Shown piece after piece: positions 1 to 64,000 of a stretch of 64,000 nucleotides of DNA. The stretch lies in the IMG/VR virus record IMGVR_UViG_3300032213_001264, positions 1 to 64,000 of that record, one strand, 5' to 3'. Each line of letters starts with the position of its first letter. Position 1 is the stretch's first letter. Origin of the DNA: a virus. The notes beneath the pieces were generated by a model, which searched no databases, had not been told where the DNA came from, and was given only the letters and a program-made list of their open reading frames with translations. Position numbers and translations under genes: made by a program.

Positions 1-1
1 A

Positions 2-289
2 AGACTCCTGTCAACGCCCAAGTACAAACAGGCAGAACTTAATCTTATTCTTTTAAAATTATACTACCAAAACGGAAAGAAGCAACCAGGAGATCCTGTG
101 CTGTCTTTAAGTAAGATGTTATCGTTGGTAAAGAACCAAAAAGTTAATTGCGCTCAAGCCGACGTAAGAAACTTCGTGGTATACTGTACAGAATTGGACA
201 TTATCAAAGAGGTACGTGCAAGAAAGAAAGAGTACCAAGTAGATTACGCTACAGCCAAGTCGTTGATAGAGAACGAGTTAGTACTTTAA
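2..289 (+). CDS. Hypothetical protein, N-terminus cut off by window edge
   Basis: The frame is open from base 2 with no start codon until an internal GTG at 98, so this is the last 95 codons of a longer gene ending TAA at 287-289. The product is basic, rich in Lys, Leu and Tyr, with no motif I recognise. It sits directly upstream of the DNA polymerase gene on the same strand, so it may belong to the replication operon, but no function can be assigned. Confidence 0.6.
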   Translation, partial: RLLSTPKYKQAELNLILLKLYYQNGKKQPGDPVLSLSKMLSLVKNQKVNCAQADVRNFVVYCTELDIIKEVRARKKEYQVDYATAKSLIENELVL

Positions 290-331
290 TTTTACATTTT
301 TCCAGATTCCCTAAATTGTGTATATTTGAAT

Positions 332-2641
332 ATGCAAGAAAAAAGTTATGTATTAGTCGATACTTTCGACAAACTAAAAGACATGGTAAATCATGTCAAA
401 GACAAAGAGATTATTGCTTTCGATACCGAGACAAACTCTTTGAACACAAGACAAGGAACCATTATTGGTTTCTCAGTATCAGCAGAAATCGGTAAAGGCT
501 ATTACATGCCTACTGCGGTTTACAATAAAGAAACTAATTCTTTAGTAGACGCTATAATCGATGGCAAAAATTGCCAAGATCTGGCCAAACAATTCATATC
601 TAAATTAGTAGGTAAAAAGTTGATTATGCACAACGCATCTTTCGACTGTAGATTTGTTAAGTGTTTCTATGGTGTAGATTTGCTACCTAGTCTTTACGTA
701 GATACTATTTTACTTGTACATACAGTAAACGAAGAAGGCGCAGGTTTCGCTTTCGCTAGTCCATTCGGTCTAAAAAGCATTGCTCAATCCATTCAAAAAG
801 AATTGGGTCTTGATGTGACCAAAGACGCAAACGAAGAGCAAATCGAATTGAAAACTTCCATCAAAGAAAATGGCGGATCTATTACAAGAGAAAGTTACGA
901 GATTTGGAAAGCTGATATAAACATACTGGCTAAATACGCCGCAGCAGATACAGACTTAACATTAAGAGTGTATCACCACTTTATTAAAGAGCTTTATGCA
1001 CAAGGTCTTGAAACTTTCTTTTTTGAAGATGAAGTTATGCCATTGTACAGAGAGGTTACAATTCCAATGGAGGAGGTCGGTGTTAAGCTTGACGTAGAGA
1101 CAATGAAAAAAGCAGATCTTGATATTACCGAAGAGATGAAGAAACGATCTCACGCAGTAGTTTCAGAATTGCTACAAGATAGTAGAGTAAAGCTTTGGAT
1201 ATTAAATAAAGCAAAAGAGGCTTACCCAGCAAATAGCAAAGGGGCATTCGCTCAGAAAGTTGTAGAAGAGTGTGGATTAGAATTACCAAAATCAGAAAAG
1301 ACTGGCAAATACAACATTACAAAATCAGAAGTAGCAAGATTACCTGAGTCAGCGGCTAAACAATTCTTACTAAACGGCGCAGACGTATTAGACGAAGACT
1401 TTTCTAACAAGATTAGTATGAAGATGTGGAGAGAGACCAACGATGGTAACTTCTTTAACATTCAGTCTAAAGATCAATTAGGTGAAATTGCATTCAACGT
1501 TCTTGGATTTAAACCATTGTCAAACACAACAAAAGGTAAACCGCAGTTCGATGACGATATGATTCAAGCAATTGCTGAAACTCAAGAGTGGGCAAAGAAT
1601 CTAAGAATATACAATAAGCTACTTAAGATCAAGTCTACTTACATAGATCGTTTCTTGAATGCAAGCGAGAATGGAATTTATTACTTCTACTACAAACAAC
1701 ACGGTACAGTATCAGGTCGTTATGGATCGGATGCACAACAGTTACCAAGACCTAAAGAAGAAGGCGATGACGATCCAGTAATTATTGAATACACAAACTT
1801 GGTAAGAGCATTCTTTATTCCAAAAGAAGGCAATATATTTGTAGACTGCGACTATGAGTCTTTGGAGCCTCACGTATTTGCTCACGTTTCTGGTGACGAT
1901 GGTCTTAAGGATATTTTTAGAAACAACTGGGATTTCTATTCCACTATTGCTATCAAAACAGAAGGTCTTAACCAATATTCTGGAGACAAGAAAGCAGATA
2001 ACTTTTTAAGAAAGCATGCACCTAAGAAAAGAAACACTGCAAAAGCATACGCATTAGGTATTCCTTACGGTATGGGTGCTTACGCTCTTGGTAAAAATAT
2101 CAACGTTACGACCAAAGAAGCCGATAAATTAGTTAAAGGTTATTTAAGCGGATTTCCAGAACTTGATAAGTGGATGAAGAGATCTGAAATGGAAGCTAAG
2201 ACACTAGGCTATGTTAAAACTCAAGTAGGTCGAGTAAGACACTTGCCGAAAGTAAAAGCTATCTACGAAACTATGGGTGATAATTTGCTTGATTGGAATT
2301 TCAAAAGAAAACTAGAGTACGAATTTGGTAAAGATCAAGTAAAGAATTTGAGTAGAGACTTTATAAACGGTTTAAACAACGCTAAAAACGTACAGATCCA
2401 GGGACTATCTGCGTCTATCGTAAACAGAGCGGCAATGGAAATCAATAGAGAATTTAAGAAGAGAGGAATAAATGGCTGGGTGTGCGCCCAAATACATGAC
2501 CAGATAGTATGTGAAGTACCTAAAGAACACGCTGAAGAAGCTGCTAAGATTGTACAAGACAAAATGGAAAATACTACAAAGTTAAGTATTGCATTAAAAG
2601 CACCACCGATGATTGCCCACAACCTAAGAGACGGTCACTAA
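332..2641 (+). CDS. Family-A DNA polymerase with 3'-5' exonuclease
   Basis: This is the phage replicative DNA polymerase, 769 aa from the ATG at 332; an in-frame TTG at 326 is a less likely start. The N-terminal third is a DnaQ-like proofreading domain with exonuclease motif DTET about residue 30. The C-terminal half has polymerase motif A (VDCDYESLEPH), the O-helix (RNTAKAYALGIPYG) and motif C (QIHDQIVCE) with the expected Asp/Glu/Lys/Tyr residues. Motif A departs from the usual DYSQIELR, with His in place of the terminal Arg. The O-helix position equivalent to E. coli Phe762 is Leu (residue 575, codon 2054-2056). There is no 5'-3' exonuclease domain, as is usual for phage enzymes. A TATATTTG box at 321-328 resembles a Bacteroidota -7 element but lies only three bases before the start, so its role is doubtful. 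Confidence 0.96.
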   Translation: MQEKSYVLVDTFDKLKDMVNHVKDKEIIAFDTETNSLNTRQGTIIGFSVSAEIGKGYYMPTAVYNKETNSLVDAIIDGKNCQDLAKQFISKLVGKKLIMHNASFDCRFVKCFYGVDLLPSLYVDTILLVHTVNEEGAGFAFASPFGLKSIAQSIQKELGLDVTKDANEEQIELKTSIKENGGSITRESYEIWKADINILAKYAAADTDLTLRVYHHFIKELYAQGLETFFFEDEVMPLYREVTIPMEEVGVKLDVETMKKADLDITEEMKKRSHAVVSELLQDSRVKLWILNKAKEAYPANSKGAFAQKVVEECGLELPKSEKTGKYNITKSEVARLPESAAKQFLLNGADVLDEDFSNKISMKMWRETNDGNFFNIQSKDQLGEIAFNVLGFKPLSNTTKGKPQFDDDMIQAIAETQEWAKNLRIYNKLLKIKSTYIDRFLNASENGIYYFYYKQHGTVSGRYGSDAQQLPRPKEEGDDDPVIIEYTNLVRAFFIPKEGNIFVDCDYESLEPHVFAHVSGDDGLKDIFRNNWDFYSTIAIKTEGLNQYSGDKKADNFLRKHAPKKRNTAKAYALGIPYGMGAYALGKNINVTTKEADKLVKGYLSGFPELDKWMKRSEMEAKTLGYVKTQVGRVRHLPKVKAIYETMGDNLLDWNFKRKLEYEFGKDQVKNLSRDFINGLNNAKNVQIQGLSASIVNRAAMEINREFKKRGINGWVCAQIHDQIVCEVPKEHAEEAAKIVQDKMENTTKLSIALKAPPMIAHNLRDGH

Positions 2642-2648
2642 TATTTAT
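2641..2648 (+). promoter_or_regulatory. ATATTTAT promoter-like element before iscU
   Basis: An exact copy of the recurring ATATTTAT motif starts right after the polymerase stop and ends 17 bases before the iscU start codon. It is one of about a dozen copies placed just upstream of genes in this window. Its promoter role is inferred from position only. Confidence 0.4.
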
Positions 2649-2665
2649 TTATATAAAAACACAAT

Positions 2666-3076
2666 ATGGCATACTCAGATAAGGTAATAGACCACTACGA
2701 AAACCCAAAGAACGTAGGCACTTTAGACAAGTCGAAAAAGAACGTGGGTACAGGATTGGTTGGAGCACCAGAGTGTGGTGACGTTATGAGACTTCAGATA
2801 GAAGTTATCGACGACATTATTGTTGACGCCAAATTTAAAACATTTGGTTGCGGTTCTGCTATTGCTTCCTCTTCGGTAGCCACAGAGTGGTTAAAGGGCA
2901 AGACATTAGACGAAGCAGTAACGATAGACAATATGGATTTGGTAGAAGAGTTAAACCTTCCACCGGTTAAAATTCACTGTTCAGTATTAGCTGAAGATGC
3001 TATTAAATCTGCGATAAACGATTATAGACAAAAACAAGGGTTGGAACAATTAGTTTTTGAAGAATCACACATATAA
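2666..3076 (+). CDS. iscU: IscU/NifU-N iron-sulfur cluster scaffold
   Basis: A complete 136-aa IscU-type scaffold on which [2Fe-2S] clusters are assembled before transfer to target proteins. The three ligand cysteines are present (Cys37 in PECGD, Cys62 in FGCGS, Cys105 in KIHCS), as is the conserved Asp39. The LPPVK loop at residues 98-102, which in bacteria is recognised by the HscA chaperone, is intact. The length is close to cellular IscU (about 128 aa). It is followed after 8 bases by iscA. No cysteine desulfurase (IscS) is seen in the window, so sulfur would have to come from the host or another route. Family assignment is very secure; activity in infection is inferred. Confidence 0.95.
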   Translation: MAYSDKVIDHYENPKNVGTLDKSKKNVGTGLVGAPECGDVMRLQIEVIDDIIVDAKFKTFGCGSAIASSSVATEWLKGKTLDEAVTIDNMDLVEELNLPPVKIHCSVLAEDAIKSAINDYRQKQGLEQLVFEESHI

Positions 3077-3084
3077 TATGTTTA

Positions 3085-3408
3085 ATGGTAACTGTATCAG
3101 AAACGGCCGCTAAGAAATTAAATTCTTTAATTGAGGAAAGTAGATTCAAAACTCCATTCGTTAGAGTGGCGGTTAAAGGTGGTGGCTGTAGTGGATTGTC
3201 TTACGACCTTTCGTTTGATACAGAACAGCATCCATCAGATACTTTAGCAGAAGACAAAGGCGTACAGATACTAATAGATATGAAATCTTTGCTATATCTA
3301 TATGGTACAGAATTGGATTTTTCGGATGGATTAAATGGCAAAGGGTTTCAGTTTATAAACCCAAATGCAAGTAGGACTTGCGGCTGTGGTGAAAGTTTCG
3401 CACTTTAA
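3085..3408 (+). CDS. iscA: IscA/HesB-type iron-sulfur carrier
   Basis: An A-type iron-sulfur carrier of 107 aa that would take clusters from the scaffold and hand them to apo-proteins. The diagnostic cysteines are Cys35 (GGGCSG) and the C-terminal Cys99 and Cys101 (TCGCGESF), with the usual length and ending. It lies directly after iscU, so the two are probably co-transcribed from the element at 2641. HesB/IscA homologues are known in some marine phages; the pairing with a full IscU is less common as far as I recall. Confidence 0.95.
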   Translation: MVTVSETAAKKLNSLIEESRFKTPFVRVAVKGGGCSGLSYDLSFDTEQHPSDTLAEDKGVQILIDMKSLLYLYGTELDFSDGLNGKGFQFINPNASRTCGCGESFAL

Positions 3409-3440
3409 ACTTAAGTTTTATTATCATCTAAAAATGGTAT

Positions 3441-3448
3441 ATATTTAT
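3441..3448 (+). promoter_or_regulatory. ATATTTAT promoter-like element before hsp20
   Basis: Exact ATATTTAT copy in the 116-base gap between iscA and hsp20, 76 bases before the hsp20 start. This would give hsp20 an unusually long leader, which contains the CGGTAGGCCT arm and a strong ribosome-binding site. Confidence 0.4.
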
Positions 3449-3461
3449 AGAAAATAAGGAC

Positions 3462-3471
3462 CGGTAGGCCT
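3462..3471 (+). repeat. Left arm of 10-bp inverted repeat flanking hsp20
   Basis: CGGTAGGCCT here is the exact reverse complement of AGGCCTACCG at 3975-3984, on the other side of hsp20. Both arms are followed closely by a similar TTAGTTAYG string. The GC-rich arms stand out in this AT-rich DNA. They could pair in the mRNA, or be operator half-sites or insertion scars. Confidence 0.55.
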
Positions 3472-3512
3472 TTAGTTACGAATGTTAAATTTAATAATTA
3501 ACCAAAACACAC

Positions 3513-3520
3513 AGGAGGTG
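3513..3520 (+). promoter_or_regulatory. Canonical Shine-Dalgarno site of hsp20
   Basis: AGGAGGTG sits 4 bases before the ATG at 3525. It is essentially a perfect complement of the 16S rRNA 3' end. Nearly every other gene here has an A-rich leader with no such site, so this start is exceptional. Confidence 0.75.
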
Positions 3521-3524
3521 TAAA

Positions 3525-3965
3525 ATGACACAATTAACCCATTGGGGCGTCGATCCCTTTGATCTTCTATGGAAGAATCTATTCGACCAAAATTCTAATT
3601 TCTCTACAATCGCAGAGAAAATATCTTATCCACTAGACATTTACGAGAAACAAGACAGTATCGTATTCGAACTTGCAGCAGTAGGTTTGGACTACGAAGA
3701 CATTGATATCGAAGTGCAAGGCGATATTCTTCGCATCAAGTATGCAAAAACAAAAGAAGAAGAACCTATAACAAATTTTATCCATAAAGGAATAGCACGA
3801 AGATCTTTTGATTTGGCTTGGAAAATTGCTTCCAAGTTCGATCTAACTTCTTTGGAAGCTACCATCGATAAAGGACTATTAAAAATAGAAATTCCATTAT
3901 CTGATGAAAGTTTACCAAAGAAAATTCAAATCAAACCAAAGACGTTACTTCAAGTTAACGCCTAA
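3525..3965 (+). CDS. Small heat-shock protein (Hsp20/alpha-crystallin)
   Basis: An ATP-independent holdase of 146 aa that would keep unfolding proteins soluble. The alpha-crystallin domain runs from about residue 35 to 135: the N-terminal strand pair (PLDIYEKQDSIVFELA), a DIDIEVQGDILRI segment, and the closing strands ending in GLLKIEIP; a short C-terminal IQI resembles the IxI tail motif used for oligomer contacts. It stands between the iron-sulfur pair and GroES/GroEL, so it belongs to a folding module. Hsp20 genes are well known in T4-like cyanophages. It alone in the region has a textbook Shine-Dalgarno site and flanking inverted repeats, which may mean separate origin or separate control. 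Confidence 0.93.
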   Translation: MTQLTHWGVDPFDLLWKNLFDQNSNFSTIAEKISYPLDIYEKQDSIVFELAAVGLDYEDIDIEVQGDILRIKYAKTKEEEPITNFIHKGIARRSFDLAWKIASKFDLTSLEATIDKGLLKIEIPLSDESLPKKIQIKPKTLLQVNA

Positions 3966-3974
3966 AAAATAAAG

Positions 3975-3984
3975 AGGCCTACCG
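3975..3984 (+). repeat. Right arm of inverted repeat flanking hsp20
   Basis: AGGCCTACCG is the exact reverse complement of the left arm at 3462-3471. It ends 9 bases before the start codon of the next gene, so pairing with the left arm could affect that start as well. Confidence 0.55.
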
Positions 3985-3993
3985 CCCTTAGTT

Positions 3994-4194
3994 ATGTTTA
4001 GCATCTGTAAAAATTTCATCAAAGTAAATCAAGATCTATTTCAAGTGCTTAAACAGTACGCTGAAGATAGAGTTAATAACCCAGAAGTTAATGTGGAAAA
4101 CATTAAACAGTGGTTAGGTGCTGACACCACATTCAAAAAAGATGGAATGTTATATTTTTGTATTAAAATTGAAGAACCTGAAATAATAAATTAA
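3994..4194 (+). CDS. Small hypothetical protein
   Basis: A 66-aa protein with no recognised domain. It is moderately acidic at the C-terminus. It is tightly placed between hsp20 and groES (3 bases before the groES start), so it is almost certainly transcribed with the chaperonin genes. An adaptor or simply an unrelated small phage protein are equally possible. Confidence 0.65.
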   Translation: MFSICKNFIKVNQDLFQVLKQYAEDRVNNPEVNVENIKQWLGADTTFKKDGMLYFCIKIEEPEIIN

Positions 4195-4197
4195 AAA

Positions 4198-4491
4198 ATG
4201 AGTAAATTAAATCCGCTCAACGGTTTTCTAGTATTGAAACCAGTTGAAGAACAAGAACAAACCTACGGAAACATCGTAATTCCAGACTTAGGTAAAGAGC
4301 GTCCTGAAATGGGCGAAGTAGTAGCTACGAGCGAAACTTACAATTGGCACACAGACACTTATGTTAAATCTACTGTAGAAGTAGGACAGAAAGTTTTAAT
4401 TCCTAAAATGGGATCTATGAAAATCACCATCGAAGGTGAAGATTATTTCATCGCTAAAGACACAGAAATCTTAGCTGTATTAAAAGACTAA
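4198..4491 (+). CDS. groES: GroES co-chaperonin
   Basis: A full-length (97 aa) GroES-type lid protein for the chaperonin. The mobile loop that docks on GroEL is visible at about residues 22-36 (GNIVIPDLGKERPEMG), with the hydrophobic IVIP tripeptide region. The typical beta-barrel strands follow (VGQKVLIPKMG, YFIAKDTEILAVL). It is separated from groEL by two bases. It is closer to cellular GroES than to T4 gp31 in length. Acts in the cytoplasm with the next gene product. Confidence 0.93.
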   Translation: MSKLNPLNGFLVLKPVEEQEQTYGNIVIPDLGKERPEMGEVVATSETYNWHTDTYVKSTVEVGQKVLIPKMGSMKITIEGEDYFIAKDTEILAVLKD

Positions 4492-4493
4492 TT

Positions 4494-6113
4494 ATGAGTA
4501 CAACAAAAAATATAAACGGAACAGAACTTAAAGAAAAGTTACTTTCTGGTATTGAGAAATTAAACTTAGCTGTATCTTCTACATTAGGACCAGGCGGTAG
4601 AACGGTTTTAATTAGAGAACAAAACGGTGAAGTTAAAGTAACCAAAGACGGCGTAACAGTAGCTAAAGCATTCCATAAATTGGAAGACGATGTTGAAGAC
4701 TTAGGCGCACAGTTAGTAAAGCAAGTTAGTATTAAATCTGCAGTTGAAGCTGGAGACGGTACAACTACTTCTACTTTATTAGCAACCGAAATGGTTAGAG
4801 AAGGATTGAAAGAAATTCGTCAAGGTTCTAACGCAGTAGAGATCAAAAACTCAATCGATAAAACAGTTAAACAAGTTATCGAATACATTAAGAAAATATC
4901 TATCGACATCGATTCAGAAGAACAAGTAAAACAAGTTGCTACTATTTCTGGTAATAACGATCCAGAAGTTGGTAACCTTATTGCATCTGCAGTAGAAAAA
5001 GTAGGTCGTGAAGGAGTAATTACAATCGAAGAATCTAAATCTGGAGAAACTAGTTTAGAAGTAGTTGAAGGTATGCAATTTGATAGAGGTTACAAATCTC
5101 CTTATTTCGTTACCAACAACACAACGATGCAAGCGGTATTAGAAGATCCTTACATTTTCTTATACGATGGTAGAATCTCTTCAGCACAAGAGTTATTGCA
5201 AGTTTTAACTAAAGCAAACTCTGAGAACAAACCATTGTTAATCGTAGCTGAAGATATCGGTGAAGAAGCATTAGCAACTTTAATCGTTAACAAGATGAGA
5301 GGCATCGTTCAAGTTTGTGCAGTTAAAGCACCGGACTTCGCAGAGAGAAAAACGCTGATCTTAGAAGATATTGCAATCTTAACAGGAGGTGCAGTCGCTT
5401 CTAAAGACAAAGGTCACAAATTAGATAAATTAACTGGAGCTCAAATCAACGAGTTCTTAGGTAGAGCTAGATTGGTTACGGTAACTAAAGACGAAACTAC
5501 TATCATCGATGGCAAAGGCGTTGAAACTGTAATTGAAGCAAGAGCAGAAGAGATCAAAGAGCAAATCGAAAAGTCTACTTCGTTCTACGAGAAAGAGAAG
5601 TTACAAGAGAGATTGGGCAAATTAGTAGGCGGAGTTGCAATCATCAACGTCGGCGGTAATTCAGATATCGAAATTAGAGAAAAGAAAGATAGAGTTGAAG
5701 ACGCATTATATGCAACCAAAGCAGCGTTAGCAGAAGGTATCGTACCAGGCGGAGGTTCAGCTTTATTCCAAGCGTCTATTCAACACCATCCAGAAGAGAC
5801 TATCCACGATGCTATTGCTTATGGAATTGTTCAGAAAGCGATTCAAAGTCCATTCAAGAAAATCTTAGAAAACGCGGGAGTTCAGGATTGGTACACAAAA
5901 ATTCCTAACGAAGGCGACGTATACGATGCAAAGAATCACAAGATTGTTAATGCTTTAGAAGCTGGTATTATTGACCCTACGAAAGTAGTTATCACCGCAC
6001 TTAGAAACGCTGCTTCAGTAGCAGGCACTATTTTAACTACTGAATCTGTAGTATTCGAAAAGAAAGACAAAGAAGAAAAAACTCAAGACCCAATGATGGG
6101 TATGGGAATGTAA
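4494..6113 (+). CDS. groEL: GroEL chaperonin
   Basis: A complete 539-aa chaperonin subunit that folds proteins inside an ATP-driven double ring. The nucleotide-binding motif [11 protein letters not shown] (with the catalytic Asp), the apical segment leading into DIAILTGG, the [11 protein letters not shown] motif and the C-terminal DPMMGMGM tail are all present. The apical GFGDRR-type helix is altered to DFAERK, a place where substrate or GroES contacts could differ from the host protein. With groES it forms a closed two-gene cassette. Phage GroELs are known from Pseudomonas jumbo phages; they are thought to fold phage proteins late in infection. Having its own GroES makes independence from the host chaperonin plausible. 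Confidence 0.97.
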
Positions 6114-6132
6114 TAAAATAAAACAATAAGTT

Positions 6133-7068
6133 ATGTTAGTAGGACTGGTATCAATGATGGGAAATGTAGGCGCTACTTTGAATAGTCAAGGCGGTGGATA
6201 CGGACTCATCCAAACAAAAATGTTATTTGACGAGCATCCTCACGATACTGTAGACGTAAATCCTCCACCATCAACGTGGGGGAATTACGATCTGCTTTAT
6301 ATCTGTGAAGGAGTTAATTTCGTAGCAGGATCTTTTAATGTTCCTGGTGGACCTCAACCACTTCATACAGAAAAAATGAAAGCTATCGCAGATTTTAAGG
6401 GCGAGCTTAGATATTCCAACAGTATATTCGACTTCAATAAATTCAATCAGAGATTAAAGATCGAAGCCACTTTTCCAGAAACGCATAGAGTTTCTTTTTA
6501 CAATACTTTTTTAGCTCACGGTTTAGAAAGTAGAAAAGCAGTTATTGGAGATTCTCATGCTTTATCGGTATGGAAACCTCAACACACTTTAGATTTTACC
6601 GCTGGTAGAACTTTGCACGGATTCTTAAAAAGAGAAAGCGTAGAACAAATCAATAATAGATTTGACGAAGTTACTTTGTATTTTGGTAATATCGATTTAC
6701 GTTTTCACTTAATGAGACAAGAAAATCCACAACAAGCTACAGCAGATCTATTTAATCGTTACGTAGAGTTTGCAAAACAATTAAAGAAAGCAACTTTAGT
6801 AGAATTATTACCAGTAGAACACGAATCAAGAAAAATTCCTGGAACTGGTTTGTACAAGAAGCAACCATTCTTTGGTACAAGAGAAGAGAGAATGCAAGTA
6901 AGAGAAATTGCTAACGAAATTATTAACAATTCAGGATTAGAAGTAATTCAATGGCCATCAGAGTGGATAGACACAGACGGTACTAAGATGTTAGATATAT
7001 TAGAAATGAAGCAGTCAGTCCATTTAAGACCAAAGCACTATCCATACCTTACAGAAATAACAAAATAA
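6133..7068 (+). CDS. SGNH/GDSL-like protein of unknown substrate
   Basis: A 311-aa protein with hydrolase-like blocks: IGDSH at residues 138-142 (the nucleophile motif), a YFGNIDLRFH segment at about 185-195 in the place of the GxND block, and a C-terminal HLRPKHY segment that could supply the catalytic His. This layout is typical of SGNH-fold esterases that act on acyl groups of glycans. No signal peptide is obvious. It starts in the common AATAAGTTATG context. The fold call is moderate; the substrate is unknown. Confidence 0.55.
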   Translation: MLVGLVSMMGNVGATLNSQGGGYGLIQTKMLFDEHPHDTVDVNPPPSTWGNYDLLYICEGVNFVAGSFNVPGGPQPLHTEKMKAIADFKGELRYSNSIFDFNKFNQRLKIEATFPETHRVSFYNTFLAHGLESRKAVIGDSHALSVWKPQHTLDFTAGRTLHGFLKRESVEQINNRFDEVTLYFGNIDLRFHLMRQENPQQATADLFNRYVEFAKQLKKATLVELLPVEHESRKIPGTGLYKKQPFFGTREERMQVREIANEIINNSGLEVIQWPSEWIDTDGTKMLDILEMKQSVHLRPKHYPYLTEITK

Positions 7069-7086
7069 TTATTATAAACAACAAAC

Positions 7087-7779
7087 ATGAAAAAAATGTC
7101 ACTCATAGTAGTCAGTCTACTAACAGTATTATTCAGCTGTAACACACAAAATGAAGCGGATCAAGAAGTTAAAGTCGGCGAAGTAGTAGCAATTCATCAA
7201 GGCTCTTTTGCATTTTGCGGTGCATCAGCAGCAGTTCCTACTGGAAAAACGATTATCGTTCAAGGCGTGGAATATAAAGAAGGATGTGCAGTATGTCCAG
7301 TATTAACAGGACCGTCTCTTTCTAATTTAGCCATGCAAGGCGTTAGCGGAACTTACGGAAAATTTAACGTAGGCGAAAACCCACAAACTCCAGACGGAAC
7401 TGATAAAACAGTATGGTCTTTCTTTTGGTATTACGATTCAACAACTACAGTACCACAATTTGATCCATCGACAAAAGAGTGGCAATTATTACCACCAGTA
7501 AATCGTATGTTTGTTATAAACTTAGATTCTCCAAGTACAAGCGAAAGTAATATGTTCGCAATGCCAGGAATTATCTTCGATACAACAGATGCAGGTATTG
7601 TATTAGCAAAAGTATACGGTCCACTTAACGAAGCAGCAGTTCCATTACGTAAAGCCGTTCCAGTTAAATCAGGAATGACATCTGTAACCGCAGCTAAAGA
7701 AGGATTTCCTTACCCAGTAGGAACACCAGTTCCTGTTAGCGCATTAAGTAAGGAACTTCAAAAAACTAAAAAATACTAA
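7087..7779 (+). CDS. Predicted lipoprotein
   Basis: A 230-aa protein with a clear lipoprotein signal: MKKMS plus a hydrophobic stretch ending in LFSCN, cut before Cys19. The mature part has a CAVCP pair and many Gly, Thr and aromatic residues, suggesting a beta-rich domain on the cell envelope. No family recognised. It lies between the SGNH-like and PLP-enzyme genes. It would be exported by the host machinery and anchored in a membrane of the infected cell, possibly for surface exclusion; this role is inferred. Confidence 0.7.
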   Translation: MKKMSLIVVSLLTVLFSCNTQNEADQEVKVGEVVAIHQGSFAFCGASAAVPTGKTIIVQGVEYKEGCAVCPVLTGPSLSNLAMQGVSGTYGKFNVGENPQTPDGTDKTVWSFFWYYDSTTTVPQFDPSTKEWQLLPPVNRMFVINLDSPSTSESNMFAMPGIIFDTTDAGIVLAKVYGPLNEAAVPLRKAVPVKSGMTSVTAAKEGFPYPVGTPVPVSALSKELQKTKKY

Positions 7780-7782
7780 TTA

Positions 7783-8670
7783 ATGTTTTTAAACAAAGCA
7801 ACAGATGAATCTAATTTAGACATGTCAGATGGTAGAGACTTAAACTACTATCTTGACATGACTAAAGATTACAAACACGATTTTACATTTAAAGTAAAAG
7901 ACGTAGAAGGCTTTAAAGTTGTCGATGATGGAGAATTCCAATTCGGAACTAAAGCAAAAATGGCAGACTTCTTCATATCTCAAGTAAAAGAAGATGCGAT
8001 GGTTTATGTTGCGCCAAGAACAGGTTACGCTCCTTATTCTTTGTGTCATTTAGCAAAGAAGTACAATAAAAAATTGTATCTAGTTATGCCAGCTTCTAAA
8101 GAGGCATCAGAGCACCAGTTAACAGCAATAGAAAATGGTGGAATTCCAATGTTTACTAGAATACCAGCAATGCCAACTGCAAATATTTGGGCAAAGCAAT
8201 TCGCAGAAAAAATTGGAGGAAAGTATTTGCCTTTTGGATTAAAGCACGAAATGGTGGTTGCCGGTGGAGTTAGAGTATTTTACGATAACTTCAAAGACAC
8301 CGATATTGAAACCATGTGGAGTGTATTCTCTACTGGAGTTTTATCTCGCACTTTACAAATCGCACTACCAAAAACTAAATTTAATGCTGTGGCCGTGGCA
8401 AGAAACATTCAAGAAGGAGAACTTGGTAGAGCCAAATTCTACACTCACGACAGAGCGTTCTTAAAACCTTCAAGGATACAGACTCCTTTTGATTCTATAC
8501 AAACATACGATGCAAAAGGTTGGGAACTCCTAAAGCAACATGGGCAGCAAGGGGATTGGTTTTGGAATGTAGCAGGAAATATGCCTAAACCCACAATAAA
8601 ACCTAGTGACATTGATTCAAGTCGCGAGTGGGGAGACTTTAAAGATTTTGAAAAGCACTACAAAGATTAG
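7783..8670 (+). CDS. PLP fold-type-II enzyme (ACC deaminase/desulfhydrase-like)
   Basis: A 295-aa protein resembling the tryptophan-synthase-beta superfamily. A GTKAKMADFF segment near residue 66 matches the GGNKxRKLEF block that carries the PLP-binding Lys in ACC deaminase/D-cysteine desulfhydrase. It is followed by a VYVAPRTGYAPYSLCHLA helix, then a KKLYLVMP strand and a later GGKYLPFG loop. The usual SNH/SGN phosphate-binding triad is replaced, so catalysis is uncertain. If it is a desulfhydrase it could release sulfide, which would be interesting beside iscU/iscA. A non-catalytic relative is equally possible. Confidence 0.45.
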   Translation: MFLNKATDESNLDMSDGRDLNYYLDMTKDYKHDFTFKVKDVEGFKVVDDGEFQFGTKAKMADFFISQVKEDAMVYVAPRTGYAPYSLCHLAKKYNKKLYLVMPASKEASEHQLTAIENGGIPMFTRIPAMPTANIWAKQFAEKIGGKYLPFGLKHEMVVAGGVRVFYDNFKDTDIETMWSVFSTGVLSRTLQIALPKTKFNAVAVARNIQEGELGRAKFYTHDRAFLKPSRIQTPFDSIQTYDAKGWELLKQHGQQGDWFWNVAGNMPKPTIKPSDIDSSREWGDFKDFEKHYKD

Positions 8671-8706
8671 CTTTATTATTAGCCCTTTATTTCTTATATT
8701 TACTTC

Positions 8707-9012
8707 ATGAATATACTACTTAAAGCAAATGAAATCGTATTCGAAAGAAACGAAGAAAAGGAGCGTATGTATGGCCCTTTTCAAGAAGGCATGCAAGAAG
8801 CAGCCAAGATTGCATCTTTATTATCAAGAAAGGAGATCACTACAGTTGATATGTACAATTGTATGTTAGCCCTAAAGTTATCAAGAGCATCTTATAATTA
8901 CAAAGAAGACAATTATTTAGATTTAGTTGCGTATATTGCATCACTAAACGACTATCAAAACAATGTACAGAATGAACATTCAAAAGACAAGAAACGTAAA
9001 AACACCAAGTAG
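8707..9012 (+). CDS. DUF6378-like phage protein
   Basis: A 101-aa protein. The N-terminal ANEIVFERNEEKERMYGP and the later ALKLSRASYNYKEDNYLDLVAYIASL match the pattern of the widespread phage DUF6378 domain, which has an all-helical fold and is often found near nucleotide-metabolism genes. The C-terminal tail is very basic and overlaps the dUTPase gene start. A TATATTTACTT box at 8695-8705 precedes it. Function of the family is not known to me. Confidence 0.6.
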   Translation: MNILLKANEIVFERNEEKERMYGPFQEGMQEAAKIASLLSRKEITTVDMYNCMLALKLSRASYNYKEDNYLDLVAYIASLNDYQNNVQNEHSKDKKRKNTK

Positions 9013-9400
9013 AGGTACAAGCTTATCAGCAGGTATCGATTTCTACGTACCAGAAGATTTTCAAGAAACGACCATCCACTCAGGAGAATCAGTTCTAATT
9101 CCTTCAGGTATCAGAGCACACGTTCCATCAGGTTATGCACTCATCGCATTTAACAAATCAGGAGTCGCGACTAAGCAAAATTTATCAGTAGGAGCTTGTG
9201 TAGTAGACGAAGATTACGAAGGAGAAATTCATTTACACCTAATCAATGTAGGAAGATCTCATACGACTATTAAACCAGGACAAAAGCTAACTCAATTTAT
9301 TTTAATTCCTGTAAGTTATATGGATGTACATGTATTAGAAGAATTACCAGATAGAAACACAGAGCGTGGAGCTGGTGGATTTGGATCAACAGGGTTATAA
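8972..9400 (+). CDS. dut: dUTPase (dUTP diphosphatase)
   Basis: Hydrolyses dUTP to dUMP, keeping uracil out of phage DNA and feeding thymidylate synthesis. All five trimeric dUTPase motifs are visible: SAGIDFYVP, FNKSGVATK (in place of RSSLA), CVVDEDYEGEI with the catalytic Asp, GQKLTQFIL, and the C-terminal RGAGGFGSTG arm. The ATG at 8972 gives an N-terminus of MNIQKTRNV typical of phage dUTPases (142 aa); an in-frame ATG at 8963 would add three residues. It overlaps the preceding gene by 41 bases in another frame. Confidence 0.95.
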   Translation: MNIQKTRNVKTPSRGTSLSAGIDFYVPEDFQETTIHSGESVLIPSGIRAHVPSGYALIAFNKSGVATKQNLSVGACVVDEDYEGEIHLHLINVGRSHTTIKPGQKLTQFILIPVSYMDVHVLEELPDRNTERGAGGFGSTGL

Positions 9401-9410
9401 AAAAAATGAT

Positions 9411-9989
9411 ATGAAAAATTTAATAGTAATAGGTCATCCCGATAAAAGAAGTTTCTGCTACAATGGTATCATGAAAACTATCAAAGAAACTTTAAAATCT
9501 AATAAAGAGGAAGTGTGCGTAATTGATCTTTACAAAGACAATATAACGTTTGATTTCTCAAAAGATAAAGTTCAAAAATATAAAGACCTTATTACGTGGG
9601 CTGATAGAATTTATTTCATATCTCCTGTTTGGTGGTTCAGATGCACTCCTGCATTAGAATCATTCTTTGATCAAATATTCACACCAGGTTTTGCATATAA
9701 TTTTAAACCAATAACAAAAGTTTACGGCATACCAAAACCTTTATTAGGCAACAAAAAAGTTAGAACATATTTAACTCACGGTGCTCCAGCATTACCAGTA
9801 TTAATTTTGTACTTAAATTCGGTTAAATTAAGATTGGTTATGGGTGTTTATTCTTTTGTATTCGGTTGGTTTAAAACAAAAACAAGACAGTTTTGGAGTG
9901 TGCCTTTTATTTCTCAAAATGAAAGATTAGTGTATTTGGAAAAAGTAAAAGAGGACATTAAAAAAGACCTAAAGTTTTTTACAAAATAA
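9411..9989 (+). CDS. Flavodoxin-fold NAD(P)H quinone/FMN reductase
   Basis: A 192-aa member of the flavodoxin-like NQO1/KefF/MdaB family. The N-terminal strand and phosphate loop (IVIGHPDKRSFCYNGI), a DLYKD strand, and the FMN-binding ISPVWWFRCTPALESFFDQIF segment are clear. Members bind FMN or FAD and reduce quinones or similar acceptors. It sits between dUTPase and dCMP deaminase, so a link to nucleotide metabolism (for example as electron donor) is possible, but redox protection is equally likely. The start at 9411 is preferred because the upstream in-frame region lies inside dut. Confidence 0.85.
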   Translation: MKNLIVIGHPDKRSFCYNGIMKTIKETLKSNKEEVCVIDLYKDNITFDFSKDKVQKYKDLITWADRIYFISPVWWFRCTPALESFFDQIFTPGFAYNFKPITKVYGIPKPLLGNKKVRTYLTHGAPALPVLILYLNSVKLRLVMGVYSFVFGWFKTKTRQFWSVPFISQNERLVYLEKVKEDIKKDLKFFTK

Positions 9990-9992
9990 TAA

Positions 9993-10400
9993 ATGAAACA
10001 ACTAAAATTAGACGAAGTATTTATCAACATTGCAGCAGAAATAGGCTCTTTGTCGCACTGCACCAGATCAAAAGTAGGTGCAGTGTTGGTGAAGGACGGT
10101 AATGTAATAAGTTTTGGGTACAATGGTACTCCAGCTGGAATGGACAATGGTTGTGAAGAAAATAATGTTACCAAAGACGAAGTCATTCACGCGGAAATGA
10201 ATGCCATATTGAAAGCGGCCAAAAGTGGTAACGCAGTAGACGGTAGTACCCTATACTTAAGTTTATCCCCGTGTCAAAATTGTTGTAAATTGATTATACA
10301 ATCAGGTATTAGTCGCGTAGTCTACTTAGAAGATTACAGAGACATATCTCCTGTTATATTTTTATCTAAATTTATACAAGTAGACAAGCATGTTATATAA
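9993..10400 (+). CDS. dCMP deaminase
   Basis: Converts dCMP to dUMP for thymidylate synthesis. The 135-aa protein has the zinc-binding HAEMNA and PCQNC motifs of the cytidine/deoxycytidylate deaminase family, plus the substrate-loop GYNGTPAGMDNGC typical of dCMP deaminases. It overlaps the next gene by 11 bases, so the two are translationally linked. Its product is the substrate of the next enzyme if that is a dUMP-using synthase. Confidence 0.95.
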   Translation: MKQLKLDEVFINIAAEIGSLSHCTRSKVGAVLVKDGNVISFGYNGTPAGMDNGCEENNVTKDEVIHAEMNAILKAAKSGNAVDGSTLYLSLSPCQNCCKLIIQSGISRVVYLEDYRDISPVIFLSKFIQVDKHVI

Positions 10401-11028
10401 AAACGCCACAGAAGCATTCGAAGTACTATTCGTAGACATCATGCAAATAGATGAAGATTTTGCAGGTACTAAAGCAATATTCAACGAAGTGTTTACATTA
10501 GCAAACCCTAGCGATAAAGTAATTACTACGCCAGAACGTAAATTCAATACTGATTATGCAGAGTACGAATGGAATTGGTATCTTAAAGGAGATCGTGATG
10601 CAACTGAAATAGCCGAACGTGCCAAGATATGGAAACAAATGATGGTTCCTGGTACTAACGAAGTAAACTCTAACTACGGTTATTTTTGGAAACTAAACGA
10701 TCAGTTACAAAGAGCAATAACAGAATTACGATTTAATCCAGAAAGCAGAAGAGCAATTGTAGTTCATTACGATATCAACGAATTAGATAGGTACAAGTAC
10801 GATACTCCATGTAATGACATACTTAATTTCTATATCAAAAACGGTAAATTAGAATTAACTGTATTCGCAAGATCTATTGACTTAGTATACGGTTTCTGTA
10901 ACGATCAGTACACATTCGCCAAGCTTATGGAGATGGTAGCGTTTCAGTTAGATATTCCAGTAGGAGAAATGCATTGGATGGTAACTAACTTACACATCTA
11001 TCCAAGACATTACGATATGTTAAAATAA
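10390..11028 (+). CDS. Thymidylate synthase-family pyrimidine methylase/hydroxymethylase
   Basis: A 212-aa member of the ThyA fold. The NSNYGYFW, ESRRAIVVHYD, catalytic TPCND, and terminal LHIYPRHYDML segments are present. After RSIDLVYG comes FCNDQYTF: by counting from the conserved Gly, the position of E. coli Asn177, which chooses dUMP over dCMP, is Asp172, as in dCMP hydroxymethylases; a one-residue shift would restore Asn171. So it may make dTMP, or hydroxymethyl-dCMP or -dUMP. It is shorter than bacterial ThyA (264 aa). The upstream dCMP deaminase and dUTPase favour a dUMP substrate. Confidence 0.85.
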   Translation: MLYKNATEAFEVLFVDIMQIDEDFAGTKAIFNEVFTLANPSDKVITTPERKFNTDYAEYEWNWYLKGDRDATEIAERAKIWKQMMVPGTNEVNSNYGYFWKLNDQLQRAITELRFNPESRRAIVVHYDINELDRYKYDTPCNDILNFYIKNGKLELTVFARSIDLVYGFCNDQYTFAKLMEMVAFQLDIPVGEMHWMVTNLHIYPRHYDMLK

Positions 11029-11033
11029 AAGTT

Positions 11034-11513
11034 ATGATAGCAACAAAATTAGCGAGAGAGTTTTTAGAAGAACAATTATCCAAGTTAGTTCCAAAAAAGT
11101 ACAGTCAATTTGTGTGGTGGAGACGCTACGAAGTTAGACAGACTTTACCAGAAAAAGCTCCTTTGTACGATAAGATAATTAATGGTGACTATGAGCACTC
11201 GGATTATTATTATCAAGCAGAAATGGAGAATTATCTTCTACAAGACAGAATTAAAGACATACGATTCTACGAAGATCAGTTAGAGCACAGAAGTTTATTC
11301 GGTGCTAGATGGAAAAGATTAATGGACGATTATGCTAAAGACGAGAAAGAGATCTTAAGAAAGATGAAGAAGGACTTTAAAGCCACTTTCGGTATATCTG
11401 GTGATGAATTAGAGCTTATTATGGAAGACTTTGACGGTACAACTTTAGAATTATACATGCACGTAAAACAGTTGACCAGAGAGCGCAGAATGAAAAACTT
11501 ACAATTAATATGA
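11034..11513 (+). CDS. Hypothetical helical protein
   Basis: A 159-aa protein rich in charged and aromatic residues (VWWRRYE near the N-terminus), predicted mainly helical with a long Lys/Glu-rich middle. No family recognised. It begins in the AAAAGTTATG context right after the thymidylate-synthase gene and overlaps the next gene by 4 bases. Confidence 0.7.
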   Translation: MIATKLAREFLEEQLSKLVPKKYSQFVWWRRYEVRQTLPEKAPLYDKIINGDYEHSDYYYQAEMENYLLQDRIKDIRFYEDQLEHRSLFGARWKRLMDDYAKDEKEILRKMKKDFKATFGISGDELELIMEDFDGTTLELYMHVKQLTRERRMKNLQLI

Positions 11514-12046
11514 GCATACAATACACAATATACAAAATAAAAGAAGTGCTAACGAGAGGCATACTAACTTTTTTTAAGAACATTTGGAAATTTAGAAAAG
11601 AGCTATACAGCCACGATTGGTGGGATTATACTTTTACCCTAGAAATATTTTATCGTTCTTTGGTTATTATGGAAGAGGGCATGAGTAAGAAAGGGCTGGA
11701 AGTAGCAGAGACCAGAGACGTGAAAGTAAAACAAATACGTAGAGCAATAGAATTGCTTAAGCACAAATTGGACAGCGATTACATAGAAAGAGTGGAAGCT
11801 GAATTAGGCCCGATAAACTATACTAATTTTTTAGACGAAAAAAACTGGAAAAAATTAGAAGGCGGAAATTACGAGTTGATAGACACAGATACACCAGAAG
11901 AAAGGAAACACAGTAGAAAAGTATTCAAGCGCGCACGTAAATTAGAGGAAGAAGAGTGGAAAGAATTATGGACCATTATTAGAGGAAGCAAATTTACTAC
12001 TTGGGAAAAATTCGATGGAACTGATCTTAGAAATTGGTGGGATTAA
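11510..12046 (+). CDS. Hypothetical protein with WW-rich C-terminus
   Basis: A 178-aa soluble protein, highly charged, with aromatic pairs (SHDWWDYTF) near residue 35 and a C-terminal LRNWWD. It is predicted mostly helical. ATGA overlap with the preceding gene suggests coupled translation. Similar small WW-containing proteins are common in large phages, but I know no function. Confidence 0.7.
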   Translation: MSIQYTIYKIKEVLTRGILTFFKNIWKFRKELYSHDWWDYTFTLEIFYRSLVIMEEGMSKKGLEVAETRDVKVKQIRRAIELLKHKLDSDYIERVEAELGPINYTNFLDEKNWKKLEGGNYELIDTDTPEERKHSRKVFKRARKLEEEEWKELWTIIRGSKFTTWEKFDGTDLRNWWD

Positions 12047-12056
12047 AATAAACAAT

Positions 12057-12314
12057 ATGCAATATATCAAACAAATTTTAACTGTGTTTAGCGTAGGATT
12101 AATTCTATTCACTATGTACACTCAGAACGATAAAATTACTGAGCTTAAAACTACAGTGTTAAAACAAGAAAAATTAGTAGACAGTTTACAAAACGATTTA
12201 TTCTTATCTAAAATGATGAATGGAAGATACGAATTAGCTTTGGATTACTTAAAAGCGACTAATGCAAAAGCTGCAAAGCAATTTGAAACTTACGCGTCAA
12301 AAGAAACCGAGTAA
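12057..12314 (+). CDS. Small membrane-anchored coiled-coil protein
   Basis: An 85-aa protein with one N-terminal transmembrane helix (about residues 5-22) followed by a coiled coil (KITELKTTVLKQEKLVDSLQNDL). The ATG at 12057 is preferred over the in-frame ATG at 12015, which lies inside the upstream gene. It ends the operon that closes with the terminator at 12336. A spanin- or holin-accessory role is possible but unproven. Confidence 0.65.
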   Translation: MQYIKQILTVFSVGLILFTMYTQNDKITELKTTVLKQEKLVDSLQNDLFLSKMMNGRYELALDYLKATNAKAAKQFETYASKETE

Positions 12315-12335
12315 TTAACAATAACTTAATACTAC

Positions 12336-12365
12336 AACCCTCTAATTTCTTAGGGGGTTTTTATT
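12336..12365 (+). terminator. Rho-independent terminator
   Basis: AACCCTCTAA pairs with TTAGGGGGTT (one G-U) around a TTTC loop and is followed directly by a run of T. It separates the nucleotide-metabolism operon from the glycosyltransferase that follows. Confidence 0.85.
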
Positions 12366-12372
12366 TATTAGC

Positions 12373-13077
12373 ATGTTGAAAAATATATTGACCATTGTTA
12401 TTCCTTGTAAAAACGAGGGAATAAATATTTACGATTGTGTAGGTTTAATATGTACACAAAAAAATATTTTAGGAACGAAGATCATAATAGCAGACAATTC
12501 GGATGACGAATCTTCTATGTGGTGGTTATGGAAAACAAAAACTGATTTTAAATACTCGTTAAATATAGAAGTCATAAAAGGCGGGTATCCAGCAAAAGCT
12601 AGATTAGACGGAAGTAAATTAGTTACCACTCCTTATATTCTATTTTTAGACGCTGATATAATGCTTAAGCAAAAAGATCTATTAGAAAAAATATCTGAAG
12701 AAAATAAGGATTTAATTACAGTTCCATTTGTAACAGAAAAAGAGTGGAATTGGGTGTTTAAAGCATTTAACGTATTTCAAATTTTAAGTGTTAAGCTTGG
12801 AACTCCTTTCGCTGTAGGCGGATTTCAATATTGGAATACGAAAGCTTATTGGGAATGCGGAGGTTACAAAGAAGAAGAACTATTCGCAGAAGATTATTCG
12901 GTATCTCATTTAGTGAATTCTAAAAAATTCAAGATATATAAAACAAAAGGCGTATATACTTCTGCTAGAAGATTTAAAAATAAAGGCGTATTCTATATGT
13001 TTTGGTTAATGATCAAATGCTATATGAATAGAAACAATCCAGAGTTTTTTAAACAACATCACAACTATTGGTCATGA
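12373..13077 (+). CDS. Family 2 glycosyltransferase
   Basis: A 234-aa GT-A fold transferase. It has the N-terminal TIVIPCKNEG motif, an ADNSDDES nucleotide-sugar segment and the metal-binding LDADIM near residue 94. The C-terminal part keeps an acidic EDYSVSHL helix, compatible with the catalytic ED motif of GT2 enzymes. It overlaps the next gene (LpxH-like phosphoesterase) by four bases. Both suggest action on lipid-linked or envelope glycans. Donor and acceptor are unknown. Confidence 0.9.
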   Translation: MLKNILTIVIPCKNEGINIYDCVGLICTQKNILGTKIIIADNSDDESSMWWLWKTKTDFKYSLNIEVIKGGYPAKARLDGSKLVTTPYILFLDADIMLKQKDLLEKISEENKDLITVPFVTEKEWNWVFKAFNVFQILSVKLGTPFAVGGFQYWNTKAYWECGGYKEEELFAEDYSVSHLVNSKKFKIYKTKGVYTSARRFKNKGVFYMFWLMIKCYMNRNNPEFFKQHHNYWS

Positions 13078-13814
13078 AGTATCAAGCAATCATAGTATCA
13101 GACTTACATTTAGGCACAAAAGATTCTAAAGCAGAAGAGTTTATGGAATTTTTAGAAAAGCATCCAACAGATCTACTAATTCTTAATGGAGATATCATTG
13201 ATGGTTGGGCTTTGAATAGAGGCGCTAAATGGAAAAAGCAGCACACAAAAGTCATATCTAAGTTATTGAAATTATCTAACAAGACACAGATCATTTGGAT
13301 CAGAGGAAATCATGATGAATTCTTACACGAATTTATGGGAAACCATTTTGGAGGAATTGAAATTAGAGAAGATTATGTATTCAATACAAAAGTTTGGGTG
13401 GAAGATGATGTATATAGGAATGAGAGTTATTATATTTTCCACGGAGATGTTATTGATATTTTTATAACAAAGTATAAATGGCTTTCTAAAATAGGCGCGA
13501 TAGGATACGATTTTGCTTTATGGTTAAATAGGTGGTACAACAAATACAGAGTGTGGAGAAAATTACCCTACCAATCAATTTCACAAAAGATAAAGAGCGG
13601 AGTAAAAGCCGCAACCAACTACGTTAATGATTTTGAAGTAACAGCGTTATCCATGGCGAGCAAAAAAGGCTGTCACGGAGTAATGTGCGGGCATATACAC
13701 CAACCAGAAGACAGAATGATAAATGGTAAGCGCTATTTAAACAGCGGGGACTGGGTTGAGAACATGACCGCTATATGTGTAGAAGATACTGGCAGGATAT
13801 ATTTATATTCATGA
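13074..13814 (+). CDS. LpxH-like calcineurin metallophosphoesterase
   Basis: A 246-aa metallophosphoesterase with the full set of di-metal motifs: SDLHLG, NGDIIDGW, RGNHD, FHGD and CGHIHQPE. The pattern and length resemble UDP-2,3-diacylglucosamine hydrolase LpxH of lipid A synthesis. The start at 13074 forms an ATGA overlap with the preceding glycosyltransferase. In an envelope-directed block it could alter lipid A precursors, but other phosphodiesters are possible. Confidence 0.88.
   Translation: MKYQAIIVSDLHLGTKDSKAEEFMEFLEKHPTDLLILNGDIIDGWALNRGAKWKKQHTKVISKLLKLSNKTQIIWIRGNHDEFLHEFMGNHFGGIEIREDYVFNTKVWVEDDVYRNESYYIFHGDVIDIFITKYKWLSKIGAIGYDFALWLNRWYNKYRVWRKLPYQSISQKIKSGVKAATNYVNDFEVTALSMASKKGCHGVMCGHIHQPEDRMINGKRYLNSGDWVENMTAICVEDTGRIYLYS
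13799..13806 (+). promoter_or_regulatory. ATATTTAT promoter-like element before nuclease gene
   Basis: Exact motif copy at the very end of the phosphoesterase gene, 4 bases before the start codon of the secreted nuclease. It is one of the copies closest to a start. Confidence 0.35.
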
Positions 13815-14446
13815 AACAAGCCCTATTTTTTATCTGTTTACTATTCACATTAGCAGTAAACGCCCAAGACACGGTTAGAATCCGCCACAAAGAATTCACT
13901 ACAGTATACTCAAAATCAAAGAAATATCCAGTGCTTGTAGAGTGGTACGCAACTAAAGCAAAAATAGGATGTCCTACACCACTAGCGAGAAAAGATCAAT
14001 TCGCACCAGATCCTCAAATTAGAGAAGAATCTGATATAGCGAAAGATTATGTTGGTTCAGGAACAGATCGTGGCCACATGAGCCCTGCAGCTGACAACCT
14101 ATGTTCAGGAGCAGAGGTACAGAAAGAGTGTTTCTATTTCACTAATATGTCTCCTCAATACCACAGTTTAAATGCTGGAGATTGGAAATCACTTGAAACT
14201 TTGACTAGAAGTTTAGCAATGCAATACGATAGTGTACACGTATGGGCAGGTAATATAGGCGAAGCTAAAAAAATTGGTAGAGTTTCTGTTCCCACTATTT
14301 GTTGGAAAGTGATTTATATTAAGAAGACCAAAGAGTACATGGCTTATATGTTCGACAATAATACAAGCAAGCCAGATGGCCTTAATAACAATAAGGTTAC
14401 TTTGGAAGACATACAGAAGTTAACTCACTTCAAATTTAAAGATTAA
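13811..14446 (+). CDS. Secreted DNA/RNA non-specific endonuclease
   Basis: A 211-aa nuclease of the NucA/Serratia family with a clear signal peptide (hydrophobic residues 5-17, cut after VNA). The catalytic DRGH motif is at residues 86-89, and the metal-ligand Asn lies in FTNMSPQ downstream. The ATG at 13811 places the signal peptide at the N-terminus. In a phage, an exported nuclease could scavenge nucleotides from DNA outside the cytoplasm, break extracellular DNA that traps virions, or attack DNA of incoming phages in the periplasm. All roles are inferred; the enzyme family is clear. Confidence 0.92.
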   Translation: MKQALFFICLLFTLAVNAQDTVRIRHKEFTTVYSKSKKYPVLVEWYATKAKIGCPTPLARKDQFAPDPQIREESDIAKDYVGSGTDRGHMSPAADNLCSGAEVQKECFYFTNMSPQYHSLNAGDWKSLETLTRSLAMQYDSVHVWAGNIGEAKKIGRVSVPTICWKVIYIKKTKEYMAYMFDNNTSKPDGLNNNKVTLEDIQKLTHFKFKD

Positions 14447-14476
14447 AAATTCTGGAAAAAAGGTTATATTAGTGTT

Positions 14477-14770
14477 ATGAAAAAGGAAGCAGAATTTCAC
14501 ATAGGAGATGGGCAACATTTGACCATGAAAACTACCTACACCGTTGAAATGAGAGATAAATTAAGGCTATTGACAGGAGACGGTAAAGGTCAAGATTTGG
14601 ATATTATCATTACAGCAGATTTTGAAAAAATACCAAAAGAGTACCACTTGCTATTCATGAGAATGATGATGGTAAAATACGGAAGCGTAGTAAACATTCA
14701 TGATAACACAAACCCATTTGAAGATCCACAGAGCCCAAAAAAGCCTTGGTATAAATTTTGGAAAAAATAA
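14477..14770 (+). CDS. Hypothetical protein
   Basis: A 97-aa protein with no recognised motif. The C-terminus is basic and aromatic (KKPWYKFWKK), a possible membrane-surface or nucleic-acid anchor. It lies between the nuclease and thioredoxin genes with short gaps. Confidence 0.65.
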   Translation: MKKEAEFHIGDGQHLTMKTTYTVEMRDKLRLLTGDGKGQDLDIIITADFEKIPKEYHLLFMRMMMVKYGSVVNIHDNTNPFEDPQSPKKPWYKFWKK

Positions 14771-14785
14771 TTAAAAATTAACAAT

Positions 14786-15046
14786 ATGAAAAGAGTTTTA
14801 TACTTCTCAACAGCATGGTGTGGACCTTGTAAAATGTTCAAACCAGTAGTTCAACAGGTTTCCCAGGAGACAGGTATTCAAGTTACGTATATAGATGCAG
14901 ATCAAGATCAAGAGACTTCAAAAAAGTATAATATCAATTCTGTACCTACTATCGTAATCGTTGATGCTTCTGGAGGTATGTTATACAGAAACGCAGGTGT
15001 TATGCCAAAGGGCCAATTATCTCAATTATTGAGAACAATAGGATAA
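14786..15046 (+). CDS. Thioredoxin
   Basis: A small (86 aa) thioredoxin with the active site WCGPC at residues 11-15 and the cis-Pro loop NSVPTIVIV. It would reduce disulfides in the cytoplasm; it has no signal peptide. Phage thioredoxins or glutaredoxins usually serve ribonucleotide reductase, which is not in this window. It could also act on cysteines of exported proteins or of IscU/IscA. Confidence 0.93.
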   Translation: MKRVLYFSTAWCGPCKMFKPVVQQVSQETGIQVTYIDADQDQETSKKYNINSVPTIVIVDASGGMLYRNAGVMPKGQLSQLLRTIG

Positions 15047-15052
15047 CACCAC

Positions 15053-15060
15053 ATATTTAT
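15053..15060 (+). promoter_or_regulatory. ATATTTAT promoter-like element before hairpin leader
   Basis: Exact motif copy after the thioredoxin stop. A 36-base hairpin starts 4 bases downstream, so an mRNA begun just after this element would start with that hairpin. Confidence 0.45.
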
Positions 15061-15064
15061 TTAC

Positions 15065-15100
15065 AAATGGTTTTGAAGCAGTTTCGCTTTAAAGCCATTT
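15065..15100 (+). promoter_or_regulatory. Leader hairpin ending one base before a start codon
   Basis: AAATGGTTTTGAAGC can pair along all 15 positions with GCTTTAAAGCCATTT around a 6-base loop. Two of the pairs are G-U, which points to an RNA rather than DNA function. The 3' foot ends at 15100 and the ATG starts at 15102, so the stem covers the whole ribosome entry region of the next gene. It is not followed by a T run and so is not a normal terminator. Confidence 0.7.
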
Positions 15101-15101
15101 T

Positions 15102-15587
15102 ATGCGATATACACTACTACTATTATTATTAAGTCCGCTGTTTGTTTTATCCCAAGACTTAAACAGCAAGGTTTCAGTAAACACTGTTAAAAATAGCGTA
15201 AGAATGGGCCCAATGACTGGGAATGCCAATCTTACGATGGGTGTTAAAAACATAATTCAAGAAGTTTTACAAGACAAAGGTTATTCACTAGTTAACAAAG
15301 AAGAAGCGGATCTTTTTGTTGAAGTAGAGATTGTGTACATGGACCAGCAAAAAACTGCTACAAATGTATCAATATTTCACAAAGACGAAAATACAGTGGT
15401 TATTAGAATGCTTGGTAAATTAATAAACAAATCAGGCAAAGTTGTTAAAAAGGAGTTGGTAACCGACGAATCTTCTGAAATATCCACATCAACATTATTG
15501 ATTTCAGAGAATGGAGAGTTTAACTCAACCGTTATGAGAAACGCACTAAAAAAGACATGCGTTCAGGTTGTGAATAAACTACTCTAA
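15102..15587 (+). CDS. Secreted protein, possible CsgG-like fold
   Basis: A 161-aa exported protein with a typical signal peptide (MRYTLLLLLLSPLFVLS, cut before QD). The mature part alternates beta strands and helices (ADLFVEVEIVYMDQ, VIRMLGKLIN) and ends in a helix with ALKKTCVQVV, a pattern like the CsgG/DUF4136 type of envelope proteins. No firm family. It starts directly after the leader hairpin and is followed after 3 bases by a large secreted protein gene, suggesting one envelope-directed operon. Confidence 0.6.
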   Translation: MRYTLLLLLLSPLFVLSQDLNSKVSVNTVKNSVRMGPMTGNANLTMGVKNIIQEVLQDKGYSLVNKEEADLFVEVEIVYMDQQKTATNVSIFHKDENTVVIRMLGKLINKSGKVVKKELVTDESSEISTSTLLISENGEFNSTVMRNALKKTCVQVVNKLL

Positions 15588-15590
15588 ACT

Positions 15591-17237
15591 ATGAAGAAAT
15601 TATTAGCAATTGTTGGACTATTATTAACATTCGGAGTTTCCAACGCTCAATTAACCGTTAACCAATCTGTAACTCCAACAACTGGATTAAAAGTTGGTGA
15701 TACCATTTCAATTAAATACACTGTAGCAAGAGGTACAACTACTCCTCGTTATTTTTGGTTGAGATACCAATTTAATAATAAGGCTTTGACCTATCTTTCA
15801 ACTACTTTCTCTCAAGGTAGTTCTTCTCAAACTTTCTACACTGGTTGGCCAAATTACAGATTTACTGCTAGCACAGCAAATAGCATAACGACTACAGATT
15901 TGTATGCTCAATATCTGGCTTCTCCATGGGCTTACGCCGTTAATTCAGATTGGAACGTTGGACAATTGACAGTACAAAGAACAGACGCGAATGTTAATGG
16001 AGATATAGCTACTCAAAAATATATAATTAAAGACTTAAGTGATTATAGCAATATTCATAAATTAGATTTATCTTATGCCATTGATGATACATCAGCCAGA
16101 GTTGCCGCAATCACTACGACAACAGGTTTAGCATCTTTGACTAATGTAGTTGGTAATACTTCTCAATTTAAAGTTAGAGTGTTATTTCCTTCAAATTACA
16201 CAATCACAGACCATAACATTCAGTTAATGAGATTAAAAACTGATGGTAGCGGTGATATAGATTGGTCACAACAGCCAATAGCTCAAAAAGCATTAGACGC
16301 AAGCGGTGAAGCCATATTTACTTCTGGAGTTAAAGTAGGAGATAGCGTAGGAGTATTTGTAGGACCAGCATTCCAAAAAACATTTATGAATAACATCGTA
16401 ACAGTTTCAGATGCATACAAAGCTTTTTTAGGTGTTTCTCAAACTGATATCGCAGGAACTCCAAATTTCTTTACAAGACCAGTATTAGAAAAAAGAGTTG
16501 GCTTAGTTACAATAGGCAATTCAACTTTTGGTGAAAGTGATTCATATTATTTATTTGCTCACGTGATGGGTATCAACGTAGCAACAAAAGCTGCGATTCC
16601 AACATCCACTTCAACTTCAGTTAGATGGTATAGTGGTTTATTAAACCAAAGTTGGTTAGACGGAGTTACTAAAAATAGAGTATTGATTACACAACCAAGT
16701 CAAACGGTAGATGCGGTATTTGCATGGGGTGGAGATTTAGATTGGTCGCACTCTTCTCATCCTGACACCATCGCTAATAGAATATCAACAGGTAACTACA
16801 TTAACTCAGTGAATACAAAATCCTTTCAATCAATGTCTGTGAAATCAATGTCTTACACAGCACCAGTATTTGAAAAAGCAACATTAGGTATTACATCAAC
16901 TTTAGAGAATGGTAAAGTAATATTGACTACGACTTTAACTAAGGCAGATTTAGCTGGTTTACAAGTAGTAATGAATTACGATTCTACTAAGTTAACTTTG
17001 AATAACGTTATATTTGATGCAGGTTCTACAATTACAAACTTTTCAACAAAAGATAATAGTAGATTGACATTTGGTTCAATTGATCAATTAAAAACTGCTA
17101 GAATTAAAATTGGTACTCCATATAAATTGATATTCACACCAAAAGAACCTTTAACAAATACAGCAGGTTTATTCTTCTTCGTATTAGCAGACGCTGTTGA
17201 TGCACTTGGAAAGAAAATTGATTTAACAATAGAATAA
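15591..17237 (+). CDS. Large secreted protein with degenerate dockerin-like and cohesin-like end
   Basis: A 548-aa protein with signal peptide (cut after SNA). The N-terminal about 260 residues are beta-rich with many Thr/Ser. A segment near residues 270-335 (VSDAYKAFLG ... FGESDSYYLFAHVMG) aligns with the dockerin-like region of the next protein but has lost the Ca-binding Asp residues. The last about 130 residues look like a cohesin-type beta domain. The whole C-terminal half is clearly paralogous to that of the next gene. It could be a surface or virion-fibre component; no homologue can be named from sequence alone. Confidence 0.6.
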   Translation: MKKLLAIVGLLLTFGVSNAQLTVNQSVTPTTGLKVGDTISIKYTVARGTTTPRYFWLRYQFNNKALTYLSTTFSQGSSSQTFYTGWPNYRFTASTANSITTTDLYAQYLASPWAYAVNSDWNVGQLTVQRTDANVNGDIATQKYIIKDLSDYSNIHKLDLSYAIDDTSARVAAITTTTGLASLTNVVGNTSQFKVRVLFPSNYTITDHNIQLMRLKTDGSGDIDWSQQPIAQKALDASGEAIFTSGVKVGDSVGVFVGPAFQKTFMNNIVTVSDAYKAFLGVSQTDIAGTPNFFTRPVLEKRVGLVTIGNSTFGESDSYYLFAHVMGINVATKAAIPTSTSTSVRWYSGLLNQSWLDGVTKNRVLITQPSQTVDAVFAWGGDLDWSHSSHPDTIANRISTGNYINSVNTKSFQSMSVKSMSYTAPVFEKATLGITSTLENGKVILTTTLTKADLAGLQVVMNYDSTKLTLNNVIFDAGSTITNFSTKDNSRLTFGSIDQLKTARIKIGTPYKLIFTPKEPLTNTAGLFFFVLADAVDALGKKIDLTIE

Positions 17238-17241
17238 TTAA

Positions 17242-19536
17242 ATGAAAAATTTAATAGTTACATTATTATTTTTACTAACATCATTTTTAGGGTTAGGACA
17301 GAGTGTATCTGCTCCTGACTCTAAATCGTTTACACCTTCTACTAACGGGCAAAACGCTAGTGGATTTTTATTAAGTGGTTTTAGTGCAACATCAACTCTA
17401 TTAACATCAATCAGTTTAATTAATCCACCAAGCGGCACAACATTTTATCTTGACACAACAAGAGGTTTAGTTGCTGCAAGTGGATTTACTTTAACGGGTA
17501 ATAAAACTCGTTTAGTAGTAACTGGAACGATGTCTAGTATCAATACAGCATTGGCATCTTTAAAAATAAATACAGGTTCAGTAAGAGGCAATGTTCAACT
17601 ATCAGTAGCAGCAACAGTAAATCCTGTTGGATATTATTACAATGGTGTAAATGGACACTTTTATAGACCAATATCAACAACGGCAACTTATACAGGCGCA
17701 AGAGCCGCAGCATTAACAACAACATTCAAAGGCCAGCAAGGATATTTAGTAACAATTACTTCTGCTGATGAAGATGCTTTTATATTTGCTAATGTCCCGC
17801 AAGGCAATATTTGGTTTGCACTAACTGATGAAGCGAGTGAAGCTAGATGGACAATAGACGCTGGACCTGAAAAAGGAACTCTAATCAAAATCAACAATGG
17901 ACAAACAAACGGAAACATACCAGGACAATACAATAACTGGGCAGGCGGTGAACCAAATAATAGCGGTGATGAAGATTATGCAGTAACTAAATGGGGTGGA
18001 GGTTCTCAATGGAACGATTTACCAAATCATTTTAGTAACCCGTATGTAATTGAATATGGAACTTGGACTAATCCTGATGACCAAACATTTACTGAATTTT
18101 ATACTAATAGCGTAACTCATACAAACGGAGAAGTGCTAACAGCAAGATTTAATTTTAACTTTGGTGGTAACGTAGATGAAACTAAATTCTCAGCAAAAGC
18201 AAACACTTACGTAAATAATGCATGGAGCGTAACAACAAACACATCTAGAGCAATAAGCGGATTAGGTAAAGTTGATATTACAAACGATTTAGACACTCTT
18301 AAAGTGAGTAGCGGTGGCACTAGAGCAACAACAACTACTGGACAAGTGGAATGGTGCGTAATTTATGAATACGATGTGACTAATCAAAGATATAGAATTG
18401 GTATTGATAGTAGAGAAGTAAACGGAATATTGTCAGATCCATCTACAATTAGCAATTTACAATTATTCGATCTATGGAATGGCCCCGTAACATTTAATTC
18501 TTATGACGCCAATGGTTGGACAGAGGTATATGTTTATACATCTACACAATTTAATTTTGCAGGTTCGTCATTCGCATCATTTATTAGAGCAGGAAATGGA
18601 TTTTATGGTTTAAGAGCAGAATTTACTTTCTCACAAATACAAAGCTTTAAACAACATGGAATAAACTTATCATATGCTAATCAAACTGAGTTAAATACTT
18701 TATATAATAGTATTGTAAGTGTCGCTGATGTTTATTTGGCATTTAAAGAATTATCATTGGGCGGATTATTTGGAAATGAGAGTGGAAATGAATTTACGTC
18801 AGGTTTACAATTTATGAATGCTGATGTAGATGGCAATGGCTTATTTAATGAAGCAGATACCTACAGATTACTACAGCACCTAACAGGAGTAAAATCGCTT
18901 ACTGAATATTCAACATTAACCTATTTAATGAAATTATATAATAAAGTAGATTACGACGCAATTACTAAGTCTAATTGGAATACTCAATTTAATGCTACAA
19001 GAAGTTTATACCCTTTTAGTTTGAATACAGGTACACTTAACAATACTTACAATGTAAACGTAACTTGGATAGGAGATGTAAACATGTCCCATTCAGCTCA
19101 ACAAACTCAGAGTAGTATCGCTAGTAATTCATATAGAAGTATGAGTTTAGCAACAAGTCCAATAGCAAGAGAAATAAATGCTACAATTATAACTGAATTA
19201 ATAGGCGATAGTGTTTGTGCATATATAACAGTAGATCCTTTGCAACAAGAATTAGTGGGAACTCAATTCAAATTAAATTATGATAATAGCATATTAAAAT
19301 TTAGTAGCATATCATATAAAACAAAAGGATCTCCTACTAATTACGGAACTGATAAAGGCGACTATATAAACTTTGGTTCTTTAATTACAGCTGATGGAAA
19401 TTTAGATAATACTACTGAGTATAAAATTATCTTTAAAACCCAAACAAAATTAAATAACGTATTGGGATTAATTTCTATGGCTTTCACTGATGCGGTTAAT
19501 AAGGCTGGATCTACGTTAAAAATTAGAATGAAGTAA
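17242..19536 (+). CDS. Large secreted protein with C-type lectin, dockerin-like and cohesin-like domains
   Basis: A 764-aa protein with signal peptide. About residues 130-275 form a C-type lectin-like domain (start NGHFYRPI, then GYLVTITSADEDAFIF, then WAGGEPNNSGDEDYA and a closing VIEYG). Near residue 530 a dockerin/EF-hand-like loop NADVDGNGLFNEADTYRLL has proper Ca ligands. The last about 130 residues are a cohesin-like beta domain. Lectin and dockerin parts suggest carbohydrate or Ca-dependent protein binding outside the cell. It overlaps the next gene by one base. The C-terminal half matches the preceding protein, so the pair arose by duplication. Confidence 0.75.
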   Translation: MKNLIVTLLFLLTSFLGLGQSVSAPDSKSFTPSTNGQNASGFLLSGFSATSTLLTSISLINPPSGTTFYLDTTRGLVAASGFTLTGNKTRLVVTGTMSSINTALASLKINTGSVRGNVQLSVAATVNPVGYYYNGVNGHFYRPISTTATYTGARAAALTTTFKGQQGYLVTITSADEDAFIFANVPQGNIWFALTDEASEARWTIDAGPEKGTLIKINNGQTNGNIPGQYNNWAGGEPNNSGDEDYAVTKWGGGSQWNDLPNHFSNPYVIEYGTWTNPDDQTFTEFYTNSVTHTNGEVLTARFNFNFGGNVDETKFSAKANTYVNNAWSVTTNTSRAISGLGKVDITNDLDTLKVSSGGTRATTTTGQVEWCVIYEYDVTNQRYRIGIDSREVNGILSDPSTISNLQLFDLWNGPVTFNSYDANGWTEVYVYTSTQFNFAGSSFASFIRAGNGFYGLRAEFTFSQIQSFKQHGINLSYANQTELNTLYNSIVSVADVYLAFKELSLGGLFGNESGNEFTSGLQFMNADVDGNGLFNEADTYRLLQHLTGVKSLTEYSTLTYLMKLYNKVDYDAITKSNWNTQFNATRSLYPFSLNTGTLNNTYNVNVTWIGDVNMSHSAQQTQSSIASNSYRSMSLATSPIAREINATIITELIGDSVCAYITVDPLQQELVGTQFKLNYDNSILKFSSISYKTKGSPTNYGTDKGDYINFGSLITADGNLDNTTEYKIIFKTQTKLNNVLGLISMAFTDAVNKAGSTLKIRMK

Positions 19537-19874
19537 TGAAAAAACTGCTATTTATATTGCTATTAGTAGGTTGCACCAAAGTAGCTCCTATAGTACCAGC
19601 GCCTCCGGCTAGTAGGGATATCTTTAGCGTTTCTCAAAGTAGTGTATCAAATGGTATGGAAATAGTTTTCAATTTAAAAGCAAATGGTGTCTATACATTG
19701 ACAATGGGAGATAGCATAACCAATCAAGTAGTGACTAGGGAACGCTTCAATGGCAAGACGGGTGAAAATAAGCTAAAAATATATACTAAGTCACTACCCG
19801 TTAAATATTTATATCTAGTACTAGAGGATACCTCTAAAACCCAAATAGGTAAAACAACAATAACAGTTAACTAA
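19536..19874 (+). CDS. Small lipoprotein, first of tandem pair
   Basis: A 112-aa lipoprotein: MKKLLFILLLVGC with the lipid Cys at 13. The mature part is a single beta-rich domain. Its end (LKIYTKSLPVKYLYLVLED) matches the next gene (VKVYTNALPSSAYRIGLFD), marking a tandem duplication. It is probably exposed on an envelope membrane. It follows the large lectin protein directly, so it may help anchor it; this is inference. Confidence 0.7.
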   Translation: MKKLLFILLLVGCTKVAPIVPAPPASRDIFSVSQSSVSNGMEIVFNLKANGVYTLTMGDSITNQVVTRERFNGKTGENKLKIYTKSLPVKYLYLVLEDTSKTQIGKTTITVN

Positions 19875-19885
19875 AAATTAAAAAA

Positions 19886-20254
19886 ATGAAGAACATATGT
19901 ATAATAGCGGTTATGGCGGTTTTATTTATGGGATGTAGAAAAGTAGATGTATTCCCTGTACCACAGACAATTAACCCTGAATTAACTATAGCTAGTACTG
20001 CTGGTATTAAATTGCAAACTGTATTCGTAACATCTGAGGTTGCTATGAATATAAAAAGTGATATAGCTCAAACAGTTACAGTTAGAATATTTGATATTGC
20101 CAATAAAGTAGTATCAAAAGAAAGCGTAAATGTAAAGGCTGGCGATAATATTGTAAAAGTATATACAAACGCATTGCCATCATCAGCATATAGAATTGGA
20201 TTATTTGATGCCAAAGGCAATCAATTAGGAATAACAGACTTTAATAAATTATAA
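19886..20254 (+). CDS. Small lipoprotein, second of tandem pair
   Basis: A 122-aa lipoprotein with lipobox LFMGC (Cys17). The mature domain reads like a FlgD/secretion-system type beta sandwich: VTVRIFDIANKVVSKE, then AGDNIVKVYTNALPSSAYRIGLFD. Such domains are common at the end of Bacteroidota secreted proteins. Paralogous to the preceding gene. Confidence 0.7.
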   Translation: MKNICIIAVMAVLFMGCRKVDVFPVPQTINPELTIASTAGIKLQTVFVTSEVAMNIKSDIAQTVTVRIFDIANKVVSKESVNVKAGDNIVKVYTNALPSSAYRIGLFDAKGNQLGITDFNKL

Positions 20255-20264
20255 AAATAAAAAA

Positions 20265-20576
20265 ATGGCAGAAGAAGTAGAACAAGAATCAACTGGTAAA
20301 TCCTTCAAAGGAATTATCATTACTTTGGTAAGCACCGTTACTTTAGGAGTTGGTGGCTTTATCACAAACAAATTAACAGGAGGCGGAGATGACGCTGCAG
20401 CACCAGTACAACAAGCTGCACCAGTAATTAACATCAATAACACTCAGCAACAAAGCAATAGTGGTGGTGGTAAGACTGTGATCATTAAAGAAAAAGAAAC
20501 AGTTAAAGAAAAGCCTGTTCCTGCTAAGCCTAAGAAAGAAGCAGACGAATTTAAAGAGAAACCAGCAGCTTGGTAA
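20265..20576 (+). CDS. Small membrane protein with Pro/Lys tail
   Basis: A 103-aa protein with one transmembrane segment (residues 15-33), then a Gly/Ala-rich linker, an Asn/Gln stretch and a Lys/Pro/Glu-rich tail. The layout (anchor plus flexible charged tail) fits a TonB-like or spanin-like spacer, but there is no recognisable motif. Confidence 0.6.
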   Translation: MAEEVEQESTGKSFKGIIITLVSTVTLGVGGFITNKLTGGGDDAAAPVQQAAPVININNTQQQSNSGGGKTVIIKEKETVKEKPVPAKPKKEADEFKEKPAAW

Positions 20577-20593
20577 TATAAAAAATAAAGAAA

Positions 20594-21211
20594 ATGAATA
20601 AAGAGCAACAAAGTTCTAAATTTGCGGATTTACTAAAAGACATAATGACTAAGAGATGGTACATTACTGCCATGGTATTAGGTCTGTTTATACTAATCAC
20701 TGCAGGTATATTCGTAGCGATTCTAATTCAAGCACCAATGGCAGCAGCTTGGAAAGAGTTGTTAATGTTATTATTGGGTGCATTCATCGGTAGCTACGGT
20801 AAGATCATTGATTACTATTACTCTGATTCTGACAAAGATAAGATGTTGGTACAAAAAGCTGACGAAGAAGATGGAGTTTCATTGTCTCACACAAACGATA
20901 TGAAAGAGACGAACAAGCCAGTAACTCCTTTGATTCCAGATGCGTTTATCGCAGGAGCTCAAGCCGCTAGAGAATTAGCAGTAGTTGAAAATAAACAAAA
21001 CTACGATTTAACCAAAGACGAGCAAGAGCACAGACAGATATTAGAAATAGACGAGCAAGAGCACGAACAAGAAATGGCTAAGTTAAAATTAGAACATGAA
21101 TTAAAAGCACATAGATACTGTCAACATGAATGGGGAGACTCAGATAACGATGGCGAATTAGAATGTCAGAAGTGCGGGTTATTGAAAGATCAATTTGATG
21201 AAACACACTAA
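20594..21211 (+). CDS. Two-helix membrane protein with coiled coil and zinc ribbon
   Basis: A 205-aa protein with two transmembrane helices (about 20-43 and 53-75), an acidic Glu/Gln/His-rich coiled coil near 130-170 and a C-terminal CQHEW...CQKC zinc-knuckle. The order of parts suggests a membrane-tethered protein with a cytoplasmic zinc domain. A holin accessory or membrane-docking factor are possible. It is followed by another two-helix membrane protein and a strong terminator. Confidence 0.6.
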   Translation: MNKEQQSSKFADLLKDIMTKRWYITAMVLGLFILITAGIFVAILIQAPMAAAWKELLMLLLGAFIGSYGKIIDYYYSDSDKDKMLVQKADEEDGVSLSHTNDMKETNKPVTPLIPDAFIAGAQAARELAVVENKQNYDLTKDEQEHRQILEIDEQEHEQEMAKLKLEHELKAHRYCQHEWGDSDNDGELECQKCGLLKDQFDETH

Positions 21212-21222
21212 AATCCAAAAGT

Positions 21223-21462
21223 ATGAATTTTAAACAATGGCTTATCGACCTTTTTAAAGACGAAAGAGGCGCAACTTCAATCAAACCAGTTATTGCGTTT
21301 ATTGGTGCGTTATTTCTTTGCGGCACAATGTTAGTAAACTCTTTCTCTCATGCGGATTTTGCTCCGTCTCCTGAATTGGTAAATGCAGTAATGATTATTA
21401 CTGGTATTGGTATGGGAGCTGACACCATTGACAAGTTCTCTGCGAAGAAAAAAGAATCTTAA
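21223..21462 (+). CDS. Candidate holin (two-helix membrane protein)
   Basis: A 79-aa protein with two transmembrane segments (about 24-42 and 52-66), a charged N-terminus and a short basic C-terminus (KFSAKKKES). Size and topology are those of class II holins, which open the inner membrane at lysis. It ends an operon at a perfect terminator. There is no endolysin next to it, so the assignment stays tentative. Confidence 0.45.
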   Translation: MNFKQWLIDLFKDERGATSIKPVIAFIGALFLCGTMLVNSFSHADFAPSPELVNAVMIITGIGMGADTIDKFSAKKKES

Positions 21463-21464
21463 AC

Positions 21465-21486
21465 AAAAGGGCCGAAAGGCCCTTTT
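21465..21486 (+). terminator. Strong rho-independent terminator
   Basis: AAAAGGGCC and GGCCCTTTT form a perfect 9-bp stem capped by a GAAA (GNRA) tetraloop, starting 2 bases after the preceding stop codon. Confidence 0.92.
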
Positions 21487-21501
21487 ATATAAAAAATGTA
21501 T

Positions 21502-21675
21502 ATGAATAAAGTAAAAGAAAAATTGTTTTTAGGTTTTGTAAAATTAGCTTTTGCATGGACCGTATTCGCTTTAACATTTCAAGTGACTATGTTAACTTTG
21601 AGTGTAGTAAAGCCAGAATTAGCAACAAAAATAGGTAACGAATTAACTTGGAAATTAGACGGAAGATTCAAATGA
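21502..21675 (+). CDS. Small single-pass membrane protein
   Basis: A 57-aa protein (59 aa if the in-frame ATG at 21496 is used) with one transmembrane helix (GFVKLAFAWTVFALTFQVTM). Its stop overlaps the next start as ATGA, supporting that it is real. No function known. Confidence 0.55.
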   Translation: MNKVKEKLFLGFVKLAFAWTVFALTFQVTMLTLSVVKPELATKIGNELTWKLDGRFK

Positions 21676-21998
21676 TAAAATTAACAGACTTACTAAAAGA
21701 AGAAGTAGTAAAAGATAAAGCATTCGAAGAGTTTGCAGATAAAAGAATGTCAGGCGCTGAAAAGATTGCTGACAACGCACATAAAAAAGGCGGAGTTTCA
21801 ATGTTAACTTATCATCACTTCATAGTTAAGATGCCTTACTATAAAAAAGCTAAGGAAGGAAAGCTAGATATCGACGAAGCTAAGAGAGAATTTGAAAAGA
21901 CTCTAAAGAAGATTTCATTAGGTATGTCTCCAGTAGAATTCCAAAAAGAAGTAGGTCGTTTAGAAGTACTAGGCGAATTGATTATCAAAAATAAGTAA
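21672..21998 (+). CDS. Hypothetical helical protein
   Basis: A 108-aa, mainly helical, highly charged protein starting MIKLTDLLKEE. The ATG at 21672 is chosen because it overlaps the preceding stop by ATGA; an upstream in-frame extension lies inside the small membrane-protein gene. MxLTDLLxE starts are frequent in proteins of large T4-like phages. Confidence 0.65.
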   Translation: MIKLTDLLKEEVVKDKAFEEFADKRMSGAEKIADNAHKKGGVSMLTYHHFIVKMPYYKKAKEGKLDIDEAKREFEKTLKKISLGMSPVEFQKEVGRLEVLGELIIKNK

Positions 21999-21999
21999 T

Positions 22000-22224
22000 A
22001 TGAAAAAGTTAGTTGTACTTTTATTAGTGTTGGCTAGTTGTACACCTGTTAGATATGTTAACGTTGAAAGACATCATAACTATTACGAAAGACATAGATT
22101 CAATACGTACACAGTTCCAGTATGGGTTCCAGGCAGAGGCGCTGTATTACAAACTAGAATTATCCGTCCGCGTAAACCTATTGTACATAAACAAATGCCT
22201 CCTCGTCCACCAAGAAAAAACTAG
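22000..22224 (+). CDS. Small basic lipoprotein
   Basis: A 74-aa lipoprotein with lipobox VLASC (Cys14). The mature part is very basic and rich in His, Arg, Tyr and Pro, ending PPRPPRKN. This fits a peptidoglycan-spanning or LPS-binding tail; an outer-membrane spanin subunit (o-spanin-like) is one option. The start directly follows the preceding stop. Confidence 0.6.
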   Translation: MKKLVVLLLVLASCTPVRYVNVERHHNYYERHRFNTYTVPVWVPGRGAVLQTRIIRPRKPIVHKQMPPRPPRKN

Positions 22225-22227
22225 ATT

Positions 22228-22974
22228 ATGAAATTACAATACAAAAAAACATTACTAATAGTTGGATTATCTCTATTGTTAACCCTATTCACAATGACCA
22301 GCTTGTGTGCTCAAACTGTAGGTAAAACTACAACAGAACAATATAAAGCTTCATTTGAAACAAAGATGGATATTAGTCAGTACATGAATTATGATGGACC
22401 AACTATTCCAATTCAAATATTGAAATGCGGTATCGGTGAAGAAGTATATGAACAGTATCCAGAACTAAAAGAAAAAAGAGTTGGTCTTGGTGTTGCTAAT
22501 ATCTCTTTAGAATACTTAGAGAATTTAAACAGATTCACATTCACTGAAGACAAGACTGAAATTAAGAATAGAATGGTAAAACAATTCCAAGCATCAGCAG
22601 CTGGAATTTCTCAAGATAAATTGGACGGTAGAGGTAAGATTAGATTGGCTCACTACTTTGTAGAGATCGAAGTCTACGATTGGTCAGTATCAGACGACGA
22701 AGAAGTAAACTTAAAAGATGGAGTTAAGAACACTATGGTAACTCGCTTAGGTCTACAAGTAAGATTTACAGACGCAGAGACTGGAGAGATCATAGCAGCT
22801 TCTGGTTTAGGTGAAGCAAAAACAACACGAGAGTTAACTTTATTATCTGACGCAACAGTAGATCCAGTTAAATTCAATCAATCAACAGTTTCAATAGCAA
22901 CTAAAAAAGCATTAGATATTGCGTGTTCTCGTATTTTAGCAAGAATGGTTAAAAAGGGTGTATTCACCAAATAA
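22228..22974 (+). CDS. CsgG-family-like secreted protein
   Basis: A 248-aa exported protein (signal peptide ending SLCA). The second half has the pattern of the CsgG/HfaB fold: RLGLQVRFTDAETGEIIAASGLGEAK followed by an amphipathic helix with ATKKALDIACSRIL. CsgG forms an outer-membrane pore for curli export, but many relatives in Bacteroidota are just periplasmic or lipid-anchored. No lipid Cys is present after the signal (the Cys lies just before the cut site), so anchoring is uncertain. Confidence 0.6.
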   Translation: MKLQYKKTLLIVGLSLLLTLFTMTSLCAQTVGKTTTEQYKASFETKMDISQYMNYDGPTIPIQILKCGIGEEVYEQYPELKEKRVGLGVANISLEYLENLNRFTFTEDKTEIKNRMVKQFQASAAGISQDKLDGRGKIRLAHYFVEIEVYDWSVSDDEEVNLKDGVKNTMVTRLGLQVRFTDAETGEIIAASGLGEAKTTRELTLLSDATVDPVKFNQSTVSIATKKALDIACSRILARMVKKGVFTK

Positions 22975-22975
22975 T

Positions 22976-23083
22976 ATGGCAAACGCAAAATCAAAAAAGA
23001 GAGCAATGCGCAGTCGTCGCTCTGGTGTTAAGAAAAAACAATTAGTAGATTCTAACTTAGCAATCTTAGCTAAATTCAAATAA
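22976..23083 (+). CDS. Very small basic protein
   Basis: A 35-aa peptide, about one third Lys/Arg (SKKRAMRSRRSG). It fits exactly between two genes, sharing an overlapping TAATG with the next. Basic peptides like this may bind RNA or DNA. Too short for family recognition. Confidence 0.5.
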   Translation: MANAKSKKRAMRSRRSGVKKKQLVDSNLAILAKFK

Positions 23084-24465
23084 TGAAAAAATGGCTCGTA
23101 ACCTTCATTTTAACGGTTATACTATTATTCGCTAATCACGCGAAGGGCCAAACCTATACTCAAACATTTATAGACAAATGTACAGGCGAAAAGAAAATCG
23201 CCACAACTACGTACATAAACGGCAGCGCTGTAGTTTCTTTCTACGGTCAAGTAAAAACGTTCTCACCATTTGAAATTCAAACAGGTGCATTACAGATTTG
23301 GTTAACTCAAACTTATGCGCTCTATAATTCATTGGCATGTCCTGTATCTCAACAATCAACAGCTATAATAGCGCAAACTGCGGCAAGCGCAGCAACTCAA
23401 GCAGCTTCATCCGCTGCAAGTGCGGCTGCTTCAAGTGCAGCAAGCACTGCGGCTTCAAATGCGGCAAGTTCAAATGCATCAAGTGCAGCATCCTCAAGCG
23501 CATCAACAGCATCGACTTCAGCGACTTCCTCATCACCGCCACCAACCTCTTCGTCATCCTCGTCTTCTTCCCAGTCTTCATCGTCTTCTGGCTCTTCCTC
23601 GTCATCAAGCTCAAGCTCAGAGAGTGGAAGCTCAAGCACAGAAACAAAGACAGAATCTAAGCAAGAAACAAAAACAGAAGAAAAGAAAACAGAAAGCAAG
23701 AGCGAAGAAAAGAAAGAGGAATCTAAATCTGAAGAAAAGAAAGAAGAATCTAAATCAGAAGAGAAAAAAGAAGAAAAGAAAAAAGAAGATAAGAAGAAAG
23801 AGGATAAGAAAAAATCTGGAAATGTAAATCCTATGATATTCTCTGCCGACTTAAGCGTAGCAGAGCAACCGCCTAACAGACAAGTGGTACCAATGATGAA
23901 TATGGGAATTTCTAAATCTTCCATGACAGGCTTATCCAGCTTTGGTGCAAACGCAACCGTGTTCTTAGACCTAAGTAAAGTAGCTGTAGGTGGAAGTTAT
24001 ACAAAAAGTCAAGTAAATAGCAGAGGTCAACTAGAAGCATTGCACAACTTCGGTACTACATACTTCACCGACTTTGGAAATCACATGATATTCCCAGCGT
24101 ATACTTACATTCAACCAATAGATAAGCTAATCACAGGATATAATATAAGCGCTAACACTGCGTTTATACAAGGAGGATTGACAAATATATCCCCTTCTTT
24201 AATTAGCTTCGCCATGTATCCCATAATTGTAGGGAGAAAGACTATAACCCCAGATCTATTTATGATAGCTTCTCCGTGGGCTATTTCTTTAAATAGTGGA
24301 GTTCAAACTAGAAATAGAGACTTAACATTCTTGACTGGTTTCGCTACAGACTTTAAAATCACTAGAAAGTTTAAAGTGAATGTTAACTTTAAAATTATGG
24401 TAAGCACCGCAAATCAAAGCATACCAATAAGATCTTTCATGATCGGTAGCAAATTGAATTTATAA
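23083..24465 (+). CDS. Secreted stalk protein: Ala/Ser and Lys/Glu low-complexity plus probable outer-membrane domain
   Basis: A 460-aa protein with signal peptide (cut after AKG). Residues about 25-85 form a small N-terminal domain with two Cys. Then come an Ala/Ser tract (about 90-150), a nearly pure Ser tract (about 150-190), and a Lys/Glu/Ser repeat (KKEESKSEE) to about 245. The last about 210 residues alternate amphipathic strands and end in aromatic/hydrophobic positions with a final Leu, as in outer-membrane beta barrels. The repeat DNA is prone to slippage, so tract length may vary. Function unknown; it looks like a surface-exposed anchor with a long flexible spacer. Confidence 0.65.
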   Translation: MKKWLVTFILTVILLFANHAKGQTYTQTFIDKCTGEKKIATTTYINGSAVVSFYGQVKTFSPFEIQTGALQIWLTQTYALYNSLACPVSQQSTAIIAQTAASAATQAASSAASAAASSAASTAASNAASSNASSAASSSASTASTSATSSSPPPTSSSSSSSSQSSSSSGSSSSSSSSSESGSSSTETKTESKQETKTEEKKTESKSEEKKEESKSEEKKEESKSEEKKEEKKKEDKKKEDKKKSGNVNPMIFSADLSVAEQPPNRQVVPMMNMGISKSSMTGLSSFGANATVFLDLSKVAVGGSYTKSQVNSRGQLEALHNFGTTYFTDFGNHMIFPAYTYIQPIDKLITGYNISANTAFIQGGLTNISPSLISFAMYPIIVGRKTITPDLFMIASPWAISLNSGVQTRNRDLTFLTGFATDFKITRKFKVNVNFKIMVSTANQSIPIRSFMIGSKLNL

Positions 24466-24580
24466 TCAATCTGTTATATATAATAAAAAAGAATATTTAA
24501 AAAAACAGCTTAAATATTTTTTTATATCAAAACAGTTTCGTATATTACATATCTATTCATTAATTAAAAACAAAATGACC

Positions 24581-24781
24581 ATGAAAAAAATCATGTTTGT
24601 TTTCGCTTCAGCATTAGTATTGGCTGCTTGCGGAACAGGAAACGGTGAAGCGACAGCTACAACTGACAGTGCTACAGTAACTGTAGACACAACTTTAGCA
24701 ACAACAGATTCGACTGCTGTACCAACAGAAGTTCCAACTGAAGTTACTACTGACAAAGCTTTACCAGAAGGAATTAAATAA
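24581..24781 (+). CDS. Thr-rich small lipoprotein
   Basis: A 66-aa lipoprotein (68 aa from the in-frame ATG at 24575) with lipobox LAAC. The mature part is almost only Thr, Ala, Val, Asp and Glu, with TTD and PTEV repeats, so it is probably an unstructured acidic spacer on the membrane. It has a very AT-rich 109-base upstream gap with TATATTACATATC, which is probably its promoter region. Confidence 0.6.
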   Translation: MKKIMFVFASALVLAACGTGNGEATATTDSATVTVDTTLATTDSTAVPTEVPTEVTTDKALPEGIK

Positions 24782-24796
24782 TCAACTTAATTTCAA

Positions 24797-24853
24797 GGGG
24801 TCAGGGGTCACTACGCCTGGACAGACTACCGTGGAAACGTCTTTTTACTTTTA
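24797..24853 (+). other. GC-rich intergenic segment, possible weak terminator
   Basis: The gap after the lipoprotein holds a GGGGTCA direct repeat (GGGGTCAGGGGTCA) and a GC-rich stretch unlike the AT-rich surroundings. CAGG/CCTG and AGAC/GTCT can form short stems, the latter followed by a T run. It may be a terminator or a small structured leader for the gene at 24866. Confidence 0.3.
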
Positions 24854-24865
24854 AATTAATAAGTT

Positions 24866-25108
24866 ATGTATATGAGAGTTAAATGCATCAAAGCCGACGA
24901 TACTAATGTTTTAGTAGAAGAAGCAATATACACAGTTGATGCTGTAACAAGTAAAGGCAATTACCTTTTAGCTGAAACAAATCCTCCAGAAGGTTTTAAC
25001 TGCTTTGATAAACATCGATTCAAAATCTTAGAAATCTCTTCTCACGAAGACGATTTAATTAATGAATACGGATTTGATGAAGAAGAGCTAGACATTATCT
25101 TCTCATAA
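24866..25108 (+). CDS. Hypothetical small acidic protein
   Basis: An 80-aa protein that looks like a small beta domain (VKCIKADDTNVLVEEAIYTVDAV) plus an acidic tail, a shape common in phage accessory proteins. AATAAGTTATG start context. It lies just upstream of the tmRNA gene. Confidence 0.65.
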   Translation: MYMRVKCIKADDTNVLVEEAIYTVDAVTSKGNYLLAETNPPEGFNCFDKHRFKILEISSHEDDLINEYGFDEEELDIIFS

Positions 25109-25113
25109 TTCAT

Positions 25114-25121
25114 ATATTTAT
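25114..25121 (+). promoter_or_regulatory. ATATTTAT element directly upstream of tmRNA
   Basis: Exact motif copy whose last base is 11 bases before the tmRNA 5' end. This is the spacing expected of a -10-like element, and it is the only copy where the downstream RNA 5' end can be placed from sequence. Confidence 0.5.
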
Positions 25122-25131
25122 ATACTCACAT

Positions 25132-25502
25132 GGGGATGCTTTGGAATTGATTCACAATTCGGAGGTAATACCACACGCAGAGAGAAGTACTAGATCTCTT
25201 TAAATCTGTACAAAACAATAACCGACGAAATGTCAACAATGACCTTCGATTCTTTAATGGAATTCGTAGGCGCGAACGAGTACGCATTAGCTGCTTAATT
25301 AGCATCGGGTGTAACATCCTAGGAACAGAAGTTACAAGCCAAATTTTCTTAGTTTAGATTAAAATTAAGTGGTGGATATCGTAAGGACCAAAAACCATAC
25401 GACCCTTTTACTGATCAGCTTAAAACGTAGATCTAAGCGTGTGAGACGTTGGTATTATTATTCATTGTGAAGACACGAGTTCGACTCTCGTCATCTCCAC
25501 CA
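25132..25502 (+). ncRNA. ssrA: tmRNA (ssrA), one-piece
   Basis: A complete 371-nt transfer-messenger RNA that frees stalled ribosomes and tags the stalled peptide. The acceptor stem is GGGGATG (25132-25138) with CATCTCC (25492-25498) and an encoded ACCA end. The G3-U70 wobble that marks alanine acceptance is present (25134 with 25496). The T arm ACGAG-TTCGACT-CTCGT is perfect. The internal reading frame at 25269-25298 encodes GANEYALAA and a TAA stop, with the usual ALAA degradation end. Bacteroidota tags that I recall have a similar GExNYALAA form, which supports the host assignment. No SmpB gene is seen in the window, so host SmpB would be needed. Confidence 0.95.
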
Positions 25503-25513
25503 AAATAAAAGTT

Positions 25514-25933
25514 ATGAAATGGATTCTTTCTTTTGTAGTAGGGGTGTTCTTTACAATACCCTTAAAAAGTACGATTTACTTTTTTAAGTCTGAGGAAACC
25601 GAGATTGTAAAGACTGACACGGTAACGGTGACAACTTATACCACAGATACAAGCGAAACTGATGAAGAGCCACTAATAACAGCTAGTGGTTTTAAACTTG
25701 ATTCTCTTAATCCAAAAAGACATAAAATAATCGCGGTAAGTAGAGACTTAAAAAAGAGATATCCTTTTGGGTCTAAAGTAAAAATAAAAGGATTAGGTAA
25801 GAAATATGATGGAGTGTATAAAGTAGAAGACGTAATGCACTCAAGGTGGAGAAAGAAAATAGATCTACTTATAAATCCGAAAGACAAACAGTTTAAAAAG
25901 AGAAGAGTTATAATAACTCCTATTGAAAAATAA
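25514..25933 (+). CDS. 3D-domain (MltA/RlpA-like double-psi barrel) protein, membrane-anchored
   Basis: A 139-aa protein with an N-terminal hydrophobic anchor (ILSFVVGVFFTIPL) and a 3D-like domain from about residue 38: TYTTDTSE, then ITASGFKL, then IIAVSRDL, FGSKVKI and a KIDLLI strand with Asp. 3D domains occur in peptidoglycan-cutting lytic transglycosylases. Some of the three conserved Asp residues appear replaced, so activity is uncertain. It starts 12 bases after the tmRNA. A cell-wall role at lysis or entry is likely. Confidence 0.65.
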   Translation: MKWILSFVVGVFFTIPLKSTIYFFKSEETEIVKTDTVTVTTYTTDTSETDEEPLITASGFKLDSLNPKRHKIIAVSRDLKKRYPFGSKVKIKGLGKKYDGVYKVEDVMHSRWRKKIDLLINPKDKQFKKRRVIITPIEK

Positions 25934-25939
25934 AAACAC

Positions 25940-26005
25940 AACTACCTGCCGCTGGTATAACCAGAGCATGACTTGGATGGCGACTTAGAAAAATTGTAGG
26001 TAGTT
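25940..26005 (+). ncRNA. Structured RNA candidate (branched hairpin)
   Basis: AACTACCT (25940-25947) pairs perfectly with AGGTAGTT (25998-26005). Inside, GCC/GGC (25948-25950 with 25979-25981) encloses a CTGG-TATAA-CCAG hairpin. The 66-nt size and branched shape resemble a small tRNA-like or regulatory RNA, but it has no T-arm consensus. It could also be the 3' end structure of the preceding mRNA. Confidence 0.45.
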
Positions 26006-26021
26006 TGTTTCAATATTAAGG

Positions 26022-26127
26022 TTGATTGGAATGTATCCTTTAACTGTAGAAAGGGCGGGTACCTCGCGGTTAGAAATGCCAATCGTAAAAGCAGATGTCC
26101 ACGCACCCATCTTCTGCTTTCCTAAAT
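26022..26127 (+). ncRNA. Unrecognised structured RNA, copy 1
   Basis: First of two related elements. P1 is GATTGG (26024-26029) with CCAATC (26079-26084); it encloses hairpins CCTTT/AAAGG (26037-26041, 26050-26054) and GCGGG/CTCGC (26055-26059, 26063-26067). Downstream P4 is AAAGCAGA/TCTGCTTT (26088-26095, 26113-26120) with a loop holding TGTCCAC and CCATC, then a T run. The 3' 56 bases match copy 2 without gaps at 47 positions. One P4 pair changes from C-G here to G-C there, so base pairing is preserved. It ends like a terminator but is much more elaborate. Confidence 0.6.
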
Positions 26128-26136
26128 TTTTTTGGG

Positions 26137-26277
26137 TTGATTGGGGAATGGTATAGGTTAGCCTGTTGGTGGCGCTCAAAAAGCATTGGCCGACTATATC
26201 GGAGTTTAAACCATCATTAGTAATGCCAATCATAAAAGGAGTTGTCCACTGAACCATCCTCTCCTTTCCTAAATTTA
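26137..26277 (+). ncRNA. Unrecognised structured RNA, copy 2
   Basis: Second copy. P1 GATTGG (26139-26144) with CCAATC (26226-26231) encloses a larger 81-base insert than copy 1 (49 bases), with candidate stems GGTATAG/CTATATC and CCGA/TCGG. P4 is AAAGGAG/CTCCTTT (26236-26242, 26261-26267) with the same TGTCCAC...CCATC loop and CCTAAATTT tail. The conserved frame with variable insert resembles a family of related small RNAs. It sits directly before the tRNA-like element. Confidence 0.6.
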
Positions 26278-26281
26278 ATAT

Positions 26282-26396
26282 GCCGGTGTGGCGGAATAAA
26301 CAGTGTCTACTGACGAGTAGCATTGAGACGTACCTGATTCGAAGTGGTGGAGTGACCGAAAAGGACTCCGTGAGGGTGAAAATCCCTTCCACCGGC
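26282..26396 (+). ncRNA. tRNA-Leu-like element, degenerate
   Basis: GCCGGTG (26282-26288) pairs fully with CACCGGC (26390-26396), and the adjoining TGGCGGAAT matches the start of a tRNA-Leu. The 3' part GTGAGGG...ATCCC resembles a T arm but its loop reads TGAAAAT, lacking the TTC core, and one extra base separates it from the acceptor stem. The middle is too long (115 nt in all) and folds as CTACT-GACG-AGTAG and GGAGT/ACTCC hairpins. Either a decayed or interrupted tRNA-Leu, or a tRNA-like RNA with another job. Confidence 0.4.
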
Positions 26397-26467
26397 ACCG
26401 TATTGGTTTAAAAAAAATCAAAAATTAGTAATAGTATTACCGATATTGCGATAATTTTAAACTGACA

Positions 26468-26490
26468 AAGACGTTAGCTGTAAACGTCTT
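26468..26490 (+). ncRNA. Perfect hairpin in RNA island
   Basis: AAGACGTT (26468-26475) and AACGTCTT (26483-26490) form an 8-bp perfect stem with a 7-base loop. It lies in an otherwise AT-rich stretch (26401-26530) without genes and may be a processing signal or terminator between the tRNA-like element and the tRNAs. Confidence 0.4.
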
Positions 26491-26531
26491 ATATAAAATA
26501 AACAGGACCATTGGCATTGACGTCTTAAGCT

Positions 26532-26598
26532 GGTGGTTGGTGGTTGAAGAAACGCAATACTAAGGGTCTGCAGCCCTAGTCTAAGTATTGTCGCCACC
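26532..26598 (+). ncRNA. Structured RNA candidate before tRNA-Thr
   Basis: GGTGGT (26532-26537, or again at 26539-26544) can pair with GCCACC (26593-26598). Inside, CAATACT/AGTATTG (26555-26561 with 26584-26590) and AGGG/CCCT (26563-26566 with 26574-26577) extend the hairpin around a CTGCAG apex. It looks tRNA-sized but lacks a T arm and a U33, so it is probably a different RNA or a decayed tRNA. Confidence 0.4.
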
Positions 26599-26603
26599 GT
26601 AAT

Positions 26604-26676
26604 GCCTTGCTAGCTCAGTTGGTAGAGCAGCTGATTTGTAATCAGCAGGTCGGCGGTTCAAGTCCGTCGCGAGGCT
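26604..26676 (+). tRNA. tRNA-Thr (anticodon UGU)
   Basis: Acceptor GCCTTGC/GCGAGGC, D arm GCTC/GAGC, anticodon arm GCTGA-TTTGTAA-TCAGC and T arm GGCGG-TTCAAGT-CCGTC form a complete cloverleaf. The anticodon TGT reads ACA. CCA is not encoded, so it must be added by the host. Confidence 0.97.
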
Positions 26677-26801
26677 CACAAATCGTTCGAACGTGGAACG
26701 ACGAAGACGGCCATGGCATACCGTAAGATCTGCTTGCTTAATAGCCCCGAATCGTATGTCGGCGATGTTGGCAACTCATAGGGTAATTTAAAAGTTGTAA
26801 C

Positions 26802-26887
26802 GGAGAGATGGTAGAGTTGGTCTATTGCACCTGACTTGAAATCAGGAGACTGTCACAGGTCCGTGGGTTCGAATCCTACTCTCTCCG
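26802..26887 (+). tRNA. tRNA-Ser (anticodon UGA)
   Basis: Acceptor GGAGAGA/TCTCTCC, anticodon arm CCTGA-CTTGAAA-TCAGG (anticodon TGA, reads UCA), a long variable arm typical of serine tRNAs and T arm GTGGG-TTCGAAT-CCTAC. CCA is not encoded. The 125-base spacer before it holds no gene and only a weak TCGTTC/GAACGA hairpin. Confidence 0.96.
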
Positions 26888-26890
26888 CAT

Positions 26891-26961
26891 TGCCCTTTAG
26901 TATAACGGTAGTACGACTGTTTTTGGTACAGTTTGTTGTGGTTCGAATCCATGAGGGGCAA
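26891..26961 (+). tRNA. tRNA-Gln (anticodon UUG)
   Basis: Acceptor TGCCCTT/AGGGGCA, anticodon arm ACTGT-TTTTGGT-ACAGT (anticodon TTG, reads CAA) and T loop TTCGAAT. Only 3 bases separate it from tRNA-Ser, so they are surely co-transcribed. The three tRNAs read A-ending codons that this AT-rich phage uses heavily. Confidence 0.95.
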
Positions 26962-26981
26962 CTCAATTAAAAATTAAAACT

Positions 26982-27239
26982 ATGTTTTTTACTTATTACG
27001 TTATATGTGTACTTTATTGCTTCTACCAACTTTTCAATAGATATCAAAAAAGATATAACGATGGAATGATTGGATTGTCTCCAGGACTAGACGCTATTAT
27101 GGTTGTGATAATGGCTTGGGTACTTGCTCCTATAGATGTATCTTTGACTTGGATTAGATGGTACAAAGAAGCTGAACAAGCTAGAATCAATCAAAGTAAA
27201 TTTGATATTAAAATAGACGAAGAAGACGGAGTCTATTAG
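26982..27239 (+). CDS. Small membrane protein
   Basis: An 85-aa protein with an N-terminal hydrophobic segment (FFTYYVICVLYCFYQLF) and a second one near residues 38-55, then an acidic cytoplasmic tail. No family recognised. Confidence 0.6.
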   Translation: MFFTYYVICVLYCFYQLFNRYQKRYNDGMIGLSPGLDAIMVVIMAWVLAPIDVSLTWIRWYKEAEQARINQSKFDIKIDEEDGVY

Positions 27240-27250
27240 TAGAAATAATT

Positions 27251-27282
27251 GCTGTTGTTCTTTGACATATAGGAGAAATAAA
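27251..27282 (+). promoter_or_regulatory. Leader with two segments complementary to the 3' UTR; boxA-like
   Basis: Segment A, GCTGTTGTTCTTTGAC (27251-27266), can pair over 16 positions (one G-U) with 27568-27583 behind the gene. Segment B, GGAGAAATAAA (27272-27282), is perfectly complementary to 27597-27607 and includes the ribosome-binding GGAG. Order A, B, gene, A', B' means the two helices would cross as a pseudoknot. The TGTTCTTTGACAT core also resembles the boxA antitermination signal of rRNA leaders. Confidence 0.6.
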
Positions 27283-27284
27283 CC

Positions 27285-27560
27285 ATGGAAACACTATCAT
27301 TCGTTTTAGGGATGAGCTTAGTGGTGGTTATCGCTTTAGCGGTAGTTGCTGTTACTGCCTTCGTTAAGACCATAAAGTTAGAAAAAAGAATCGAAGACCT
27401 TAATAGAGACGTTATTGAAATTGACGCTCAAACAAATAGAGTACTATCCTTAGAGATAGAACGAGTTGACAGAAATCGAGTAGAATCGGAACAAGCTATA
27501 TACAGCATAATGGATTCTCGACTAGATAAATTAGAACAAAAATTAACTAACAAAAAATAA
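27285..27560 (+). CDS. Membrane-anchored coiled-coil protein
   Basis: A 91-aa protein with a strong N-terminal transmembrane helix (about residues 6-29) followed by a coiled coil of about 55 residues. The start has a GGAG site 9 bases upstream, rare in this genome. Both sides of the gene carry segments complementary to each other, suggesting translational control or RNA protection. Size and layout recall small phage lysis-timing or membrane-scaffold proteins. Confidence 0.65.
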   Translation: METLSFVLGMSLVVVIALAVVAVTAFVKTIKLEKRIEDLNRDVIEIDAQTNRVLSLEIERVDRNRVESEQAIYSIMDSRLDKLEQKLTNKK

Positions 27561-27567
27561 AAAATAA

Positions 27568-27607
27568 GTCAGAGAACAACAGCTTTACTTTAAACTTTTA
27601 TTTCTCC
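27568..27607 (+). promoter_or_regulatory. 3' UTR segments complementary to the leader
   Basis: A', GTCAGAGAACAACAGC (27568-27583), and B', TTTATTTCTCC (27597-27607), pair with the upstream segments at 27251-27266 and 27272-27282. B' would mask the GGAG site of the enclosed gene. A second CTCC copy follows at 27613-27616. Confidence 0.55.
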
Positions 27608-27651
27608 ATATTCTCCATAATTGTTACATTTATATATAAATCTATAACATT

Positions 27652-28119
27652 ATGGAAACATCCTACACCTGCCAATTCTGTGGCAAAGACACTTCAGAAG
27701 TAGAATACGATTATCTTTCAGGTACAGACCATCTTTCTTGTGCATTAGAGAAAGAACAAAAACAACGCTATGTTAAAATGGAATATGGACCTGGCGATGC
27801 TGTTATAGATAGACCTCCGTATAAAAATCCCATTGAAAAATGCGTTATCTGTGGAGCTGAAACCGCTTACAGATTTAACGATCACATCGATTATCGTTTC
27901 AATTACGTAGAAGGCGCTGGACAATTATGCGAAAAATGCGGAGGAAATAAAGAAGTGTCTGAAACATTTACAGAAGTCGAACCTTTAGGTATTCCAGATC
28001 CCGGTCACATGTTGATATTAGTAGACGAAACTACTATCGTATACACACCAAACGATGCTGAATTAGGAGCTAAAGTAAGAAAAATATATTGGGATTTAAA
28101 ACAAGAAAAAAACAAATAA
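27652..28119 (+). CDS. Multi-zinc-knuckle protein
   Basis: A 155-aa protein with three CxxC pairs or knuckles: CQFCG near residue 8, CVICG near 64 and CEKCGG near 93, with further Cys/His in between. This is typical of zinc-binding adapters that touch nucleic acid or RNA polymerase. No closer family. It overlaps the next gene by one base. Confidence 0.65.
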   Translation: METSYTCQFCGKDTSEVEYDYLSGTDHLSCALEKEQKQRYVKMEYGPGDAVIDRPPYKNPIEKCVICGAETAYRFNDHIDYRFNYVEGAGQLCEKCGGNKEVSETFTEVEPLGIPDPGHMLILVDETTIVYTPNDAELGAKVRKIYWDLKQEKNK

Positions 28120-28364
28120 TGAATCAAAAACAACCACAGGTAGATTTAACCAAAACCACACCATGGCTTTGCGACAGTTGCGGTCACAATGCTTTTACTA
28201 TGGGATTGCTATTAAGAAAGGTTAGTAAATTTTTATCTGCAGACGGAAGAGAAGGCTTGGCACCAGTTCAAGTGTTTTGTTGCGTTAAATGCGGACATGT
28301 AAACAAAGATTTTTATCCACCAGAATTAGCAATAACAGAAAGCAATGAAAAAGACGAAGAATAG
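28119..28364 (+). CDS. Zinc-ribbon protein
   Basis: An 81-aa protein with CDSCG near residue 18 and CCVKCGH near 55, together one zinc ribbon. The ATG at 28119 overlaps the previous TAA; an upstream in-frame ATG at 28089 lies in the preceding gene. It overlaps the next gene by 20 bases. Confidence 0.65.
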   Translation: MNQKQPQVDLTKTTPWLCDSCGHNAFTMGLLLRKVSKFLSADGREGLAPVQVFCCVKCGHVNKDFYPPELAITESNEKDEE

Positions 28365-28614
28365 AGAAGTATACGGAGACAACATCATATACACATCAGA
28401 AAACACAAGACAAGTTCTAAAGACTGATTCTATAGTCGATGGTATCGTAGATCAATTTATCGACAGATCAAGAGTCGGTAAAGCAAAGTACAACACGGAT
28501 TTAGACAGAACAGATCTATCTTTATCAGAATGGTTGCAACACGCAATCGAAGAACACATGGATGCAATTCTGTATCTACAAAAAATAAAGTCTACAATAG
28601 ACGGTAAAAAATAA
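28345..28614 (+). CDS. Conserved phage hypothetical protein
   Basis: An 89-aa helical protein with the pattern GKAKYNTDLDRTDLSLSEW then HAIEEHMDAILYLQK. This pattern is seen in many small phage proteins and recalls the helical MazG/all-alpha pyrophosphatase type, but I cannot see the full metal site. Function open. Confidence 0.65.
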   Translation: MKKTKNREVYGDNIIYTSENTRQVLKTDSIVDGIVDQFIDRSRVGKAKYNTDLDRTDLSLSEWLQHAIEEHMDAILYLQKIKSTIDGKK

Positions 28615-28618
28615 GACA

Positions 28619-29539
28619 ATGCCAAAACATGTATGGGGAGTAAATTATGCTTATCAGAAGTCTGTGTCTTATTCACAGTATTCTATATACAAGCAGTGTC
28701 AATATCAATGGTATCTTAACTACATTAAGAAACTAAAGATATTCAAACCCTCTGTGCATTTAACTTTCGGTACCTCTTTCCACGAAACCATGCAAGACTG
28801 GTTAAAAGTAATGTTCGAAGAGTCTGCTAAAAAAGCAGACGAAATGGACTTGGCTGGATTATTAAAAGAAAGAATGTACGAGAATTATAAAGAGGCTTTG
28901 GAAGAACAGAAAGGCGAGCACTTTATAAAGCCTAACGATTTCAAAGAGTTTATAGAAGACGGTATTACTATATTGGATTGGATCAAGAAGAGAAGAGGCG
29001 AATACTTTAATTTAAGAACTACTAAGCTAATAGGTATAGAGATTCCAATCGAGCAATACATAGTAGAAGAGATTCCAAATGTGATCATGACGGGTTCTAT
29101 CGACTTGATCTTCTTTAATAAGAACACGGAGACTTACGAGATCTATGATATCAAGACTTCAACAAAAGGTTGGAACGATAACGACAAAAAAGATAAGAAC
29201 AAAATAAGTCAGCTACTTTTGTACAAACACTTCTACTCAAGAGCTCTAAACGTTCCTATAGATAAAATAGAAGTTAGATTTTTTATAGTAAAAAGAAGAC
29301 CTTATGTTAGTCCTGATTTTCCTACTAAGTACGTTCAAGAGTTCATTCCAGCACAAGGCACTAAGAAAGTAAAAGATGCAGTGGCCGAATTTGAATCCTT
29401 TGTTAGAGAAACATTCACAGCAGACGCAAAGTACATAACAGAAAGAGAATACACAAAGAACTTAGACGGTTGTAAGTGGTGCCCATTCAAAGACAAACCA
29501 GAGCACTGCGACCGAACAAATAAAAAAGTTTTGTTATAA
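28619..29539 (+). CDS. Cas4/AddB-like PD-(D/E)XK nuclease with four iron-sulfur cysteines
   Basis: A 306-aa RecB-type nuclease that probably processes DNA ends in replication or recombination. The core has GSIDLIF (catalytic Asp) and YEIYDIKTS (the DxK pair), then a QLLLYKHF helix. Cys27 in the N-terminal YKQCQYQW helix and Cys285, Cys288, Cys297 at the C-terminus match the layout of the [4Fe-4S] cluster in Cas4 and AddB (one Cys far upstream, then C-x2-C-x8-C). It is thus a likely client of the phage IscU/IscA. Similar exonucleases occur in T4-like cyanophages. No cas1/cas2 or CRISPR array is nearby. Confidence 0.9.
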   Translation: MPKHVWGVNYAYQKSVSYSQYSIYKQCQYQWYLNYIKKLKIFKPSVHLTFGTSFHETMQDWLKVMFEESAKKADEMDLAGLLKERMYENYKEALEEQKGEHFIKPNDFKEFIEDGITILDWIKKRRGEYFNLRTTKLIGIEIPIEQYIVEEIPNVIMTGSIDLIFFNKNTETYEIYDIKTSTKGWNDNDKKDKNKISQLLLYKHFYSRALNVPIDKIEVRFFIVKRRPYVSPDFPTKYVQEFIPAQGTKKVKDAVAEFESFVRETFTADAKYITEREYTKNLDGCKWCPFKDKPEHCDRTNKKVLL

Positions 29540-29562
29540 ATTTATATTTACTCTTTATCTAC

Positions 29563-29570
29563 ATATTTAT
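29563..29570 (+). promoter_or_regulatory. ATATTTAT promoter-like element before glycan island
   Basis: Exact motif copy, 17 bases before the ATG of the small RHH protein and followed by AGTAAATAAA, the same flank as at 62107-62116. Confidence 0.45.
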
Positions 29571-29587
29571 AGTAAATAAATTACAAT

Positions 29588-29806
29588 ATGGTTAGCAAAA
29601 CAAAAAGGGTAATTACGTCTGTAAAAATACCCGAGACTCTATACGAGGACTTCAAGATCACCTCAATAAGAACTAAGATGAACTTACAAGACATAGTGGA
29701 GAGAACGATGTATATGTATTTGACTGATTCTAGCTTTAGAGCTAAGTTACACGAGCAATACAATACTTACTACACTGGATCTGAAATAATTAACGCAATA
29801 AAATAA
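29588..29806 (+). CDS. Ribbon-helix-helix-like DNA-binding protein
   Basis: A 72-aa protein whose first 50 residues (ITSVKIPETLYEDFKITSIRTKMNLQDIVERTMYMYL) fit the ribbon-helix-helix pattern: a short strand, then two helices. Such proteins act as dimeric repressors. It is the first gene after the ATATTTAT element and before the glycosyltransferases, so it may regulate this island. Confidence 0.65.
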   Translation: MVSKTKRVITSVKIPETLYEDFKITSIRTKMNLQDIVERTMYMYLTDSSFRAKLHEQYNTYYTGSEIINAIK

Positions 29807-29815
29807 GTTACAAAA

Positions 29816-31258
29816 ATGATTAAAGGTTACACTCCAAAAGATCAAAGAAAAAAGATCTTGTTTTTGTGCGATGACATTAGAATGACAAGCGGAATTTCTA
29901 CAATAGCTAGAGAACTTGTTATTGGCACATCACACAGATTTAATTGGATCAACGTAGGCGGAGCTATCCAACATCCAGACAATGGAAAAAGATTGGACAT
30001 AAGCGAAGATACAAATAAAATAATGGGAATTCCTGACGCGTCTGTGTTTATATACCCAATAAACGGATACGGTTCTCCAGAATTGATTAGACAGTTGATG
30101 GACATTGAGAAGCCTGACGCTATCATGTTTTTCACAGATCCAAGATATTGGACATGGTTATTTCAAATGGAAAACGAGATTAGGAAAAAAGTTCCTATGA
30201 TCTACTTAAATATTTGGGACGATTTACCCGCTCCTCTTTATAATAAGTCTTACTACGAATCTTGCGATACACTAATGGCGATTTCAAAACAAACTTTGAA
30301 TATCAATAAACTTGTATTAGGCGATAAAGCTGCAGATAAGATTTTAAAGTATATTCCTCACGGCATAAACGAGAAGATATTCTTTCCAATCAACGAATTT
30401 ATGGTTCAAGACATACAAGCGCTTGAAGCAAAAAAGAAAGCGGTATTCGGAAATAATATTCCAGAGTTCGTTGTTTTTTACAATGCTAGAAACATTAGAA
30501 GAAAGTCCACATCTGATTTGATAGCAGCTTATTCTGTATTCTGCGAGAAGATAGGAAAAGAAAAAGCTAAAAAATGTGCTTTACTTATGCACACTCAAGT
30601 GAGAGACGATAATGGTACAGACTTAGAGGCGGTTAAAGATTTATTATGCGATCCAGAATATGTAAGAGTTGTTTTCCACGATGCTAGAGTGGCTGCTAAC
30701 GAAGTAAACTGGCTATATAATATGTCAGATGTTACAGCATTAATCTCCTCTAACGAAGGTTGGGGATTGTCTTTAACAGAATCTTTAATGGCAGGTAGAA
30801 TGATCATTGGTAATGTAACCGGTGGAATGCAAGATCAGATGAGATTTGAAGATGAGAATGGCAAATGGATCGACTTCGACGAAAACTTCTGTTCTAACCA
30901 CTTTGGAACTTATAAAAAGCATGGAGATTGGGCTGTACCTGTATACCCTTCTAACTTAAGCATTGTTGGATCTATTCCAACTCCGTATATCTTTGACGAT
31001 CGTTGCGATATTAGAGATGTTGCAAAAGCTATAGAAGAAGTTTATAACTTAACGCCTGAAGAGAGACAACAAAGAGGATTGAATGGAAGAACTTGGGTAC
31101 AATCAGAAGAATCTATGATGAGTGCAAGCAAAATGTCAGAGAATGTCATAGATTGTATAGAAGAAACTTTCAATAAATTCAAACCAAGAAAATCTTTCGA
31201 ATTAATCAAAATAGATAAATTACCAAGAAAAAAAATAACACACAAATTAATATATTAA
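29816..31258 (+). CDS. Glycosyltransferase, GT-B fold (GT4-like)
   Basis: A 480-aa retaining-type glycosyltransferase. The N-terminal Rossmann-like domain begins KKILFLCDDIRMTSGISTIA. The donor-binding C-terminal domain has VFYNARNIRRKST, a SSNEGWGLSLTESLMAG segment (the E-x7-E motif of GT4) and a long C-terminal helix. It starts the glycan island. Donor and acceptor unknown. Confidence 0.92.
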   Translation: MIKGYTPKDQRKKILFLCDDIRMTSGISTIARELVIGTSHRFNWINVGGAIQHPDNGKRLDISEDTNKIMGIPDASVFIYPINGYGSPELIRQLMDIEKPDAIMFFTDPRYWTWLFQMENEIRKKVPMIYLNIWDDLPAPLYNKSYYESCDTLMAISKQTLNINKLVLGDKAADKILKYIPHGINEKIFFPINEFMVQDIQALEAKKKAVFGNNIPEFVVFYNARNIRRKSTSDLIAAYSVFCEKIGKEKAKKCALLMHTQVRDDNGTDLEAVKDLLCDPEYVRVVFHDARVAANEVNWLYNMSDVTALISSNEGWGLSLTESLMAGRMIIGNVTGGMQDQMRFEDENGKWIDFDENFCSNHFGTYKKHGDWAVPVYPSNLSIVGSIPTPYIFDDRCDIRDVAKAIEEVYNLTPEERQQRGLNGRTWVQSEESMMSASKMSENVIDCIEETFNKFKPRKSFELIKIDKLPRKKITHKLIY

Positions 31259-31259
31259 T

Positions 31260-32552
31260 ATGAAGCAATATTGTGTAGTAAGTTGTCCAATAGACACTTA
31301 TTCAGGTTACGGAGCAAGAGCTAGAGATTTCGTTAAAGCATTGTATGAATCTAAAAAAGAAGAATACGATATTGAAATTATTTCTCAAAGATGGGGAGTT
31401 ACTCCATGGGGATATATAAAAGATCATGAACAAGAATGGGGTTTTTTAGAGCCAATGATCATGAAACAACAGATGACAAAACAGCCAGACGTTTGGATTC
31501 AAATTACAGTGCCAAATGAATTTCAAGCGGTAGGCAAATTCAACATCGGAGTTACAGCAGGTATAGAAACCACATTATGCCATGCAACTTGGATAGATGG
31601 AGTTAACAGAATGAATCTGACATTAACTTCTTCAGAGCACGCTAAAAATGTTTTTAAGCAATCTACTTTTGAAGAAAAGAATGGTCAAGGTCAAGTAGTT
31701 AGACAAATCAAATTAGAAAGACCAGTTGAAGTACTATTCGAAGGTGTTGATCTGAACAAATATTTTTATGTAGCAGACGAAGATTTAGAAGGCACTGAAT
31801 TAGTTCAAGCTTTGGATGAAATAAAAGAAGACTTCTGTTACTTGTTTGTCGGACATTGGTTACAAGGAGATTTAGGCGAGGATAGAAAAAATGTAGCCTT
31901 AACAATTAAGACATTCTTAGAAACATTTAAAGATAAGAAAAGCAAACCAGCTTTAATACTTAAAACATCAGGAGCAGGATCTTGTATTATGGATAGAGAT
32001 GAGATGCTTAAAAAGATTGATGCAATAAGAAACACTGTAAGTGGAAGTTTACCTAACATCTACTTATTACATGGAGAGATGGACGACAAAGATATCAATA
32101 ATTTGTACAATCACGGTAAAGTTAAAGCTATGATTAGCTTGACAAAAGGCGAAGGTTTTGGTAGACCACTATTAGAGTTTACTTTAGCCAAAAAACCATT
32201 GATAGTAACTGCTTGGTCAGGTCACATTGACTACTTATTTATGGAAAATACATGCATGGTAGGAGGAACACTAAAAGGCGTTCATCCATCAGCTCAAGTA
32301 AAAGATATGATATTAGCTGAATCTGCATGGTTTAGTCCTGATACAAAGCAAGCAGAGTTCTATTTAAAAGATATTTTTGAAAAGTACTCTAAGTATGAAG
32401 AGCGCGCAAAGAAACAAGCGCATCAATCTAAAACTAAATTTAGCTTTGATGAGATGAAAAAAGCTTTAGAAGCAATATTGAATAAAATTCCTAAAAGTGT
32501 GGGATTAACATTACCTAAATTAAAGAAAATAGAAGTTAAAAATGACAAGTAA
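31260..32552 (+). CDS. Glycosyltransferase, GT-B fold (GT4-like)
   Basis: A 430-aa GT4-type enzyme following the previous one by a single base. The N-terminus has a Gly-rich loop (TYSGYGARARDFV), the C-terminal domain a YLFVGHW strand, DRKN loop, and LTKGEGFGRPLLEFTLA with the E-x7-E type motif. Probably adds a second sugar in the same glycan. Overlaps the next gene by 11 bases. Confidence 0.92.
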   Translation: MKQYCVVSCPIDTYSGYGARARDFVKALYESKKEEYDIEIISQRWGVTPWGYIKDHEQEWGFLEPMIMKQQMTKQPDVWIQITVPNEFQAVGKFNIGVTAGIETTLCHATWIDGVNRMNLTLTSSEHAKNVFKQSTFEEKNGQGQVVRQIKLERPVEVLFEGVDLNKYFYVADEDLEGTELVQALDEIKEDFCYLFVGHWLQGDLGEDRKNVALTIKTFLETFKDKKSKPALILKTSGAGSCIMDRDEMLKKIDAIRNTVSGSLPNIYLLHGEMDDKDINNLYNHGKVKAMISLTKGEGFGRPLLEFTLAKKPLIVTAWSGHIDYLFMENTCMVGGTLKGVHPSAQVKDMILAESAWFSPDTKQAEFYLKDIFEKYSKYEERAKKQAHQSKTKFSFDEMKKALEAILNKIPKSVGLTLPKLKKIEVKNDK

Positions 32553-32757
32553 AGAATTTATTATTTGGATGCGAGGATTTACAGAAGGAGTTCACGATTT
32601 TAACATTACCCCTAAACAGTGGGATACATTAAAAGAGAAATTAGCTGAGGTAAATGATGAACCTCGTAATACAATAGCGTACTATTCTAAAGATGGTAGA
32701 CCCACTTGGTACACAACTACTAATTCAACTAACGAAAAAACATTATTAAATGACTGA
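32542..32757 (+). CDS. Small conserved phage protein
   Basis: A 71-aa protein beginning MTSKEFIIWMRGFTEGV and containing TPKQWDTLKEKLAEV. This pattern is common among small proteins of many unrelated phages; function unknown. It overlaps its neighbours on both sides. Confidence 0.7.
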   Translation: MTSKEFIIWMRGFTEGVHDFNITPKQWDTLKEKLAEVNDEPRNTIAYYSKDGRPTWYTTTNSTNEKTLLND

Positions 32758-33196
32758 TCAATTAACATCATGTCCAAAGTGTAAGGCAGAAGATGCATGT
32801 TACATAACTCCAATTAATGAGTTTCATAGTGGATATGCATGCTTTAGTTGTGGTTTTACAACTAGCGATTTAATGAGAGAAGGCGAATTTGATTTCGAAC
32901 AATACGAAGAAGAGATGCCTGAACTTTACAAAGATTTAAAATACACAGACGAAGAAGGGCGCGTATGGTATCCTCAAGTAATTAACATAGAAGATAAAGG
33001 CACCGTATTTGCGAATGGTGGTTCTAAAGAGGATTGGCAATGGGCTGGAATTAAAACTATAGAATTAACAGAAGAAGAGAAAGAGCTTCCTAAATTTAAA
33101 GGCAAGACCCATAAATCCGATTCAGCTAGCTTACAAGGATTTGAAACAGATTTCTTTGCGGCGTGCGATTATATAGGATTATTTGATATAAAATAA
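32750..33196 (+). CDS. Zinc-ribbon phage protein
   Basis: A 148-aa acidic protein with an N-terminal zinc ribbon (CPKCKAEDAC, then CFSCGF) and a C-terminal domain with YPQVINIEDKGTVFANG. Such proteins with the YPQ motif are found in T4-like phages, function not known to me. Confidence 0.7.
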   Translation: MTDQLTSCPKCKAEDACYITPINEFHSGYACFSCGFTTSDLMREGEFDFEQYEEEMPELYKDLKYTDEEGRVWYPQVINIEDKGTVFANGGSKEDWQWAGIKTIELTEEEKELPKFKGKTHKSDSASLQGFETDFFAACDYIGLFDIK

Positions 33197-33232
33197 AGAC
33201 TATAATTTTTTATATTTTTTTATAAAATTAAC

Positions 33233-33240
33233 ATATTTAT
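33233..33240 (+). promoter_or_regulatory. ATATTTAT promoter-like element before homing cassette
   Basis: Exact motif copy ending 4 bases before the ATG of the small RHH gene. The 48 bases before are almost pure A/T. Confidence 0.4.
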
Positions 33241-33244
33241 TAGT

Positions 33245-33400
33245 ATGGAACAAACAAAATCGATTCACATTAATCTTAAATTACATACAGAAATTAAAAA
33301 GTATTGTAATGATAATGGTTTAAAATTGCAAAAATTTGTAGAAAAACTAATAAAAGATGGATTATTTAAAAATATACAATCGAATAATAGCTCGAGCTAA
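33245..33400 (+). CDS. Small ribbon-helix-helix-like protein
   Basis: A 51-aa protein (KSIHINLKLHTEIKKYCNDNGLKLQKFVEKLIKDGLF) with the strand-helix-helix pattern of RHH repressors. It overlaps the homing endonuclease gene by 44 bases. Both are more AT-rich than flanking genes, so they probably arrived together as one mobile cassette; the RHH protein may repress the nuclease. Confidence 0.55.
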   Translation: MEQTKSIHINLKLHTEIKKYCNDNGLKLQKFVEKLIKDGLFKNIQSNNSSS

Positions 33401-33944
33401 ACTAGAAAATAGAAAAAAAACAATTGAGATATATTATGAAGCGCATCATATAATACCTGAATGTTTAGGAGGAAATAAAAATAAACAAAATATGGTTTTA
33501 TTGAGTGCAAGAGAGCATTTTATATGTCATTGGTTATTACATAACGCATTTAAAACAAATAAAAAATTATTTTATGCATTCTATATGATGTGTAAAGTTA
33601 AAAATAAAAATCAAAATAGATATACACCTAGTTCGAGAATAGTAGAGTACGCTATATTACAAAAAAATAAAATGAGTATTATGCCCTCAGGAAGTAATCA
33701 TTATATGTTTGGAAAAAAACATAGCGAAGATACAATACAAAAAATGAAAATTTCTAAAAAAGGTTGTGTATCATTTAGAAAAGGAAAACCAGCAATAAAT
33801 AGAAAACAAGTACAAGATTTGGAGACAGGGAGAATATTTGAATCACTATTAGATGCTTCTAAGTATTATAAACTTAGTCAATCTTATATTAGTAAATTAC
33901 TAAAAGAAAAACGCAAATTAAAATATTACAATCAACATGATTAA
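33357..33944 (+). CDS. HNH homing endonuclease with NUMOD3 and NUMOD1
   Basis: A 195-aa free-standing homing endonuclease. The HNH core reads AHHIIPECLGGNKNKQNMVLLSAREHFICHWLL (about residues 28-60). Then a NUMOD3 DNA-binding motif (GKKHSEDTIQKMKISKK, about 118-134) and a C-terminal NUMOD1-like helix-turn-helix (DASKYYKLSQSYISKLL). Cuts cognate DNA lacking the gene so it spreads among related phages. It interrupts the glycan island and is AT-richer than its neighbours, signs of recent arrival. It overlaps the next gene by 8 bases. Confidence 0.9.
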   Translation: MDYLKIYNRIIARAKLENRKKTIEIYYEAHHIIPECLGGNKNKQNMVLLSAREHFICHWLLHNAFKTNKKLFYAFYMMCKVKNKNQNRYTPSSRIVEYAILQKNKMSIMPSGSNHYMFGKKHSEDTIQKMKISKKGCVSFRKGKPAINRKQVQDLETGRIFESLLDASKYYKLSQSYISKLLKEKRKLKYYNQHD

Positions 33945-34551
33945 AATAAGTTACGCGATTACTGCACACAACGAGGCAGAAGAATTAAATAGACTACTAA
34001 AGCAACTTACCGAAGGTAAGGATTCAGGAGATGAGATCATCATTCAGTTAGATGATACTGCTACAGACAAAGTAAAGTTTGTTGTAGACTCTTATCCAGT
34101 AAAGTCAATTACATTTCCTCTTAATAAAGATTTTGCGTCTTTTAAAAACAACTTAAAAAATAACTGCACCGGCGACTACATCTTTTTTATAGATGCAGAC
34201 GAATATCTATCTGAGCACTTATTAAAATTACTTAGAGAAGTCTTAGAAGCAAACGACAGTGTAGAATGTTATGGAGTTCCTAGAGTAAATACAGTTAAAG
34301 GTCTTACAGAAGAACACATTAAAACATGGCATTGGAGAGTAGACGAAAAAGGTAGAGTCAACTGGCCTGATTACCAAACAAGAATATGTAAGAACGTTCC
34401 TTCAATACAATGGGTTGGAAAAGTTCACGAAAGATTAGAAGGTTGGAAAACCTCTTCTATATTTCCTGCAGAATTTGAAGACTGGGCTTTATATCATCCT
34501 AAAGATATTGACAGACAAGTAAAACAAAATTCTTTATACAACACGTTATGA
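33937..34551 (+). CDS. Family 2 glycosyltransferase
   Basis: A 204-aa GT-A enzyme with the ITAHNEAEELNRLLKQL N-terminus, a DDTATDK segment and IFFIDADEYLSEHL (metal-binding DAD). The end has the short HERLEGWK and WALYHPKD pattern seen in GT2 enzymes related to lipooligosaccharide glucosyltransferases. It ends with an ATGA overlap to gmd. Confidence 0.88.
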   Translation: MIKISYAITAHNEAEELNRLLKQLTEGKDSGDEIIIQLDDTATDKVKFVVDSYPVKSITFPLNKDFASFKNNLKNNCTGDYIFFIDADEYLSEHLLKLLREVLEANDSVECYGVPRVNTVKGLTEEHIKTWHWRVDEKGRVNWPDYQTRICKNVPSIQWVGKVHERLEGWKTSSIFPAEFEDWALYHPKDIDRQVKQNSLYNTL

Positions 34552-35531
34552 GTAAAGTAGCACTAATCACTGGTATTAACGGCCAAGATGGAAGTTATTT
34601 AGCGGAGTTATTATTGGAAAAAGGATACGAAGTACATGGTATTTTAAAAAGAAATTCTGTAGCTGAAAATCAAACGGCGAGAATTCAAGTCTACGATAAG
34701 ATTAAAGATAATTTAACTTACGCAGATATGACTGATCTTGCCTCTTTAAATAGAGTCATAGGTAAAGTACAACCAGACGAGATATACAACTTAGCAGCTC
34801 AGTCTCACGTAAGAATCTCTTTCGATCAACCAGTTTACACAGCAAATACAGTGGGTATAGGAACTCTAAATCTATTAGAAGCTACTTTAGCTACGTGTAA
34901 GAATGCAAAGATATATCAAGCCTCTTCATCGGAAATGTTTGGTAACTCTATAGACTCAGATAGATTTCAAAGAGAGACCACACCAATGAATCCAGTATCT
35001 CCTTACGGATGCGCTAAAGTATTTGGGTATAACATCACAAGGAATTATAGAAATTCTTACGGTATGTTTGTATCTAACGGAATTCTATTTAATCACGAAT
35101 CTCCAAGAAGAGGTACGAACTTCGTAACAAATAAAGTAGTTAAAGAAGCGGTTAAAATATTCTACGGCCAATCAACAGAATTAAGATTAGGAAACTTAGA
35201 AGCCACAAGAGATTGGGGTCATGCTAAAGATTATGTAGAAGCAATGTGGAGAATATTACAATTAGACGAGCCTAACGATTTTGTTTGTGCTACTGGAGTT
35301 TCACACTCAGTTAAAGAATTATGCGAGTATGTATTCACTAAGTTAGGTTTAAACTACGAAGACTACGTAAAGTTAGATATGAAGTTCTTAAGACCTGAAG
35401 AATTAGCAGATTTAAAAGGTGATCCTACCAAATTAATGAAAGCTACAGGTTGGGTACCCACATATACATTCGAAACAATGCTTGATGAAATGATTGCATA
35501 TTGGAAGTATGAACTAAATAAAGTATTCTAA
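34548..35531 (+). CDS. gmd: GDP-mannose 4,6-dehydratase
   Basis: Makes GDP-4-keto-6-deoxymannose from GDP-mannose, the first step towards GDP-L-fucose and related deoxysugars. The 327-aa protein has the GINGQDGSYLAELLLEKG cofactor loop (here with the GMD-type QDGSYL), the catalytic SSSEMFG and YGCAK (YxxxK) motifs, and the NHESPRRG segment typical for GMD. It overlaps the next gene by one base, and the next enzyme uses its product. Confidence 0.96.
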   Translation: MSKVALITGINGQDGSYLAELLLEKGYEVHGILKRNSVAENQTARIQVYDKIKDNLTYADMTDLASLNRVIGKVQPDEIYNLAAQSHVRISFDQPVYTANTVGIGTLNLLEATLATCKNAKIYQASSSEMFGNSIDSDRFQRETTPMNPVSPYGCAKVFGYNITRNYRNSYGMFVSNGILFNHESPRRGTNFVTNKVVKEAVKIFYGQSTELRLGNLEATRDWGHAKDYVEAMWRILQLDEPNDFVCATGVSHSVKELCEYVFTKLGLNYEDYVKLDMKFLRPEELADLKGDPTKLMKATGWVPTYTFETMLDEMIAYWKYELNKVF

Positions 35532-36430
35532 TGATAAAAGTAATTACAGGAGGAACTGGATTAATAGGATCTGCTTTTAATGAAGGAGTTAAATTAACTT
35601 CTAAGAGAGATCTAAGAGATTACGATAAGGCAAAGTTTGCAATATCAATATACAAGCCAAACGTAGTAGTACATTGTGCTGCTAAAGTGGGTGGAGTTGG
35701 AGCAAACATGGAATTTCCCGCAGATTTTTTCATGGACAATATTAGAATGAATACGAATGTGATTCAAGCTTGTCACGAATTAAAAGTATCTAAGCTAGTA
35801 TCTTTTTTATCTACATGTGTATTTCCTGATAAAGTGGAATACCCATTAGATGAAACTAAAATAGAATTAGGCGCACCACACCCATCAAACTTCGCCTATG
35901 CTTATGCTAAAAGAATGGCGGACATACAAATCAGAGCATTCAATAAACAATACGGCACACAATATTTTTCAGTAATTCCATGTAACGTATATGGTCCAAA
36001 TGATAACTATAGTTTAGAAGTTGGTCACGTGATTCCAATGTTAATTCATAAGTGTTATCTTGCTAAGAAAAATAGAAAAACATTCGAAGTATGGGGTGAT
36101 GGCACTCCACTTAGAGAATTCGTTTATTCTAAAGACGTAGCCAATATAGTAGATCTGCTTATCCAGAAATACGAGGGGACTGATCCTGTGATCATATCTA
36201 ATCCAACTGAGTATTCTATTAAGCAAGTAGTTGATCTGATTGTGGAGTACATGGGCTTTAAGGGGAAAGTAAAGTGGTTGACAGATAAACCAAATGGTCA
36301 ACACAGAAAACCATCTTCTAATGCCAAACTTTTAAGTATTATAGGAGACTATGAATTTACCACTTTGGAGAAAGGTTTAAAAGAGTCAATAGAATGGTTT
36401 ATATTAAACTATCCAAACATTAGAAAGTAA
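35531..36430 (+). CDS. fcl: GDP-L-fucose synthase
   Basis: A bifunctional epimerase-reductase that turns the Gmd product into GDP-L-fucose. The 299-aa protein has GGTGLIGSAF, the LSTCVFPD catalytic segment, YAYAKRMADIQIRAF (YxxxK) and PCNVYGPNDNYSLEVGHVIPMLI, all diagnostic of the family. Gmd plus Fcl form a complete pathway from GDP-mannose, and a fucosyltransferase-like gene lies downstream at 39196. Confidence 0.96.
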   Translation: MIKVITGGTGLIGSAFNEGVKLTSKRDLRDYDKAKFAISIYKPNVVVHCAAKVGGVGANMEFPADFFMDNIRMNTNVIQACHELKVSKLVSFLSTCVFPDKVEYPLDETKIELGAPHPSNFAYAYAKRMADIQIRAFNKQYGTQYFSVIPCNVYGPNDNYSLEVGHVIPMLIHKCYLAKKNRKTFEVWGDGTPLREFVYSKDVANIVDLLIQKYEGTDPVIISNPTEYSIKQVVDLIVEYMGFKGKVKWLTDKPNGQHRKPSSNAKLLSIIGDYEFTTLEKGLKESIEWFILNYPNIRK

Positions 36431-37101
36431 TGACAAGAGAATTAGTTATAGCAGCGTACGACAAATATCTAGATTGGTTAGACAGATTGAACTCAGATAT
36501 TAAACAAACGGTATACAGAAAAGGAGATGAGCCCGCAGAAAGAGATAACGAAATTAAGATAGAACCAAATAAAGGAAGATGTGTACACTCTTTCTTTAAT
36601 CACATATACACAAACTACGATAACTTATCTGATATTACATTCTTTGTACAAGATTGGCCATTCGATCATTGGGAAGACGTAGTAGAAGTTGTAAATAATG
36701 GCACAGAAGAATTAAGATGTCAATTAAAAATAGGAGGTTATTATGGATTTCATTTCAATACAATAACAGTTCCATCTCCATTAGGCGGTACAATGTGGGC
36801 ATTAAGTCCATCTAAACAACACGGAGAAGGAAGAGTGTTAATATGTCAAAGTAATGGTGCACCACAAGATAGCAATCCTAATATTGATGTAGATAGATAT
36901 TGGAATAGATTTTTTAACCAAGCTCCTCCTTCAGAATATGAATTCATGCCAGGCGGACATTTCGGAATTACCAAAGAACACGCACAATTAAGATCTAAAG
37001 AGTTTTATAAACATGTAGCAGATTTCTTATTAGAAGAACCAGTTGCTCCATGGATTATAGAAAGATTAGAATGTTATATATTCAACCCAAACATAAAATG
37101 A
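36430..37101 (+). CDS. DUF3431 protein
   Basis: A 223-aa protein matching DUF3431: NKGRCVHSFFNHIYTNYDNLSDITFFVQ at residues 49-76, then PFDHWED, and the C-terminal PWIIERLECYIF. DUF3431 proteins are often found in polysaccharide clusters and may be glycosyltransferase-like, but the activity is not established. Confidence 0.85.
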   Translation: MTRELVIAAYDKYLDWLDRLNSDIKQTVYRKGDEPAERDNEIKIEPNKGRCVHSFFNHIYTNYDNLSDITFFVQDWPFDHWEDVVEVVNNGTEELRCQLKIGGYYGFHFNTITVPSPLGGTMWALSPSKQHGEGRVLICQSNGAPQDSNPNIDVDRYWNRFFNQAPPSEYEFMPGGHFGITKEHAQLRSKEFYKHVADFLLEEPVAPWIIERLECYIFNPNIK

Positions 37102-38384
37102 TTAAATTAGAAAACATACAAGAGTTAGTTGGCAACCACGTAGCGCCTTACATTTACAACGCAAAGAACTTTACTCCTGGTATTACACCAATCTATTACA
37201 GCGGTCCTTATTGGGATAACAAAGAAACAGAAGCAGCTATTGAAAGCTTTTTAAACGGTAAGTGGATTACAACAGGAGAAAAGGTTTATAAGTTTGAGAA
37301 TAGATTTAGCAAGAGATTTAATGTTAAGCATTCTCACATGGTAAATTCTGGAAGTTCTGCAAACTTAATTCTTATCGCAGCATTAAAGAGAAGGTTTAAT
37401 TGGGCAGACGATGATGAAATTCTTGTGTCTCCTGTTGGATTCGCTACGACTGTATCAGTGTTATACCAACACAGATTAAAACCAGTGTTTGTAGACATTG
37501 AATGGAATACACTTAACTTCGATCTAAAAAAATTAGAAGAGAAGATCACGGATAAAACAAAAGGCATTTTCATATCTCCAGTATTGGGTAATCCTCCAGA
37601 TATGGATAAGCTCGTAGAACTTGCAGAGAAATACGATTTAAAACTAATAGGAGATAACTGTGATAGCTTAGGATCAAAATGGAATGGTAAGTACTTAAGC
37701 GAGTACTACGTAGCATTCTCGAATTCATTCTATCCAGCGCATCACATATCAACTGGAGAAGGTGGTATGGTATGTACTAACGATGATGAGTTAAAGAAAC
37801 TATTCGTTAGTCTTAGTTGGTGGGGTAGAGACTGCTACTGCATTGGATCTGCTAACTTATTGCCTTGCGGTACATGTGGAAATAGATTCGATAAGTGGTT
37901 AGAGAATTATGACGGCGTTATAGATCACAAGTATGTATTTAGCGAAATGGGTTATAACTTAAAACCATTAGATTTACAAGGCGCAATTGGCTTAGAGCAA
38001 TTAGAGAAGTTACCTATTATGGAAGCTAAGCGTAGAGTTGCACAAGCTAGATTAGAAAAGATCTTTACAGATAATATACCAAACTTAAGAGCTCCATCTA
38101 AATTAGAGCAAGCAGATCCTTGTTGGTTCGGCACTCCATTCATATGCGAAGAAGATGGATTGAAACATAGATTAGTGGCATTCTTAGAAGCTAACAAAAT
38201 ACAAACAAGAAACTACTTTGCTGGAAATATCTTAATGCACCCAGGATATGCATTCTTAGATGACTATAAGAATTATCCAGAGGCGAATAAAGTATTAGAC
38301 AAAGTATTCTTTATCGGAGCTGCGCCGCATTACACTGAACAAGTGTTTGAATATATTGAAGAAGTAGTAAAAAAGTTTAAATAA
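37098..38384 (+). CDS. E1/RfbH-type PMP and iron-sulfur sugar 3-dehydratase
   Basis: A 428-aa DegT/DnrJ-fold enzyme that probably removes the 3-OH of a 4-keto-6-deoxy sugar. In SFYPAHHISTGEGG the PLP-lysine of aminotransferases is His (His216), the hallmark of the E1/RfbH and ColD dehydratases. Cys188-x57-Cys246-x1-Cys248-x8-Cys257 matches the [2Fe-2S] ligand pattern of E1 almost exactly; ColD lacks it. E1 normally acts on CDP-4-keto-6-deoxyglucose and needs a reductase (E3); neither a CDP-sugar pathway nor E3 is in the window. The ATG at 37098 gives an ATG overlap with the preceding stop; an in-frame ATG at 37050 is less likely. A probable client of phage IscU/IscA. Confidence 0.9.
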   Translation: MIKLENIQELVGNHVAPYIYNAKNFTPGITPIYYSGPYWDNKETEAAIESFLNGKWITTGEKVYKFENRFSKRFNVKHSHMVNSGSSANLILIAALKRRFNWADDDEILVSPVGFATTVSVLYQHRLKPVFVDIEWNTLNFDLKKLEEKITDKTKGIFISPVLGNPPDMDKLVELAEKYDLKLIGDNCDSLGSKWNGKYLSEYYVAFSNSFYPAHHISTGEGGMVCTNDDELKKLFVSLSWWGRDCYCIGSANLLPCGTCGNRFDKWLENYDGVIDHKYVFSEMGYNLKPLDLQGAIGLEQLEKLPIMEAKRRVAQARLEKIFTDNIPNLRAPSKLEQADPCWFGTPFICEEDGLKHRLVAFLEANKIQTRNYFAGNILMHPGYAFLDDYKNYPEANKVLDKVFFIGAAPHYTEQVFEYIEEVVKKFK

Positions 38385-39199
38385 TGATATCAGTATTCGG
38401 AGCGACAGGATTCATAGGATCTAAGTTCTATAACAAATATAAAGACGAGTGCGTTATTGTACCAAGAGAACAAGTAGTACCACAATCCAATAAGGTGTTA
38501 TATCTGATCAGTACAGTAGACAATTACAACGTATTAGATAATTCATTCATTGACATAGAGACAAATCTTATTCATCTAATGAAAGTGTTGGATAACTGTA
38601 AAGGAAAAGATATTCATTTTACTTTTGTAAGTTCTTGGTTTGTTTACGGAGATACGCATCTACCAGCTAGAGAATCTTCTCCTTGTAAACCTAAAGGATT
38701 TTATTCTATTACTAAATTGGCTGCAGAGCAATTGATAGAATCTTATTGTAAAACTTTCAATATCAAATACAACATAGTAAGACTTGGAAATGTAATAGGT
38801 AAAGGAGATGGTAAAGCTTCTAAGAAAAAGAATGCATTGCAGTTTCTTATTGACGAGATGAAAGCAGATAGAGATATTAACTTATATAATAACGGAGAAT
38901 TCTATAGAGACTTTGTACACGTAGATGATGTAGTAGATGGTCTTAAGTTTGTGATTGATAAAGGAGAAATTGGAGAGATATATAACTTAGGATCTGCAAG
39001 AAAGCCAACTCTATTCAAAGATATTATCGCTTATGCTAAACAAGAAATAGGATCTAATAGTAACATAGGAACTATGGAAGCATCAGATTTTCATAAGATA
39101 GTACAAGTAGAGTCTATGTATTTAGATTCTAGTAAATTAGGATCATTAGGATTTTTTCCGTCAAAAGGAGTTTACGAAGCAATTAAAGAATTGTTATGA
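38384..39199 (+). CDS. NAD-dependent sugar epimerase/dehydratase (extended SDR)
   Basis: A 271-aa extended short-chain dehydrogenase: FGATGFIGSKF cofactor loop, SSWFVYG and YSITK (YxxxK), then RDFVHVDDVV. It follows the 3-dehydratase directly, so it may epimerise or reduce the product to finish a 3,6-dideoxyhexose. The exact reaction cannot be told from sequence. Confidence 0.88.
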   Translation: MISVFGATGFIGSKFYNKYKDECVIVPREQVVPQSNKVLYLISTVDNYNVLDNSFIDIETNLIHLMKVLDNCKGKDIHFTFVSSWFVYGDTHLPARESSPCKPKGFYSITKLAAEQLIESYCKTFNIKYNIVRLGNVIGKGDGKASKKKNALQFLIDEMKADRDINLYNNGEFYRDFVHVDDVVDGLKFVIDKGEIGEIYNLGSARKPTLFKDIIAYAKQEIGSNSNIGTMEASDFHKIVQVESMYLDSSKLGSLGFFPSKGVYEAIKELL

Positions 39200-40032
39200 T
39201 AACATATAATAAGATAGGACATTTTGGAAGATTAGGTAATCAAATGTTTCAGTTCGCTGCCACTGTTGGTATTGCTAGAAAAGCAAATCAAGGGTTTGCG
39301 TTTCCCAAAGAGAATACAGAAGTACCTAGTGTAGAAGACTTTAAAGATGGAGTTAGACGAGAGGTCTATTTCGATTTGCCAAAATACTTTCCAAATGTAG
39401 AAAGAACTCTACAACCTTTAGAAGAGATACAAACATATCACGTAGCTCAAGAACCATACTTCCATTTCTGTCCTGATTTATTTACTGTACCTGATCAGAC
39501 AAATTTAATGGGATACTTTCAAACTGAAAAGTACTTTGAACATTGCTCTGATTTAATATTAGGATATTTTCAATTTGATAAAGAGATTAAGAAACAAGCA
39601 GAAAATAATTTTCCACATTTTCCTAGTAAAGTAGAATATGTATCAATACATTTAAGAAGAGGAGATTATGCAGGTCTTCAACAGTTCCATCCAGTTATGG
39701 ATGCAGATTATTATTTCGATGCTATGACTGAATTCATGGATGGAGATTACTGCTTCTTAATATTTTCTGATGATATACAATATGCCAAAGAATTATTTGG
39801 AGAACAAGAGAATATTGTTTATGTAGAAGGAAACGATCCAGCAGTAGATATGTGCATGATGACTATGTGTGATCACAACGTAATAGCAAATAGTAGTTTC
39901 AGTTGGTGGGGTGCATGGTTAAACGATAATACAAACAAAAAGGTTGTAGCTCCAAAAAGATGGTTCGGACCTGCATACAAGCACGTTCACAATACAAAAG
40001 ATTTATACCCTGAATCATGGATAGTAAAGTAA
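39196..40032 (+). CDS. Fucosyltransferase-like (GT11)
   Basis: A 278-aa enzyme with the GT11 motifs: GRLGNQMFQFAAT at the N-terminus, HLRRGDYAG in the middle and SSFSWWGAWLN near residue 235. GT11 enzymes transfer L-fucose in alpha-1,2 linkage, which fits the GDP-L-fucose pathway upstream. Overlaps both neighbours. Confidence 0.92.
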   Translation: MITYNKIGHFGRLGNQMFQFAATVGIARKANQGFAFPKENTEVPSVEDFKDGVRREVYFDLPKYFPNVERTLQPLEEIQTYHVAQEPYFHFCPDLFTVPDQTNLMGYFQTEKYFEHCSDLILGYFQFDKEIKKQAENNFPHFPSKVEYVSIHLRRGDYAGLQQFHPVMDADYYFDAMTEFMDGDYCFLIFSDDIQYAKELFGEQENIVYVEGNDPAVDMCMMTMCDHNVIANSSFSWWGAWLNDNTNKKVVAPKRWFGPAYKHVHNTKDLYPESWIVK

Positions 40033-40733
40033 AACCATTCTTTAGTGTAGCCATACCCACATGGGGAATTCGAGGTAAAGGGGTAGAGTACTTAGAACAC
40101 TCATTTAACATACTAGCTCAACAGAGTTTTACAGATTTTGAAGTAGTTGTATCAGATCATAGCGAAGATAATGATATAGAGAACTTGTGTAATTCTTGGA
40201 GTTCTATGATGGATATTAAGTACATAAGAAACTCTTATGGTCGAGGTAAGATAGCACCGAATTTGAATAATGCAATAAAACATTCCAATGGTGTATTCAT
40301 TAAGATGTTATTTCAAGACGATTTTCTTTACGACACTGATTCACTTCAGATCATATTCGATAGTATAGCAGAGAATCAAGATAAGGATTGGTTTATCACC
40401 TCTTGTGTACATACCGATGATTGCATCACGATGTATGATAGAATGACTCCATACTATCACAGTCGTATATATGTAGGAGTAAACACTATAAGTTGTCCTT
40501 CTGTATTAACTGTTCGTAAAGAAGCAGATATGCCTATATTTGATGAGTCTCTGAATTGGTTAGTTGACGTGGAATACTATAAAAGATTGCATGACGCATA
40601 CGGAGATCCAGTTGTGATTGATATCATTTGTGCAGTCAATAGAAACGCAGAAGTTAGAGCTACTAACATAATAACAGAAAAGCAAAAGCAAGAAGAAATA
40701 TCAAGAGTAATAAGAATGTATGAAACTAAATAA
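40017..40733 (+). CDS. Family 2 glycosyltransferase
   Basis: A 238-aa GT-A fold enzyme: FFSVAIPTWGIRGKGVEYLEHSF, DFEVVVSDHSEDN and a metal site in KMLFQDDFLYD. The middle includes NLNNAIKHSNG, typical of GT2. Overlaps the fucosyltransferase gene by 16 bases. Confidence 0.88.
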   Translation: MDSKVKPFFSVAIPTWGIRGKGVEYLEHSFNILAQQSFTDFEVVVSDHSEDNDIENLCNSWSSMMDIKYIRNSYGRGKIAPNLNNAIKHSNGVFIKMLFQDDFLYDTDSLQIIFDSIAENQDKDWFITSCVHTDDCITMYDRMTPYYHSRIYVGVNTISCPSVLTVRKEADMPIFDESLNWLVDVEYYKRLHDAYGDPVVIDIICAVNRNAEVRATNIITEKQKQEEISRVIRMYETK

Positions 40734-41376
40734 CGTAACCATCGCTGCTGTAGCAGGCACTAAAGCTGTCGAAACTTTAAAGGCTATCAAGTACTCTATG
40801 AGAGAATTGGAGTTTGACCGTGCGATCCTAATTACTCCTGACGATATACAAGATGACGTGGTAGAGATAATCAAATGTGAACCGTTAAACTACGAACAAT
40901 ATAATCACTTTATAGTTTATAGATTGCACGAGTATATTAACACAACACATTGCTTATTAGTTCAGAATGATGGATATGTAGTGAATCCAGATAGTTGGCA
41001 AGACGAGTGGATGCAATACGATTATATAGGAGCTTTATGGCCATTACCTCAAGATGACTTTTCTTTTAGAGATCAAGATGGTAACATACAAAGAATGGGC
41101 AACGGAGGATTCACACTAAGAAGTAAAAAGTTATTATGTGTGGCAAAAGATTTAGATTTAGAATGGAAACAGTATTATGGATTCTATCATGAAGATGGAT
41201 TCTTTTGTTGTCATCATAGAAAAACTTATGAATCAGCAGGATGTAAGTTTGCTCCAATAGAAGTGGCAGCTGAGTTCAGTCATGAAACTATGGTAGCAGA
41301 GAACTATGGAAACATACCATTCGGATTTCATGGAAGAGACAATTATTATTATCACGTAACACAAAAAAGTTTATAA
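40720..41376 (+). CDS. DUF5672 (glycosyltransferase-like)
   Basis: A 218-aa protein matching DUF5672: CLLVQNDGYVVNPDSWQDEWMQYDYIGALWP and MGNGGFTLRSKKLL. The family is found in glycan clusters of bacteria, viruses and fungi and is thought to be glycosyltransferase-related. Overlaps the preceding gene by 14 bases. Confidence 0.85.
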   Translation: MKLNNVTIAAVAGTKAVETLKAIKYSMRELEFDRAILITPDDIQDDVVEIIKCEPLNYEQYNHFIVYRLHEYINTTHCLLVQNDGYVVNPDSWQDEWMQYDYIGALWPLPQDDFSFRDQDGNIQRMGNGGFTLRSKKLLCVAKDLDLEWKQYYGFYHEDGFFCCHHRKTYESAGCKFAPIEVAAEFSHETMVAENYGNIPFGFHGRDNYYYHVTQKSL

Positions 41377-41951
41377 TGAGCAATCAAGAAAGATTAGAAC
41401 AGCTGTTTAATACTCCACGTATGGGTCACGCAGCATTAGAACCTCACAATAGTGTAAGAGGTTTGTATGAATTAATACAACACTACTTCAAACCAGAATT
41501 TGTGATGGCAGAGATTGGATCTTTTCAAGGAGTTTCAACTATGTTATTTGCAATGCATGTTCAAAAAATATATAGCGTAGACTGTTACGACTACGTAGTA
41601 CCTGAATCAGGAAGAATTCCATCTCACGATCAATTGTTTGTTGATGCTGAGAAGTTGTTCTTAGAGCGCACATCAGATATTAAAAACATTATTAAAGTTA
41701 GAAAGTCTAGTGTTGACGCAGCAAAAGAATTTGAAGACCGAACATTAGATGCTGTGTATGTAGATGCTGAACATGATCCTATCAGCGTTAGATCTGATAT
41801 AAATGCATGGAGAAATAAAATTAAAGTAGGTGGTATTTTATGTGGTCATGATTTTTATCTTCCACATATCTACACAATATTATTAGAAGAAGGATTAGTT
41901 AACGAATTGTACACATATCCAGACAGTTCATGGTCTGTAATAATTAAATAG
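41376..41951 (+). CDS. Class I SAM-dependent methyltransferase-like
   Basis: A 191-aa protein with MAEIGSFQGVSTMLFA (SAM-binding loop), YSVDCYDYV, DAVYVDAEHDP and GGILCGHDF, typical of the Methyltransf_24 type that works on sugars or small molecules. It could O-methylate a glycan made by this island. Confidence 0.85.
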   Translation: MSNQERLEQLFNTPRMGHAALEPHNSVRGLYELIQHYFKPEFVMAEIGSFQGVSTMLFAMHVQKIYSVDCYDYVVPESGRIPSHDQLFVDAEKLFLERTSDIKNIIKVRKSSVDAAKEFEDRTLDAVYVDAEHDPISVRSDINAWRNKIKVGGILCGHDFYLPHIYTILLEEGLVNELYTYPDSSWSVIIK

Positions 41952-41952
41952 T

Positions 41953-42948
41953 ATGAAAGTATTAATAACAGGAGTAGCAGGTTTATTAGGTTCAAGACTT
42001 GCAGATTGGATTATAGATAACAAACCAGAAGTAGAAGTAGTTGGTATCGATGATTTATCAGGTGGATACTTAGAGAATGTAAACCCAAAGGTTAACTTCT
42101 GGCAAATGAACTTAGTAGAACATCCTATTGAGAATTGTTTTTCTACTAATCAATTTGATTACGTATTCCACTTTGCGGCTTACGCAGCAGAAGGTTTGAG
42201 TCCATTCATTAGACAATATAACTACGACAATAACTTAGTAGCGACAGCAAGAGTTGTAAACAATTGTATTAAGTACGATGTTAAGAGATTGATCTTTACT
42301 TCTACTTTAGCTGTATATGGTCATGGTTACGGTGGTATATTCGATGAAGCTCAAGTACCAAAGCCAATAGATCCATACGGAGTTGCTAAGTACGCTTGTG
42401 AGATGGATATTCAAATAGCAGGTGAACAACACGGTTTAGATTGGTGTATCATTAGACCACACAATGTATACGGTCGTAAGCAAAATATATGGGACAAGTA
42501 TCGTAACGTGTTAGGCATTTGGATGTATCAACACATGAATGCAGAACCAATGACAATCTTTGGAGACGGTACACAAACAAGAGCGTTCAGTTGTATCGAT
42601 GATATAGTTGAACCATTATGGAATTCAGCAGTAGAACCAAGAGCATCTAAAGAGATTATCAATTTAGGTGGAGTTGAAGAGTGGAGTATCAACGATGCAA
42701 ATAAAGTATTAAGAGACATAATCAAATACGGAGCAGAGTATCAATATAAAGAAGGAAGACACGAAGTAAAGCATTCAATTCCTACGTATCAGAAATCAGA
42801 AGACATTCTTGGTTTTAAACATAAGACTACATTAGAAGAGGGACTATACGATATGTGGCTATGGGCACAACGTCAACCAAATAGAGAGAGATTCGTTTGG
42901 CCTTCATACGAATTAGACAAAGGCATTTATTCATTCTGGAAAAAGTAA
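41953..42948 (+). CDS. NAD-dependent sugar epimerase (UDP-hexose 4-epimerase-like)
   Basis: A 331-aa extended SDR: GVAGLLGSRLADW, FTSTLAVYGHGYG and YGVAK (YxxxK), with RPHNVYG and IFGDGTQTRAFSCIDDIV. The pattern is close to UDP-glucose/UDP-GlcNAc 4-epimerases. Exact substrate unknown. Two bases after the methyltransferase gene. Confidence 0.9.
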   Translation: MKVLITGVAGLLGSRLADWIIDNKPEVEVVGIDDLSGGYLENVNPKVNFWQMNLVEHPIENCFSTNQFDYVFHFAAYAAEGLSPFIRQYNYDNNLVATARVVNNCIKYDVKRLIFTSTLAVYGHGYGGIFDEAQVPKPIDPYGVAKYACEMDIQIAGEQHGLDWCIIRPHNVYGRKQNIWDKYRNVLGIWMYQHMNAEPMTIFGDGTQTRAFSCIDDIVEPLWNSAVEPRASKEIINLGGVEEWSINDANKVLRDIIKYGAEYQYKEGRHEVKHSIPTYQKSEDILGFKHKTTLEEGLYDMWLWAQRQPNRERFVWPSYELDKGIYSFWKK

Positions 42949-42949
42949 T

Positions 42950-43843
42950 ATGATATACACACAGTTCATGTACGGTCAAGGTTTCGGTAACCAACTTGCA
43001 GTCTACGTAACTACTAGAGCGATAGCTAAAAGAAATGGTTACGAGTTCGGTTATACTGGATTGGAGAACTTCGGTGATAGAAGATACAACGATAAAGGTG
43101 TGTACTTTATGGACATTGATTTGGGTATACAAGTACCTGAGCATGAGTATAACATGTACACAGAAAAAGAAACAAGAATAAAGCTAGATCATTCAGAACA
43201 TGATCGTACTCACGGTTGCGATATAAGATTAATAGATCAAGATTTATTGAACGTAGTTGACGATACTAGAATCATGGGTATCATGCAAGGTGAAGATTAT
43301 TTTTGGGATTATAGAGAAGAGATTAAAGATTGGTTAAAAGTAAAACCAGAATTTGATTGCACAGATTTTAGAAGCGATGATATATGCGTATTGAATATCA
43401 GAGACTACGAAGCAGATCCTACACTATTTTTATCGAGAGATTATTGGGTTAGAGCAATCTATCACATGCTTAGTTTAAATTCTAATATGCAGTTCTTAAT
43501 CATAACAGAGAATCCTGATATGGCAAAGAGATTGTTACCTGAATTAGCGGATAATGTGTATCACTTTGATTTAGCTAAAGACTATTCTATTGTTAAGAAT
43601 GCTAAGTGGTTAATCATATCGAATTCAAGCTTCGCTTATTTTCCAGCAATTTGTAGCGATGCTCACTTAATCATAGCACCAAAGTATTGGGCTAGACACA
43701 ATGTATCTAATGGATATTGGTCATGTGGTTACAACGTATCTCGTAAGTTTACATACATGGATAGACAAGGTCAATTACAATCTTACACAGATGTGATGAG
43801 AGAATTTGAATTATATAAAAAAGAAAGCAAGATATATGGCTAG
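42950..43843 (+). CDS. Fucosyltransferase-like family protein (GT11-related)
   Basis: A 297-aa protein. MYGQGFGNQLAVYVTTRAIAKRNG matches the GNQ start of GT11/fucosyltransferase folds. The middle has VLNIRDYEADPTLFLSRDYW in place of HxRRGD, and ISNSSFAYFPA in the place of SSFSWW. It looks like a divergent relative of the gene at 39196; donor specificity is not certain. Confidence 0.75.
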   Translation: MIYTQFMYGQGFGNQLAVYVTTRAIAKRNGYEFGYTGLENFGDRRYNDKGVYFMDIDLGIQVPEHEYNMYTEKETRIKLDHSEHDRTHGCDIRLIDQDLLNVVDDTRIMGIMQGEDYFWDYREEIKDWLKVKPEFDCTDFRSDDICVLNIRDYEADPTLFLSRDYWVRAIYHMLSLNSNMQFLIITENPDMAKRLLPELADNVYHFDLAKDYSIVKNAKWLIISNSSFAYFPAICSDAHLIIAPKYWARHNVSNGYWSCGYNVSRKFTYMDRQGQLQSYTDVMREFELYKKESKIYG

Positions 43844-44699
43844 AGTATTTGATGTGTTTACATTCTTTAATGAATTAGATCTCTTAGAATTAAGACTAGA
43901 GATGCTAGATCCATACGTAGATCAATTCGTATTGATAGAATGTGTAGAGACTTTTTCAGGTAAACAAAAGCCATTGTACTTTCAAGATAATAAAGAAAGG
44001 TTTTCGAAGTATTTACACAAAATATACCATCACGTAACTTACGATCCACCAAAATCGTTTGAAGATTTACAACAACGTATATTAGATCCTAATACAGATA
44101 GAGATATTAAAGATGTTTGTATTCAAGCGTTAACTACTTCTAATGTACCTAAAGGAGAATTACACTGGTTAAAAGAATTTTACCAAAAGGAGATGATAAG
44201 ATTTGCTATTGAAAATGCAAACGCAGAGAATGATGATCTTATATTTGTAACTGACTTAGACGAAATATGGAATCCAGAATTGGATTATACGCAAATAGAA
44301 AACGATAAGATCTATAAATTAAAACAACTCGCGTATTCAGGTCATATCAATGTCAGATCTTCAGAAGATTGGGCAGGTACTCTATTAACTAGATATAGAA
44401 ACATAGATGGTGCATGCTTAAACCATCTCAGAACTCCATCTAAAACTAAATACGAATACGTTAATAACGGAGGTTGGCACTTTACATTCATGGGTGGACC
44501 AGACCAAATTAAACTTAAGTTAGAATCTTACGGTCACCAAGAATACAATAACGATTCTGTTAAAGACAGAGTTAAAGATTTATTGGATAATAATCAAGAC
44601 GTTTTAGGTAGAACGCATTTTAATTTTTGGATCGATGAATCACAATTACCAAAATATCTTTTAGATAATAGAGAAAAATATAAACAGTTTTTTAAATGA
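43836..44699 (+). CDS. Family 17 glycosyltransferase
   Basis: A 287-aa protein with the GT17 pattern FTFFNELDLLELRLEMLDPYVDQFVLIECVETFSG at residues 8-42, followed by KPLYFQDN and FVTDLDEIWNPE. GT17 includes beta-1,4-N-acetylglucosaminyltransferases. The ATG at 43836 is preferred as the in-frame ATG at 43806 lies inside the previous gene. Confidence 0.9.
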   Translation: MARVFDVFTFFNELDLLELRLEMLDPYVDQFVLIECVETFSGKQKPLYFQDNKERFSKYLHKIYHHVTYDPPKSFEDLQQRILDPNTDRDIKDVCIQALTTSNVPKGELHWLKEFYQKEMIRFAIENANAENDDLIFVTDLDEIWNPELDYTQIENDKIYKLKQLAYSGHINVRSSEDWAGTLLTRYRNIDGACLNHLRTPSKTKYEYVNNGGWHFTFMGGPDQIKLKLESYGHQEYNNDSVKDRVKDLLDNNQDVLGRTHFNFWIDESQLPKYLLDNREKYKQFFK

Positions 44700-45832
44700 T
44701 AACATTCTGCATACCAAGTAAAAATAATTTAAGATATCTAAAACCATGTATCAAATCCATTCAAGATAATTCTTACTATCCGAATGAGATCATTGTGTAT
44801 GTAGATCAAGATACAGATGGAACTGTAGAATGGTTGAGAGAGACTGGTATTAAGTTTATTCAAAATCACGAAGAGACTCCACGAGGAATTGGCTTCGCTT
44901 ACGATAATATGTTTCAATGGGCTGATAGAGAATATGTAATAGCATTTCACGCAGACATGATTCTTGGTCCTCATGCAGATAAACACATGATGGATATCAA
45001 AACAAAAGACAACATCGTATGTGCTACGCGCATAGAACCACCATTACATCCAGCTGGAATAGAGAAGATAGTGCAGGATTTTGGTATGTGGCCAGAAGAT
45101 TTGAAGATAGAAGAGTTTAACAAGTTTGTAGAAGAAAACAAAAGTGATAAGATAACAAAGAGCATCTTCGCTCCATGGTTAATTCGTAAAGATCAACATT
45201 TAGGTCACGATCCAGTATTCAGATCTGTATTCGAAGATGCTGATTTATTCAGACGCTTTAAATTACAAGGCTATGACTTAATACAATCGTGGTCTGCAAT
45301 GGTATACCATTTAACTTGTAGAGGCGGACAGTTTGCACATGCAGAAAAGATGGAAGACTTTCAAAAGAAAGACGAAGCTTGGCAAATAAATAACTCCATA
45401 TCAATGAATGAATACATTAGAAAGTGGGGAGGATTTTTAAAACAAACAGATACATTAGAACCAATACCGAATATAAAATATAACATTGGTTTAAGAATAC
45501 TAAACTGTTTTGACAGTAAAGTTCTTGGCATAGAACCATTCTTCGATCAGATACAGTGCGAAGCCGATCCTACTAATTATATTAAAGGAGCAAGCGCATT
45601 AACTTCTTTTGATTTGGCTTCTAAGTTTGTGAAAGAACTAACTACAGATATGATTTTAGAAGCAGACTATAAAGATATTCTTAATAATCAAGAACTTTTT
45701 AATTATATTCTACACAATCTACCAGAATTAATCACTAACGAAGTTGAAGAAGCTGGAGAATACGAGTTACAAGTATTCAAATTAATCGTAAGAGAGAAAA
45801 AAGAAAGCCAACCTAAATTAAAATTATGTTAA
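44696..45832 (+). CDS. Family 2 glycosyltransferase, tandem copy 1
   Basis: A 378-aa GT2 enzyme: TFCIPSKNNLRYLKPCIKSI, YVDQDTDGTVEWL, FHADMILGPHAD (metal site), then CATRIEPPLHPAGIEKIVQDFG and MVYHLTCRGG. An extra C-terminal part of about 120 residues follows the catalytic domain. Clearly paralogous to the next gene. Confidence 0.9.
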   Translation: MITFCIPSKNNLRYLKPCIKSIQDNSYYPNEIIVYVDQDTDGTVEWLRETGIKFIQNHEETPRGIGFAYDNMFQWADREYVIAFHADMILGPHADKHMMDIKTKDNIVCATRIEPPLHPAGIEKIVQDFGMWPEDLKIEEFNKFVEENKSDKITKSIFAPWLIRKDQHLGHDPVFRSVFEDADLFRRFKLQGYDLIQSWSAMVYHLTCRGGQFAHAEKMEDFQKKDEAWQINNSISMNEYIRKWGGFLKQTDTLEPIPNIKYNIGLRILNCFDSKVLGIEPFFDQIQCEADPTNYIKGASALTSFDLASKFVKELTTDMILEADYKDILNNQELFNYILHNLPELITNEVEEAGEYELQVFKLIVREKKESQPKLKLC

Positions 45833-47001
45833 CACAAGAACAAGTTACATTAGTTATACCATCGAGTAATAATCTAAGACACTTAAAGAATGCATATCAA
45901 AGTATAAAGACACATGCACAATATTGTAAGATCGTTATGTTAGACGATGGATCTACAGACGGTACCACAGAATGGTTAGCAGGTTTAAGTGATGATAATA
46001 TTACAGCAATATATAGATCTTCTGAAAGAGTAGGTCATACTATATTATATGATAAAGGAATTGAATTAGCGCAAACAGAAGTGGTTGGTATCATGCACGC
46101 AGATATGATATTAGGTCCTTACTACTTAGAGAATATGCTTAAGCATTTACAAAAAGAAACTGTAGTGTGTGCAACAAGAGTAGAACCGCCTTTACACCCA
46201 GCAGGCAAAGAGAAAATCATTAGAGATTTTGGTACTGACTTTGACAATCTAAACTTAAATGCATTTGAGGCATACGTTTTAGAAGCGCAACACGAGTACA
46301 AAGATTTAACCACTAATGGTATGTTTGCACCGTGGATTATATACAAAGAAGACTTCGTTGCAATGGGAGGACATGACAAACTATTCGCGCCATTCCCTTA
46401 CGAAGACTCGGATATATTCCAAAGATGGATGCTACACGGATACGAACTAATCCAGTCAAGAGATGCATTCGTATACCACTTAACTTGTAGAGGACATAGA
46501 TGGACAGAAGAGATTGGTAAAGACGATGACTACTTTAAGAATGCTTCAGCAAAAGCGGCAAGAAACTACATTAGAAAATGGGGTAGCTGGATTGACAATG
46601 ACGAATATCAAAGACCAATATTAAAACCGAGGTACGATATAGGAATAGTCGTAGAAAATTGTGATGCGAACCTATTGTTATCATTAGAGCCCTGGTTCAA
46701 TAACATATATGTAGATCAGTCTATAATTGCTGACTATATAGAATATGAGCAACCTAAGACAGACCTAATCCTTGAAGCTAGGGTGCGTCCAATAGATGAA
46801 CCAAAGCAGAACGATATACTTATCTACTTTGACGCAAAGGACAATGTAGATCTAAACATTGTTCCCAATATACAGGTTATTATTAGAGAGTCTGTGGATG
46901 CTGTAGGTACTTACGAATACAATGGGTTGAAGATAGATGTATTGCAAATGGTAGATCATACAGACAAAATGATGGGTACATTCATCAAGAACGTATTCTA
47001 A
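45826..47001 (+). CDS. Family 2 glycosyltransferase, tandem copy 2
   Basis: A 391-aa GT2 enzyme sharing IPSSNNLRHLKNAYQSI, MHADMILGPYY, CATRVEPPLHPAGKEKIIRDFG and FVYHLTCRG with the preceding gene. The pair is a tandem duplication with diverged C-terminal regions, probably different acceptors. Last gene of the glycan island. Confidence 0.9.
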   Translation: MLTQEQVTLVIPSSNNLRHLKNAYQSIKTHAQYCKIVMLDDGSTDGTTEWLAGLSDDNITAIYRSSERVGHTILYDKGIELAQTEVVGIMHADMILGPYYLENMLKHLQKETVVCATRVEPPLHPAGKEKIIRDFGTDFDNLNLNAFEAYVLEAQHEYKDLTTNGMFAPWIIYKEDFVAMGGHDKLFAPFPYEDSDIFQRWMLHGYELIQSRDAFVYHLTCRGHRWTEEIGKDDDYFKNASAKAARNYIRKWGSWIDNDEYQRPILKPRYDIGIVVENCDANLLLSLEPWFNNIYVDQSIIADYIEYEQPKTDLILEARVRPIDEPKQNDILIYFDAKDNVDLNIVPNIQVIIRESVDAVGTYEYNGLKIDVLQMVDHTDKMMGTFIKNVF

Positions 47002-47009
47002 ATATTTAT
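47002..47009 (+). promoter_or_regulatory. ATATTTAT promoter-like element after glycan island
   Basis: Exact motif copy right after the glycosyltransferase stop and 14 bases before the next ATG. It marks a likely transcription start for the gene block that follows. Confidence 0.45.
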
Positions 47010-47023
47010 AAGATAAAAGAACA

Positions 47024-47350
47024 ATGGCCCTTTCACAGCAACCTAGATACCCAGTAAGTTTAACAATAGATGGCAAAAAGATGCCATTCATCATACAGTT
47101 CGATGTAAACGATAACCCAACCAAAATGGGTTTAAAAATGCAATTCATCTTGACTGATGAGCCTCAAGATCCAAGAGATAAGCAGGAGTTGGCAAACAAA
47201 ATATCTGTAGCCCTACAAAAAAGATTGGGAGATGCTGGAATTACAGTGGCTTACGATGATAGAAATGCTTACAAAAATGTGATAGGCTTCACTATTCCTT
47301 TGACCTCAGTATCAGATATGATAATGAAGGCATTCAAAGGCGCAGAATAA
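47024..47350 (+). CDS. Hypothetical protein
   Basis: A 108-aa protein with YPVSLTIDGKKMPFIIQFDVNDNP and later VSDMIMKAFKG. It looks like a small alpha/beta domain. Start with an ATATTTAT element upstream suggests late or separate expression. Structural protein possible but not shown. Confidence 0.65.
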   Translation: MALSQQPRYPVSLTIDGKKMPFIIQFDVNDNPTKMGLKMQFILTDEPQDPRDKQELANKISVALQKRLGDAGITVAYDDRNAYKNVIGFTIPLTSVSDMIMKAFKGAE

Positions 47351-47366
47351 AACAATCATAATCGTT

Positions 47367-47708
47367 ATGAAAAACAACAGACCTCCTCGTGCAATCTTCG
47401 AAAACGTAGAGACATTAAAAGCACATGAGATACAAACCTCAGAGATATTAAAGACTCTGATTAAGAACGAAGTCCCTAAATCTATAGAATATGCTATAGA
47501 TAATAAGAAGACTTTTGCTTCTATATTCGAAATTAACGATTCAAATTGCTACATAGAATTACACAAGAATCAATGGGTTCAAGCACTAGAAACATGTATC
47601 ATATTCTACATAGAAGAAGAGGATTACGAATCGTGTAACAAGATTACCAAACTAATAGAAAAGATAAAGAAGAAGCCGAAGAAGGTAGTCACTAAACCAA
47701 AACTATAA
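47367..47708 (+). CDS. Hypothetical protein
   Basis: A 113-aa, mostly helical protein with a very basic C-terminus (KKKPKKVVTKPKL). No motif recognised. Two bases before the next gene. Confidence 0.65.
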   Translation: MKNNRPPRAIFENVETLKAHEIQTSEILKTLIKNEVPKSIEYAIDNKKTFASIFEINDSNCYIELHKNQWVQALETCIIFYIEEEDYESCNKITKLIEKIKKKPKKVVTKPKL

Positions 47709-47710
47709 CA

Positions 47711-48118
47711 ATGGCAGAAGATTTCAAAGAAATACAAACAGCAGTAGACGGAATATTAAATGTTAAGTCTTACGTTAGAAGAAAGAAGAGAACTGCATTA
47801 GACAAGAAGAAGGAGATGTTTGTACAGATGATGAATTCTATGGAAGAGATAACAGTGAGACAAGCATTGTTGTATGCTGATATGGATATGGATATGTTTA
47901 AATACGACGAGAAGTTTTTATCTATTATAGATCTAATGTATTACTTGCATTTTGGTGAAGCCTGTTCAGATATGATAGCATTCTATCTTTATGATAGACG
48001 AAATCCAGATGGCACATTAAATGCATTAGTAGATGAATCAGGTCAAGAAATAATACTAGAAACGCCTTACGATCTTTGGAGTCTCATGGTAAATCTTAAT
48101 CCAAAAATACAGGACTAG
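47711..48118 (+). CDS. Hypothetical protein
   Basis: A 135-aa protein with a Lys/Arg-rich N-terminus and a region rich in Met, Asp and Tyr (YADMDMDMFKYDE). No family recognised. It overlaps the next start by one base (TAGTG). Confidence 0.65.
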   Translation: MAEDFKEIQTAVDGILNVKSYVRRKKRTALDKKKEMFVQMMNSMEEITVRQALLYADMDMDMFKYDEKFLSIIDLMYYLHFGEACSDMIAFYLYDRRNPDGTLNALVDESGQEIILETPYDLWSLMVNLNPKIQD

Positions 48119-48798
48119 TGGAAGAGAATATAGAAAAGCCTAACTTCGCCTATCAAGGTCTGCAAATTACTGAAGATCAGATATGGGAAGCAATGAAGAA
48201 TACTCGCAGCAATCACGAGGCTGCAAGATGGATGCAGATCACTTACATTACGTACAAGAAATATGCAAGTAAGTATATAGACAGAGATACCGGTAAGACT
48301 TTGTTTGAATTACACATGAATCAATCAGCTAAAGGAATACCTAAGAATTTTCAAGGCAGTAATTTTAAGCGAGACTTGGATGAGATGCTTACAGAGAAAC
48401 AAGTGTCAAATCCACAGAGAATTGCTAAGCTCAAAGATCTACTAATGAAAGATGGTAGATTAGGATACTGTTGTGCCGAGTGCGATTTTAAAGAGAGACG
48501 TATACTCGATATGAAAGTTCCTTTGCTTATTAACTTTGTAAATGGTAACAAATCTGATTGGAGATTAGAGAATTTAAGATGGTTGTGTTACAATTGCAGT
48601 TTCTTATTTGCAGTAGATCCATTCAGCGATCGCATTACTCGTAATATAGAATCAAAATACATACACGACGAAGATGTATTAGAAGAAAACAATACGAAGT
48701 TCTACGACTTAGATCCTTTTTATTTAGAACACTTACAGAGAATAGGCTACGACGATAAAGGTAACCTAAACGTAGACGATATCATAGACTACAAATAA
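48118..48798 (+). CDS. HTH plus degenerate HNH-like zinc protein
   Basis: A 226-aa protein with GTG start overlapping the previous TAG. About residues 18-55 look like a helix-turn-helix (NHEAARWMQITYITYKKYASKYI). Residues about 120-162 have CCAEC, then INFVNGNKSDWRLENLRWLCYNCSF: this is the HNH pattern, but the first His and the last His are replaced. It may thus bind DNA without cutting. The block of genes at 47.0-48.8 kb ends with it and a terminator. Confidence 0.65.
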   Translation: MEENIEKPNFAYQGLQITEDQIWEAMKNTRSNHEAARWMQITYITYKKYASKYIDRDTGKTLFELHMNQSAKGIPKNFQGSNFKRDLDEMLTEKQVSNPQRIAKLKDLLMKDGRLGYCCAECDFKERRILDMKVPLLINFVNGNKSDWRLENLRWLCYNCSFLFAVDPFSDRITRNIESKYIHDEDVLEENNTKFYDLDPFYLEHLQRIGYDDKGNLNVDDIIDYK

Positions 48799-48835
48799 CC
48801 GTTTCCAACGCGTTATATATCAATAAAATCATAAT

Positions 48836-48897
48836 GTGCAACTGATTGGTTTTCAGCCAGATACAACTGGTTGGTTATCAATAAGTTGCACTTTTTT
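48836..48897 (+). terminator. Terminator with long structured loop
   Basis: GTGCAACT (48836-48843) pairs with AGTTGCAC (48884-48891), followed by six T. The 40-base loop holds a CCAG/CTGG stem and two AACTGRTTGGTT repeats, so it is larger than a simple terminator and may be regulated. Confidence 0.75.
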
Positions 48898-48921
48898 GTG
48901 ATATTACTCAAAAAATACATA

Positions 48922-48970
48922 CATAACTGATTGATTCTCTATCAAGAAGTTTCGAAAATAGTTCAATAAA
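48922..48970 (+). repeat. Shared leader block, copy 1
   Basis: CATAACTGATTGATTCTCTATCAAGAAGTTTCGAA and following bases match 55354-55402 (CATAACGCGTTGGTTCTCTATCGAGAA...). Both copies end 55-95 bases upstream of a gene start in AAR(G/C)(T/C)TATG context. Probably a shared promoter or leader RNA of two gene sets. Confidence 0.5.
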
Positions 48971-49026
48971 ACAGCTCTAGATAGCCAGAATTGTGTAGTT
49001 TTACCTATAATCAATAAATAAAAGCT

Positions 49027-49341
49027 ATGAAAGTTAGAATTTACATTAAAAATGCTCTTACAAAAGAGATCGTTACTGACCACGTTATCACTGTCGAAGA
49101 TTACGACAAAGAACTTATGTGGACAAATATGCAGTTAAATCATAAAGCACTTAGCGAATCTTTTCCAGACTGTCACGTTAATTTTGAATTCTTAGACAAT
49201 CAAGATTTTATTGCAGGAGTACCTCACAATATGGAACTAGATCAAATTAAAATAGATAAAGGTGAAATGTCATGGCAAAGGTACATGAAAAAGTGGCACA
49301 ACACAGACATAGAATATTCAGCAATGCCTTCATTAAACTAA
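49027..49341 (+). CDS. Hypothetical protein
   Basis: A 104-aa small alpha/beta protein with many charged residues (DHVITVEDYDKELMW); no motif recognised. It begins the block of small accessory genes controlled by the shared leader. Confidence 0.65.
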   Translation: MKVRIYIKNALTKEIVTDHVITVEDYDKELMWTNMQLNHKALSESFPDCHVNFEFLDNQDFIAGVPHNMELDQIKIDKGEMSWQRYMKKWHNTDIEYSAMPSLN

Positions 49342-49346
49342 TTAAT

Positions 49347-49448
49347 ATGATATCAGTAATACTATTCCTATCAATTGTGTATATCGGTCACACATTAAAC
49401 CTAACCGACACAGACATTAAATTCACAGACATTAAAACAAAAAAATAA
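49347..49448 (+). CDS. Tiny membrane peptide
   Basis: A 33-aa peptide with an N-terminal hydrophobic helix (ISVILFLSIVYIG) and a Thr/Asp/Lys tail. It fits tightly between two genes (5- and 3-base gaps). Confidence 0.45.
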   Translation: MISVILFLSIVYIGHTLNLTDTDIKFTDIKTKK

Positions 49449-49451
49449 GTT

Positions 49452-50615
49452 ATGATAAAGAAAAGTTACAAAAACATGGACGGTACTTCATTTCACGGCG
49501 CTACAATCAGTGCTTCATTAGCAGATCTAATTGATATCTTAGGTGCGACACACGGTATCGGAGAACCAAGCGATAAAGTACAAAATTCGTGGGACTTAGA
49601 GTTAGAAGACGGTACCATATTTACCGTATACGATTGGAAAGAGTATCGTCGTTACACAGATAAAGAAACAATCGAGTGGCACATTGGTGGTAGATCTCAA
49701 AAAGATACATTCGTAGCTCAAGACGCTTTAGTAGAAGCATTAGCTACTATGAATGTCAAACCAAATTTATTCCAATCTGTTAAGTCGTTTATCAATTCTA
49801 AAAACGTAGGTGACACATTTACTACTAAAGAATTCCACGCAGCAATGGAAGGTATCGAACAACTAACTTGGTGGAAAAAATACAGCGGTGGTAAACACTA
49901 TCGTCAAGATCAATACAAAGGTTATTTAAAACGTTTAGGTTTTTTAGAAAACACTAAGCGTGGAATGTGGAGAGTCTTATGTCATATTCCAGCATGGTTA
50001 GATAGTGGTCATGTTAATAGTGCATTAGGTTATATGTACACAGTTGAACGTATTACTTGGACTTTAGATATGGAAACTAAAAAAGAAACAAACACTCCTA
50101 ATGCTGATTGGAAAATTATTTACACGCCATACAAAGGCATGACTAAAGACGAAATTGTAACTAAGATCGAAAACTACGTACTTGAATTTGGAATTGTTAA
50201 GACAGTTGAAGCACCTAAAGTAGAAGTAGATCATTTAGCAGAATACAAAACGACTACAGCAAAATTAGCTAAGGATTTAGCTATGAATATTATTGGTGAT
50301 GGCAAATCTCCTAACGTATGGTTCGTTACTCAGTCACCATACTTTATGAAGTACAAAGATGGGTATGGAGAATCATTCTTATTAGATGGATTTGATGCAT
50401 CAGAATATAGCGTAATGTTTGGTCCTTTCTTTAGTTACAAAGATGCGTGTGCTCAGTACGACGAAATAGAATTAGAAGCATACGATGGAGTTGGCACAGT
50501 TACTATCGAAGATCGTGTTATCGGTGTGGTTAAAGAGAAGTTCTTAGAAGAGAGAATAACCGTAGACTATTCTTATAACGAAATTGACGAATCTAAATTT
50601 TATAACAATAAATAA
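49452..50615 (+). CDS. Hypothetical accessory protein
   Basis: A 387-aa protein. The N-terminal about 100 residues (FTVYDWKEYRRYTDKETIEWHIGGRS) resemble a small domain seen in other phage accessory proteins. A central helical region and a C-terminal alpha/beta part follow. No enzymatic motif seen. AAATAAGTTATG start context. Confidence 0.65.
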   Translation: MIKKSYKNMDGTSFHGATISASLADLIDILGATHGIGEPSDKVQNSWDLELEDGTIFTVYDWKEYRRYTDKETIEWHIGGRSQKDTFVAQDALVEALATMNVKPNLFQSVKSFINSKNVGDTFTTKEFHAAMEGIEQLTWWKKYSGGKHYRQDQYKGYLKRLGFLENTKRGMWRVLCHIPAWLDSGHVNSALGYMYTVERITWTLDMETKKETNTPNADWKIIYTPYKGMTKDEIVTKIENYVLEFGIVKTVEAPKVEVDHLAEYKTTTAKLAKDLAMNIIGDGKSPNVWFVTQSPYFMKYKDGYGESFLLDGFDASEYSVMFGPFFSYKDACAQYDEIELEAYDGVGTVTIEDRVIGVVKEKFLEERITVDYSYNEIDESKFYNNK

Positions 50616-50622
50616 TTTAATT

Positions 50623-50823
50623 ATGTTACACGAATACACTAGAGCTGAATTAGACAGCATGGAAACAATCGAACAAGCATGGGACGGTGATGAGTTAAAA
50701 ATCGAAACCGACACTTATAAAGTTTGGTTAGTACTACGAGAGAATAGACCATACAATGGTGACTACGTAGTAGAAACATTAGTAAATGGAGGATGGGAAC
50801 AGGTATCTTATTACTTTAATTAA
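50623..50823 (+). CDS. Hypothetical small acidic protein
   Basis: A 66-aa acidic protein, likely a beta-rich single domain (KIETDTYKVWLVLREN). ATG at 50623 chosen; upstream in-frame extension lies in the preceding gene. Confidence 0.6.
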   Translation: MLHEYTRAELDSMETIEQAWDGDELKIETDTYKVWLVLRENRPYNGDYVVETLVNGGWEQVSYYFN

Positions 50824-50837
50824 TAAAAAATATAAAC

Positions 50838-51113
50838 ATGACTCAATCACAATTAAACAAATTGACTTTATTAGAATTATCAAAATTAAATAGAATGGTA
50901 GTAGATACCATTAAAGCAAAAAAGAAAACCGATTCAAAAGAAAAGCGTAAAGCATTCAGTATCGGTGACAAGGTAATAGTAGAACATAAGAAGACAAGCG
51001 GTAAAGTATTCATCATAAAGGATATCAGATTGACTAAAGCTACTGTACACGAAGTAGATGGATTTGGTAGATACGATGTACCTTTAACAATGATAGGACC
51101 ATACTGCTATTAA
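50838..51113 (+). CDS. Hypothetical small basic protein
   Basis: A 91-aa protein: helical N-terminus (LTLLELSKLNRMVVDTIKAKKK), then an SH3-like strand pattern (FSIGDKVIVEHKKTSGKVFIIKDI). The pattern suggests an RNA- or protein-binding beta barrel. Confidence 0.6.
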   Translation: MTQSQLNKLTLLELSKLNRMVVDTIKAKKKTDSKEKRKAFSIGDKVIVEHKKTSGKVFIIKDIRLTKATVHEVDGFGRYDVPLTMIGPYCY

Positions 51114-51130
51114 TAATTAAAAACCAACTT

Positions 51131-51397
51131 ATGTATATAGATAATTTAACAGGAATTGAATTCACTTTTAGAACAGAAGATCAATACGAAAATGCACGCT
51201 TCGGTGGATACATAGAGAATTATAAGATCGCTAGAGTAGAAGTATCATACGACGATGGATCTAGAATAGATGCTCCTTACCACTCTTTCGAAGAATTCCA
51301 AAAATGTGTTAAACAAATGTGGGATGCAAAGAACGTAATCAGTGTATTACCCTATCAAGCTGACCACTATTATGATATACAAGAATATGCAGAATAA
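51131..51397 (+). CDS. Hypothetical small protein
   Basis: An 88-aa protein rich in Asp, Glu and Tyr; no motif recognised. It follows the previous gene by 17 bases. Confidence 0.6.
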   Translation: MYIDNLTGIEFTFRTEDQYENARFGGYIENYKIARVEVSYDDGSRIDAPYHSFEEFQKCVKQMWDAKNVISVLPYQADHYYDIQEYAE

Positions 51398-51413
51398 TTT
51401 AAAAACAAGTAAT

Positions 51414-51611
51414 ATGATACAAGACATAGAAAAAGAAATGGAGTTAATACAAGACAGAGAAAAGACAATGGCCAATCCAGAATTCCAAGCTTGGATGCGG
51501 GATTTGAATGTGTCCTCTTCTTATGAAGATAGATCAAGTAAGATAAACGCGTACGATCTACAGATGCAGTACAACACTAAAATGTATTCTAAACTAAACT
51601 TTAATAAATAA
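51414..51611 (+). CDS. Hypothetical small helical protein
   Basis: A 65-aa charged, helical protein (DIEKEMELIQDREKTM). The ATG at 51414 is chosen because upstream in-frame sequence overlaps the previous gene by 56 bases. Confidence 0.55.
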   Translation: MIQDIEKEMELIQDREKTMANPEFQAWMRDLNVSSSYEDRSSKINAYDLQMQYNTKMYSKLNFNK

Positions 51612-51614
51612 GAT

Positions 51615-52220
51615 ATGAGACTAAGCAAAAACGATAAGACATTTATTGAGATAGTAAAAAATGGTTGTAAGAAGCACAAGATATCGTGTAAGCTTAAAGA
51701 CGTAAACTATTTAAAGCCAATTCCATCTGTAAGATGCACTGGATATTTTGATGACGAAGGTAAAACGTTGCAAGTCGCAATGAAACAGAAAGATTCGTTT
51801 GAAATATTGGTACACGAATACAGTCACCTTACACAATGGGTAAATAAGATACCAGTTTATATGAAAGCAAATAAGTATCTGTTCGCTGTAGATGCTTGGA
51901 TATCAGGTGAGAAGTTCTCTAGTTCTATGGTAGATGCCGCAATACAAGGCGTAATAGATCTAGAATTAGACAATGAGAAGAGAGCAGTTAAGTTGATAAG
52001 TAAATACAACTTGAGTATTGATAAAGAAAGCTACATAAAGAAAGCGAATGCTTATTTGTATTTTTACCATTGGATGAGAAAGACTAGAAAGTGGAGCAGT
52101 CCTAATAACTTACCTTATAGGAACAAGAACATTATTGCCGCCATGCCAAACACATTCAGAGGCAAGTACGATAAGTTACCAAAGAGATTTGAAAAACTAT
52201 TTAAACAAGAAAATATATAA
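51615..52220 (+). CDS. HExxH metalloprotease-like protein 1
   Basis: A 201-aa protein with LVHEYSHLTQW (HExxH, about residues 67-71), the zinc-binding helix of metallopeptidases. A Glu in LELDNEKRAVKL about 50 residues further could be the third zinc ligand (gluzincin-like). The N-terminus is basic. First of three unrelated-looking HExxH genes within 2.6 kb. Could be a protease or a zinc-dependent hydrolase of another kind. Confidence 0.7.
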   Translation: MRLSKNDKTFIEIVKNGCKKHKISCKLKDVNYLKPIPSVRCTGYFDDEGKTLQVAMKQKDSFEILVHEYSHLTQWVNKIPVYMKANKYLFAVDAWISGEKFSSSMVDAAIQGVIDLELDNEKRAVKLISKYNLSIDKESYIKKANAYLYFYHWMRKTRKWSSPNNLPYRNKNIIAAMPNTFRGKYDKLPKRFEKLFKQENI

Positions 52221-52221
52221 T

Positions 52222-52458
52222 ATGAAAGCAACATTAGAATTTGACTTAGACGAAGGACAAGACAAGACAGCTCATTTACGATGCGTTAAAGCAGTAAACA
52301 TGGCAGTAGCACTATGGGATATGGATCAGTATTTACGAGGACTTATTAAATATGGAGAGCTCGATGATGCTACTTATAAAACACTTGAAGAGACCAGAGA
52401 TAAACTAAGGGAAATTATGAGCGAAAATTCAATTGATTTAGACGAGTTATTAAATTAG
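52222..52458 (+). CDS. Hypothetical small acidic protein
   Basis: A 78-aa protein rich in Asp and Glu (EFDLDEGQDKTAHLRCVKAVNMAVALWDMDQYLR). The pattern resembles small phage proteins of unknown function. ATG at 52222 chosen. Confidence 0.6.
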   Translation: MKATLEFDLDEGQDKTAHLRCVKAVNMAVALWDMDQYLRGLIKYGELDDATYKTLEETRDKLREIMSENSIDLDELLN

Positions 52459-52462
52459 TGTT

Positions 52463-53026
52463 ATGAAGATAAATAGAAAACGTGTAGCGTGGTATCTACA
52501 GAATATCAGAGCTAAGAACGAAGAACTAACAGACGAGCAATTAATAGACAATTTAGCCACATGGATGGAAACGAATCCTGAATGTGTTAATATGAACGGA
52601 GTATCTCATCAAGGTCGTTACTACTATTCTACTGTTGGTTACGGTATATTCAGTTTATTGGGAGAAAGATATAGAATGGGTAGAGTAGAGATATTCGATA
52701 AGCAAAACGACAGTGGATACCAAATAGCAGAAGGATCTTATTGTATGCCGTTTGTATCAGCTAATCAATTCGAAGACTTCATAGAGTCTATAGAAACTGA
52801 TCTGCCTATAAGCATAAACATAGGATCTCATGATTGGTGCGAAGAAGCTTGCGCTATAGATTTAGGCTTCGAAAATGCAGAAGCAATGAACGATAAAGCA
52901 AATGTTAAAGCATATCGAGATAAGCTGAATGACGAATTTGCAGTAGAACAGGGATACAAGGATTATGCAGACTTATTATCTAAAAGTAAATGGAATAAAC
53001 AAAAACAAGATGAAGATACAATATAA
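52463..53026 (+). CDS. Hypothetical protein
   Basis: A 187-aa acidic protein with several Cys and Trp; no motif recognised. It overlaps the next gene by 17 bases. Confidence 0.65.
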   Translation: MKINRKRVAWYLQNIRAKNEELTDEQLIDNLATWMETNPECVNMNGVSHQGRYYYSTVGYGIFSLLGERYRMGRVEIFDKQNDSGYQIAEGSYCMPFVSANQFEDFIESIETDLPISINIGSHDWCEEACAIDLGFENAEAMNDKANVKAYRDKLNDEFAVEQGYKDYADLLSKSKWNKQKQDEDTI

Positions 53027-53696
53027 CATAAAAGAAATAAAACCAAAGATATTTGCGGTAATAGTACCAGACAGATATCATAGAGCAATGTTGTTCATGA
53101 GAGTACAAGAGTTCTATGAGTCTCCTAACCCTAAATTCAGAAACAAAGCTTTTGAAATATGGGACTATATAGAATGGTACAGTAGAAAGCACACAGATAG
53201 TTTTACCTATGCATCAGATTGGGTAGGTTTTAACTTTCCTTTAAACATAGCAGTAAAATGCTACGACAAGATGGGATATAGGTACACATACTACACACCT
53301 TACGATGTAACAATGGGTAAAATACTAGATGAGATTAAAGAGAAAGTGAACTTAAAATATGGACCTAAATCTAAAGCCTACATTATAGGAGTAGGCAACT
53401 TGACCTCTACCACATTTCAACACGAATTGTGTCATGCTTATTATCATATAGATAGTAACTATAAGAAAGAAGTAGATGCTATCACTGAGGAGATGGACCC
53501 TAAAATATATAAAAAAATGTGTAAGAACTTAACAGATATGGGGTACACAGAACAGGTATTCAATGATGAGATTCAAGCCTACACATGCATAGATTCAGAT
53601 TACTTTGAATTCAATTTCAAGATACCAGAAACCAAATTAGAAAAACTATCAAAGAAGTATAAAGTCATATATGAAAAATACATTAACCAAAAATAA
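53010..53696 (+). CDS. HExxH metalloprotease-like protein 2
   Basis: A 228-aa protein with FQHELCHAYYHID (HELCH, about residues 141-145, with a third His four residues on), followed by an NDEIQAYTC segment about 50 residues later that could give the Glu ligand. The ATG at 53010 is preferred. Second of three HExxH proteins in this cluster. Confidence 0.7.
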   Translation: MKIQYNIKEIKPKIFAVIVPDRYHRAMLFMRVQEFYESPNPKFRNKAFEIWDYIEWYSRKHTDSFTYASDWVGFNFPLNIAVKCYDKMGYRYTYYTPYDVTMGKILDEIKEKVNLKYGPKSKAYIIGVGNLTSTTFQHELCHAYYHIDSNYKKEVDAITEEMDPKIYKKMCKNLTDMGYTEQVFNDEIQAYTCIDSDYFEFNFKIPETKLEKLSKKYKVIYEKYINQK

Positions 53697-53793
53697 AGAT
53701 AAAGAGAAGCAGAGACTTAAGAAGTATGAAAAGGCAAAGAAAGAAGCCATAGCAAATTTAACAAAGACAGAAAGAAAAGCGTTAGGATTATGA
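53671..53793 (+). CDS. Very small basic protein
   Basis: A 40-aa peptide, half Lys/Arg/Glu, helical (KDKEKQRLKKYEKAKKEA). It overlaps both neighbours, the next one by ATGA. Possibly RNA-binding. Confidence 0.5.
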   Translation: MKNTLTKNKDKEKQRLKKYEKAKKEAIANLTKTERKALGL

Positions 53794-54185
53794 GAAAGGA
53801 AAAGAACTACGTAACTAGAGCCACCGCACAGAAAATATTGGATTGGTGTTACTTCACATACGGTAGATCCAAGATAAATGGTCCGTATCCAGCTCTTGAG
53901 TTCAGAAAGCCTGATTATATTTCAGGCGACGACTACGGATACTACGACGAGATAGATCAAACCATATTTGTAAACAGAGAAATTCACCATACTTTAGAGG
54001 AACTTGTTAAGACAATTATCCACGAGTACTGGCACTACGTTAGTCACTCTATGCACGAGTATCAGATATTGGCCAAATGGTTGACTTCTGATAAGAACCC
54101 AATGGAGAAGGATGCCATCAGAATAGAGAGAAGAGACTACAAAAAATGTCTGAGATACTTAAAAAAGGAATACAATATTGGTTAA
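53790..54185 (+). CDS. HExxH metalloprotease-like protein 3
   Basis: A 131-aa protein with LVKTIIHEYWHYVSHSMHEY (HEYWH, about residues 79-83). An Ile-rich strand precedes it as in SprT/WSS1-type zinc peptidases. A third ligand is not obvious. Smallest of three HExxH proteins in the cluster. Confidence 0.68.
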   Translation: MRKEKNYVTRATAQKILDWCYFTYGRSKINGPYPALEFRKPDYISGDDYGYYDEIDQTIFVNREIHHTLEELVKTIIHEYWHYVSHSMHEYQILAKWLTSDKNPMEKDAIRIERRDYKKCLRYLKKEYNIG

Positions 54186-54424
54186 CCTCAAATATTTATG
54201 TTCAGGATATGCTGATTCACGACACACTAGATAAAATAGCGGAAGAGACACAGATCCCAACCGAGATACATGAATACCTACATGTAAATAGTAGAGAAGT
54301 ATGGGTTGAGACGATGGTTGGACTAATAGATACCGGTCAGATCAAAGCCTCAGCAAGACAAATTAAAGTTTTAGCAGAGAATTGGGAAGATTTGTTGTGT
54401 AGGAAATATTCAAATTTAAACTAA
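54146..54424 (+). CDS. Hypothetical helical protein
   Basis: A 92-aa helical protein overlapping the HExxH gene by 40 bases. An internal ATG at 54209 (71 aa) stands 9 bases after an exact ATATTTAT element at 54192-54199, so the shorter form is a serious alternative start. Confidence 0.55.
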   Translation: MSEILKKGIQYWLTSNIYVQDMLIHDTLDKIAEETQIPTEIHEYLHVNSREVWVETMVGLIDTGQIKASARQIKVLAENWEDLLCRKYSNLN

Positions 54425-54428
54425 GACA

Positions 54429-54722
54429 ATGACGATTTTACAGGCAACGGTTGATAGCGCAAGTGTAGGTTCAGCTTTTATGCAATACGGTATATTGGGT
54501 GTATTAGCATTCTTATTAGGTTACTTTGCATGGCAACAGTACTTAAGACTTGTTAAGAAGAACGAGGAGTTAGAGGTTAAAGTAGACAAGCTACAAGAGC
54601 AGATGATGAAGATACTCGTAGAAGAGAGAGACAGACTGGATACCTTAATAAGAGATAACACTGCTGCTCTTCAAGAACTTCAGAAGACTATATACAAATA
54701 CATGGTTAAAAGCAAGGACTAA
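54429..54722 (+). CDS. BhlA-like holin candidate
   Basis: A 97-aa protein with one transmembrane helix (about residues 19-35), followed by a long Lys/Glu coiled coil (KKNEELEVKVDKLQEQMM...). This is the layout of BhlA/UviB-like holins and of phage membrane scaffolds. It overlaps the next gene by one base. Confidence 0.55.
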   Translation: MTILQATVDSASVGSAFMQYGILGVLAFLLGYFAWQQYLRLVKKNEELEVKVDKLQEQMMKILVEERDRLDTLIRDNTAALQELQKTIYKYMVKSKD

Positions 54723-55033
54723 TGGAAACTAAAAGATCTGTGCTAACAAAAATGGGAGATACACTAATCAAAGCATTTGAATTGGCCGAATCTTTTAACA
54801 ACAGACAGAAAAATAAAGAGTTACCTTACGATCAAAAGTTAATGCTATTGAAAGAAGCTTTATCAACAGAGTACAAACAGTGTATTGAAGGTTCTAGAAT
54901 ATCAGGTTTATTTGCGGCTAAAAGACACGTGGTAGAAAAGCACATACAATTTATAAAAACAGTACAGAATAAAAAGACTTTAAACGAAGACGAAAAACAA
55001 ATCATAGACACACTCATCTCAAAATACACATAA
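54722..55033 (+). CDS. Hypothetical helical protein
   Basis: A 103-aa, charged, helical protein with no motif. Coupled to the holin candidate by a one-base overlap. Confidence 0.6.
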   Translation: METKRSVLTKMGDTLIKAFELAESFNNRQKNKELPYDQKLMLLKEALSTEYKQCIEGSRISGLFAAKRHVVEKHIQFIKTVQNKKTLNEDEKQIIDTLISKYT

Positions 55034-55050
55034 ACTCCCATCTAAAGGTT

Positions 55051-55251
55051 ATGAAACAATTGTTTACAAAAAGGTTTGCTAAGAAGATCACCATCAAACC
55101 ATGCAGCTCAGACCAAATTGGTTGCGACTATCACATGGATCTATTCGGTAAGGCATGCTCATCGTGCCCATATCAGCCATCTAATAAGACCAAATTCTTT
55201 ACTTTTGGAGCTCCCAAGTCTGCTCCATTGGTCCAAAAACAAAAAGCTTAG
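55051..55251 (+). CDS. Small cysteine-rich protein
   Basis: A 66-aa basic protein with five Cys (KPCSSDQIGC, then KACSSCPY), maybe a zinc- or cluster-binding knuckle. It ends the accessory block at 49-55 kb; a 243-base gap with repeats follows. Confidence 0.55.
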   Translation: MKQLFTKRFAKKITIKPCSSDQIGCDYHMDLFGKACSSCPYQPSNKTKFFTFGAPKSAPLVQKQKA

Positions 55252-55353
55252 TATATTATAGCCATTTGGTACAAAGCGTGCCAAAAGAGCCCAAAATAGG
55301 CCCTTGGGAGAGCATTGGAAACCAATCAGTTATGCATATTAAAAAAGAATATC

Positions 55354-55402
55354 CATAACGCGTTGGTTCTCTATCGAGAATTTTTAAGATACTTGATAAA
55401 TA
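55354..55402 (+). repeat. Shared leader block, copy 2
   Basis: Related to 48922-48970. The gap also holds an inverted copy of the AACTGATTGGTT repeat (AACCAATCAGTT at 55319-55330) and a CCCAA/TTGGG hairpin near 55292-55312. The gene at 55495 starts about 90 bases downstream. Confidence 0.5.
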
Positions 55403-55494
55403 ATTTTTTTGTTTCGGAGGATAGTAGTACTTTTACTCTGATGCTGACAAATAAAGTATCATATATATAAATTTTTTAATATTAAATAAAAGTT

Positions 55495-56409
55495 ATGAAT
55501 ACACTACAAACTACGTTGACCGCGTTACAGTCACAGTTACAATCTCAAAAAGAAGCGTCTAAGTATTACTACGACAATGTCTTTAGTAAAGAAGTTGCTT
55601 CGTTAGAAACAAAAATTGCAGAATGGTTCTACCAATTTACTGGTGAAACTTACATTATTAAATTAGAAAGTGGTGGAGAAACATTACAAATTTATTCATC
55701 TGAAGCATACGTAAAAGATATGTGGAGACATAATGCTATTACCGTATATCACTACGCTAGATATGGCGAAGAAGCTAAAGCAAAATTAAGTTTCTATTCT
55801 AAAGAAGTAGAGTACAACGATACTGAAACTATTGCTTACTTAAAAACTTTAGGTATGGTTGCAACTTTATTGAATCAAATTAACTTCATGATGCCAGTAT
55901 GGAAAGCTGAATATCAACAGTACGCACAAAAGCGTTATGCTACATTCGAGCAACCAATCAGTCAAACAGAATTTGCTATACGTAAAACAGAAAAGGAAAT
56001 AGCCGAACAAGGTATTGCTGAGTATAGCAAAGCAGGTTTTCAGCATACTATATCTACTCGTACAGTATGCGAAAGACAGTATAACATTCCTTATGATCAA
56101 GAAGGAGCGTATACATTAGAAGTAAAACCTCAGTACTTTGATCTACAAACTGGTAGAGGTAGATACGATCATGTACGTGTATATGCATTCGAAGTTGTAG
56201 GTGAAGTTAAGTACGGAAAAGTAGAGATGAACATAAAAACGACCGCTGTAGAAGATGGATCTTTTAGTCCTATAGTTGTCACTAAAGCAAGATTCGATGA
56301 CTTCATTGCGACTGTATACCATTGGGAAACTATTCAAAGAGAGAAGGACACAGCAGACCAAACTGAAAGGTTCGAGAGAAGCATTAAAGTTTCTAAAATG
56401 GCATGTTAA
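55495..56409 (+). CDS. Hypothetical protein
   Basis: A 304-aa protein: N-terminal coiled coil (about residues 1-50), then a mixed alpha/beta region with many Tyr. No motif recognised. First gene after the second shared leader, AAAAGTTATG start context, so probably well expressed early. Confidence 0.65.
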   Translation: MNTLQTTLTALQSQLQSQKEASKYYYDNVFSKEVASLETKIAEWFYQFTGETYIIKLESGGETLQIYSSEAYVKDMWRHNAITVYHYARYGEEAKAKLSFYSKEVEYNDTETIAYLKTLGMVATLLNQINFMMPVWKAEYQQYAQKRYATFEQPISQTEFAIRKTEKEIAEQGIAEYSKAGFQHTISTRTVCERQYNIPYDQEGAYTLEVKPQYFDLQTGRGRYDHVRVYAFEVVGEVKYGKVEMNIKTTAVEDGSFSPIVVTKARFDDFIATVYHWETIQREKDTADQTERFERSIKVSKMAC

Positions 56410-56430
56410 TATTAATCTAAATAAAAAGTT

Positions 56431-56655
56431 ATGAAATTGTATGCAGTTATCCTCACGACAGAGGACTATATAAACACGGTGATATTTGACAACGAAAAAG
56501 AAGCTGTAGACAGTTTCGATTGTATCGACTACAATGTTGTTGACGATTACGATAACACATTTGCAGTAGTAGCAAAGCTCGATGGATTAGGTAAGGAATT
56601 TGGTTTCGGAGCAAGAGGTGAATTTCATGGTGGAAATATTATCAAACAAAAATAA
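56431..56655 (+). CDS. Hypothetical small acidic protein
   Basis: A 74-aa alpha/beta protein (YAVILTTEDYINTVIFDNEKEAVDSF) with no family. AAAAAGTTATG start context. Confidence 0.6.
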   Translation: MKLYAVILTTEDYINTVIFDNEKEAVDSFDCIDYNVVDDYDNTFAVVAKLDGLGKEFGFGARGEFHGGNIIKQK

Positions 56656-56661
56656 AACTTA

Positions 56662-56862
56662 ATGGATTATAAAGCACATGTCTTTCAGAGTTTAGGCAAT
56701 GGTAAGTTGCATCCATCTAGAACTCAGTGTGGTAGGCACATACAAAGGAATAGTCGAGGCACATTTGTTACAAAGACTACGTACTTTATTGAACTACACA
56801 AAGAAGATCCAAAAAATGTGTGCGAAAAGTGTTTAGCATGGTTATTAAATAAAACAAAATAA
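56662..56862 (+). CDS. Small protein with zinc-knuckle-like motif
   Basis: A 66-aa basic protein: HVFQSLGNGKLHPSRTQCGRHI and NVCEKCLAWLL give Cys/His pairs suited to zinc binding. Similar small proteins occur in many phages. Confidence 0.6.
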   Translation: MDYKAHVFQSLGNGKLHPSRTQCGRHIQRNSRGTFVTKTTYFIELHKEDPKNVCEKCLAWLLNKTK

Positions 56863-56874
56863 AAAATAAAAGTT

Positions 56875-57339
56875 ATGGGATTAGACATGTATTTGTACAA
56901 AAAAACATTCTTACACACAGGAGAATGGGTACGCGAAGATAAAAGATGCGAAGTAACAATCACAGAAGGCGGTAAGCCGCATCCGTTCATCAATCCAAAA
57001 AAGATTGACTACATCGTAGAAGAAGTTGGATATTGGCGCAAAGCAAATCAGATCCATCAGTGGTTCGTAGAAAAGGTACAGAAAGGACAAGACGATTGTA
57101 GAGAGTACAGCGTAGACTACGAACAGTTGCGAGATCTGTTGAATGTATGCGAAGACGTATTAGACGATCATAGTAAAGCAGAGCAGTTATTACCAAGAAG
57201 CTCAGGCTTTTTCTTTGGTAGTACAGACTACGATGACTACTACTTCGAGCAAGTACAAAATACATACGATATCTTAATGACTATCGTGTCAGCTGGAGAT
57301 GCAGATACACAAGAGTACACATATCAATCAAGTTGGTAA
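56875..57339 (+). CDS. Conserved phage accessory protein (MGLDMYLY family)
   Basis: A 154-aa protein with the well-conserved start MGLDMYLYKK, then VGYWRKANQIHQWFVEKVQ and LLPRSSGFFFGSTDYDDYYF. This family is spread through phages of many hosts; function unknown to me. ATAAAAGTTATG start. Confidence 0.85.
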   Translation: MGLDMYLYKKTFLHTGEWVREDKRCEVTITEGGKPHPFINPKKIDYIVEEVGYWRKANQIHQWFVEKVQKGQDDCREYSVDYEQLRDLLNVCEDVLDDHSKAEQLLPRSSGFFFGSTDYDDYYFEQVQNTYDILMTIVSAGDADTQEYTYQSSW

Positions 57340-57359
57340 CATTTAAAATTAAAACAGTT

Positions 57360-57620
57360 ATGAAAACATTCAGTGATTTAGAATTTAAACCCCATCCAAT
57401 GGGTTCAGGTATCATTAGTCGTATCAAGTTCGACAATGGATATGGCGCATCAGTAGTTAAAGGACCACACACATACGGCGGAGATCAAGACTTGTATGAA
57501 TTAGCTGTGTTAGACAACAACGATGATCTAACATACGATACACCAGTAACTAGTGACGTAGAAGGTTATTTAACAGAAGAAGACGTAACAATATTATTAA
57601 AACAAATCCAAAATTTATAA
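57360..57620 (+). CDS. Conserved phage accessory protein
   Basis: An 86-aa protein: MKTFSDLEFKPHP, then NGYGASVVKG, LYELAVLD and YLTEEDVTILLKQIQ, a pattern that recurs in many phages. Start at 57360 preferred (AAACAGTTATG); an in-frame ATG-free extension upstream starts at a GTG in the previous gene. Confidence 0.8.
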   Translation: MKTFSDLEFKPHPMGSGIISRIKFDNGYGASVVKGPHTYGGDQDLYELAVLDNNDDLTYDTPVTSDVEGYLTEEDVTILLKQIQNL

Positions 57621-57623
57621 TCT

Positions 57624-57794
57624 ATGTTTGAAGAAATTGAAATCGGAGACATCTACAACGAGAACGAAGAAGAGTTAATTGAAATGATCGAAGAACTTGA
57701 GAAAGAAGTTAAGTTCTATTTGGCACAAGGTAATAAGACTGCTGCTAACTTGATCAAGAAACAAATTAAGGACCTTAAAAAAGCACACTTCTAA
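57624..57794 (+). CDS. Small acidic coiled-coil protein
   Basis: A 56-aa protein, nearly one quarter Glu, predicted as a helical hairpin or coiled coil (NEEELIEMIEELEKEVKFYL). Fits tightly between two genes. Confidence 0.55.
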   Translation: MFEEIEIGDIYNENEEELIEMIEELEKEVKFYLAQGNKTAANLIKKQIKDLKKAHF

Positions 57795-57796
57795 TT

Positions 57797-58009
57797 ATGA
57801 AAACAGAAGAAACAGTAACACGAGTATTGCTAGCACTTGGAGTAATAGCTCTATTAGGCATCTTATTAGGTTTACCATTACAGTTATTATGGAATTGGTT
57901 AATGCCAACCATATTCAACCTGCCGACCATAACATTTTGGCAGGCGATGGGACTTAATATCATGGCATCTATATTATTTAAAGATAACAGTATTAAAAAT
58001 GATAAGTAA
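57797..58009 (+). CDS. Small membrane protein
   Basis: A 70-aa protein with two hydrophobic stretches (VLLALGVIALLGILLGLPLQLLW and ITFWQAMGLNIMASILF). Overlaps the next gene by 11 bases. Holin-like size, no further evidence. Confidence 0.55.
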   Translation: MKTEETVTRVLLALGVIALLGILLGLPLQLLWNWLMPTIFNLPTITFWQAMGLNIMASILFKDNSIKNDK

Positions 58010-58214
58010 GAAGTATTGTAAAGTGTGTAACGTAGAGATCCACCCAAAAAGGGTGGCTCTTGGTTATTCAACAACATGTGTTAATCACAGCACAGCAGAG
58101 AGATTCACAGGCCACTTAGTGGTAGATGGCAAGACAGATTATTCAATACAGATAATCAAAGATCCTGAGGTAGGCAAGAAGCTCAAACAACTGGCTCAGG
58201 CTTCAATAGGCTAA
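57999..58214 (+). CDS. Small zinc-binding-like protein
   Basis: A 71-aa protein with CKVCN near residue 7 and CVNH near 27, a short zinc knuckle. It is followed by an ATATTTAT element at 58214-58221. Confidence 0.55.
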   Translation: MISKKYCKVCNVEIHPKRVALGYSTTCVNHSTAERFTGHLVVDGKTDYSIQIIKDPEVGKKLKQLAQASIG

Positions 58215-58221
58215 TATTTAT
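58214..58221 (+). promoter_or_regulatory. ATATTTAT promoter-like element
   Basis: Exact motif copy overlapping the last base of the preceding gene, 17 bases before the next ATG. Confidence 0.4.
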
Positions 58222-58238
58222 TAACACAAACAAGACAC

Positions 58239-58523
58239 ATGAGCTACATAAAACCACAAGACTATTCAAAACAAATAGCGAGTTTACTATCAGAAGGTAT
58301 AGACACTGTAACTGGTATGGTAACAGAACCTACGATTGTAACAGTTAAAGAAGCAATTCAGAACCTTACCACAGAGGAAAGAGAACAGTTAGAACAATAC
58401 GCTGCGTCTTTAAAGGAGATCAAAACTGAGATGAATAAGTTGATTAACAAAGGAAAGAAAGGAAAGAAGGTAGAAGAAACTGGCGGAGACATGATGAATT
58501 TGACGATGCCAACGGAAGAGTAA
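58239..58523 (+). CDS. Hypothetical small protein
   Basis: A 94-aa, helical protein with a Lys-rich segment (NKGKKGKKVEE) and an acidic end. No motif. Confidence 0.6.
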   Translation: MSYIKPQDYSKQIASLLSEGIDTVTGMVTEPTIVTVKEAIQNLTTEEREQLEQYAASLKEIKTEMNKLINKGKKGKKVEETGGDMMNLTMPTEE

Positions 58524-58540
58524 TATAAACAAAAACAGTT

Positions 58541-58882
58541 ATGCAAAATTTAGTTTTCGGTATCCTATACGGGATCCTCGGTCAAGTAGGATCGTTCGTA
58601 CAATTACAAGCAGCACTAAAATATGGGTGGTACCCTAAGTACACAGTGCCTTTACTACTAATGGCAGTTCCCTTAAGTTGGTTCTACGTTAAATCAGTGC
58701 AGTACTTTATCAATGCATTCGATGGATCTATTTGGGAAAGCAGACTGCTTGGTTTTTCTATAGGCATAATCATGTTTACAGTACTCAGCGCGATCATGTT
58801 TAAAGAGCCATTCACACTGAAAACTATCGTAAGTTTGCTACTCGGTTTTTTAATAGTAGCAATTCAAGTACTTTGGAGATAG
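58541..58882 (+). CDS. Four-helix membrane protein, SMR/DMT-like
   Basis: A 113-aa protein with four transmembrane helices. The start (FGILYGILGQVGSFVQLQAALKYG) and the final LLLGFLIVAIQVLW helix resemble small multidrug/DMT-type transporters of about 110 aa. The essential Glu14 of SMR efflux pumps is not present, so activity as a pump is doubtful. AAACAGTTATG start context. Confidence 0.6.
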   Translation: MQNLVFGILYGILGQVGSFVQLQAALKYGWYPKYTVPLLLMAVPLSWFYVKSVQYFINAFDGSIWESRLLGFSIGIIMFTVLSAIMFKEPFTLKTIVSLLLGFLIVAIQVLWR

Positions 58883-58918
58883 ATTTTATTAGCATTATTT
58901 ATTAGATTAAATTTACTT

Positions 58919-59677
58919 ATGAAAACGGTTATAATAGGAGACGTGCACGGTAGAGATCAATGGAAACAGATCGTAGCGCAAGAGAATGACGCAGATAGAT
59001 TTGTATTCTTAGGCGACTACTTCGATTCGTTTGATATTTCTGCTGTAGAACAGATGCACAACTTTAAAGAGATTGTAGAGCTTAAAGAAACAAGCAACAA
59101 AGAAGTTATCATGCTAATAGGCAACCACGATTACCACTATTTTCCTGAGATAGGTGATAGTTCCACGTCAGGTTATCAAACAAGACTCGCTCCATCTATC
59201 AAACAATTAGTTGATGAGAGTCGTCAACATTTACAAGTTGCATATAGAATGGGTCAGTTCGTATTCAGTCACGCAGGAATCAGTAGCGAATGGTTAGATG
59301 ACTTCATTCCAAGTTGGACACTTAATACAATGGTAGATCAGATCAATGACACATTTAAGTATACACCAACAAATCTGTGCTACAGATCTTATAAGATAAC
59401 AGATATAGACAATGGAATAGTGATAGGATCAGGAGGATTCGGCAATGAAACATATCAAGGTCCTATGTGGATCAGACCTAAAGCTTTAATGGAGGCTAAT
59501 AAGAAAACATTGCGTAAGAAAATTATTCAAGTGGTTGGTCACACATATCAAAATGAGATAGACAAGGAAGGTAAGGCAACAGGCGGTAGATATTATTTCG
59601 TTGACGTACAAGAAACAAGTCAAGAGTATATGATCATTACAGATGGTCAGATATCATTTAATAAAATAAAAAAATAA
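58919..59677 (+). CDS. PPP-type metallophosphatase
   Basis: A 252-aa calcineurin-like phosphatase with GDVHGR, GDYFD, GNHDYH, SHAGIS and VGHTYQ, the motif order of the PPP serine/threonine phosphatases and diadenosine tetraphosphatases. Like lambda phosphatase it could act on phosphoproteins or nucleotides in the cytoplasm. A TTATTTAT near-match of the promoter motif lies at 58895-58902. Confidence 0.9.
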   Translation: MKTVIIGDVHGRDQWKQIVAQENDADRFVFLGDYFDSFDISAVEQMHNFKEIVELKETSNKEVIMLIGNHDYHYFPEIGDSSTSGYQTRLAPSIKQLVDESRQHLQVAYRMGQFVFSHAGISSEWLDDFIPSWTLNTMVDQINDTFKYTPTNLCYRSYKITDIDNGIVIGSGGFGNETYQGPMWIRPKALMEANKKTLRKKIIQVVGHTYQNEIDKEGKATGGRYYFVDVQETSQEYMIITDGQISFNKIKK

Positions 59678-59682
59678 AAGTT

Positions 59683-59949
59683 ATGCCAAACATTTTAGTA
59701 CCGGTAGACACAGAGATTGACGTTGACGTAGAAGTTAACGATTTTTTAGAAGATTGCAACACTTCAGAAATTGATGAAGTCATAGATTGGTTAAAAGAGA
59801 AAGGACACATAAAAGATACACACATAGATAGACAAGTATGTGCCACTGAATTAGAATTCATAGAAGCATTAGATAGGTTATGTACAAAATGGAATGTGTT
59901 ATCTAAAGAAGAAGAGACATTTATAGTAAACTTAGCAAAAAGGTTTTAA
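59683..59949 (+). CDS. Hypothetical acidic protein
   Basis: An 88-aa acidic helical protein (DTEIDVDVEVNDFLEDCNTSEIDEVIDWL). ATAAAAGTTATG start. No family recognised. Confidence 0.6.
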   Translation: MPNILVPVDTEIDVDVEVNDFLEDCNTSEIDEVIDWLKEKGHIKDTHIDRQVCATELEFIEALDRLCTKWNVLSKEEETFIVNLAKRF

Positions 59950-59952
59950 TTT

Positions 59953-60117
59953 ATGGCCTTTGTAATAGACGTAGTAGATCAAATAGAGGATATGTTTTCC
60001 AAACAGCCAGATAAAAGAAAGAAAGCAGAGCACAAAGAATGGAAGGACACCATAAATAAATTAATACAAGATTGTAATAAATTGTGTAAGTTTAAAATGT
60101 ATTTCGTAATCAAATAA
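59953..60117 (+). CDS. Small basic protein
   Basis: A 54-aa Lys-rich helical peptide (DKRKKAEHKEWKDTINKL). Fits between neighbours with gaps of 3 bases on either side. Confidence 0.5.
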   Translation: MAFVIDVVDQIEDMFSKQPDKRKKAEHKEWKDTINKLIQDCNKLCKFKMYFVIK

Positions 60118-60120
60118 AAC

Positions 60121-60288
60121 ATGGACAACATGAAGTGTTTAAAAAACAAAAAAACAGGAAACATCATTAGAGTATCTGACGTACAAGCTAGACAAATGGA
60201 AGGCAGTCAGTGGTCTTATGTATCTAAAACAGAGTGGAAATCTCAAGAGAGACCAGCTAAAAAAGAAGTTAAGAATGAAGAAGCTTAA
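60121..60288 (+). CDS. Small basic protein
   Basis: A 55-aa basic protein (MKCLKNKKTGNIIRVSDVQARQMEGSQWSYVSKTEWK). The NIIRVSDxxA and WxYVSKxEWK pattern recurs in small phage proteins. It overlaps the next gene by 14 bases. Confidence 0.55.
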   Translation: MDNMKCLKNKKTGNIIRVSDVQARQMEGSQWSYVSKTEWKSQERPAKKEVKNEEA

Positions 60289-60613
60289 ACAAATTTGGCA
60301 TGAGATCATCGAGAGATGGTTCTTGCTTACATTCTATGCTGAAAGAATGGAAAGAGAGAGACTGCAAGTATTAGCTGAACTCGTAAAAAGAAAGGACACT
60401 TTATGGAAGAATATTCCTGTAAAACCGAGAACTCTCAAAGAGATTCTTACTTATAAAGAACCTAAAAAGAAAAACATAAATGAATTAGTGGAAGAATACG
60501 AGAAAAAAAGTCCAGTAATTCAAGACGCTCTATACGAAGCATTAAAAAATATTCAACAAAAAGAAAAAGACAATGGCAACAGCGAAAAAACCATCAACAA
60601 AAAGAGCAACTAA
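60275..60613 (+). CDS. Hypothetical helical protein
   Basis: A 112-aa, basic, helical protein with no motif. ATG at 60275 selected; it overlaps neighbours on both sides (14 and 41 bases). Confidence 0.6.
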   Translation: MKKLKQIWHEIIERWFLLTFYAERMERERLQVLAELVKRKDTLWKNIPVKPRTLKEILTYKEPKKKNINELVEEYEKKSPVIQDALYEALKNIQQKEKDNGNSEKTINKKSN

Positions 60614-60821
60614 AAAAGCAGAACCTATCGAAGCCAACGTTATTAATATGGGTCAGACTAAAGAACCTATTTGGTATCCTATAGATTGGGAAAAAGTAAA
60701 GACCATAGAAGACGTAAAGGTTATCTTAGAAAACATGGGTTTAGGATGCTACGATAATGCACCGGCTTATGAGGTTCTAAAGAAGTATTGCTTTAGTAGA
60801 TACGTTAAAATAGTTCAGTAA
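60573..60821 (+). CDS. Hypothetical small protein
   Basis: An 82-aa protein with a basic, Ala/Lys/Thr-rich N-terminus and a compact C-terminal part (WEKVKTIEDVKVILENMGLGCYDNAP). TAATG overlap with the next gene. Confidence 0.6.
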   Translation: MATAKKPSTKRATKKAEPIEANVINMGQTKEPIWYPIDWEKVKTIEDVKVILENMGLGCYDNAPAYEVLKKYCFSRYVKIVQ

Positions 60822-61039
60822 TGACTAAGGAAGAAGCCCAATTCGTCAATAAACTATGTGAAAGCAACTCTACAACATGGACGAAGTTACACATAGAATA
60901 TCAAAAGAAGTTCGTTGATCCATCTCTGTGGTATCAATCTCCTTCAGGCTACCAAAAAGATATGCCACTACCACACGGAAATCAAATAGATGGTAGTGAA
61001 TTATGTAAAGAAGCCGAAAAGATATTAAATAAAATATAG
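60821..61039 (+). CDS. Hypothetical small protein
   Basis: A 72-aa protein with no motif (YQSPSGYQKDMPLPHGNQIDG in its centre). Confidence 0.6.
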   Translation: MTKEEAQFVNKLCESNSTTWTKLHIEYQKKFVDPSLWYQSPSGYQKDMPLPHGNQIDGSELCKEAEKILNKI

Positions 61040-61044
61040 AAGTT

Positions 61045-61161
61045 ATGTTGTATATTGCAATAGGATTGATCGGTACGTGGATATGGATAGCTTACGAAAT
61101 TAAGAATGCTCCTTACTACGATGAAGATACCGATACATTCTACAAGAAACCAAAAAAATAA
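61045..61161 (+). CDS. Tiny membrane protein
   Basis: A 38-aa protein with an N-terminal hydrophobic helix (LYIAIGLIGTWIWIAYEI) and a charged tail. GAAGTTATG start; 5 bases before uvdE. Confidence 0.5.
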   Translation: MLYIAIGLIGTWIWIAYEIKNAPYYDEDTDTFYKKPKK

Positions 61162-61166
61162 AAGTT

Positions 61167-62078
61167 ATGAATTTAGGATACGCGTGCATCAATATGACCA
61201 TGCAAAAACATGTTAGTACGAATAGAACAATGATGAAACGCACATTCGAAGCCAAAGGAATGGATTACGTCTCTGAATTGGCACTCCTAAATTCTAGAGA
61301 TATCATTAAGATACTAGAGTGGAATAGACAACACGGAATAAAACTGTTTAGGATATCGTCTAGCATAATTCCATGGGGAAATAACATAGACATAACTCAA
61401 CTAAAGGACTACGAAGAGATCAAGTCAGAACTAAAAAAGGCTGGAGACTTTGCCAAGTTTTGGGATATGAGAATCACGTGCCATCCCGGTCCATTCGTAG
61501 TGCTTACTTCACCAAAGGATAACGTAGTAGATAATGCAATATCGGATTTAGAAATGCACGGCAAACTATTCGATATGATGGGTCTTTCTAAAACTCCGTA
61601 CAATAAGATCAACATACACTGTAACGGAGTATACGGAGACAAGATCACCGCTATGGATAGATTCTGCGAAAACTTTAACAGACTGTCTAGTTCAGTACGT
61701 AGTAGGTTAACAGTAGAGAACGATGACAAAGCATCTATGTACTCTGTTAAAGATCTAATGTACATTCATAATAAGATCGGCATTCCGATTGTGTTCGATT
61801 ACCATCACCACCAATTTTGTACTGGAGATATGACTGAGCAAGAAGCCTTACAGTTGGCGTCAACAACTTGGCCTAAAGACATAAAACCAATTGTACACTA
61901 TTCAGAATCAAAAGCATTACATGAAAACAACATTAAAGAAAAACCTCAAGCTCACTCAGAATATATCAATGCACTTCCCAATACTTATGAAATAGAAGTA
62001 GATATCATGTTAGAATGCAAAGCTAAAGAACTTGCCTTATTGCAAATTAGAAAAAAATATAATATTGAAATAGGTTGA
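61167..62078 (+). CDS. uvdE: UV damage endonuclease UvdE
   Basis: A 303-aa UvdE-type TIM-barrel endonuclease that cuts DNA 5' of UV photoproducts and other lesions, starting repair. The family pattern is clear: LGYACINM start, HGIKLFRISSSIIPW, RITCHPGPFVVL, IHCNGVYGDK, LTVENDDK and PIVFDYHHHQF, providing the His/Glu/Asp metal ligands. An aquatic sunlit habitat of the host is a plausible reason to carry it. ATAAAAGTTATG start. Confidence 0.95.
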   Translation: MNLGYACINMTMQKHVSTNRTMMKRTFEAKGMDYVSELALLNSRDIIKILEWNRQHGIKLFRISSSIIPWGNNIDITQLKDYEEIKSELKKAGDFAKFWDMRITCHPGPFVVLTSPKDNVVDNAISDLEMHGKLFDMMGLSKTPYNKINIHCNGVYGDKITAMDRFCENFNRLSSSVRSRLTVENDDKASMYSVKDLMYIHNKIGIPIVFDYHHHQFCTGDMTEQEALQLASTTWPKDIKPIVHYSESKALHENNIKEKPQAHSEYINALPNTYEIEVDIMLECKAKELALLQIRKKYNIEIG

Positions 62079-62098
62079 AGCAAAACTAAAAGAATCAT

Positions 62099-62106
62099 AT
62101 ATTTAT
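62099..62106 (+). promoter_or_regulatory. ATATTTAT element before homing endonuclease
   Basis: Exact copy with the flank TAGTAAATAAA, the same as after the element at 29563. It ends 15 bases before the next ATG. Confidence 0.45.
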
Positions 62107-62121
62107 TAGTAAATAAAATGT

Positions 62122-62877
62122 ATGAAATACAATAAACAATGTTCTAAATGTCAATCAATTCAATCATATTCAAATTTAGCAAACTATAATAGGGCTATTA
62201 AAAATAATACGCTGTGTAAAAAATGCAATGGCAAAAATGTATCAGAAGAAACTAGAAAAAAACTTAGTGAGTCTGCTATTGGTAAACCAAAAGCAAAAGA
62301 AGCCACAGCAAAAATGAGAAATAGTTTAATAAATCTATGGAAAAATAAAAGTGAAGAAGAATTAGAAGATTGGAAACACATAGTTTCAAAAATAACTTCC
62401 GAGCGTTGGAAAAAAGACGAATACAGAGCGCAAATTTCAAATAGTGTAAAACTAAATTGGGATGCTTTAGATGATAATCAGAGATCTTCTAGATTTTTAA
62501 AACAACAACAAGGAGGCGCTGGAACTTGTAAATATATAACAGTAAATGATTATATTGTACACGGAAAATGCGAGGAAAGATACATAAAATTGTTGTATGC
62601 TTCCAATTCTGATTTACCATTTAAAATACAAAGAGTTGGAGTGAGAACACCATTTGGAATGACTTTTCCTGATTTTGAATACAATACTCATTTTGTAGAA
62701 ATAAAAAGTATATATACATTCAACAAAATGATTGAAGAAAGAGAAAAAAGAGAAAATTCTCAATTAGGAAAATTAATGTGGATTATGAAAAATATTAAAG
62801 ATGTAAAGATCTTAGTTGAAACCAGCATAAATAATTTTCAAGACAAAACAGAATTAGCAATACTACCCTTTTTATAA
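62122..62877 (+). CDS. PD-(D/E)XK homing endonuclease with NUMOD3
   Basis: A 251-aa protein built like a phage homing nuclease. Zinc-finger cysteines (CSKCQ, CKKCN) come first, then NUMOD3-like helices (SEETRKKLSESAIGKPKA). The C-terminal half has GKCEERYIKLL, FPDFEYNTHFVEIKS: the Glu, the PD and the ExK of a PD-(D/E)XK nuclease. It is more AT-rich than neighbours and follows its own promoter element, as in a mobile cassette. Confidence 0.82.
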   Translation: MKYNKQCSKCQSIQSYSNLANYNRAIKNNTLCKKCNGKNVSEETRKKLSESAIGKPKAKEATAKMRNSLINLWKNKSEEELEDWKHIVSKITSERWKKDEYRAQISNSVKLNWDALDDNQRSSRFLKQQQGGAGTCKYITVNDYIVHGKCEERYIKLLYASNSDLPFKIQRVGVRTPFGMTFPDFEYNTHFVEIKSIYTFNKMIEEREKRENSQLGKLMWIMKNIKDVKILVETSINNFQDKTELAILPFL

Positions 62878-62878
62878 T

Positions 62879-63121
62879 ATGGAAAATAAGATAAACGAAA
62901 AGCAACAGAAAGAATTACAGCAAACAATAGACACACTCAAGAAAACCTTAGGAGATCTTGATGGTATGACTAGTCTATTAGAAGATATGAAGAACATATC
63001 CGAGAAACTAAAATTCTTAGACGATATAGACGAGAACTCCGATCCCGAAGAGGCACTAAACAAGATGAAAGAAGTGTTCGAACAAGAAGACAAGCCAGAG
63101 GAGGGAGAAGGTTTAAGTTAA
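62879..63121 (+). CDS. Hypothetical acidic helical protein
   Basis: An 80-aa, strongly acidic helical protein (LKKTLGDLDGMTSLLEDMKN), no motif. Followed by the promoter element before the large repeat protein. Confidence 0.6.
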   Translation: MENKINEKQQKELQQTIDTLKKTLGDLDGMTSLLEDMKNISEKLKFLDDIDENSDPEEALNKMKEVFEQEDKPEEGEGLS

Positions 63122-63122
63122 C

Positions 63123-63130
63123 ATATTTAT
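63123..63130 (+). promoter_or_regulatory. ATATTTAT element before repeat protein
   Basis: Exact motif copy, 5 bases before the ATG at 63136 of the Thr-Pro-Ser repeat protein. Confidence 0.45.
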
Positions 63131-63135
63131 CCTAG

Positions 63136-64000
63136 ATGGCAGATAGACCTAGACTAAATATAACATCTAAACAGAAATTTGATTTAAAAAATGCGATTGC
63201 AGATTCTCAATCCAATCAAGGTGGCAACGTAAGCTTTATAGAGCCCGGATTGAAGACAGTTGGTATACCTTCAGCAACTCCTTCTGTATCGGTAACTCCT
63301 TCATTGACACCTAGCATCTCTGTAACGCCATCTATATCAGTTACTCCGAGCGTATCCATTACTCCTAGTGTATCTAAGACTCCTTCGCTTTCTGTAACTC
63401 CAAGTATCTCTGTTACACCTAGCATAACTATATCTTCTACTCCTTCTGTAAGTATTAGCGCAACACCATCCATAAGCGTAACTCCTTCTATAACTGTATC
63501 TACCACACCTTCTGTAACCGTAAGTAAAACACCGAGTATATCTGTTACGCCTTCTGTGACGGTATCCTCTACTCCATCGATATCAATTACACCTAGCATA
63601 TCTATCACACGTACGCCTAGTATATCGATAACTCCATCAATAACAACTAGTACTACTCCGTCTATTTCTATTACGCCTAGCATATCTGTAACACCATCAG
63701 TGTCAATAACCCCAAGTACGTCAGCGACACCAAGTATTACTATAACGCCTTCACCAACTCCTAGCATAACTCCTTCTTCTAGTGGATCTGGTGGAATTGT
63801 AACTTCAGGACTGGTATTCAACCTAGCATCAGCACCAACTTCAGGACCAACATGGACTGATGCAACTGGTAATGGATACAACGCAACATTGAATGGAGCT
63901 TCTTCTTATACATCTTCATTCTCAGGCGGTATACAATTAGCAAACGCCAATAATTACTCAGAAGAAACTGGATATATTAGTGTGCCTTATAATATTACTA
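63136..64000 (+). CDS. Thr-Pro-Ser repeat protein with LamG-like start, 3' end cut off
   Basis: The frame is open to the window end (288 codons). After about 45 residues come roughly 30 tandem TPSxS-type units (TPSVSVTPSISVTPS...), rich in Thr, Ser, Ile and Val, to about residue 215. A Ser/Gly hinge follows, then a beta-rich part (GLVFNLASAP, WTDATGNGYNATLNG) that reads like the beginning of a LamG/concanavalin-like carbohydrate-binding domain. No signal peptide, so likely a virion fibre or decoration protein whose stalk is the repeat region. Confidence 0.8.
   Translation, partial: MADRPRLNITSKQKFDLKNAIADSQSNQGGNVSFIEPGLKTVGIPSATPSVSVTPSLTPSISVTPSISVTPSVSITPSVSKTPSLSVTPSISVTPSITISSTPSVSISATPSISVTPSITVSTTPSVTVSKTPSISVTPSVTVSSTPSISITPSISITRTPSISITPSITTSTTPSISITPSISVTPSVSITPSTSATPSITITPSPTPSITPSSSGSGGIVTSGLVFNLASAPTSGPTWTDATGNGYNATLNGASSYTSSFSGGIQLANANNYSEETGYISVPYNIT
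63264..63782 (+). repeat. Thr-Pro-Ser coding repeats
   Basis: Tandem short coding units of about 12-18 bases based on ACTCCTTCT/ACACCTAGC followed by two to four codons of Ile/Val/Ser/Thr. Codon use varies between units (Ser as TCT, AGC, AGT; Pro as CCT, CCA, CCG), which would limit slippage while keeping the protein repeat. Confidence 0.75.

Follow-up and report, generated by a model that had tools for sequence, protein, structure and literature searches.

A family of pseudoknotted structured RNAs associated with tRNA arrays in large uncultivated phages

Between the tmRNA and the tRNA genes of an environmental virus lie two adjacent, closely similar elements, and the question raised by this locus is what they encode and how it might act. 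The stretch of DNA analyzed (the window) comprises 64,000 nt, positions 1 to 64,000 and most of the 65,554-base IMG/VR virus record IMGVR_UViG_3300032213_001264. The original prediction, drawn from the letters of the window, read the elements as two copies of an unrecognized structured RNA in which base pairing had been kept. Hundreds of homologues with strong covariation and without an Rfam match support that reading; further homologues with covarying stems, for which the prediction had proposed to search as its own refutation test, were found, so the reading withstood it. Recomputation reproduced the gapless alignment of the 3′ 56 bases of both copies (47 of 56 identical), the outer GATTGG/CCAATC stem enclosing inserts of 49 and 81 bases, and the P4 pair that reads C-G (GCAG/CTGC) in the first copy but G-C (GGAG/CTCC) in the second. 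To these are added here a closing stem, P0 (AGG/CCT), present in the copies, a pseudoknot joining the P1 interior to the P4 loop (PK2), and a second pseudoknot within the insert of copy 2 (Table 1). The two copies are separated by 10 nt.

Table 1. Features of the two RNA copies and their array in the window.
Feature	Position	Strand	Evidence or remarks
Copy 1 of RNA, class C, insert type b, P0 to P0	26019–26123	+	CM R1 98.4 bits, E 1.2e-22; itself among 81 training sequences
Copy 2 of RNA, class A, insert type a, P0 to P0	26134–26270	+	CM R1 108.6 bits, E 3.3e-25; itself among 81 training sequences
Copy 1 P0 5′ strand AGG	26019–26021	+	Pairs with CCT 26121–26123
Copy 1 P1 5′ strand GATTGG	26024–26029	+	P1 pairing and variants across extracted copies
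Copy 1 PK2 5′ strand GGTT	26068–26071	+	GGT pairs with ACC 26105–26107
Copy 1 P1 3′ strand CCAATC	26079–26084	+	P1 pairing and variants across copies
Copy 1 P4 hairpin	26088–26120	+	AAAGCAG 26088–26094 / CTGCTTT 26114–26120
Copy 1 invariant P4 loop GTCCAC-GCAC-CCATC	26097–26111	+	Loop constancy in hits seeded on P1 and flanks
Copy 2 P1 5′ strand GATTGG	26139–26144	+	P1 evidence as for copy 1
Copy 2 PK3 5′ strand TGGTGG	26167–26172	+	Pairs with CCATCA 26211–26216; by eye, PK3 measured only in related subtype a1
Copy 2 PK2 5′ strand GTTT	26204–26207	+	Pairs with GAAC 26251–26254; type a pairing pattern
Copy 2 P1 3′ strand CCAATC	26226–26231	+	P1 pairing and variants across copies
Copy 2 P4 hairpin	26235–26267	+	AAAGGAG 26235–26241 / CTCCTTT 26261–26267
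Copy 2 invariant P4 loop GTCCAC-TGAA-CCATC	26244–26258	+	Loop constancy in hits seeded on P1 and flanks
tmRNA upstream, same array	25132–25502	+	ARAGORN and Rfam RF00023
tRNA-Thr, tRNA-Ser, tRNA-Gln downstream, same array	26604–26962	+	ARAGORN, Rfam

Fold, covariation and invariant core

The RNA folds as a three-way junction of P0, P1, and P4, to which pseudoknots are added, with helix consensus sequences of AGG/CCU (P0), GAUUGG/CCAAUC (P1), and AAAGNAG/CUNCUUU (P4). In 81 representatives these helices were 99.4% paired, compared with at most 57% in slid controls, and they contained 108 double-changed cells compared with 24.6 in shuffles. P0 varied in the representatives at its third pair (AU/UA/GU) and its second (GC/AU), while P4 cells were 99.3% paired and the central pair was seen as GC, CG, UA, AU, UG, and GU. 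P1 was paired in 187 of 187 distinct extracted copies, pairing itself having been an extraction criterion, and took the forms GATTGG/CCAATC, GACTGG/CCAGTC, AACTGG/CCAGTT, GATTAG/CTAATC, GATCGG/CCGATC, AATCGG/CCGATT, and GAACGG/CCGTTC. A possible extra helix, ATG/CAT above P4, was rejected because TT and TC variants break it.

PK2 is formed by a strand within P1 that pairs with the P4 loop; this strand was placed by fixed anchors and not by complementarity, and type d registered poorly. Among type a copies 86 of 89 were fully paired (GUUG with CAAC or CGAC, GUUU with GAAC), with 337 of 340 cells paired against 297 ± 4.7 when shuffled. In type b, three of four positions were paired in 51 of 58 copies, GGU/ACC alone being kept, and in type c GGGG pairs with CCCC. 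Subtype a1 (18 sequences, class A) has 41 pairs in seven helices with two pseudoknots and is 98.6% paired; both sides had changed in 26 of these pairs and 0 of 500 shuffles matched this, although shuffle counts here and above overstate significance among related sequences, whereas slid controls (35–50% paired) retain relatedness. Its second pseudoknot, PK3, is a 9-bp helix between the P2 loop and the strand following GGAGUU, and by eye a counterpart is seen in copy 2 of the window and in its relative L060 (GTTGG/CCAAC). Energy folding of single copies gave values close to those of shuffled sequences (z = 0.15 and -0.29), and the minimum-energy fold differs from the covariation fold, the folding program being unable to form pseudoknots. 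The support for the structure is covariation, not energy.

Constancy of the loop was assessed in distinct hits picked solely by GGTTGATTGG...CCAATC(A/G)TAAAA, i.e., by P1 and its flanks. Among the matches listed, GTCCAC stood at the same place in 147 of 147 such hits and CCATC in 146 of 147, giving a loop of the form GUCCAC-nnnn-CCAUC. All parsed copies share the UU that follows P0 and the UAAAA that precedes and begins P4, UU and UAAA having been parsing criteria; when stretches were seeded on the hairpin, UAAA was present in 170 of 173 distinct ones among the matches listed. Because the P1 interior varies while the loop and junction stay constant, the core of the RNA is P0, P1, PK2, and P4, with P2 a tolerant appendix. 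The interior measures between 16 and about 100 nt and occurs in at least four types, with several unrelated folds, bearing out the earlier suggestion of a family with swappable inserts. In class A, which is named for an A at the fourth variable loop base, the variable module inside P1 is itself pseudoknotted, and two loci (L008 and L013) carry what appears to be another RNA of the array inside P1. By eye, a tRNA-like RNA (TCAGCAGGGGACTTGTAAACCCC...TGCTGA) sits inside the P2 position in these two loci, whereas in L047 and L112 it follows the element as a separate RNA.

Extent of the family, carriers and genomic setting

IMG/VR was scanned with a pattern of CCAATC, 9–13 nt, TGTCCAC, 3–5 nt, and CCATC, which allows 15 spacings; among the matches listed, 115 of 126 had the exact spacing of the window (11,4), and the pattern is therefore far from chance. 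Scans without the P1 constraint, and others without the P4-loop constraint, also gave many matches. After parsing, the family comprised at least 241 copies, at least 187 of them distinct, in at least 232 loci, with RNA lengths of about 70–160 nt and a shortest member of about 72 nt. The parsing rule demanded a paired P1, and the loss was small because L010 and L137 were the only otherwise clear members to fail it. Scans for alternative P1 sequences yielded one true extra member (L313), and L334 was rejected as a chance match in coding sequence. The copy in L137 (9704–9766, minus strand), which adjoins tRNA-Thr, has a P1 interior that is almost wholly deleted and is probably a decayed copy.

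Among all collections searched, the family was found solely in IMG/VR viral contigs. The carriers are large uncultivated phages, one lineage of which is related to a Flavobacterium phage. By DNA polymerase, the nearest cultured relative of the window virus is Flavobacterium phage immuto (55% identity); the virus also encodes GroEL. The terminases (TerL) of 13 carriers form three groups at most 32% identical to each other; one group clusters with immuto (57%), and the nearest database relatives of the other two are only 28–38% identical. For the lineage of the window only, we infer a Flavobacterium-like host. Model searches did not find the element in immuto and gave no credible match in PAU, in Lak-C1, or in three records of huge phages whose terminases are related, and among 297 genomes sampled from the phylum of L249 CM R1 had no hit. 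Blastn searches of 50,697 cultured-phage records (with the window and types a and c) and of plasmids (with a minimal type b copy) returned chance pieces only and could miss divergent members; divergent members could likewise escape the pattern scans of about 85,000 prokaryote genomes (GTDB), which gave 0 and then four chance matches without P1.

Across the 232 loci listed, ARAGORN placed a tRNA no more than 300 nt away from 186 copies. Among the 241 copies listed, 96 begin within 15 nt after a tRNA, mostly at 3–4 nt, and 139 end within 15 nt before one, mostly at 5–7 nt, and the strand is shared with the neighboring tRNA in 169 of 169 upstream and 181 of 181 downstream cases. The neighboring tRNA species vary, and the features downstream are many tRNA species or unrelated proteins. 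Class A copies are almost always within tRNA arrays, whereas half of class C is not near a recognized tRNA; in 31 of the 121 class C copies listed, a protein gene begins no more than 100 nt downstream, and 13 copies among these 31 lie directly between two protein genes. A protein gene also follows the RNA in four class A copies, and the start codon is usually 14–29 nt past P0. No partner protein common to the ORFs near the element was recognized. When 50 contigs (28–321 kb) were searched whole with model R1, 48 contained one copy and the other two contained two; with usually a single copy per genome, the RNA is no repeated spacer and suits a gene product. Most tRNA–tRNA junctions are without the element (1,443 gaps, median 12 nt). 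Nine two-copy loci were found among those listed (the window, L014, L051, L059, L104, L113, L204, L231, and L235), representing about three lineages, and all have class C followed by class A at a distance of 10–11 nt; there is a hint that the two classes are not redundant.

Several other features of these arrays were observed. In the window, 25934–26013 is likely a structured RNA, AACTACCTGCC...GTAGGTAGTT enclosing GCTGGTATAACCAG, whose 3′ part is found again immediately before the element in L005, L088, L093, L096, L113, and others. Downstream, a tRNA-like element spanning about 120 nt (26279–26399) has GCCGGTG/CACCGGC ends and received no ARAGORN or Rfam call; in L005, L096, and L113 the RNA is likewise followed by the start of this element. 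Between the tRNA genes lie a stretch with GGCATT...AATGCC ends and a GGGTCTGCAGCCC hairpin (26505–26610) and a second unassigned stretch (26676–26795). A small membrane coiled-coil protein (METLSFVLGM...) adjoins the tRNA array in the window (27285–27560) and in L253 (20371–20676); it is common to many carriers, and a similar protein occurs in phage immuto.

Relation to known RNAs

None of the 4,227 covariance models of Rfam 15 matched 26019–26270 at gathering score or at E ≤ 5, while the same scans did detect the tmRNA, the tRNAs, and GOLLD in a relative. We regard the RNA as new at the family level, and it is set apart from GOLLD and ROOL by size, sequence, and fold. The tRNA cluster of phage T4 contains the stable RNAs C and D (species 1 and 2), small non-tRNA RNAs of unknown function, which share with the present family the placement of a non-tRNA RNA within a phage tRNA cluster; the sole comparison with them was by blastn, in which T4-like phages of the cultured-phage collection had no match to the RNA. 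GOLLD (RF02032) and ROOL are structured RNAs of phages and prophages, also of unknown function and often near tRNA islands; the ROOL studied is 659 nt, GOLLD is often >800 nt, and both form RNA-only nanocages (PMC12286853). The tRNA-island setting is a likeness to both, as is, for GOLLD, the combination of a conserved 3′ part with a variable 5′ part, but the RNA described here is only about 72–158 nt, has another fold and sequence, and matches neither model. In one carrier (L030), GOLLD (516–918) and a member of the family (about 4915–5015) are separate. The open-access literature searched on phage tRNA-array RNAs described GOLLD and ROOL, and the present family was not found in it.

With tmRNA and tRNA (Rfam clan CL00001) the RNA shares arrays and probably also transcript and processing. 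An assignment as tRNA or tRNA-like RNA was rejected: the RNA lacks an acceptor stem, a T arm, and an anticodon arm, and ARAGORN and RF00005 call the flanking genes only. A type III toxin–antitoxin RNA, for which short pseudoknot repeats in tandem immediately ahead of a toxin nuclease gene would be expected, was likewise rejected: copies number at most two, belong to different classes, lie 10–11 nt apart, and are flanked by tRNAs. No recurrent neighboring gene family near the element was recognizable as a toxin.

Proposed function and alternative readings

We favor, with a probability of about 0.62, the reading that the element is a stand-alone small RNA gene representing a new RNA class, transcribed with the tRNA array, released by tRNA enzymes, and acting in trans. 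Single copy number and variable neighbors favor a trans product over a processing signal or gene leader. Position in the array and spacing make it likely that this is an abundant small RNA transcribed during infection. The RNA would be co-transcribed with the tRNAs and released by the enzyme trimming the 3′ end of the upstream tRNA and by RNase P at the 5′ end of the downstream tRNA, leaving tails of 3–7 nt, and would presumably have neither a promoter nor a terminator of its own. PK2 folds P4 against P1, and the folded RNA may act in trans, its invariant loop strands offering a surface for one conserved partner, candidates for which are proteins of the host or the phage and ribosomal RNA or tRNA. 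The invariant loop beside PK2 is the natural candidate for a binding or active site. Most plausibly, the RNA would take part in translation or in tRNA metabolism in the infected cell, or serve as a decoy for a host factor that binds or cleaves RNA. RNAs that are small, conserved base for base, and folded with several pseudoknots are rare, and those that are understood are mostly ribozymes, riboswitches, or the cores of RNA–protein machines. More tentatively, the element may represent a new class of phage RNA machine, whether a self-cleaving ribozyme of new fold or an RNA that acts in trans by capturing a core host factor, with a loop conserved base for base over three deep phage lineages and delivery via tRNA processing.

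Three points count against the trans-acting reading: the ORFs near the element revealed no partner protein in common, a cis role is possible where a protein gene follows class C copies, and the extreme conservation of unpaired bases would also fit a ribozyme core. The most interesting rival is a new self-cleaving ribozyme, in which a double-pseudoknot active site made of GUCCAC, CCAUC, and UAAAA would cut the tRNA precursor. Like twister, pistol, hatchet, HDV-like, and hammerhead ribozymes, several of which are pseudoknotted, the RNA is compact and has an invariant unpaired core with variable peripheral stems; it is small and pseudoknotted, nearly all its unpaired core bases are invariant, its peripheral insert is tolerant, and it is located between tRNAs that need separation. 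However, one copy among up to 27 tRNAs per locus would part a single junction, the closing stem P0 holds both ends together, some copies lie between protein genes, and the RNA differs from the small nucleolytic ribozymes in matching no Rfam ribozyme at E ≤ 5, which leaves self-cleavage unlikely.

The protein genes that follow 31 class C and four class A copies listed, with 13 copies between two such genes, are what would be expected of a leader acting in cis on the following gene, be it a riboswitch, a translation element, or an antitermination element. Most copies are instead followed by tRNAs, the downstream proteins are mutually unrelated except for one family in one phage group, and P0 and P4 have no alternative partner or sequestering arm; a riboswitch or mRNA leader was rejected for want of a constant downstream gene function, and cis action in general appears improbable. 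The 3–7 nt gaps to same-strand neighboring tRNAs would also suit a processing or spacer signal of the tRNA array without a product of its own, yet its single copy per array, the many tRNA–tRNA gaps without it, and its presence where there are no tRNAs render this quite improbable. A coding or transcription-terminator feature mimicking RNA structure could be suspected from the CCTAAATTTTTTT that follows P4 in copy 1 and from the 137-aa minus-strand ORF (25985–26398) that overlaps both copies. As the original prediction had noted, all nine differences within the repeat alter the amino acid of this ORF; most relatives have no U-run, and the tRNA begins 5–7 nt past P0. An intrinsic terminator, which would be a GC-rich hairpin with a U-run closing the transcript, was rejected: the base of P4 is largely A-U, and CCU(A/U) comes next, usually with a tRNA behind it. 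Three stems show double-sided pair changes, and this covariation already contradicts the coding or terminator reading, which is scarcely credible.

The RNA is widespread in environmental phages, yet searches of cultured phages and cellular genomes did not find it, which would explain why it has been overlooked until now. Its size of about 72–158 nt permits direct work on structure, probing, cleavage, and pull-down. The family is thus a compact addition to the question of why phages keep orphan RNAs such as GOLLD, ROOL, and the T4 RNAs C and D near their tRNAs.
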